Assembly: GCA_022564935.1 (NCBI GenBank)
Contig: JADFKM010000020.1
Location: 1-31,696, forward strand
Origin: Candidatus Dadabacteria bacterium
GTDB taxonomy: Bacteria > Desulfobacterota_D > UBA1144 > Nemesobacterales > JADFKM01
Direction of reading: 5' to 3'
Length of the DNA stretch: 31,696 nt
The position numbers and the translations under genes were made by a program. This document shows positions 1-31,696 of this stretch, one piece after another (position 1 is the stretch's first letter; every line of letters starts with the position of its first letter). The notes beneath the pieces were generated by a model. That model was not told the origin of the DNA, did not search any database, and saw only the letters and a list, made by a program, of their open reading frames with translations.

Positions 1-767
1 GCGTTTCCAGAAAGCACGGCATGGGTGCAGCACAGAGTGACCCGTTTTGCCCCTTCTCTGGAAAGGGCCTCGGCCGCCTTAACGGCCGTTCCCGCCGTGT
101 CCACTATGTCGTCCACTATGACGGCCGTTTTCCCGCTTACGTCCCCGATGACGTTCATTACCTCAGCCTTGTTCGGGGACGGGCGCCTCTTGTCTGTGAG
201 CGCAAGACCGGTGTGGAGCGCCTTGGCGTAGAATCTGGCCCTCTCGAGCCCTCCCGCGTCGGGCGACACAATCGTGAGCTGGTCGTCCGCGTAGTGTTTG
301 TTGAGGTAATCGATAAACACTGGGGATGCGTAGATGTGGTCCACGGGCACGTCGAAGAAGCCCTGAATCTGGCCGGCGTGCAGGTCGACGGTAATCACCC
401 GGCTTACCCCCGCTTTGAAGATGATATCGGCGATGAGCTTTGCCGAGATTGGGGAGCGGGGAAGCACCTTCCTATCCTGTCTAGCGTATCCGTAATAGGG
501 GATTACCGCAGTGATATCAATTGCGGAGGCCCTTTTAAGGGCGTCTACCAAAATCAGCAGCTCCATTAGGTGCTCGTTCACCGGGGGGCAGGTCGACTGG
601 AGCACAAACACGTGCGCTCCCCTGACGCTTTCTGAGATTTCCACGCTCACTTCACCGTCGCTGAACCTCTTTATTGATGCTTTCCCCGGGACGGTTTTCA
701 GGTAACTGCATACCGCCTTGGACAGGGGGATGTTCGATGTCCCGCTGAAGATCTTTGTTCTATTCAT
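1..767 (-). CDS. prs: Ribose-phosphate pyrophosphokinase (PRPP synthetase), 3' end cut by window edge
   Basis: Transfers pyrophosphate from ATP to ribose 5-phosphate to make PRPP for purine, pyrimidine, histidine and tryptophan synthesis in the cytosol. The reverse strand reads from ATG at 767 without a stop to the window edge, 255 complete codons of a usual length near 310. Recognisable parts in order are the N-terminal FSDGE segment, the YYGYARQDRK loop that binds ATP and ribose phosphate, the metal-site segment VDLHAGQIQGFF, and the PRPP-binding loop VIVDDIVDTAGT near residue 220. The start is the first ATG in frame with the family N-terminus (MNRTKIFSGTSN). No clear Shine-Dalgarno sequence precedes it, but a good promoter lies 60 bases upstream. 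It is divergent from the oxidoreductase gene at 900. The family call is secure; the C-terminus is outside the window. Confidence 0.95.
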   Translation of the reverse strand, partial: MNRTKIFSGTSNIPLSKAVCSYLKTVPGKASIKRFSDGEVSVEISESVRGAHVFVLQSTCPPVNEHLMELLILVDALKRASAIDITAVIPYYGYARQDRKVLPRSPISAKLIADIIFKAGVSRVITVDLHAGQIQGFFDVPVDHIYASPVFIDYLNKHYADDQLTIVSPDAGGLERARFYAKALHTGLALTDKRRPSPNKAEVMNVIGDVSGKTAVIVDDIVDTAGTAVKAAEALSREGAKRVTLCCTHAVLSGN

Positions 768-826
768 TATAAATTACATAAGAAGGGGAAAGCCGTCACC
801 AGTTTTATAATCCAATAAAAAAGTCT

Positions 827-854
827 ATTATATAGAAAGGGGAGAATAATTCAA
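827..854 (-). promoter_or_regulatory. Predicted sigma70-type promoter of prs
   Basis: Reading leftward, TTGAAT (849-854) is followed after 16 bases by a perfect TATAAT (827-832). Transcription would begin near 820, giving a leader of about 50 bases before the prs ATG at 767. This is a motif match by eye only. Confidence 0.5.
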
Positions 855-899
855 GTATCTGAACTCGCGTGAATCCCCTTCCATGAAGGAGGCGGTTTT

Positions 900-1337
900 T
901 TGGTAAAACCCACAACGCAAGAGCTCGAGTTCATTAACTCCTGCAGGGTCGGCAGGCTTGCCACGGTGGATGAGGAGCGTAGGCCGCACCTCATCCCTGT
1001 ATGCTACGTCTTCTCAGGCGGCATATTCTACACGCCCATCGACAACAAGCCCAAGCGGGCCAAGCCGTCCCGCTTAAAGAGGATGCGCAACATCTCGGCA
1101 AACCCCAACGTAGCGGTTGTTATAGACCGTTGGAGCGAGGACTGGGAGCGACTGGGGTATGTGTTTGTGTCGGGCAGGGCTGATATTATCTCCACAGGAG
1201 GGGAGTACCGCCGCTCTCTCGGTCTTCTCGAGGCCAAGTACCCGCAGTACGAGAGGATGAATCTGGGAGGCCTTGGCCTTCCGGTCATAAAGATAGTGCC
1301 CGATAGGCTCGTGTCCTGGGGAGCGCTCGGCGGCTAG
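900..1337 (+). CDS. PPOX-class split-barrel oxidoreductase, Rv0121-like, probable F420 or FMN enzyme
   Basis: A 145-residue member of the pyridoxamine 5'-phosphate oxidase-like split-barrel fold. The N-terminal strand pattern GRLATVDEERRPHLIPVCYVF, followed by KPKR near residue 50, an NISANPNVAVVIDRW segment and EDWERLGYVFVSGRA, resembles the Rv0121 group thought to use F420 or FMN. Substrate and cofactor cannot be read from the sequence. The start is TTG at 900, supported by AAGGAGG at 886-892 seven bases upstream; the nearby ATG at 883 runs into a stop after seven codons. The gene ends in a 4-base tail-to-tail overlap with eda. It stands alone on its strand, so the context says little about its role. 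Confidence 0.8.
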   Translation: MVKPTTQELEFINSCRVGRLATVDEERRPHLIPVCYVFSGGIFYTPIDNKPKRAKPSRLKRMRNISANPNVAVVIDRWSEDWERLGYVFVSGRADIISTGGEYRRSLGLLEAKYPQYERMNLGGLGLPVIKIVPDRLVSWGALGG

Positions 1338-1960
1338 CCTCTGAGCCAGTTTACCCGCTCGACGGCTCGTTTTGCGTTTTCCCGTATGTCTTCGGGTGAG
1401 GCCCCTCCGTCGCTTCCGAAAAGGGAGCTCCAGAGGCCTACGGCCGTAGCCCCCATATCGATGTACTCAAGGAGGTTAGAGTTGTTCACCCCCCCCGTTG
1501 CTATGATGGGAATAAACGGCAGGGGGTCTTTTATTGCTTTTATGTAGGCCGGCCCGCCCGCCTGAGCTACGGGAAACACCTTCACCATGTCGGCTCCCAA
1601 GTCCCACGCCTGAACTATTTCGTTGGAAGTGAAGGCGCCGGATACCACCAGCAGGTCTTTGCTCTTCGAGAACGATATTATGTCCTTGTCGGTATGGGGA
1701 GACACGATGAACTCCGCCCCCCTCGAGGCCGCTATCTTGGCAAGGTCTACGTTGAGCACCGTTCCGGCGCCTATGTGCGCCTCGCCCCTCTTCGAAAGCT
1801 CCCCTATCACACCCTCGGCCCCGTCGAAAGAGAAGGTGACCTCGATGAGCCTTATCCCCCCCTCGATACAGGCCAGCGCGCATTCCATAGCCCTGCCCGG
1901 CTCCTCGGCCCGTATCACGGCAAACACCCTGTGAGCTTCCACCGCCTTCATCAGGCTCAT
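1334..1960 (-). CDS. eda: 2-keto-3-deoxy-6-phosphogluconate (KDPG/KHG) aldolase
   Basis: A class I aldolase that splits KDPG into pyruvate and glyceraldehyde 3-phosphate (Entner-Doudoroff pathway) or acts on related keto acids. The 208 residues match the usual length. Visible landmarks are R17 in VIRAEE, the catalytic-base glutamate E40 in LIEVTF, the phosphate-binding GAGTVLN near 64-70, the Schiff-base lysine K127 in MVKVFP, and IATGGVN near 153. The start used is ATG at 1960; ATG at 1950 (fourth residue) is possible, and neither has a clear Shine-Dalgarno sequence. No edd or other Entner-Doudoroff gene is adjacent, so the physiological substrate (KDPG, KHG or a DgoA-type sugar acid) is open. 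Confidence 0.88.
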   Translation of the reverse strand: MSLMKAVEAHRVFAVIRAEEPGRAMECALACIEGGIRLIEVTFSFDGAEGVIGELSKRGEAHIGAGTVLNVDLAKIAASRGAEFIVSPHTDKDIISFSKSKDLLVVSGAFTSNEIVQAWDLGADMVKVFPVAQAGGPAYIKAIKDPLPFIPIIATGGVNNSNLLEYIDMGATAVGLWSSLFGSDGGASPEDIRENAKRAVERVNWLRG

Positions 1961-2204
1961 ACATTTAAAAGTAACAGTAACTCAGGGGGTGACGCAAGGG
2001 ACAAAACTTTTGTGGTTTCATTATTATGTCTTTTCCGGCAGTCGGTGCATAGCCCGAAAGGATAATCGCTAAAGGGTTTAGGAGGGCATATACAATGGTA
2101 AGCGAAAATGAGCTGGGGGGTCGTATAAGGACTAAACCGCTTATATTTACGTTGTTCGGACTCTCAAAGCCCTTTGTATAGAGAGGGGGGGAGTGCAATA
2201 GTTC

Positions 2205-2777
2205 CTACTTCTTCTTTGCCCTCTCAAGATACTTCCCCGTTCTTGTGTCCACCCTTACCGCCGTGCCGATGTTCACGAATAGCGGCACGGTGACCACTGC
2301 GCCGGTCTCTAGCGTCGCAGGCTTGGTTGCGCCCGTAACCGTGTCCCCCCTAACGCCGGGCTCGGTTTGGGTGACCTCAAGCTCAACAACGGTGGGAAGC
2401 TCCACGTCTATGGGCTTTCCGTCGTAGAAGTTAAGCTGCAATTCCTGCTGCTCCTTGAGGAACTTGCGTGCGTCCCCCACGGTGCCTGGGCCCACTGCGT
2501 ACTGCTCGTAGTTCTCGGTGTCCATGAAATGGAACCCTATGTCGTCGGTGTAGAGGTACTGAACCGGCCTTCTCTCGACGTCAGGCGTTGTGAACGTCTC
2601 CCCTGAGCTGAAACTCATCTCCTGCACGGCGCCTGTCTTTATGTTCCGAAGCTTTGTCTTCACCACCGGCCTTCTCTGTGCAACCTTTGAGTGGGCGTAC
2701 TCCATTACCTCCCAGATTTCGCTCTCCACTATTATTTTAAGGCCCTTGTGAAAGGCCTTGGTCTCAACCAGTCCCAT
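2205..2777 (-). CDS. efp: Translation elongation factor P
   Basis: Rescues ribosomes stalled on polyproline by entering next to the P-site tRNA. The 190-residue length and three-barrel layout are normal: KOW-like N-domain (about 1-65), OB domain (about 68-130, with YLYTDDIGFHFMDTENYEQ) and a C-terminal OB domain ending VDTRTGKYLERAKKK. The oddity is the N-domain loop: where most EF-P proteins have HVKPGKG with modified Lys34, this one reads HSKVAQRR with Gln34. This suggests function without lysine modification, or a different modification. ATG at 2777 has a GGAGG about 10 bases upstream. It is last in the minus-strand run after mutL, gmhA, the siroheme gene and the broken yacG. Whether it shares their transcript is not known. 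Confidence 0.95.
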   Translation of the reverse strand: MGLVETKAFHKGLKIIVESEIWEVMEYAHSKVAQRRPVVKTKLRNIKTGAVQEMSFSSGETFTTPDVERRPVQYLYTDDIGFHFMDTENYEQYAVGPGTVGDARKFLKEQQELQLNFYDGKPIDVELPTVVELEVTQTEPGVRGDTVTGATKPATLETGAVVTVPLFVNIGTAVRVDTRTGKYLERAKKK

Positions 2778-2833
2778 TGCTGCCGTTCCTCCGTGGGTAT
2801 GTGGTTTTGTATTGCGGGGGTGTGCGGTGCGGG

Positions 2834-3025
2834 TTACGAGCCGGAGTCCCGCTCATCTGCCGTTGAGCTTCCCGGCTTCTCTTCAGCCTGATCGTCCTCT
2901 ATGACTTACTCTCCGTCCATACAGGCCCTGAAGTCAACGAGCTTGCACCTCTTGGAGCAAAAAGGCCTCCACCGTTCCCTTCCCATTGTGTGAGTTTCGT
3001 GCAGGCGGGACACTATTACCTCCAT
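2834..3025 (-). pseudogene. yacG: Decayed yacG (zinc-ribbon DNA gyrase inhibitor), two frameshifts and a stop
   Basis: YacG is a roughly 65-residue zinc protein with CPxC and CxxxC pairs that binds GyrB. Here its parts lie in order on the minus strand but in different frames. ATG at 3025 gives MEVIV; the CPACTKLTQWEGN segment (3012-2974) is in a second frame; RWRPFCSKRCKLVDF (from 2974) returns to the first frame; a TAA at 2908-2906 sits where the family has GEY; and an acidic tail VIEDDQAEEKPGSS continues in frame to TAA at 2836-2834. The frames are reconciled by a 2-base loss in a GT repeat near 3011 and a 1-base loss near 2974, and restoring them plus the stop gives 64 residues. The intact open frame (2906-3025, 39 codons) lacks the first cysteine pair. 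Sequencing error cannot be excluded. Confidence 0.7.
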
Positions 3026-3065
3026 AACGGCTGAAATTATGTATAAGGGGGTGGGATAAATCAAG

Positions 3066-3731
3066 TCACTCGGCGCTTTTTCCGGGGAATACCCCAAGCC
3101 CCTTAAGGTCTATCCCGACTGCTGTCTTGATTCGCTCTTCCACTCCGGTGTAATCGCCGCTCCGAAGCAGTGAGATGATTTCTGCGATGGGTATTTGCTT
3201 GTAAATGCACTCCCAATCTTCGGGTGAAGCGGCTTTGACGGCGATCCTGAGCGCGCCCAGCACCTCAGCGGCCATTTCGTACTCCTCCCCTATCGTTCGC
3301 TCTAGCTCCTGTCTTAGGTGCTTTGAGAGGGCAGGGCTACTGCCTCCCGTGGAGGCGGTTATCATTACGTCTCCCCTTCTGAGAACCGAGGGAGTGGTGA
3401 ATATGGAGTCGCCTGTGGATGTGGCGACATCTACGAGTATTCCAAGGCTCTTTGAATGCTCAGCGATTCGTGTGTTGAGTGCCCCCTCTCCTGTGGCGGC
3501 GAATACGAGGAACGCCCCTTGGAGGTCTCCGGCTCTGTATTCCCTGTCCACATGCTCGATTGCACCCGTTTTTGCAAGGCTCTCAAGCCACGCAGTTAGA
3601 GTAGGGCTTATCACCGTAACGGACGCGTCGCACTCAACGAGCCCCTTTACCTTCCTCTCCCCCACCGGGCCGCCGCCAACTACTACGCAGCGGATACCGT
3701 TGATGTTGATGTTTATTGGGTAGTATTTCAT
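3066..3731 (-). CDS. Precorrin-2 dehydrogenase / sirohydrochlorin ferrochelatase (Met8/CysG-N type)
   Basis: Oxidises precorrin-2 to sirohydrochlorin with NAD+ and, in many members, inserts iron to make siroheme. The 221 residues hold a Rossmann domain with the NAD motif VVVGGGPVGERKV (16-28), then a dimerisation segment with the family signature STGGSSPALSKHLR, and a helical C-terminal part. It lacks the CysG methyltransferase half. The usual VVDAP stretch with the catalytic aspartate reads LVDVATSTGDS here, so the aspartate is retained only if a small insertion follows it. The ATG overlaps the gmhA stop by 4 bases, implying translational coupling. Siroheme genes normally neighbour sulfite/nitrite reductase or hemA; sitting between gmhA and yacG is unusual. 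Chelatase activity is inferred only. Confidence 0.82.
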   Translation of the reverse strand: MKYYPINININGIRCVVVGGGPVGERKVKGLVECDASVTVISPTLTAWLESLAKTGAIEHVDREYRAGDLQGAFLVFAATGEGALNTRIAEHSKSLGILVDVATSTGDSIFTTPSVLRRGDVMITASTGGSSPALSKHLRQELERTIGEEYEMAAEVLGALRIAVKAASPEDWECIYKQIPIAEIISLLRSGDYTGVEERIKTAVGIDLKGLGVFPGKSAE

Positions 3732-4318
3732 CGCTTCAAGGACCCCTCGGCGCTCGAGAACGCCTCTTCGGCCAGCTCGCAGATGATGTGGGCCACCGTG
3801 ATGTGTACCTCCTGTATCCTGGGTGTAGAGCGGGAAGGGACCTGGATGGCTAAGTCCATGAGGTCTTTCATCTTATCGCCCGTTTGTCCCGTAAACCCAA
3901 TTGTGTGCAGGCCTAGCTCCCTTGCGGTTTTCAGCGCGCTTATGACGTTGCGCGATTTCCCGCTTGTGGATATGGCCCATGCGATATCTCCCTTTTTCCC
4001 CAGCGCCTCTATCTGTCTTGAGAAGATATGGGAGAACGAGGAGTCGTTACCGATGGAGGTGATAATGGAGGTGTCGGTCGTCAGTGCTATTGCAGGGAGG
4101 GCCCGCCTTTCTCTTTGGAAGCGGTTGATGAACTCGGCTGCTATGTGCTGGGCGTCTGCGGCGCTTCCGCCGTTTCCGAAAAGCAGTATCTTCCCCCTGG
4201 ACTTGAGGGCTTTAATGACCAGGTTCGCAATATCTTCCACCACATCCGCCGATTCCTTGGCTAACCGGAGTTTAAGCTCTGCGCTTTCTCGAAGGTGTGT
4301 AATAATGGTCTGTTTCAT
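3728..4318 (-). CDS. gmhA: Phosphoheptose isomerase (sedoheptulose 7-phosphate isomerase)
   Basis: Converts sedoheptulose 7-phosphate to D-glycero-D-manno-heptose 7-phosphate, the first step to the heptose of LPS core. A single SIS domain of 196 residues, normal for the family. Visible motifs are FGNGGSAADAQHIAAEF (48-63, with E62 matching the catalytic glutamate), the phosphate-binding STSGKSRNV (117-125), and IQEVHITVAHIICE, where Q169 and H177 match conserved active-site residues. The ATG lies three bases after the mutL stop and the gene overlaps the siroheme gene by 4 bases, so it is inside a tight operon. DiaA-type SIS proteins are relatives, but the catalytic residues favour GmhA. Confidence 0.88.
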   Translation of the reverse strand: MKQTIITHLRESAELKLRLAKESADVVEDIANLVIKALKSRGKILLFGNGGSAADAQHIAAEFINRFQRERRALPAIALTTDTSIITSIGNDSSFSHIFSRQIEALGKKGDIAWAISTSGKSRNVISALKTARELGLHTIGFTGQTGDKMKDLMDLAIQVPSRSTPRIQEVHITVAHIICELAEEAFSSAEGSLKR

Positions 4319-4321
4319 GGC

Positions 4322-6163
4322 TCAGGTTCTCTTGAACATCCGCTCCAGCTCGCCGAAGGTGATTTCCCTGGCCACGGGCCTTCCGTGGGGACAGGCATGG
4401 GGGAAGTCGCACCTGTCGAGCTCTTCGAGCAGCGCCCTGATTTTCTCTCCCTCCAGTACGTCCGAGGCCCTTATAGAGCTGTGGCATGCCATGGTGGCTA
4501 TGACTTTGTCGATGAGGGCGCTCATGCTCTTTTCCCCCTCAAGCTCCCCAATCTCCCCCAGGATGTCCCTGATAAGGCCTTCGGGCTGCGTGATCGCAAG
4601 CAGCGCCGGCACAGACCGTATCCTGATGGAGTTGTCCCCGAACTCCTGCGCCTCGAACCCCAGCGTAGAGAGCTCTCCCAGGCATCCCCTGGCAAGCTCG
4701 GCCTCGCTTGGGGAAAGCTCCACTACTACGGGTATGAGCAGCTCCTGCGTTTCGAGCCTGCCGCTCAGGTAGGAGCGCTTGAGCCTCTCGTAGTTTATCC
4801 TTTCGTGTGCGGCGTGCTGGTCTATGATTACGGCGCCCCTTCCGGGAGACTCGCAGATTATAAAAAGCCCGCCCACCTGTCCGACTACCCTCATTGAGGA
4901 AAAGTACCCCCCGTCGCGGTCGAGCAGCTCCCCATCGCCTACAAAACCGCTTCCGGGCGGCTTCGGCCCAGGGGGATATTCTGATGTGTGCCCTGAGGCT
5001 TCTTCGGCGTGGTAAGGTGCTGAGTGATGTTCGTGTGCCTCGAAGGCGTCTATTCTATCAGCTTTGTAAACGCCGTGCTCTTCGTGCGCGCTTTGACTGT
5101 AGCGGATATTCTCGGTATAAACGCCGCCGGTGGGAGACTCGGAAGCATGAACACTGCGGGCGTAATCCCCTACCCATGGGGCGTTCTCTATCATTTGCGC
5201 CACGGCTGAGCGAATCAGATCCCCTACGAGGCGGTACTTCCTGAACCTGACCTCCGCCTTGGCGGGGTGTACGTTAACGTCTACCTGGCTCGGGGGGAGG
5301 TCTATCATGATAACGCCCTGCGGGTACTTTCCCCTCTCTAAGAGCCTGCCGTAGGCGTCGGTTGCCATGCGGGTAATATACCTGTCCTTTACCGCTCTCC
5401 CGTTAACGGATATATAGAGCTTCTGCGAGGTTGTCCTTGAGCTGTCGGGCTCTCCAAGGTAACCCGATACCCTCGTATTCTCGTTCGGGGCTTCGGCCTC
5501 GAATGGGTGAAGCTCGGCCTCACCCCAGAGCTCCTTTATCCTGTCTTCAGCCGATTCCCTGCCGGGCAGGCGAAAAAGAGCTCTGCCGTCGCTTATGAGC
5601 TCGAAGCCGACTCCGGTGCTCGAGACCGCAAGACGCTGCAGGACGTCCACGGCTTGGCTTAGCTCTCTCTCGCGGCTCCTCATGAACTTGAGCCTGGCGG
5701 GGGTGTTGAAGAAGAGGTCTCTTACCTCTACTGTGGTTCCGTGGGGACATCCCGTCTCTTCGACCCTCTTTACCTTGCCCCCGTTGATGGTAATCCTGGT
5801 TCCTATCATGGAGCCCGGAGTTTTGGTGATGAGCGTGAACCTGGAGACGCCCGCTATGCTCGGAAGGGCCTCTCCCCTGAACCCCAGGGTGCGGATGTTT
5901 TCAAGCTCGGCCGCGCTCCGGAGCTTGCTGGTGGAGTTGCGCTCAATGGCAAGCAGGGCTTCGTCCCTGCTCATGCCAGGGCCGTCGTCGGTGACCTTTA
6001 CGAGCCTCCTCCCGCCTCCCCTAAGCTCAATACGAACAGAGGAGCTTCCGGCGTCGAGGGAATTTTCCACCAGCTCCTTGAGGACGGAGGCCGGCCTCTC
6101 CACTATCTCTCCGGCGGCTATTTTGGATACCAGCTCGTCGGGTAGGATCCTTATCTTGCCCAT
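4322..6163 (-). CDS. mutL: DNA mismatch repair protein MutL with nicking-endonuclease motif
   Basis: Couples MutS mismatch recognition to strand incision. The 613 residues start with a GHL ATPase domain: ELVENSLDAG (30-39), DDGPGM (59-64) and TLGFRGEAL (92-100). A variable, charged linker (about 330-420) precedes the C-terminal domain. That domain has the metal-binding motif DQHA(x2)E(x4)E at 448-459, ACHSSIRA, and CPHGRP near the C-terminus. These mark an endonuclease-type MutL, expected in bacteria without MutH. It is the first gene of a tight minus-strand run with gmhA. No mutS is in the window. The ATG at 6163 has no Shine-Dalgarno sequence; a TATATA box (6169-6174) lies five bases away, so a leaderless or very short-leader transcript is possible. 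Confidence 0.95.
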   Translation of the reverse strand: MGKIRILPDELVSKIAAGEIVERPASVLKELVENSLDAGSSSVRIELRGGGRRLVKVTDDGPGMSRDEALLAIERNSTSKLRSAAELENIRTLGFRGEALPSIAGVSRFTLITKTPGSMIGTRITINGGKVKRVEETGCPHGTTVEVRDLFFNTPARLKFMRSRERELSQAVDVLQRLAVSSTGVGFELISDGRALFRLPGRESAEDRIKELWGEAELHPFEAEAPNENTRVSGYLGEPDSSRTTSQKLYISVNGRAVKDRYITRMATDAYGRLLERGKYPQGVIMIDLPPSQVDVNVHPAKAEVRFRKYRLVGDLIRSAVAQMIENAPWVGDYARSVHASESPTGGVYTENIRYSQSAHEEHGVYKADRIDAFEAHEHHSAPYHAEEASGHTSEYPPGPKPPGSGFVGDGELLDRDGGYFSSMRVVGQVGGLFIICESPGRGAVIIDQHAAHERINYERLKRSYLSGRLETQELLIPVVVELSPSEAELARGCLGELSTLGFEAQEFGDNSIRIRSVPALLAITQPEGLIRDILGEIGELEGEKSMSALIDKVIATMACHSSIRASDVLEGEKIRALLEELDRCDFPHACPHGRPVAREITFGELERMFKRT

Positions 6164-6397
6164 GATCTTATATACCGAGCCCAGGATGTTTTAGAACACA
6201 GTTTAAATCAAAATCGCCCATAATAAAATCGCCTAGCCAAAACCGCTCCTTCCGAGCTATATACCCTTTCGGGGCTCCATTTGCAAAGCCGGGCAGGGGG
6301 GGCGTGGGTGTTCGGAGAAGTCGGCAGGGTCGGGGAGAGGAGATCGCAGACGGATAGTTTATACGAAAAAACACGAGGTCCCTAAATTATTACTCCT

Positions 6398-6751
6398 CTA
6401 ACCGGAGTTCATTACTTTTGTAAACCTCTCGAGGAACGATTGAAAGTGCTCTTCCATCGGAAGGTCGTAAGACAGTTGCCTGTCTATTGTTACCTCTCTC
6501 GGGCAGGCGTCGTCGTCCGGCTCAGGGTCTATCGCTATTGCGTCCAGTTTGGGGGCCTTGTTGAGCATCCAGTCGAACAGGTCGAATAGCTCCATGTGCA
6601 CCACCTCCGCAGGCACCGATGCGTACCGCTCCCAGTTCTTCAAATAGGACTCCATCTTTCGCTCTTCGGTGAACACCATTATTGCAATGTCTCCTGATGC
6701 GGTATTGGTAGTTCCTATCTCACCCATGAGCGTACGGCAGAACACCTTCAT
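6398..6751 (-). CDS. Uncharacterised 117-residue protein, possibly SseB-like
   Basis: Not firmly recognised. The sequence has no signal peptide or membrane segment. The middle (GDIAIMVFTEERKMESYLKN, about 20-39) followed by LFDLFDWMLNKAPKLDAIAIDP weakly recalls SseB-type domains, which read as a strand pair, a turn with Ser/Thr-Glu, then a variable helix and a hydrophobic strand ending in NP or DP. This is a resemblance by eye, not a match. The second half is acidic (EPDDDACPRE). ATG at 6751 has GGAG eight bases upstream. It is followed upstream on the same strand by a 52-residue membrane protein 76 bases away. The 234 bases between it and mutL show no gene. Confidence 0.6.
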   Translation of the reverse strand: MKVFCRTLMGEIGTTNTASGDIAIMVFTEERKMESYLKNWERYASVPAEVVHMELFDLFDWMLNKAPKLDAIAIDPEPDDDACPREVTIDRQLSYDLPMEEHFQSFLERFTKVMNSG

Positions 6752-6827
6752 TTTCGGTACTCCGGATCAAGCGTGGTTTTTCCAGCCCTGTCATATCGCC
6801 TTTGAGCCCGAGTACGAACAGCGCCGT

Positions 6828-6986
6828 TTACAAAAGCTTCATCAGAAGGGCGACGGCAATGACTAGCAGGGGCAGCGCCACGGCCCCCAGGGTAAACAGG
6901 ACGTAGAAGGGCAGCGCCTTCTTTGCCCCTACGCCGTAGACGTCCCCGGATTGCCGCTCGATCGCTTTACGGAGCTTCTTTACCAT
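6828..6986 (-). CDS. Small single-helix membrane protein, 52 residues, unknown
   Basis: Reading leftward from ATG at 6986, the frame encodes MVKKLRKAIERQSGDVYGVG, then a hydrophobic stretch starting LPFYVLFTLGAVALPLLVIA and ending KLL, and stops at TAA 6830-6828. A positively charged amphipathic start followed by one hydrophobic helix (about residues 25-50, with a central Pro) predicts an inner-membrane protein with a cytoplasmic N-terminus. An AAGG lies about nine bases upstream of the ATG. No family is recognised. Support is the clean start, the coherent charge and hydrophobic pattern and the position between an uncharacterised gene and an intergenic space; a chance frame is possible. Confidence 0.5.
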   Translation of the reverse strand: MVKKLRKAIERQSGDVYGVGAKKALPFYVLFTLGAVALPLLVIAVALLMKLL

Positions 6987-7346
6987 AACCTATAACCTTA
7001 TTTTACCCGTGTTCGTTTTAAAGGTGGTAGTGCCTTAGGGTTAGGGAGAGACGTGAGGGGGGTAGGGCCCGGTGTGTCCGAATAGACGGGGGTTTATCTG
7101 TAGATTTTTCCTTACCGATGTACTAAGTCCCTCAGGCGTGGAAACGGCTCTGCTTCCCTCCGGAGCGCTCGAGAGTGTTTTATGCCGGAGCTTTGAGGGT
7201 TGAGCGGAAGCCTCGTTACCGCCGAGGGGAATAAAAAAAGTTCAATGCCCCGAATTTTTATGTATACTGGATTAAAGATCCGTGTAGCCGTTTATTAATG
7301 GTGGGTTATAATACAATTTAATGCCAGCAGGGGAGCAATAGCAAAG
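6987..7346. other. 360-base intergenic region between divergent genes
   Basis: No convincing gene. The last 80 bases are AT-rich and contain a perfect TATAAT at 7307-7312, about 35 bases before the TTG start at 7347, but no good -35 box stands 16-18 bases before it. This is the likely promoter of the exported-protein gene. Nothing else is recognised. Confidence 0.5.
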
Positions 7347-8705
7347 TTGAGGAAATCCTTTTATATTTTTTGTAGTTATGGTAGGCCGTTGGCGGTCGTT
7401 CTGTCAGCGGTTCTGGTGTTTTCCCTTCTTCACACCGATGCATTGGCCAGGGCGAAGAAAAAGCTCAAAGAGGAAACCCCTAAGAGGGCCTTGAAGATAA
7501 GGGACTACAAGTGGGGAGGCGGAGGAAGCGGAAGGCCCGGTATCTTAAAGGAGATAACCATAGAGAATACGGGCAAGCTGGCCTATGGAACCATTCAGAT
7601 AGAAGCTGAGTTCTACACAATGGATGACCGTCCTCAAGGCTCTCTGCGCACCACGATCAGGGAGGTTCTGGAGCCGGGCGTTACAAAAACGTTCTACAAC
7701 CTCAGCTTCGGAATCATGCACTCTCCCCTGGAGAAGAGCACCCTGAGGGTGGCCTCGGCAAAGACTTTCACAACCGGGCCGGGCTCGATGCCCAATCCGG
7801 GGGAGCTTGTGAAAGTTGTGGAGTGGAAGTGGGCCGGAGGGCTGTATGGTACGGTGGGAATACTCGAAGCAATCACGCTCAATAACACGAGTGAGAAGAC
7901 CCTGAAAAACATTGAGCTTGCGGTTGAGTATTGGGCCGGGAATATAAAAAAGGGCTACACACGCGTGTTCATCCAGGACATCATCTCCCCGAAGGGCACT
8001 AAGACCTTCCACGGTGTAAACGTAGGGTTCAGACACCCGGAGGCCACAAAAGCCGTTATCTCGGTTATCGGTGTGGACGAGGCAAAGGTTAAGAAAAAGG
8101 AGATCGTGCGTAAGCTTGTGAGGAGGAAAAAAACGAAGCAAAAAGGTGTCGCTGTCGGAGAAGGGGAAAGACCTGCGTGGGAGGAGCCCGATTTGGGGGA
8201 GGAGTCTCCTACGGCAAGGAGAAAGAGGCTGATAATCCAAAAGAGGACACGAGAGCAAACAGGCCCCGCCGCGCCGCCCTCCGTAGCCCGGGCCCCCGGG
8301 GAGATTGCCAAGGGGACTATGGCGCAGGGCCGTTCCCTCGAGCCCGAAGACGAGGGTGAGGAGTATATAGAAGTTGAAGAGATCGAAGTAATAGAAAACC
8401 CCATACCCGACCAGGACATCATCGTCAGAAGCTTCGTAATGGGCAATACGATTCCCTACACCATAGGATATCTCGATAGGCTCACTCTTGAGAACATAAG
8501 CACCATCACATACAAGCGTATAGCCATTACAATCGACTTTTACTCGCGAAGCGACAACAGGCCCCTTGCCTCGAGCAGGATAGTGATACCCGAAGTTATT
8601 CCTCCAAACAGCAAGAAAACATTTAAAAAGGTGATGGTGGGTTTCCTCAGCATAAAGCCCGAAGTGGTCGTAATTCGTGTGGAAGGCGCCTCAGTGGTTA
8701 GGTAA
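7347..8705 (+). CDS. Exported protein with three copies of a beta-rich domain (FxLYD-like)
   Basis: Function unknown. The N-terminus has basic residues and a hydrophobic segment (about 14-29) ending near ALARA, a probable signal peptide. Three related segments follow: about 48-142, 153-248 and 357-452. Each carries the pattern Gly-Ile/Tyr-Leu-x-x-[IL]-T-[IL]-x-N-x-[ST], a strand with an aromatic residue (EAEFY, AVEYW, TIDFYS), then xEVxxPxxxKTF and a closing FG/VGF strand. This is the layout of a small beta-sandwich, like FxLYD domains. Between copies two and three lies a charged linker (about 249-356), first basic then acidic. TTG at 7347 has a GGGGAG 11 bases upstream. The gene precedes the GGDEF protein by 73-139 bases on the same strand, so a shared signalling role is possible but unproven. 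Confidence 0.8.
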   Translation: MRKSFYIFCSYGRPLAVVLSAVLVFSLLHTDALARAKKKLKEETPKRALKIRDYKWGGGGSGRPGILKEITIENTGKLAYGTIQIEAEFYTMDDRPQGSLRTTIREVLEPGVTKTFYNLSFGIMHSPLEKSTLRVASAKTFTTGPGSMPNPGELVKVVEWKWAGGLYGTVGILEAITLNNTSEKTLKNIELAVEYWAGNIKKGYTRVFIQDIISPKGTKTFHGVNVGFRHPEATKAVISVIGVDEAKVKKKEIVRKLVRRKKTKQKGVAVGEGERPAWEEPDLGEESPTARRKRLIIQKRTREQTGPAAPPSVARAPGEIAKGTMAQGRSLEPEDEGEEYIEVEEIEVIENPIPDQDIIVRSFVMGNTIPYTIGYLDRLTLENISTITYKRIAITIDFYSRSDNRPLASSRIVIPEVIPPNSKKTFKKVMVGFLSIKPEVVVIRVEGASVVR

Positions 8706-8844
8706 GATGCCGGGGGGTTAACGTCGTAACCGGCCCGGAGTTCCGTATTGCCGAAAGGGTTTATTTGGCCTGCGGCTTTTGAGCTTGAACCTTAAGGGAA
8801 AAGATATAAAATTATACAATAACACCGGTTGTCAGGGTATTCAG

Positions 8845-10485
8845 ATGGTTCAGAGCCCAAATATATCTGAATTTGTATTAAGCTTTTTTCAGCGTTGCTT
8901 GAAGTCCAGTTACTACGAGTCAATAAGGTATTTTGCCGAGAAATCCCGTAATTTAATAGACGACCTCACGGTGTTTACGTCAATAGACCTGAACACAAAA
9001 TCCGGAGTTCTTTACACATTTACGGAAATACAGCCCTCTTACATGTCCTCTATTCTAGAGAGCATAAAGCTCTCTGCGGACAACCTCTCTATAAAGCTTG
9101 ATACCAATGAATGCGATATAGAGGTTTTGCCGAATAGAGAGCTCATAAATTCCAACGGCTCAGCAAAACCGGTGTTTACCCTCACAGTCCCCGTGTATGC
9201 TAAGGTGGACGGCAAGTCTTTTGTCAGCTTCCTTAATTTTGCAAAACAAGGGGGGCTTCCCCCGGACAAGACACAGGTTTTTCATATTAACTCTATTGCT
9301 AATTTCCTGGCTGCTTTGAGGCAGAGGGAAGAGGTGGAAATGTTGGAGCGCAAGAGCATCGAGAGGTTTGCCCTGTACGACGCGCTCACAGGCGTGATGA
9401 ACAGGCACTCTTTTTACCAGACACTTTCAACCGATATCGCCGAGTTTAAAAAGGACAAGCTGCCCCTTTCTCTACTTCTAATAGATATAGACGAGTTCAA
9501 GCAGATAAACGACACCTCCGGCCATGCTTTCGGTGACATGATACTGAGGCAGGTATCCTCGAAGTTCCTTGAGATGCTCGATGAAGGGGACAGGATGTTC
9601 AGGATAGGCGGCGACGAGTTTGCAGTTATTATGAAAACCGATAAAAGGACGGCGTTCTCAAGGGTTCAGGGAATACTGAAAGAAGTGGCAAATATTAGGA
9701 GTCCAAGGGTATCGCTTAGCGGCGGTTTGGTGAAGATCGACCCTGAATCAACGATCACCGTGGATGAAGCCGTTAGGCAGGCCGACGAGGCCCTTTACCT
9801 TGCTAAGGGCAGCGGGAAAAACCAGGTGCTTTTTTTCGACAAGGAGGAGACCTCCGACACTGCTGAGTTCGATCAGACTCTCAATATGCTATCCGACGAA
9901 ATAAGATACAAGCTTAGAGAGGTTGCCGCCGAGAAGCTCTGTAGTTTGTTCGGCTCTTTCGATAAGGGCAAAGTTTACGAGCGCTCGGTCATGATCGCCG
10001 AAATCGCCGTTCAGATAGGCGATGAGATGGAGCTTGATATATCACAGCTGCAAGCTCTGAAATTGGGCGCCGTGCTGCAAGACATAGGCGTTGTGAGCAT
10101 ACCGGATGAAATACTCTCAAAAGGGGAAGATTTAAGTCCCGAAGAGGCCGATACCGTGCGAAATCATACTGTTATGGGAGGGAGGATTGTGGAGCGTTAC
10201 GCTGTGCTTAGAGACTTGCTTCCAATAGTGCTTTACCACCACGAATGGATGAGCGGGGGCGGTTTTCCGTTCGGACTCTCAGGCAGCTCCATACCCCTTG
10301 GGCCCAGGATCATCGCCGTTGCAAATGCATATTTCTCTGTCAATAACCCCTGGGACGGAGCCCTGTCCATAGGCTCGGAAAAGAATCTTCAAGACATTAT
10401 TAACGGAAGGGGCACAAAGTATGATTCCCCTGTAGTAGACGCCCTTTTGAGACTGATTGAAAAGAAAACATTTGAGGCTGCTTAA
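8845..10485 (+). CDS. GGDEF diguanylate cyclase fused to a degenerate HD-GYP domain
   Basis: Likely makes cyclic di-GMP. Start at ATG 8845 (AGGGT six bases upstream) gives 546 residues; an in-frame TTG at 8779 adds 22. The N-terminal 155 or so residues are an unrecognised, perhaps GAF-like, sensor, followed by a helix (REEVEMLERKSIERF). The GGDEF domain has intact DALTGVMNRHSF, LLLIDIDEFKQINDTSGHAFGD and RIGGDEFAV. The RxxD product-inhibition site before it reads DEGD, so it is absent. The C-terminal domain follows HD-GYP order (QDIGVVSIPDEIL, RNHTVMGG, LYHHEWMSGGGFPFGL, IAVANAYF), but the HD pair is QD, the usual K is V, GYP is GFP and the last metal Asp is Asn. It is probably not a phosphodiesterase and may act as a sensor. 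No transmembrane helix is seen. Confidence 0.9.
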   Translation: MVQSPNISEFVLSFFQRCLKSSYYESIRYFAEKSRNLIDDLTVFTSIDLNTKSGVLYTFTEIQPSYMSSILESIKLSADNLSIKLDTNECDIEVLPNRELINSNGSAKPVFTLTVPVYAKVDGKSFVSFLNFAKQGGLPPDKTQVFHINSIANFLAALRQREEVEMLERKSIERFALYDALTGVMNRHSFYQTLSTDIAEFKKDKLPLSLLLIDIDEFKQINDTSGHAFGDMILRQVSSKFLEMLDEGDRMFRIGGDEFAVIMKTDKRTAFSRVQGILKEVANIRSPRVSLSGGLVKIDPESTITVDEAVRQADEALYLAKGSGKNQVLFFDKEETSDTAEFDQTLNMLSDEIRYKLREVAAEKLCSLFGSFDKGKVYERSVMIAEIAVQIGDEMELDISQLQALKLGAVLQDIGVVSIPDEILSKGEDLSPEEADTVRNHTVMGGRIVERYAVLRDLLPIVLYHHEWMSGGGFPFGLSGSSIPLGPRIIAVANAYFSVNNPWDGALSIGSEKNLQDIINGRGTKYDSPVVDALLRLIEKKTFEAA

Positions 10486-12027
<1,542 letters not shown>

Positions 12028-12341
12028 GCCGGCCTTCATCCCGGCCTGGAAGTTGAGTGTGTTTGAAGTGTATACCTCCCGGCGCGGTGTGTTGGTTTAT
12101 TATGAGTGGAGTTGGGTGTCTGCCGATCAGACGTTGCTTCGGGGTGTAAATCATGCTGGGTTGACCCTGAGGGTAATGACCGAGTCGCGGTGATAACCCA
12201 TACGCCTAAATTCGTTCGTCCTGAGGTCCGGTTGGGAGGATTTATGCGCCGGTTGTGCCGAGACATTTTCTTTCGCTTCGGGGCTTCTCCCCGACAATCC
12301 AGGAGGGGCCTTAAAGCTTGCAGCGTAGCATATAACGTTCC
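12028..12341. other. 314-base gap between mreB and mreC
   Basis: No supported gene. A short hairpin follows mreB (GCCGG-8-CCGGC, about 12029-12046) without a T run. ACCCTGAGGGT near 12164 is nearly palindromic. TATAAC at 12331-12336 is a -10-like box five bases before the mreC ATG, which has no Shine-Dalgarno sequence. This suggests mreC may have its own start of transcription. Confidence 0.4.
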
Positions 12342-13169
12342 ATGGGATTTATAAGCCGTCATCCTATTATAGTGAGCGCAGTGTTTTTTATCCTCACCCT
12401 TCAGCTTATTTCGATCAGGCTTGGGGAGCGGGAAACAAAGGGAGTGCTTTCGACATACGTACTCACGCTTAACTACTACCCGGAAATGTTAATTTCCGGA
12501 ACCGCCCGCAGTATTGTGAGCGTATGGAGTAAGTATATAGACCTTCTCGAGGTCGGGGAGGAGAACTCAAGACTTAAGGCACGGATTAGGGAACGCCAAA
12601 ACGATAGGTTCGCCCTGACCGAAGCCATGATCGAAAACAAGAGGCTTAGGAGGCTGCTCGGGTTCAAAGAGCGCTCTTCGCACCCCCTGCTTCCCGTGAC
12701 TGTTATAGGGTCTTCCCCCTCGCTTTCGCGCTCGAAGCTGCTGGTTGTGGACAGGGGAAAGGGTGACGGTGTTTTGGTGGGAATGCCGGTGGCCACAGAC
12801 AGGGGAGCTGTCGGAAGGGTTCTTGTAACGGGCGGGAGAGTGTCTGAGGTTATGCTGATTACCGATGAGCTGAGCGCCGTGGACGCCTATGTACAGCGCA
12901 CCAGGGCGAGGGGAGTAGTGAAGGGCACCGGCGGCGGCTGTGTGATGGAGTACCTGGAGGGGCTCTCTGATGTCAGTGTGGATGACGTGGTTGTTTCTTC
13001 GGGGAAAGACGGGTTTTTCCCAAAAGGGGTTGTCATCGGCACTGTCGGCGAGGTTGGGACTATCGGAGGGGATGTTAGAGCCGTCGTGGTGCCCGCTGCA
13101 GACTTAGATTCCCTCGAAGAGGCCGTAATAATACTCAAGTCACCCGGGTATGTCTTCAAAAACGAGTAA
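12342..13169 (+). CDS. mreC: Rod shape-determining protein MreC
   Basis: A bitopic inner-membrane protein whose periplasmic part activates PBP2 in the elongasome. The 275 residues begin with a membrane anchor (about 6-27), then a predicted coiled coil (about 65-105, with EENSRLKARIRERQ and MIENKRLRRLLGF). Two beta-barrel lobes follow, with LVVDRGKGDGVLVGMPV, GRVLVTGGRVSEVMLITD and the C-terminal SSGKDGFFPKGVVIGTV. All are family hallmarks and the length is normal. ATG at 12342 is the only start upstream of the anchor, although it lacks a Shine-Dalgarno sequence. It overlaps mreD by 20 bases. Confidence 0.95.
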   Translation: MGFISRHPIIVSAVFFILTLQLISIRLGERETKGVLSTYVLTLNYYPEMLISGTARSIVSVWSKYIDLLEVGEENSRLKARIRERQNDRFALTEAMIENKRLRRLLGFKERSSHPLLPVTVIGSSPSLSRSKLLVVDRGKGDGVLVGMPVATDRGAVGRVLVTGGRVSEVMLITDELSAVDAYVQRTRARGVVKGTGGGCVMEYLEGLSDVSVDDVVVSSGKDGFFPKGVVIGTVGEVGTIGGDVRAVVVPAADLDSLEEAVIILKSPGYVFKNE

Positions 13170-13647
13170 GCCGCTTCGCCCGATATGTTTTATCCTGATT
13201 TCTCTCCTGGCAATCGTTCTTCAATCCACCGTTATATCCCCCTACAGACTGGGACCATACGGTCCCGACCTGAACCTTATCCTGATCGTTTTCTTAGGGC
13301 TTTTATCCCCCCTCAGGGGGAGGGCGGGACTTTCGGTTTTTAACGGTTTCCTTATGGACTCCCTCGCGGCGGCCCCTTTTGGTGTACACACCCTTTCGAG
13401 GGCGAGCGTTTTTTTTCTTTTACAGGACTTTTCGGAAAACGTTTACCCGGCAAGCTACTTAACACAGTGTCTGGCCCTTTTTCTCAGCACTATCTATTCT
13501 TGGAGTTTTATAGACGCTGCATATATAATAACCGGCATGCGGTGCTGCACCGTGCCCTTCGAGGCCATGATTATCCAGGCGGTTGTAAATGTTTGTGTGG
13601 GGCTAGGGGTATTTTGGTCCCTAAAGAGGTTGTATGAGAAATTATAG
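13150..13647 (+). CDS. mreD: Rod shape-determining membrane protein MreD
   Basis: A polytopic inner-membrane partner of MreC. At 165 residues with about five hydrophobic segments (near 10-30, 38-55, 62-75, 100-125 and 135-160), it fits the family. The GPDLNLILIVFLGLLSPLRG segment followed by FNGFLMDSLAAAPFGVHTLSRA is the conserved core motif of MreD. The ATG lies inside the mreC end (20-base overlap) and its own end overlaps mrdA by 14 bases, so translation is probably coupled along the operon. The sequence is hydrophobic and poorly conserved overall, so the call rests on motif plus position. Confidence 0.9.
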   Translation: MSSKTSKPLRPICFILISLLAIVLQSTVISPYRLGPYGPDLNLILIVFLGLLSPLRGRAGLSVFNGFLMDSLAAAPFGVHTLSRASVFFLLQDFSENVYPASYLTQCLALFLSTIYSWSFIDAAYIITGMRCCTVPFEAMIIQAVVNVCVGLGVFWSLKRLYEKL

Positions 13648-15445
13648 GCCCGGCTTCGTCATAGCCACAGTTATTCTATTTCTGGTCACATCGGTGCTTC
13701 TTTCTCGGTTGTGGTACCTTCAGGTCATCAGGGGGAGAGAGTTTGAGAAGTCCTCCAGAATCAACCATATCACCGTCCTCAGGTTCCCCGCTCCGAGGGG
13801 GAGGATACTCGACCGTAAGGGAAGGGAGATCGTCTCAAACCGCAAATCCTTTGACGTATATGTCAATATTGAGCATGTCCGGGACCTTGGGGGGCTCGCC
13901 GCAGAGCTTGCCGCCATTACGGGTATGGAGCCCGTAGAAATAGAAGCCACAGTGCAAAACGTTAGGGGCCGCGGCCGTTTCAAGCCCGTACTCATAACCA
14001 AAGATATAAGCCGCGATCAGCTCGCGCTGATCGAGCCGAGAAGGAGCACGACCCTAAGGGGAGTTGAGATCAAAGTTAACCACCTTCGCCGCTATCCATA
14101 CGGCCCGCTTGGGGCGCAGGTTCTCGGATACCTGGGAAGGGTAACGGGCCGGGAGCTTGAAGCCGACCCCAAGCTCAGGAGCAATGACCTGGTCGGCAAG
14201 GCAGGGGTGGAAAAGGCGTTTGAAAAGTTCCTCAAAGGGGTTGAGGGATTTGTTCAAAAGCCCATCGACGTCCTGGGCAGGCAGGTTACGGGATCCCCCT
14301 TCACAGAAGACCTCCGAAGACTGCCGAGCACCCCCGGCTACGACCTGGTGCTTTCCATCGACCTCGATCTCCAGCGGGAGGCCGCGGCCGCCCTGGGCGA
14401 CAGGCCGGGCGCCGTGGTCGTTATGAAGGTCAAGACTGCCGAGGTGCTAGCGCTGGTCAGCAGCCCCACTTACAATCCCCAGGATTTTGTAACCGGGATC
14501 GATCCCAAGAAATGGCGCTCCCTGGTAACCGACAAATCCCACCCCCTTTTTAACCGCACCACGCAGGGCCTCTATGCCCCCGGCTCTGTGTTTAAGATCG
14601 TAACCGCCGCCGCAGCCCTGGAGGAGGGCATCGTCAAGCCGGATACGATGCACTTTTGCCCGGGATACCACATCATCGGAAGCAGTGTGTTCATGTGCTG
14701 GAAGCGCTCCGGCCATGGTTGGGTCGACATCCGTGAGGCCCTTGTTCAGTCCTGCGACGTCTTTTTTTACAAGGTAGCGGAGAGGTTAGGTATCGACAGG
14801 CTTTCGGTGTACATAAGGGAATTCGGCTTCGGCTCTCCCACGGGGATAGGAATCGCCGAGAAGCAGGGAATTGCTCCCAGCAGGCAGTGGAAGATGAGCG
14901 CCAAAAAAAGACCCTGGTTCCGCGGCGATACAATAGTATCTGCGATCGGCCAGGGTTATGTGAGCGCCACTCCCCTTCAGGTGGCTATGATGACCGTGGC
15001 GGTGGCAAATGGCGGAAGGGTGATGAAACCGCGCCTTGTTAACAAGATAGTCGACCGCAGGGGAGAGGTCATCGTAGAGTATAAGAACCGGGTGCTGAGG
15101 AGCTTATCGGTATCTAAGGACACCTTGGAGCTGATACGCGCCTCCCTCGAGGGAGTGGTTAACGACAGCCGTGGTACGGGTCGGGCGGCTAGGCTGGATG
15201 AGGTGGTAGTCGCCGGCAAGACGGGCACCTCCCAGGTCGTCTCGAACTCCGTTAAGAAGAAGCTGCCCGAGTACAGAGACCACGCGTGGTTTACCTCTTT
15301 CGCCCCTTCCGGCGACCCTGAAATTTCCGTTACAGTGCTTGTTGAGCACGGAGGCACCGGAGGGGCCGTGGCGGGGCCTGTGGCCGGACGGGTTATCGAG
15401 TATTACTTTAGGATGAAGAGAGTGGCTAAACGTGATAGCCGTTGA
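13634..15445 (+). CDS. mrdA: Penicillin-binding protein 2, elongation transpeptidase
   Basis: Cross-links peptidoglycan in the lateral wall together with RodA. The 603 residues start with one membrane helix (about 8-27). The pedestal dimerisation domain follows (from about 45, including RFPAPRGRILDRKGREIVSN), then the transpeptidase domain. The three active-site motifs are complete: S318-x-x-K in APGSVFK, S373-C-D, and K529-T-G in AGKTGTS. The C-terminus ends shortly after VTVLVEHGGTGG. ATG at 13634 overlaps mreD by 14 bases, and its own end overlaps rodA by 14 bases. This order and coupling set it apart from FtsI. Confidence 0.96.
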   Translation: MRNYRPGFVIATVILFLVTSVLLSRLWYLQVIRGREFEKSSRINHITVLRFPAPRGRILDRKGREIVSNRKSFDVYVNIEHVRDLGGLAAELAAITGMEPVEIEATVQNVRGRGRFKPVLITKDISRDQLALIEPRRSTTLRGVEIKVNHLRRYPYGPLGAQVLGYLGRVTGRELEADPKLRSNDLVGKAGVEKAFEKFLKGVEGFVQKPIDVLGRQVTGSPFTEDLRRLPSTPGYDLVLSIDLDLQREAAAALGDRPGAVVVMKVKTAEVLALVSSPTYNPQDFVTGIDPKKWRSLVTDKSHPLFNRTTQGLYAPGSVFKIVTAAAALEEGIVKPDTMHFCPGYHIIGSSVFMCWKRSGHGWVDIREALVQSCDVFFYKVAERLGIDRLSVYIREFGFGSPTGIGIAEKQGIAPSRQWKMSAKKRPWFRGDTIVSAIGQGYVSATPLQVAMMTVAVANGGRVMKPRLVNKIVDRRGEVIVEYKNRVLRSLSVSKDTLELIRASLEGVVNDSRGTGRAARLDEVVVAGKTGTSQVVSNSVKKKLPEYRDHAWFTSFAPSGDPEISVTVLVEHGGTGGAVAGPVAGRVIEYYFRMKRVAKRDSR

Positions 15446-16556
15446 CCGCAGGTTCCTAAGGAACTTCGACTGGTTTTTCTTCGCCCTAGTGATTGCCGTC
15501 TGCCTACTGGGACTTCAGAACCTCTACAGCGCTTCGGTTCAGACGGGTCTTTTCACGTTTAAACGGCAGGTCGTGTGGTTTGTGCTCGGCGCCTTTGCCA
15601 GCTTTTCCGTATCGCTCATAGACTACAGGGTGCTTGAGAGGTACGCACACCACCTGTACGTATTGTGTATGTTTTTTTTATTGGCCGTTCTTTTTGTCGG
15701 CAAAGAGGTTGCCGGCTCTACAAGCTGGATATCGATCGGAGGGGCTGTTTCGATTCAGCCCTCTGAGTTTGCCAAGATAGCAGTGGTCCTGGCCCTTGCG
15801 AGGTTCTACAACAGTGATTACGAGGGTGGGCCTTACAGTCTGGCGGAATTGATAAAGCCCATGGCCGCGGTGGGCGTCCCTGTGGGACTCATATTGCTAC
15901 AGCCCGACCTCGGCACCTCTTTGATGGTGCTTTTAATCTCTGCCACGATCGTGCTTTTCATGGGCGTCAGGATCAAGTCGCTGCTGCTGCTCGCAGTCCT
16001 AATCGCAGGGCTTTGTTACCCCACATGGAATTACTTGCTTAAGGACTACCAGCGGGAGAGGATAATGACATTCTTAGACCCCTCCAGAGACCCTCTGGGA
16101 GCGGGTTATAATGCCATCCAGTCCAAGGTTGCTGTAGGTTCCGGAGGACTTCTCGGCAAGGGGTTCATGCAGGGCTCGCAAACGCAGCTTCGCTTCATAC
16201 CCGAGCAGCAGACTGACTTTGCCTTTAGTGTTATAGCAGAGGAATGGGGCTTTATCGGTGCGGCGTTTACGGTAGTTCTGTACTTCCTTTTAATCCTGTG
16301 GTCGCTTGACGCGGCAAGCAGGGCCAGGGACAAATTCTCAGGGGTTGTGTGCATTGGGGTCGCCGCTATGTTCTTTTGGCACACGGTGGTCAATGTGGGC
16401 ATGGTGACGGGTCTCCTTCCAGTGGCGGGCGTGCCCCTTTTGCTATTCAGCTACGGTGGCTCTTCGTTTCTCTCAGCGATGATAGCCGTGGGACTTGTGC
16501 TGGGGGTGAAAGTTAACAGGTTCAGAGCCTCCGGCGACACCATTGAGCACGCCTGA
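15432..16556 (+). CDS. rodA: Peptidoglycan glycosyltransferase RodA (SEDS family)
   Basis: Polymerises lipid II into glycan strands for cell elongation, working with the PBP2 encoded just before it. The 374 residues contain about ten hydrophobic helices. Conserved SEDS segments include GGAVSIQPSEFAKIAVVLALA, LQPDLGTSLM and FIPEQQTDFAFSVIAEEWGF. D262 in the last matches the essential aspartate of E. coli RodA, and LLPVAGVPLLLFSYGGSS near the end is also typical. GTG at 15432 lies inside mrdA. FtsW is the nearest alternative, but the mre/PBP2 context argues for RodA. It closes the rod operon; no clear terminator is seen in the 154 bases after it. Confidence 0.95.
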   Translation: MIAVDRRFLRNFDWFFFALVIAVCLLGLQNLYSASVQTGLFTFKRQVVWFVLGAFASFSVSLIDYRVLERYAHHLYVLCMFFLLAVLFVGKEVAGSTSWISIGGAVSIQPSEFAKIAVVLALARFYNSDYEGGPYSLAELIKPMAAVGVPVGLILLQPDLGTSLMVLLISATIVLFMGVRIKSLLLLAVLIAGLCYPTWNYLLKDYQRERIMTFLDPSRDPLGAGYNAIQSKVAVGSGGLLGKGFMQGSQTQLRFIPEQQTDFAFSVIAEEWGFIGAAFTVVLYFLLILWSLDAASRARDKFSGVVCIGVAAMFFWHTVVNVGMVTGLLPVAGVPLLLFSYGGSSFLSAMIAVGLVLGVKVNRFRASGDTIEHA

Positions 16557-16710
16557 GGCGCCTTCATGCCTGGTCTCTGTCGCCCTTTGGTCAGCGCAGT
16601 TTGAATAAAATCTCCTTTTGTCTCATAACGCGGATTCTGTCCCATGATGTTTGAGGTGAGTATGGGCGGGCTTGTATGGGCGACTGTAGGCGTCTAAAAT
16701 ATTTAGAGCT

Positions 16711-16932
16711 ATGAAAACCTATGAAGATGCCCTGGAGGAGCTCAAAGACATCATCGGCCGCCTTGAGGGCGGAGGTCTGACGCTTGAGCAGTCGCTCGAG
16801 CTTTTTCAGGATGGGGTAAAGAGGATAAATTTTTGCTATAAAAAGCTCGAAGGCATAAAGAAAAAGGTCGAGCTTTTAGTCGAGGGCTCCGACGGTGAAC
16901 TCGAGAAGCGTGATTACGAGCCTGAGACATGA
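16711..16932 (+). CDS. xseB: Exodeoxyribonuclease VII small subunit
   Basis: Small partner of XseA in the single-strand-specific exonuclease VII. The 73 residues give the typical helical hairpin: YEDALEELKDIIGRLEGGGL, LTLEQSLELFQDGVKRI, then a basic second helix (YKKLEGIKKKVELLVEG) and an acidic tail. Length is normal. No xseA is in the window, so the large subunit must be encoded elsewhere. ATG at 16711 is the only start that includes the conserved first helix; no clear Shine-Dalgarno sequence is seen. It leads the xseB-ispA-tlyA group. Confidence 0.9.
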   Translation: MKTYEDALEELKDIIGRLEGGGLTLEQSLELFQDGVKRINFCYKKLEGIKKKVELLVEGSDGELEKRDYEPET

Positions 16933-17023
16933 GGTAAGCTCCGTAGAGAGCGCCTTCATGTCCGTTTGTTGTTTGGCTCGACCCGTGTACGGAAAATCTT
17001 GAGCAGTTGTCGGTCATTTTGTT

Positions 17024-17917
17024 ATGGGATTTGATATAGAGGGATATTTAACCCGGAACAAGGAGCTCGTAGACGGCAAGCTCCTTGAGCTCCTCCCAAA
17101 GGCAGCAGGCGCCAAAACCAGGCTTCAGGAGTCGATGCTCTACAGCATTGAAGCGGGCGGAAAGAGGCTTCGGCCGGTGCTTGCCATCGCGGCGGGGGAG
17201 GCGGTTGGCGGCGGCGTTGAGCTTACCCTTCCCGTTGCGTGCGCCGTCGAGATGGTTCACACATACTCTCTCATCCATGACGACCTGCCCGCGATGGACG
17301 ACGACAGCCTGAGGCGCGGACTTCCCACGAATCACTCAGTTTACGGAGAGGCCGTCGCCATACTGGCCGGAGATGCGCTCTTGACCGAGGCGTTTATCGT
17401 TATTACGGAGTTCGGCGTGAAGAGCGGTCTCACTTCGTCTCAAGCCGCCGCTATCGTGGGCGATATCGCGAGGGCGACAGGCTCAAGGGGAATGGTCGGT
17501 GGTCAGGCCCTCGACCTCGCCCTCGAAGGTGCCGACACGGGGGTGGAGGAGGTCGAGGAAATGCATATCATGAAAACGGCCGCCCTCATCGAGGCTGCCG
17601 TGGTCTCGGGGGGCAGGGCGGGGGGGGCGGACGAAAAGCAGATCGAGAGCATGAGGAAATACGCCCGCGCGCTGGGGCTTGCGTTTCAAATCATCGACGA
17701 CGTGCTAGATATCGAGGGAGGCTCTGAAATAGGAAAGGAGCGGGGTGCAGATGCAAGGAAGAAGAAGGCCACGTACCCGGCCGCGGCGGGGCTTGAGGGA
17801 GCGAAGCGTAGAGCCGCGCAGCTTACGGACGAGGCGGTGGAGTGCCTTCGGGGTTTTGACGAAAGGGCACTGCCTCTCAGGGAAATAGCCTGCTATCTCG
17901 GTGGTAGAAAATATTAA
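17024..17917 (+). CDS. ispA: Polyprenyl (farnesyl/geranylgeranyl) diphosphate synthase
   Basis: Condenses isopentenyl diphosphate with allylic diphosphates for quinone and undecaprenyl lipid synthesis. The 297 residues carry the substrate-site GGKRLRP (45-51), the first aspartate-rich motif DDLPAMDDD (86-94) followed by RRG, a GQALDLALEG segment, and the second motif IIDDVLDIEG (about 223-232). The first motif has four residues between the paired Asp and the next Asp, the bacterial FPP-type spacing. The product chain length (C15 or C20) cannot be fixed by eye. In many proteobacteria dxs follows this gene; here tlyA follows directly. Confidence 0.92.
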   Translation: MGFDIEGYLTRNKELVDGKLLELLPKAAGAKTRLQESMLYSIEAGGKRLRPVLAIAAGEAVGGGVELTLPVACAVEMVHTYSLIHDDLPAMDDDSLRRGLPTNHSVYGEAVAILAGDALLTEAFIVITEFGVKSGLTSSQAAAIVGDIARATGSRGMVGGQALDLALEGADTGVEEVEEMHIMKTAALIEAAVVSGGRAGGADEKQIESMRKYARALGLAFQIIDDVLDIEGGSEIGKERGADARKKKATYPAAAGLEGAKRRAAQLTDEAVECLRGFDERALPLREIACYLGGRKY

Positions 17918-18662
17918 GGAAAAGCAGAGGTTGGACACTACCCTCCAAGAGCGCGGATTGGTAAAGACCCGCTCCATGGCCCGCTCCGTCATAATGGCAG
18001 GGCGCGTGTATGTGGATGGCCGGAGGGTGGACAAGGCCGGGACGCTTGTGGGTGTCGATTCAGAAATTGTGCTCAAGGACGGCGGGCTCAGGCACGTGAG
18101 CCGCGGGGGGCTGAAGCTCGAAGCCGCCCTGGGGGAGTTCGGCATAGACCCCGCCGGTATGGTTGCCGTGGATATCGGAGCCTCTACGGGCGGGTTTACC
18201 GACTGCCTCCTGCAGCACGGCGCAAGCAAGGTGCATGCCGTAGATGTGGGCTACGGGCAGCTCGACTGGTCGCTTCGCAACGATGCCCGCGTCAGGCTCC
18301 TGGAGAGGCTCAACGCCAGGTATCTTACCCATGAGGACATAGGAGAGCGGGTCGATATCGCAACGGTGGACGTCTCGTTCATCTCCCTTGAGAAGGTAAT
18401 TCCCCCTCTGAAGTCGATACTCAAGCCCGGCGGGGCGCTCATTGCGCTTATAAAGCCCCAGTTCGAGGTGGGGAAGGGCGAGGTAGGAAAGGGGGGCGTG
18501 GTGAGGGACGAGGCGAAGCACAAAGCGGTCGTCGATAAAATCCGGGATTTCCTCACAGGCCTAGGCTTCTCGGTGAAGGGGGTCATGCCTTCTCCCATCC
18601 TCGGCGCCGAAGGGAACAAGGAGTTCCTCATATGCGCCGTGCTTGAGGGCGGGGGGAAATAA
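17901..18662 (+). CDS. tlyA: TlyA-family rRNA 2'-O-methyltransferase (hemolysin-like)
   Basis: Predicted to methylate ribose in 16S and/or 23S rRNA at the subunit interface. The 253 residues have an N-terminal S4 RNA-binding domain (RLDTTLQERGL to VYVDGRRVDK, about 10-50) and a Rossmann methyltransferase domain with the SAM motif VDIGASTGGFTDCLL. Conserved catalytic residues are visible: K in SRGGLKLEAAL, D in VDVSFIS, K in LIKPQFEVG and E in GNKEFL. GTG at 17901 is chosen because it keeps the conserved RLD of the S4 domain. A TTG at 17931 has a better ribosome site (TAAGGA) but would cut into that motif. It overlaps ispA by 17 bases. Confidence 0.9.
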   Translation: MVENIKEKQRLDTTLQERGLVKTRSMARSVIMAGRVYVDGRRVDKAGTLVGVDSEIVLKDGGLRHVSRGGLKLEAALGEFGIDPAGMVAVDIGASTGGFTDCLLQHGASKVHAVDVGYGQLDWSLRNDARVRLLERLNARYLTHEDIGERVDIATVDVSFISLEKVIPPLKSILKPGGALIALIKPQFEVGKGEVGKGGVVRDEAKHKAVVDKIRDFLTGLGFSVKGVMPSPILGAEGNKEFLICAVLEGGGK

Positions 18663-18735
18663 TGCGCAGGGGACGACCTCCGCGCTTTGCGTATTTTCTG
18701 TTTATTAGACGTTCATACGATTAGCCGTCCATATC

Positions 18736-18764
18736 GTGCCAACTCAGGCGTTATTCGGTATATT
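18736..18764 (+). promoter_or_regulatory. Predicted leaderless promoter of the M24 peptidase gene
   Basis: GTGCCA (18736-18741), 17 bases, then TATATT (18759-18764), which ends exactly seven bases before ATG 18772. No ribosome-binding site precedes that ATG. Transcription would start at or next to the A of the start codon. Confidence 0.4.
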
Positions 18765-18771
18765 CTAAGCG

Positions 18772-19899
18772 ATGTCCACTAAAGCCACCCTCATCATAGG
18801 CACGAGCGAACAGAACGCAGACCTGTACTACAGGACGGGGTTTTTCGTGCCCGACCCCTGCGTCTACATCGAACATGACGGCGCAAAGATCATGGTGCTG
18901 AGCGACCTTGAGCTCGGCAGGGCCAGGGAGCTTGCTGTCGTAGACAGCGTGCTTTCTTTGACGGAGCTGAGAGGACGGCTCGGCGCCAAGAGGGGGGTGA
19001 CGGATGGGCTTGCGGATATTGTTGACCTCGTTTTCAAAGACCGGGGTATAAAGTGCGCCGCCGTCCCGGGGGACTTCCCCATAAAGTACGCCGACTCTCT
19101 CAGGAAGCGGGGCTACAGGATAAGCGTCAGCAAGGACGAGCCGTTCTTTTCCGAGCGCATCCGCAAAAAACCCGAAGAGGTGAAGTATATAGCGGAGACC
19201 CAGAGGAAGACCGAGCGGGCGATGGCCCGCGCCGTCGAGATGATTCGGAGCTCAGGAGTGCGGGGCAAGAGGCTATACCTCGGGGGGAAGCTCCTGACGT
19301 CGGAGAGGATAAAGGGGGAGATAAACGCAATGCTTGCCAGCCTGGGGTGCAGCTCCGCCCACACCATCGTGGCCTCGGGCGTTCAAGGCTCGATGCCCCA
19401 CCACTCGGGCGAAGGGCCCATTGTTGCCCATACCCCCGTGGTTATCGACATCTTTCCCCGCTCACAGTCAACCGGCTACTACGGGGACATGACAAGAACC
19501 GTCGTTAAGGGTGAGCCTTCTCCTCAGGCCGTTAAGATGTACAAGGCGGTTCTAAAAGCTCAGCGTACCGCCCTTGGATTGATTAAGGCGGGCGTGGAGG
19601 TAAACCGGGTACATGACGCCGTAGTGGAGAGCTTTGCGGAGGCGGGGTTTGTGACGGGTCTGCTAGACGGCAAGCAGCAGGGCTTCTTACATTCCACGGG
19701 CCACGGGCTCGGTCTCGAGATACACGAGCCTCCGAGAATTGCTTCTACAAATACGACGCTCCAAGAGGGTATGGTCGTCACCGTGGAGCCGGGGCTTTAC
19801 TACGAGAAGATAGGGGGCGTGAGGATAGAGGACGTTGTAGTCGTTGTGGCCGGGGGGTGCAGGAACCTGAACAGGTTTTCGAAGAAGTTCAGGGTATAG
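18772..19899 (+). CDS. M24-family metallopeptidase, Xaa-Pro aminopeptidase/dipeptidase type
   Basis: Probably removes an N-terminal residue before proline or splits Xaa-Pro dipeptides in the cytosol. The 375 residues split into an N-terminal creatinase-like domain (1 to about 130) and the pita-bread catalytic domain. All five dinuclear metal ligands are visible: D226 (VIDIFP), D239 (GDMTRT), H311 (STGHGLGLEIHE), E339 (VTVEPGLYY) and E353 (RIEDVV). Spacing between the two aspartates is slightly longer than usual. ATG at 18772 lacks a ribosome site but sits directly behind a -10-like box. No signal peptide is present. PepP and PepQ cannot be told apart by eye. Confidence 0.88.
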   Translation: MSTKATLIIGTSEQNADLYYRTGFFVPDPCVYIEHDGAKIMVLSDLELGRARELAVVDSVLSLTELRGRLGAKRGVTDGLADIVDLVFKDRGIKCAAVPGDFPIKYADSLRKRGYRISVSKDEPFFSERIRKKPEEVKYIAETQRKTERAMARAVEMIRSSGVRGKRLYLGGKLLTSERIKGEINAMLASLGCSSAHTIVASGVQGSMPHHSGEGPIVAHTPVVIDIFPRSQSTGYYGDMTRTVVKGEPSPQAVKMYKAVLKAQRTALGLIKAGVEVNRVHDAVVESFAEAGFVTGLLDGKQQGFLHSTGHGLGLEIHEPPRIASTNTTLQEGMVVTVEPGLYYEKIGGVRIEDVVVVVAGGCRNLNRFSKKFRV

Positions 19900-20027
19900 G
19901 AACGGCACTCATAGAGCTTCCTGCTGATAGGCGCGCCTTGATTCGTGGCGTTGAGCGTCCTTCCTATTTGCCTCATAGAGGCTGGTGTGAAAGTTTTTTT
20001 ACTCTGTCTGATTGTGTTGAGTGAAGA

Positions 20028-20597
20028 CTAGCTCCAGGTCACTTCCAGGCTGCTTGGCACGTGGTTTGTGCCCAGCGTATCGGTGTAGATGATGCTGACG
20101 TTGTCTGCTCCGGCGGATTTTAATACCTGCCGCAGCCAAGTGGATATCAGATATGAGCAGAGTATCTGGGTGGAGATGTCGTCGAAGTTATGGAATGTGA
20201 AATTGAAGGCGCGCTCTTCATCCAGTGCATTCTCCACCCTCATCTCGCCTGTGTCGAAATACCTCTTCCATAGCGCGGGGGCATTCCTAAGCACGAGCGG
20301 GATATTCTTCAGGTCGGAGAACTTCTTAAAAATGGGCATTATGTCCTTTTCAGCTATGTATTTGGCGATTGGTACTATGGTCTTGAACTCTCCGCTTGCG
20401 AACGTATTGTCAAAGGCCCCTATGACCCTCTTTAACAGGGAAACCGGGTACCACTTGTCCTCATAAATGTCCATTTCTATAGTATCCCGCTCGTCGGGGG
20501 TAAGGAGGCTGAGCAGACTGTACCAGCTCTTATGACCGTATGTATTGACCACATACTCCTTGGTGTATTTAAATATTGAGCCTTTTACATTGGACAT
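20028..20597 (-). CDS. Uncharacterised protein resembling H-NOX/HNOB-like DUF2378 domains
   Basis: 189 residues, soluble, no signal peptide. The start VKGSIFKYTKEYVVNTYGHKSW recalls the N-terminus of heme-NO-binding-like and DUF2378 (Myxococcus paralogue) domains, and the DKWYPVSLLKRVIGAF segment plus the closing VSIIYTDTLGTNHVPSSLEVTW fit the second group. I do not see a certain proximal heme histidine, so heme binding should not be assumed. The gene stands alone, divergent from mazG with overlapping promoters and convergent with the M24 peptidase. ATG at 20597 follows a predicted promoter by about 34 bases and has no clear Shine-Dalgarno sequence. The family link is a resemblance only; a sensory or ligand-binding role is inference. 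Confidence 0.7.
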   Translation of the reverse strand: MSNVKGSIFKYTKEYVVNTYGHKSWYSLLSLLTPDERDTIEMDIYEDKWYPVSLLKRVIGAFDNTFASGEFKTIVPIAKYIAEKDIMPIFKKFSDLKNIPLVLRNAPALWKRYFDTGEMRVENALDEERAFNFTFHNFDDISTQILCSYLISTWLRQVLKSAGADNVSIIYTDTLGTNHVPSSLEVTWS

Positions 20598-20631
20598 GAA
20601 TGTAAGACAACCCGGTCGATAGCTATCCTAA

Positions 20632-20659
20632 ATTATACGTCCTTAATTGACCTTGTCTA
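20632..20659 (-). promoter_or_regulatory. Predicted promoter of the DUF2378-like gene
   Basis: Reading leftward, TAGACA (20654-20659) is followed after 16 bases by a perfect TATAAT (20632-20637). It overlaps the mazG promoter on the other strand. Confidence 0.5.
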
Positions 20660-20675
20660 CGACTGGGAATAATAT
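20647..20675 (+). promoter_or_regulatory. Predicted promoter of mazG
   Basis: TTGACC (20647-20652), 17 bases, then TAATAT (20670-20675). The two divergent -35 regions interlock, so the promoters probably cannot be occupied together. Confidence 0.45.
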
Positions 20676-20713
20676 ACTTTCTTAATCTAGCACAGTTTTG
20701 AAAGGAATTGAAG

Positions 20714-21496
20714 ATGAAGAAGGATTTTCGTGATTTAATCGAGCTTTCTAAGCGGCTGCGGGATCCGGGGGGATGCCCCTGGGACAGGAAACAGAGCCTC
20801 GAAGACCTGAAGGCATGCATTCTGGAAGAGGCCTACGAGGTAATTCAGGCCATCGAGCAGGGCGACATTGCCGAGCTGAAAGAAGAGCTCGGCGACCTGT
20901 TGTATCAAGTGGTGTTCGCCTCGCAGATACTCCACGAGCAGGGTCACTTCGGCGTGGAAGATGTTGTTGCCGACCTTCACGATAAGCTCGTGAGGCGGCA
21001 CCCGCACGTGTTCGGAGACCTTGAGGCGGCCGACGCCGCCGAGGCGCTTCGCATATGGCAGGGACAGAAGAAGAACGAGGAGAACCGGAAGCGGAGCATC
21101 GTCGAGATCCCCAGGGGGATGCCCGCCCTTGCGCGCGCCCAGAGGGTGGGGGAAAAGGCCTCACACGTCGGGTTTGACTGGAAGAGGCGTGAGGACGTGC
21201 TGGATAAGCTGAAGGAAGAGATCGCCGAGCTTGAGGGGGCGATGGAGGCGGGGGATATGGGGGATGATGCCGGAGTAGAGAGCGAGTGGGGAGACGTGGT
21301 GTTTACCCTCGTAAATCTCGCCAGGTTTCTGCGCATGGATGCCGAAGGGGCGACGCACGGGGCCGTGGAGAAGTTCATCGGGCGGTTCCTGAAGGCCGAT
21401 GAAAAGGCGGCGGAGATGGGAAAGCAGCTTCAGGAGATGAGCGCCGGTGAAATGGACGAGCTATGGGAGGATGTGAAAGGGGAGGAGAGGGGTTAG
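20714..21496 (+). CDS. mazG: Nucleoside triphosphate pyrophosphohydrolase MazG
   Basis: Hydrolyses (d)NTPs to the monophosphates, clearing non-canonical nucleotides. The 260 residues start with CPWDRKQSLEDLKACILEEA and contain two MazG domains. The first carries EEAYE and ELKEELGDLLYQVVF (EExxE then ExxD, metal-binding), the second EIAELEGAME and ESEWGDVVFTLVNLARF. The order and length are those of the E. coli-type tandem enzyme. ATG at 20714 has AAAGGA seven bases upstream and is preferred over the TTG at 20708. It is transcribed alone from a predicted promoter shared, back to back, with the DUF2378-like gene. Confidence 0.95.
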   Translation: MKKDFRDLIELSKRLRDPGGCPWDRKQSLEDLKACILEEAYEVIQAIEQGDIAELKEELGDLLYQVVFASQILHEQGHFGVEDVVADLHDKLVRRHPHVFGDLEAADAAEALRIWQGQKKNEENRKRSIVEIPRGMPALARAQRVGEKASHVGFDWKRREDVLDKLKEEIAELEGAMEAGDMGDDAGVESEWGDVVFTLVNLARFLRMDAEGATHGAVEKFIGRFLKADEKAAEMGKQLQEMSAGEMDELWEDVKGEERG

Positions 21497-21566
21497 GGTT
21501 GAAAGGGGTTGCTAATTCTTCCGCCGCGAAATCGCCGCCGCTTAAATTTATGTTGACAATAGCTAC

Positions 21567-22499
21567 TCACTTAAGCGTATAATCTTCGTATACCTCCACG
21601 CTGCCGACGATGTCCGATAGCTTTGGTATGTCCCTTTCTTCAAGATACACAGCGATGCCGTCGGCTATCTCTTCACAGGCGCGGGGGTTCGTGTAGTTGG
21701 CCGTGCCCACCTGCACTGCGCTCGCTCCGGCTATGATGAACTCTATGGCGTCCATCGCTGTGCTTATCCCCCCGATTCCCACGACCGGGATGCTGACCGA
21801 GCGCGAGGCCTCCCACACCATCCTCACCGCAAGCGGCTTCAGAGCGGGGCCGGACAGCCCGCCGGTCGTGGTGGCGATCCTGGGTTTTCTCGTCTCGATG
21901 TTGATCGACATGCCCCGTATCGTGTTGATTGCCGAAAGTGAGTCAGCCCCGGCCTGCTCGGCAGCGTTGGAGACGGCCTCGATCACTGCAGCCTCCGGGG
22001 ACAGCTTTACCATGAGGTGGAGGTCGGTAACTTCCCTCACGGCCTTTGTGACTTCGTGCAGCATCTCCGGGTTCGCGCCGAAATGGATGCCCCCGCACTT
22101 CACGTTCGGGCAAGATACATTTAGCTCCACTCCCGCCACGGCTCCCGTGGACTGTATCATCTCGGCTACCCTCACGTACTCTTCCACAGTCTCTCCGAAC
22201 ACGTTGACTATTATGGGCACACCAAGCCCTTTTACCTGGGGCAGGAGGTCGCCCACGAACGATTCCACCCCGGGGTTCTGAAGCCCTATCGAGTTCAGCA
22301 TCCCGCAGGGGGTCTCCACGATCCGGGGCATGGGGTTGCCTTCGCGGGGCTTGAGGGACACACCTTTCGTGACTATGGCCCCGAGCTTGTTGTAGTCGAG
22401 CACGTCCCGGTACTCCAGGCCGAACCCGAAGGTGCCCGAGGCAGCCATTACGGGAGAGGGGAGCTCAAGTGCCCCGAGCTTGACGGATATGTCGGCCAC
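21567..22499 (-). CDS. pyrD: Dihydroorotate dehydrogenase, class 1B catalytic subunit
   Basis: Oxidises dihydroorotate to orotate in pyrimidine synthesis, with FMN. The 310 residues form a TIM barrel with SPVMAASGTFG (14-24), the flavin-site TKGVS, the active-site loop NVSCPNVKCGG whose cysteine (SCPN) is the class 1 catalytic base, INTIRGMSI, and GIGGISTAMDAIEFIIAGAS. Class 1B enzymes need the iron-sulfur flavoprotein PyrK for NAD+ reduction, and pyrK lies immediately upstream, its TAG overlapping the GTG start by one base. Length and motifs are normal. Confidence 0.95.
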   Translation of the reverse strand: MADISVKLGALELPSPVMAASGTFGFGLEYRDVLDYNKLGAIVTKGVSLKPREGNPMPRIVETPCGMLNSIGLQNPGVESFVGDLLPQVKGLGVPIIVNVFGETVEEYVRVAEMIQSTGAVAGVELNVSCPNVKCGGIHFGANPEMLHEVTKAVREVTDLHLMVKLSPEAAVIEAVSNAAEQAGADSLSAINTIRGMSINIETRKPRIATTTGGLSGPALKPLAVRMVWEASRSVSIPVVGIGGISTAMDAIEFIIAGASAVQVGTANYTNPRACEEIADGIAVYLEERDIPKLSDIVGSVEVYEDYTLK

Positions 22500-23266
22500 T
22501 ATATAACAACCTCTTTGGAGTCGAATACCGGCCCGTCCGTGCAGGCCTTGTAGTACCCCTTGGAGTTTCTTTTAGGCACCGCGCAGCCCAGGCACGTCCC
22601 GAGACCGCATGCCATTGGGGTCTCTATCGATATTTGGCACTCCGCGCCCTTCTCGGCGGCGAGCTCAGAGACGCGTCTGAGCATTCCCATCGGCCCGCAC
22701 GAGTAGATCGCGGCCTCGGCGCCCACGTTCCCGTTAGATATGTAATCGGTCACGAACCCCTTCTCTCCCAGTGAGCCGTCCTCGGTGTAGGCGCTGTATT
22801 TGACGACGTCTGAGAACTCGTCCATGAATTTTAAATCGCCCGCCGTCCTGCCGCCGCACACCAGCGTGTGGTCCATGCCCCTCCTGCTCATCTCTTCGCT
22901 CAGGTCGATAAGCGGCGCCGCTCCTGTGCCCCCTCCGATTAGAACGGCCTTTCGGTCTGTAATGGTGAAGCCGTTGCCCAGAGGCCCCCAGACGTGAACC
23001 CTGTCTCCGGGGCGCTTCTCGGAGAGAAGCCCCGTTCCCCTGCCGACTACCCTGTAAATGAACACGAGCGTTTCGGTGGTGCGCCTTGCCATGCTGTACG
23101 CCCTGGGAAGCAGGGGGTCGTTGTGCAGATGGGAGAGGTTAATCATTATGAACTGCCCCGGCGCCGAGCTTCGGGCTATATCGGGTGAGAAGACCTCCAG
23201 TATGTAGAAGCCGTTTGAGATCTCGTAGTTTTTTACTATCTCGGATGCTTCCAGTACCACGCCCAT
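22499..23266 (-). CDS. pyrK: Dihydroorotate dehydrogenase electron-transfer subunit PyrK
   Basis: Passes electrons from PyrD to NAD+ through FAD and a [2Fe-2S] cluster. The 255 residues follow the ferredoxin-reductase plan: FAD-binding barrel with RAYSMARR, NAD domain with VLIGGGTGAAPLIDLSEEM, then the cluster motif CGLGTCLGCAV with a fourth cysteine 14 residues later in KACTDGPVF. All four cysteine ligands are present. ATG at 23266 has no ribosome site; a TATACT box ends seven bases before it. It forms a two-gene operon with pyrD. The P1-family gene upstream on the same strand is 67 bases away and may or may not be co-transcribed. Confidence 0.94.
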   Translation of the reverse strand: MGVVLEASEIVKNYEISNGFYILEVFSPDIARSSAPGQFIMINLSHLHNDPLLPRAYSMARRTTETLVFIYRVVGRGTGLLSEKRPGDRVHVWGPLGNGFTITDRKAVLIGGGTGAAPLIDLSEEMSRRGMDHTLVCGGRTAGDLKFMDEFSDVVKYSAYTEDGSLGEKGFVTDYISNGNVGAEAAIYSCGPMGMLRRVSELAAEKGAECQISIETPMACGLGTCLGCAVPKRNSKGYYKACTDGPVFDSKEVVI

Positions 23267-23273
23267 GGTCGAG

Positions 23274-23279
23274 AGTATA
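23274..23279 (-). promoter_or_regulatory. -10 box seven bases before pyrK
   Basis: TATACT on the minus strand ends seven bases before the pyrK ATG. No good -35 box stands 16-18 bases upstream, so this would be a weak or activator-dependent leaderless promoter, or chance. Confidence 0.35.
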
Positions 23280-23333
23280 CTATCTCATAGAATAGGATTA
23301 TTCCAACCGCGCTCCGTCCGGTCCCGATTCGGC

Positions 23334-24302
23334 CTAGCCTCCCGTCAAATCCCTGTAACAAGGGATCCCGCCGAGGGTGGTAGCGGATTTAACGGCCCTC
23401 ACTATCGCCTCGGATATAAGCTCGCCCGCGAGTATGCCCATCACGTTCGCGTCCGCCTTCTCAACTCCTGTGGAAATGGCGAACACCACGTCCCCGTCGG
23501 AGACTGTGTGCGAAGGGGACACGACGCGCGTTATTCCCGTCTGTCCTAGTCTCGCCATCCTCACGAGCTCCGGCTTCGTGAAGGAGGCGTTCGTTGCCGC
23601 CACCGCCAGGGTGGTGCTCTCAAACGGCTCCATCCTATACTCGACGCCCTGCTTGATAAGCTCCGCCGTTCCCGCGAAGTCCTTCCCCTCGGGTGAGCTT
23701 CTCACCCCCGCTATAATATCTCCGTTCATACGCTCCATGACGTCTCCGAATGCGTTCACGACCACGAGCACGCCTATCCACACCCCTTCGCTAAGCTCAT
23801 GGCTCCCTGTGCCGAGTCCCCCTTTTGTAGCCCGCTCGATTCCCCGTAGCTTCCCTATCGTGGCCCCGGCGCCCACGCCCACGCACCCCTCTGCCACAGC
23901 TTCGCCGCTTGCATGCAGGCATGCCTTGTGCCCCATCCGGGCGTCCGGCCTTACCTTCCCGTCCCCGATGCCGAGGTCGAAGATGACCGCCGTGGGAACC
24001 GAAGGCACCACCAGACCCCTTCCAACGTCAAGCCCTACATTCTTCTCTTCGAGGAACTGCATAACGCCCTCCGAGGCGTTGAGGCCGTATGCGCTGCCTC
24101 CGGTGAGGAAAATGCCGTTTATTTTCCCGAAAGCGTGATAACCAAACAGCGGGTCTAGCTGGCGCGTGCTCGTCCCGCCCCCTCGCAGGTCTACCGCCCC
24201 GTGCGCTGCGCGGTCGAAGAGGATGACTGTGCACCCGGTCACGGCTTCGAGGTTTTCTGTGTGTCCGACCCTAATGCCGGGTACGTCGGTAATCGAGCCC
24301 AT
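23334..24302 (-). CDS. P1-family (DmpA/NylC-type) self-processing amidohydrolase or aminopeptidase
   Basis: N-terminal-nucleophile hydrolase related to D-aminopeptidase DmpA and nylon-oligomer hydrolase NylC; these cleave themselves into two chains and hydrolyse peptide or amide bonds. The 322 residues start MGSITDVPGIRVGHTEN, a family hallmark. GIFLTGGSAYGLNASEGVMQ and GKLRGIERATKGGLGTGSHE are also typical. The predicted cleavage is before the TTLAVAATNASF segment, with Thr230 or Thr231 as nucleophile. HTVSDGDVVFAISTG follows. No signal peptide is evident, so it should act in the cytosol. ATG at 24302 lacks a ribosome site but has a strong promoter ending seven bases before it. The substrate is unknown, and the pyrKD neighbourhood does not clarify it. 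Confidence 0.88.
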   Translation of the reverse strand: MGSITDVPGIRVGHTENLEAVTGCTVILFDRAAHGAVDLRGGGTSTRQLDPLFGYHAFGKINGIFLTGGSAYGLNASEGVMQFLEEKNVGLDVGRGLVVPSVPTAVIFDLGIGDGKVRPDARMGHKACLHASGEAVAEGCVGVGAGATIGKLRGIERATKGGLGTGSHELSEGVWIGVLVVVNAFGDVMERMNGDIIAGVRSSPEGKDFAGTAELIKQGVEYRMEPFESTTLAVAATNASFTKPELVRMARLGQTGITRVVSPSHTVSDGDVVFAISTGVEKADANVMGILAGELISEAIVRAVKSATTLGGIPCYRDLTGG

Positions 24303-24309
24303 GCACTAA

Positions 24310-24338
24310 ATTCTATCCTTTGACAGGACACTTTCCAA
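24310..24338 (-). promoter_or_regulatory. Predicted leaderless promoter of the P1-family hydrolase gene
   Basis: Reading leftward, TTGGAA (24333-24338), 17 bases, then TAGAAT (24310-24315), which ends exactly seven bases before the ATG at 24302. No Shine-Dalgarno sequence is present. Confidence 0.5.
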
Positions 24339-24444
24339 GTTGTGGGCGGGGCTTTTGTGCAGGGGAGACGGTTGTGTTTATAACCCCTAAATCTGATATT
24401 ATTAACTGTGGGTTCTAGTTTTAGATTCCCGTCGTAGGAACCCC

Positions 24445-24454
24445 CCGACGTCGG
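24445..24454. repeat. Perfect 10-base palindrome abutting the birA ribosome site
   Basis: CCGACGTCGG is its own reverse complement and runs directly into the GGAGG before birA. CGTCG at 24430-24434 can also pair with CGACG at 24446-24450. Possible operator or leader hairpin that could mask the ribosome site; chance is not excluded. Confidence 0.3.
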
Positions 24455-24464
24455 AGGTTATGAG

Positions 24465-25259
24465 ATGAGTTTGTTGGACCGCAGGGCGATATCGGAGCGG
24501 CTCGATACTGAGTCCTTCGGCAGGACGATGTATGTGTTTTCCGAGGTGGGCTCGACGAATGAGGCGGCAAACGAGCTTGCCAGCAACGGCGCCCCTCACG
24601 GCACCGTGGTGATTGCCGACTCGCAGACAAGGGGCAGGGGCAGGATGGGCAGGAAGTGGCTGTCTCCTCCGGGATGCAACCTCTACATCTCAGTCATACT
24701 GCGTCCGGCCTTACCCGCGCGGGACGCCCCGTTCATTACGTTCGTAGCCTCTATAGCGCTGCATGAGGCAGCCACGGGCGCTGGAGTGAAGGCCTCGATC
24801 AAATGGCCGAACGACCTGCTTGCGGGAGTGAAGAAGGCGGCCGGGGTGCTCACGGAGATGGAGGTGGAGGGGGAGAAAGCAAAGTATATGGTGGTAGGTA
24901 TAGGCGTTAACCTGAACATGACTGACAAAATGCTTGCGGCCGAGCTGGGAGAGGTGGCTTCCGAAGCGACATCGTTTCTCGTAGCTTCGGGGAGAGAGGT
25001 GGACAGGGAAGCGTTTGCCGCATCGCTTATCAACCAGCTGGAGAAGAGATACACCGAGTTCATGAGCGCCGGCAAAGGGCCAATAATACAGCAGTGGACA
25101 AAAAGGTGCGGCTTGATAGGAAGGCAGGTGGAGGTGTGCGAAGGGGACTCGGTAACACGCGGGGTCGCCGAGGGGATAAACGAGGCGGGTCACCTCCTAT
25201 TGAGAAAAACAGGCGGAGAGGTTGAGGAGATTGTGACCGGGGACGTTGCTATTGTGTAG
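24465..25259 (+). CDS. birA: Biotin--[acetyl-CoA carboxylase] ligase, monofunctional
   Basis: Activates biotin as biotinyl-AMP and joins it to the carrier protein of acetyl-CoA carboxylase. The 264 residues include GSTNEAANELA (28-38), the biotin-AMP loop GRGRMGRKW (about 57-65), KWPNDLL and GIGVNLNM, and a small C-terminal SH3-like barrel. The N-terminal winged helix of E. coli BirA is absent, so this is the class that does not act as a DNA-binding repressor. ATG at 24465 has GGAGG nine bases upstream, next to a short palindrome. It is convergent with lepA and transcribed alone. Confidence 0.95.
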   Translation: MSLLDRRAISERLDTESFGRTMYVFSEVGSTNEAANELASNGAPHGTVVIADSQTRGRGRMGRKWLSPPGCNLYISVILRPALPARDAPFITFVASIALHEAATGAGVKASIKWPNDLLAGVKKAAGVLTEMEVEGEKAKYMVVGIGVNLNMTDKMLAAELGEVASEATSFLVASGREVDREAFAASLINQLEKRYTEFMSAGKGPIIQQWTKRCGLIGRQVEVCEGDSVTRGVAEGINEAGHLLLRKTGGEVEEIVTGDVAIV

Positions 25260-25348
25260 GAGCTTATTCCGTAGGAGGAGCCGGCCCGATGGGCGAAGAC
25301 ACCCTTCGTCGGTTATACATCACTCATGTGGCCTCAAATAAAGCGCAT

Positions 25349-25378
25349 GGCCGGTCGGAGCCGTAGGCGACACCGGCC
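25349..25378 (-). terminator. GC-rich hairpin after lepA, possible terminator
   Basis: Reading leftward from the lepA stop, GGCCGGT (25378-25372) pairs perfectly with ACCGGCC (25355-25349) around a loop that can form a GCC-TAC-GGC inner stem. CTTTATTT follows a few bases later. The T tract is weak and slightly displaced, so the terminator call is tentative. Confidence 0.35.
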
Positions 25379-25401
25379 CGGTTGGCGGCGGACACTGTCC
25401 G

Positions 25402-27195
25402 CTAGTTTTTGAGCACCGCCCGGAAGGCCTCCTGCGGGATTTCGATCTTTCCCACCTGCTTGAGGCGCTTCTTCCCCTTTTTTTGCTTTTCGAGGAGCTT
25501 CCTTTTCCGGGTCACGTCCCCGCCGTAGCACTTTGCGGTGACGTCCTTCCTAACCGCCTTCACCGTTTCCCTCGCAATTATCTTGCTACCTATTGCTGCT
25601 TGTATGGCCACTTCGTAGAGCTGGCGCGGTATCAGCTTGCGCAGTTTTTCGATGAGGTCTTTTCCCCTCTGGTAAGATTTTTCCTTGTGCACTATAATCG
25701 ACAAGGCGTCTACCGGCTCGCCGTTTATAAGCACGTCAAGCTTCACGAGATCCGAGGTCTTGTACCCCCTGGGGTCGTAGTCCATCGAGGCATACCCTCT
25801 GGATACAGACTTCAGGCGGTCGAAGAAATCGAACATTATCTCTGAGAGGGGCAGCTCGTACTCGACTATCACCCTGTCCTTGGTGAGATACTGCAAATTC
25901 TCCTGCTTGCCCCTCCTTGTTCTGCACAGCTCGAATATGGAGCCGAGGTAGGAGGCCGGGGTGTGTATGCTCACTAGCATCACCGGCTCCTCTATCGAGG
26001 CTATTTGGCCGATCGGCGGCAGCTTGCTCGGGTTGTCCACCTCTTTGACCTTGCCGTCGGTGGTGGAGACCCTGTAGATGACGGTGGGCGCGGTGGAGAT
26101 GAGCTCCAGCGCGGACTCGCGCTCGAGCCTCTCCCTCACTATATCCATGTGCAAAAGACCGAGGAAGCCGCACCGGAACCCGAAGCCGAGCGCCACGGAG
26201 CTCTCCGGCTCGTAAAAGAGCGAGGAGTCGTTGAGCCTCAGCTTCTCCAGGGCGTCCCGCAGCTTGTCGTAATCCCCCGGGTCAATTGGGTAGATGCCGC
26301 TGAACACCATGGGCTTCATCTCCCTGAACCCTTTAAGAGGCTCTTTGGCGGGGTTGGCTGCCTCCGTGATGGTGTCTCCCACCTTGGCCTCGCTGATTTC
26401 CTTTATCGAAGCTGCCACAAACCCCACTTCCCCGGTCGAGATCTCATCCACTTCCACGGCTCCGGGGGAGAAAATCGCCAGCTTTTTCACCTCGAATTCC
26501 CTGCCCGTGGACATGAGCTTTATACCCATACCCATCTTTATCCTCCCTTCGAACACCCGCACCAGCATCACGACTCCCTGGTAAAAGTCGAACCAGCTGT
26601 CGAAGATTAAGGCTTTGGTGGGTTTGGCGGAGTTGTCCGGGGGAGGCGGTATCCTGTGCACTATGGCTTCGAGCACTTCGGCTGTGCCCGTTCCGATCTT
26701 CGCGCTCGTAAGTATAGCCTCTTGGGAGTCTATGCCTATTACTTCCTCTATTTCCTGTTTGATCCTTTCGGGCTCTGCGGCCTGGAGGTCGATCTTGTTG
26801 ACCACGGGCACAAGCTCAAGCCCGGAGTCCACTGCCATGTAGGCGTTGGCTACGGTTTGCGCCTCGACACCCTGAGATGCGTCTACTACCAGGAGCGCGC
26901 CCTCGCAGGCCATGAGGCTCCTGGACACCTCGTAGCTGAAATCAACGTGCCCGGGGGTGTCGATCAGGTTGAACTGGTAGGTATGGCCGTCCTGCGCCCT
27001 GTAGTTAATCCTCACGGCTTGGGCTTTAATAGTTATCCCGCGCTCTCGCTCAAGCTCCATCTTGTCGAGGAACTGCTCCTTCATCTCCCGCTCGGGGACG
27101 GTTCCCGTGAGCTCCAGCATCCTATCGGCAAGGGTTGACTTGCCGTGGTTTACATGGGCTATTATAGAGAAGTTCCTTATATATTTAGGTTCCAT
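25402..27195 (-). CDS. lepA: Translation factor LepA (elongation factor 4)
   Basis: A ribosome-bound GTPase involved in initiation, assembly or back-translocation. The 597 residues match full-length family members: GTPase domain with the P-loop AHVNHGKST (13-21), [26 protein letters not shown] and [13 protein letters not shown], then domain II, EF-G-like domains III and V, and the LepA-specific C-terminal domain ([40 protein letters not shown]). The P-loop has Asn16 where the family nearly always has Asp (HIDHGK). ATG at 27195 has no clear Shine-Dalgarno sequence. It is convergent with birA and divergent from gspC, with a predicted promoter about 145 bases upstream. Confidence 0.96.
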
Positions 27196-27338
27196 CCAAT
27201 CGGGGCCCGGTTACTAGAGCTTCCTCCAGTCCATTGACTGAAAAAAGCGGCGAAAAAAAATTGTGATATTTTCAGCGTGGTCTGATGAGCAGAATCGTTA
27301 ATTCTATCTTCCTCTCCCCCTTCTCCCTTCACCCAATT

Positions 27339-27366
27339 AAATTATATTGAGAGCGGGAATTGTCAA
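27339..27366 (-). promoter_or_regulatory. Predicted promoter of lepA
   Basis: Reading leftward, a perfect TTGACA (27361-27366) is followed after 16 bases by TAATTT (27339-27344). A perfect TATAAT overlaps it at 27341-27346 with a 14-base spacer. The leader before the lepA ATG would be about 135-140 bases. Confidence 0.5.
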
Positions 27367-27448
27367 GCGTAAAGGGCGCCAATCTACGCCCACTGTCACA
27401 CAAAAAAGGGTTGATTTCGAGTGGGAAAACGGTACATTTAGTTGGGAA

Positions 27449-27459
27449 GGGGGGGGGGG
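27449..27459. repeat. Homopolymer run of 11 G
   Basis: Eleven consecutive G on the plus strand, outside any called gene, about 110 bases from the lepA promoter and 340 bases before gspC. Such tracts can change length by slippage; it may also be a sequencing artefact. Confidence 0.8.
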
Positions 27460-27741
27460 TAACTAATAGTGTCCGCTCCCCGGCACCACAGACGGGGCGG
27501 ATTAACTTCCCTTTTATCGCAGGTTGTTTTTTCCCCTCTGCGCAGTTTTTAGGTTGTTATGCTGTTAAGTATTGACTGGGTTTCATGCGTTGGTGCCGGA
27601 GTATTTAATTTAGAATGGTGGAGCCTCCGAGTAACCTTATAGCATCATTATGCTTCGTTGGTAATGAGCTTTAAAGGGAGGGGCAGGCATTCTGTGAGAT
27701 TTTTTCCGGGCTGAAGGATAGTAAGAACCTTTGAGAAACCC

Positions 27742-27770
27742 TTGACATATAAAGTTATAGACTTTAATTT
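27742..27770 (+). promoter_or_regulatory. Predicted promoter of gspC
   Basis: A perfect TTGACA (27742-27747), 17 bases, then a weak -10 box TAATTT (27765-27770). The gspC ATG is at 27801. Confidence 0.45.
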
Positions 27771-27800
27771 TATTATGAAACTTAACTGAATTACTTAATT

Positions 27801-28775
27801 ATGGTTTTATCTATTCTAAAGAAGTATATTTGGGTCATTAATCTGGCTCTGCTGGCGGGAGTTTCCTACAGCGTTGCCGGGCTCATAAACAACAACATCG
27901 CTCAATCGATCTACCCGCTGGAATTTCAGGCCGGCCAAACCCAGGACTCCGTTGCCGCGAACAGGAGACACGCTTACCGTTCCTCCAGGCGCAAGTCCAA
28001 GCAAACCTACGACGTCATAATGGACAGGAACCTTTTCGGTGTTGAAGATCCTTTTGGAAGCAATGGCGGGCCATTGGGTCAGGGAGTGAATGCTCCCAGA
28101 TCCACTCTAAGGGTCGAGCTTCTTGCCACGAGCATCAGAGTTGCCAGGGAAGAGCAGTCTGAGACGGGAATGATGTTGATTACCAAGGAAAGAAAATCGA
28201 AGGCCGTTATCAAGAACCTTGACACCGGGAAAATAAAGAGTTACACCGAGGGCGATAAGATAGACATCATCACGAACGAGTCGGTGAAGCTCCTTCAAAT
28301 CGAGAGCTGCCGGGCGGTCATCAGGAGACCCACGGGCAGGGAGGCTATTGAGTGTAAAAAGGATTTGAATACCAAATCAGTGGTTAATGTTGCCACCCCT
28401 CCCAGAAGAAACCCCGGGTTCAAGAGCCTCAGTAAACACGAAGGGGTAGTGAGGATTGATAAAGACCATTTCGAGGTTGACAGGAAGCTGCTTGACGAGA
28501 AGTTGAGCAATCTTGGCACGCTTTTATCGGAAATCAGGGTCATCCCCGAGGAGGACGGGCTCAAATTCGTGAAAGTCACCAGGGGCAGCCTTTTTAACAG
28601 CATTGGTATTAGGAGAGGGGATATTCTGCACCGAATAAATTCTGTTGAACTATCCAACGTTACTAACCTTGAAGACGCCCTCAGTGTATTCGAAGAGTTG
28701 AGAGGACAGGATAATTTCACTCTGGATATCACCCGTCGTAGCAAGAAGTACACCTTCAAGTATACTGTTAAGTAA
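27801..28775 (+). CDS. gspC: Type II secretion inner-membrane linker protein GspC, PDZ type
   Basis: Connects the inner-membrane platform of the type II secretion system to the GspD channel. The 324 residues show a short cytoplasmic start, one membrane helix (about 10-32), the family motif MDRNLFGVEDPF near 73-84, the HR (homology region) domain (about 95-190) that contacts GspD N0, a linker, and a C-terminal PDZ domain (about 240-322, with GLKFVKVTRGSLFNSIGIRRGD and LHRINSVELSNVTNLEDAL). The length is typical. It is followed 148 bases later by gspD on the same strand, the usual order. ATG at 27801 precedes the membrane helix directly; no ribosome site is obvious. Confidence 0.88.
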   Translation: MVLSILKKYIWVINLALLAGVSYSVAGLINNNIAQSIYPLEFQAGQTQDSVAANRRHAYRSSRRKSKQTYDVIMDRNLFGVEDPFGSNGGPLGQGVNAPRSTLRVELLATSIRVAREEQSETGMMLITKERKSKAVIKNLDTGKIKSYTEGDKIDIITNESVKLLQIESCRAVIRRPTGREAIECKKDLNTKSVVNVATPPRRNPGFKSLSKHEGVVRIDKDHFEVDRKLLDEKLSNLGTLLSEIRVIPEEDGLKFVKVTRGSLFNSIGIRRGDILHRINSVELSNVTNLEDALSVFEELRGQDNFTLDITRRSKKYTFKYTVK

Positions 28776-28849
28776 TCTTGTGTCGATGGATCTTGTATAG
28801 CATGCAAATTTAGAAAAGGTGTGGAATACTAAAGTTCACTACCTTATTT

Positions 28850-28858
28850 TGGTATAAT
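28850..28858 (+). promoter_or_regulatory. Extended -10 promoter candidate before gspD
   Basis: TGG-TATAAT (28850-28858) is an extended -10 element with no good -35 box. It lies 65 bases before the preferred gspD start and could allow gspD expression separate from gspC. Confidence 0.35.
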
Positions 28859-28923
28859 TGGAGCGTCTGTATACCAGTTGAAAACGTATCCTTATCAAAC
28901 TGTTGAGCAGGGGAGTGATGTGT

Positions 28924-31686
28924 ATGTATTTAGTAAGCCCTCGTTTAGCTTTGTTCGCGGTGCTGGCTTTTTTTTTGGTCTCGCCTGACTGCCGGGCTAT
29001 GTTCGGCTCTCTAGACCGGACGCCGTCGAGCAGCGGCGATTCCATTAAGGGCGCTCCCGCAGGAGGCAATGTCTTCCCCCATCAGCCCACAATTGATGCT
29101 TCCGTAGTCGTGACACAGTCTTACGAAGCGGTGCCTCCCGTCTCCCCCCGGAATGGAGAAGGGGTAGGAGAGAAGGATGGGGGAGATGACCCGGACACCG
29201 AAGAGGGGTATGTCGCAGAAGATACGGCGGCGCAGACAGCACCCCCTACTTATGCGGAAACCGACACTGAAGAGCCGAATTCAGATGAACGGGACGAGGA
29301 ACCTAAGAGCATCGACCGGCTGCGCCGTGAGAGGATAGAGAGGTCCAGAAACCGGTTAGAACGCATCAAGGAATTAGGGGGGAAGTCCGGGAGCTCTAAA
29401 AGGACTGAAAGACCCCTCGCTCCCAGGGGCGCCCAGCCCGCTCCACCGTCCTCTGCTTTAGCTGCCGGGGAGACCGTCGACGATGAAGACGTGATAACTA
29501 TCAGCTCTGAGATGAGCATCGGCGACCTGATTCAGCTAATGAGCGAGCTCACAGGCGAAGTGTACCTGCCGGATGAGTCCGTAAAGACAAAGAGGGTTAC
29601 TATAGTAGCTCCTCACGGAATTATGGGGAAAAACGCTAAGCGTGTTTTCGATGCTATCCTCGACCTCCACGGCTTCTCCATCGTGAAAAAGGGCAGTGTG
29701 AACCTGATAGTTCCCAAGCGCGATATCAAGACCCAAAGCCTGCCTCTTGAGATGGGCGATGCCAAGTCCGATACTTCCGACCGGTTCGTGACCCGAGTCG
29801 TGCAGCTTAAAAACCTGAGCGCCTCTGATGTGGCAACCACGCTTCGTCCGTTTGTTTCTAAAGAAGGCGACATAGTGGCCTATCCCAGCTCGAATACCCT
29901 GATAATTGTGGAGATACAGTCCAACCTTAGAAGGCTCCTTGATCTCATCGACAACATTGATGTTAAAACGGTTGTCGAGTTTATCAAGATTCAAAACATG
30001 GAAGCCGTCGAGATGGCGGAGAAAATCGTCGAGATATTCGGCGGCGGAAGCACGGCCACCGTTCCCAGGGCTTCCAGTCGGGCATCGGGCTCCGCAGCCG
30101 TGGCCCAGCGCCAGAGGGCGTCCAGAGAAAGGCGCACCACCGGCCGCGCGGCCAGGGCTCAGGGCACGGGAGCCCCGGGACAGCAGTTCTATCTGGGATT
30201 CAAGATAGTGATAGATGAGAGGACAAACACACTGATAATCACCGCCCACGGAGATGATTTAAAAAAGATAAAGGCCATAATAAAAAAATTGGATGTCGAA
30301 GTGGATCAGCCCGAGCAGGGGATTTACGTTATCCGCCTTCGAAATGCCGATGCGGATCAAATGGTCAGCGTCCTCTCGAACCTCATCTCCGGCACAGGCG
30401 GAACGACCTCCCGTGGGAGGACTCAGCGGACTACGACTCCCCGAACAACCACAAGGGGCGTTCTTACCGGAACGACGACCGGCAGGAGGGGCTTATCGCA
30501 AACCGGCGACTTCTCTGCTCTGAGCAGTAGCGCAATCCAGCGGCAGTTAAGTCAGGGCGGAGGAATTTCTGCCATCGTGGCCGAGGCCGACGGGCTCAGG
30601 ATCACGGCCGACTCCGCTACGAATTCCATAATTATCATAGGCTCCAGGAAGGACTACGAAATAATTGTATCGGTAGTAGACCAGCTGGATATTAGGAGGA
30701 AGCAGGTGTTTGTCGAAGCCGTTATTATGGAAGTGAGCCTCGACCAGCTCCGCTCCGTAGGAGCGAACTTGAGCCTGGGTTTTACCTTCAACAACGACAA
30801 CCTGGGTTTCGGGGGCAGCTTGCTTCCCGGAGTGCCGAGCCTCCTGGGCATCGCCGCCTCGTCCGAGGCGGCGATTTCGCTGCTAGGCGGCCTGTCGGGA
30901 CTGTTCCTCGGCGTGATCGGGGAAGAGATAGACCCCGACGGCTCGGGGCCGATTCCACCCATTCCCTCGTTCAGCGCTATCTTCCAGGCGCTGACCTCGC
31001 TAACGGATGTCAACATACTATCAACCCCCAGTCTGCTCACGATCGACAACGAAGAGGCTGAGATAGTCGTTGCGGACATCATACCGTTTCCCACTGGAAC
31101 CACAATTGGGACTAGCGGCGTGACCGTTCAGACCATCGACCGTCAGCCCGTAGGTATCAGGCTTGCAATTACCCCCCAGATAGGCGAGGGGGATTACCTT
31201 TACCTCAACATACGCACCGAGGTCTCCGAAGTGAGACAGGCAACGGTGCCGGGGCTCAATACACAGGAATTCGGTATCGCCACCACTACACGCACTGCTG
31301 ATTCGTCTGTGATCGTCAAGGACGGCCAGACGATCGTCATCTCCGGCATCCTGCGCGACCAGGAATCCAAGGTCGAGCGCAAGGTTCCGTTCTTCGGCGA
31401 CCTCCCGCTGATCGGTGCGTTGTTCACCTCGATCGACACCCAGCAGACGCGCACGGAGCTCATCGCCTTCATCACGCCGTTCATCGTCGAGAACCCCGAC
31501 GAGAACGACGACAACTTCAACGCGGACGCGCGGCAGCGCCTCCTCGAACTCAGCAAGCCGCTGGACGACCAGGTCGTGACGGCGATCGACCCCGAGAAGG
31601 TCAAGTCGCGTCTCCTGATGGAGCGGTACAAGCAGTACACCGAGCGAGACAGCAGGCCCGCCAGGCCCGACCGCGACGGCGAGTGA
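28924..31686 (+). CDS. gspD: Type II secretion outer-membrane secretin GspD
   Basis: Forms the outer-membrane channel for folded periplasmic proteins. ATG 28924 is chosen (AGGGGAG eight bases upstream) over ATG 28918 and TTG 28903, giving 920 residues. A signal peptide (about 1-22) is followed by an acidic, Pro-rich segment of about 160 residues that is unusually long. Then come N0 (about 188-272), N1 (about 287-350, FVTRVVQLKNLSASDV), N2 (about 350-455) and N3 (about 465-600), the last two with Thr/Arg/Gly-rich loops. The secretin core (QVFVEAVIMEVS to LIAFITPFIVEN, with VPFFGDLPLIGALF) closes it. The last 378 bases (from 31309) have sharply different codon use from the rest. The stop lies 10 bases before the window end. 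Confidence 0.94.
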   Translation: MYLVSPRLALFAVLAFFLVSPDCRAMFGSLDRTPSSSGDSIKGAPAGGNVFPHQPTIDASVVVTQSYEAVPPVSPRNGEGVGEKDGGDDPDTEEGYVAEDTAAQTAPPTYAETDTEEPNSDERDEEPKSIDRLRRERIERSRNRLERIKELGGKSGSSKRTERPLAPRGAQPAPPSSALAAGETVDDEDVITISSEMSIGDLIQLMSELTGEVYLPDESVKTKRVTIVAPHGIMGKNAKRVFDAILDLHGFSIVKKGSVNLIVPKRDIKTQSLPLEMGDAKSDTSDRFVTRVVQLKNLSASDVATTLRPFVSKEGDIVAYPSSNTLIIVEIQSNLRRLLDLIDNIDVKTVVEFIKIQNMEAVEMAEKIVEIFGGGSTATVPRASSRASGSAAVAQRQRASRERRTTGRAARAQGTGAPGQQFYLGFKIVIDERTNTLIITAHGDDLKKIKAIIKKLDVEVDQPEQGIYVIRLRNADADQMVSVLSNLISGTGGTTSRGRTQRTTTPRTTTRGVLTGTTTGRRGLSQTGDFSALSSSAIQRQLSQGGGISAIVAEADGLRITADSATNSIIIIGSRKDYEIIVSVVDQLDIRRKQVFVEAVIMEVSLDQLRSVGANLSLGFTFNNDNLGFGGSLLPGVPSLLGIAASSEAAISLLGGLSGLFLGVIGEEIDPDGSGPIPPIPSFSAIFQALTSLTDVNILSTPSLLTIDNEEAEIVVADIIPFPTGTTIGTSGVTVQTIDRQPVGIRLAITPQIGEGDYLYLNIRTEVSEVRQATVPGLNTQEFGIATTTRTADSSVIVKDGQTIVISGILRDQESKVERKVPFFGDLPLIGALFTSIDTQQTRTELIAFITPFIVENPDENDDNFNADARQRLLELSKPLDDQVVTAIDPEKVKSRLLMERYKQYTERDSRPARPDRDGE

Positions 31687-31696
31687 TCACTCGGAT

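Follow-up and report, generated by a model that had tools for sequence, protein, structure and literature searches.

A gspD gene at a Candidatus Dadabacteria contig end very probably continues, in frame, into the secretin gene of another organism

The gspD gene of this Candidatus Dadabacteria genome lies at 28903-31686 as one open frame of 927 codons, and over its last stretch the codon usage changes abruptly. The first-pass annotation had described this switch from codon counts, and the counts were reproduced: of the 125 sense codons between 31309 and the stop, 119 have G or C in the third position, isoleucine is encoded by ATC in 10/10 codons and phenylalanine by TTC in 6/6, and arginine is mainly CGC or CGG (CGC 5, CGG 2, AGG 2, CGT 1, CGA 1). 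Directly before the border, in 31141-31308, 23/56 codons end in A or T. The frame is unbroken across the border and the secretin motifs carry on, both in the open frame itself and in the alignment. If the protein reads on so smoothly, why should its codon style change from one codon to the next? The window, by which we mean the whole stretch of DNA analysed (31,696 bases), spans contig C102 from end to end, in a genome assembled into 104 contigs totalling 1.99 Mb. The window end, 10 bases past the gspD stop, is accordingly also the contig end, and it lies 388 bases after the border. The features of gspD and its flanks are the following, all on the plus strand.

27801..28775, plus strand: GspC-like gene upstream of gspD that carries a PDZ-like domain; its Pfam matches are weak and stay under the gathering cut-off, and its codon style is native (GC3 0.61)
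28903..31308, plus strand: native part of gspD, beginning with the N0 domain and taking in most of the secretin domain (TIGR02517; identity to same-order relatives)
31309..31341, plus strand: switch zone, 33 nt coding for VIVKDGQTIVI (DNA alignments, alignments to each relative and protein alignments)
31309..31686, plus strand: foreign tail, matching a secretin gene of planctomycete type at its 3' end (identity to L035:2215-2592, described below)
31687..31696, plus strand: final 10 bases of C102, past the stop, over which the match to planctomycete sequence persists (DNA alignment)

The position of the border was assessed with a one-changepoint scan of GC3 along all 927 codons of gspD, with 500 shuffles of the codon order as the null. 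The single best break fell exactly at codon 31309: it raised the log-likelihood by 31.4, whereas no shuffle gained more than 11.3. The step is also exceptional among relatives: GC3 changes by +0.28 at 31309 in the window, compared with a mean change of +0.02 (SD 0.05, maximum 0.09) at the homologous codon of 26 same-order GspD genes. The encoded protein scores 467 bits against TIGR02517 (GspD, the secretin of type II secretion), for which the curated cut-off is 351; the sequence scored is the hybrid.

Searching genome contigs with the tail protein identified a secretin gene on the Planctomycetota MAG contig JADFOJ010000100.1 (L035). The tail shares 82% amino acid identity with it over all 125 residues. 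At the DNA level, the tail is about 90% identical to L035:2215-2592 from 31309 as far as the stop codon, and the next 10 bases match as well; it is there that the next gene of L035 begins, its GTG start overlapping the TGA. Over the 120 bases preceding 31309, DNA identity to L035 is only 22-32%, no better than chance. The L035 secretin is thus like the window in the last 125 codons and the 10 bases beyond, and unlike it in all sequence upstream. The exact donor species is absent from the collections searched, in which the best match is this one of 90% DNA identity: no closer donor was found in 101 genomes around the L035 genome, where the next best match reached at most 61% amino acid identity, and all matches among the plasmid records searched with the tail were below 60%. 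A search of the window's own genome for the planctomycete's next gene, carried out without a positive control, returned no match, a result of little weight. A change of codon usage native to the 3' end of gspD, caused by translation, an overlapping gene or a local GC effect within the same organism, would fit the differing codon style, and that style is the one observation in its favour. We give this explanation practically no credence: the relatives show no GC3 step, the kinship of the protein switches at the very same point, and the DNA identity of 90% between the tail and a planctomycete secretin already refutes it.

The kinship of the protein was compared on the two sides of the border. 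Residues 1-802 (28903-31308) have the domain order of the same-order GspDs (TIGR02517), and residues 561-802 are 64-76% identical to these proteins, whereas their identity to L035 is about 24%. From about residue 803 on, the window is unlike the same-order GspDs and belongs to another lineage, with about 37-50% identity to them and 82% to L035. Separate trees built from the parts before and after 31309 placed head and tail in different parts of the secretin tree. In the head tree, the window fell inside a supported set (98) with 18 same-order GspDs, and a grouping of the window with L035 was rejected (p-AU 1e-74). In the tail tree, for which the comparison set was 20 secretins from the L035 genome and related genomes, the window and L035 formed a pair (support 91) that lay among planctomycete-like secretins; the clade holding the window in the head tree was rejected (p-AU 0.003). 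The tail alignment comprises 66 usable columns, and no placement finer than this is claimed. A one-clade test, in which the window was united with all native or all planctomycete rows, was uninformative because the window can sit on a long branch joining both groups; the narrower test was decisive. Identities and trees alike assign different phylogenetic origins to the two sides of 31309. Judged from these sequence comparisons, the cause of the codon-usage switch is a change of organism, and the distance between the two groups suggests that the two sources belong to different phyla.

The protein alignment allows the switch to be placed more narrowly. To its left the window reads GIATTTRTADSS, which is of the native type. 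Directly after this comes VIVKDGQTIVI, which is common to the native and planctomycete types, and to the right of it the window is planctomycete-type, SGILRDQESKVERKVPFFGDLPLIGALFTSIDTQQTRTELIAFITP..NPDENDDNF, at a place where the native type would be expected to read IGGLVQDRES..NKVPLLGDIPLFGNLFKFKQ..KINLMILLTPRIVEN..DMQ. With GIATTTRTADSS native, VIVKDGQTIVI shared and SGILRDQESKVERKVPFFGDLPLIGALFTSIDTQQTRTELIAFITP planctomycete, the switch therefore lies within the 33 bases 31309-31341. Within them, the 26 nt at 31312-31337 are identical to L035, and the longest run shared with any of 26 same-order relatives in the switch stretch is at most 12 consecutive bases. The planctomycete-type tail occurs in none of the same-order relatives compared.

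These findings make it very probable that the last ~388 bases (31309-31696) are another organism's DNA, joined artefactually to the native contig as an in-frame chimeric end. The join was probably made outside any living cell, by the assembler or as a library chimera, through the short shared stretch. An assembly path through the metagenome would have left the native gspD within the stretch coding for VIVKDGQTIVI, entered the secretin 3' end of a co-occurring high-GC planctomycete and run on for a few hundred bases, and the contig would then have stopped there, inside planctomycete-like sequence. The intact reading frame of the tail was counted against an artefact. Frame and motifs run on smoothly since the two genes, secretins both, are aligned at a motif that is conserved. 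Inter-genome misassemblies are known to occur at conserved sequences common to different organisms (PMC9661791, the metaMIC paper), and cross-organism joins are recognised by differing phylogenetic profiles on their two sides (PMC7111523, "Accurate and complete genomes from metagenomes"). The present case resembles those misassemblies in that pieces with different phylogenetic profiles seem to have been joined at a conserved stretch, in this instance where a contig ends; it differs from them in that the frame is kept and that a complete-looking protein passes the TIGR02517 GspD cut-off.

If the contig end is chimeric, where is the rest of the native operon? The best gspE in the same genome was found on the contig C17 (L044; 7,618 bases). 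It starts 38 bases from the contig end, and the operon runs away from that end:

C17 (L044) 78-7580, minus strand: remainder of the type II secretion (T2S) operon, consisting of gspE, gspF, gspG, a gspH-like gene, further pseudopilins and a gspK-like gene, identified beyond gspE by reading the sequences

The genes of this operon have GC3 values of 0.57-0.74, which is the native style, and they constitute the native continuation elsewhere in the assembly. A gene resembling a MoxR-type AAA ATPase, read from the sequence, follows the operon on C17. In 25/25 relatives gspD and gspE are adjacent, the distance from the first base of the gspD stop codon to the start of gspE being 4-28 bases. Since gspE follows gspD so closely in the relatives and C17 starts at gspE, the native 3' end of gspD should lie in the gap that separates C102 from C17. 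The gspD genes of the relatives continue for about 90 codons from the homologous point to the gene end, and the missing native piece, running from the switch on C102 up to where C17 begins, would thus measure some 240-270 bases. Of the 3 frames of the 38 nt that precede gspE (L044:7581-7618), none gives a clearly native GspD C-terminus like that of the relatives; these bases may be the native gspD end or a diverged spacer. A search of the same genome for the native gspD 3' end elsewhere returned only a distant second secretin on C27. This second secretin (C27:28051-29178; G000; L032, L033) shares about 30% identity with GspD in the secretin domain; one TAA was counted within its extended match, which may simply be the gene end.

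The first-pass annotation had offered two readings of the switch, a chimeric contig end and recombination with the gspD of a high-GC relative. The former is strongly supported by a contig that ends in planctomycete-like sequence and an operon that resumes at gspE on C17. The latter is not supported as worded, the source being a planctomycete-type secretin about 24% identical over the preceding domain. In a broader form, homologous or illegitimate recombination in the cell could have replaced the last ~125 codons of gspD with those of a planctomycete and produced a working hybrid secretin. The preserved frame and the continuity of the secretin motifs would suit such an event. We nevertheless regard real recombination as very unlikely, since the foreign DNA continues beyond the stop codon until the contig ends, and there enters the beginning of the next planctomycete gene, and since the native operon is taken up again on a separate contig, from gspE onward and with native codon usage. 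No native sequence resumes on the same molecule, which ends 10 nt past the stop, and no same-order relative has such a tail. With about 24% amino acid identity over the preceding domain and no DNA similarity upstream of the motif, the homology available for recombination would therefore be limited to a few tens of bases. Equally improbable, in our view, is the same event seen from the protein, namely an in-frame exchange of the C-terminal segment (the C-terminal extension together with the last part of the secretin domain) yielding a functional hybrid GspD.

Within the reading of an artefactual contig end, and counted as part of its probability, the join could also be a physical chimera, in which template switching during PCR or amplification in library preparation created the hybrid molecule and the assembler only recorded it. 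The switch lies in a conserved, partly identical stretch, a kind of site that template switching would favour too. Chimeric molecules of this sort are usually scarce relative to the true ones, and we hold this route to be possible but rather unlikely.

The hybrid gene is almost certainly an ordinary artefact. The observation of the switch was correct and sharp, and its use is confined to that of a warning on the gene model. Since the frame is kept and the TIGR02517 cut-off is passed, gene-level checks would miss the join, and a hybrid that scores well as GspD would enter the databases as a single gene. The case also illustrates that a GC3 step taken together with a change of nearest kin can, with no reads at hand, narrow the position of an in-frame chimera to about 30 bases. 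For this genome, 31309-31696 is unsuitable for comparative or evolutionary work.
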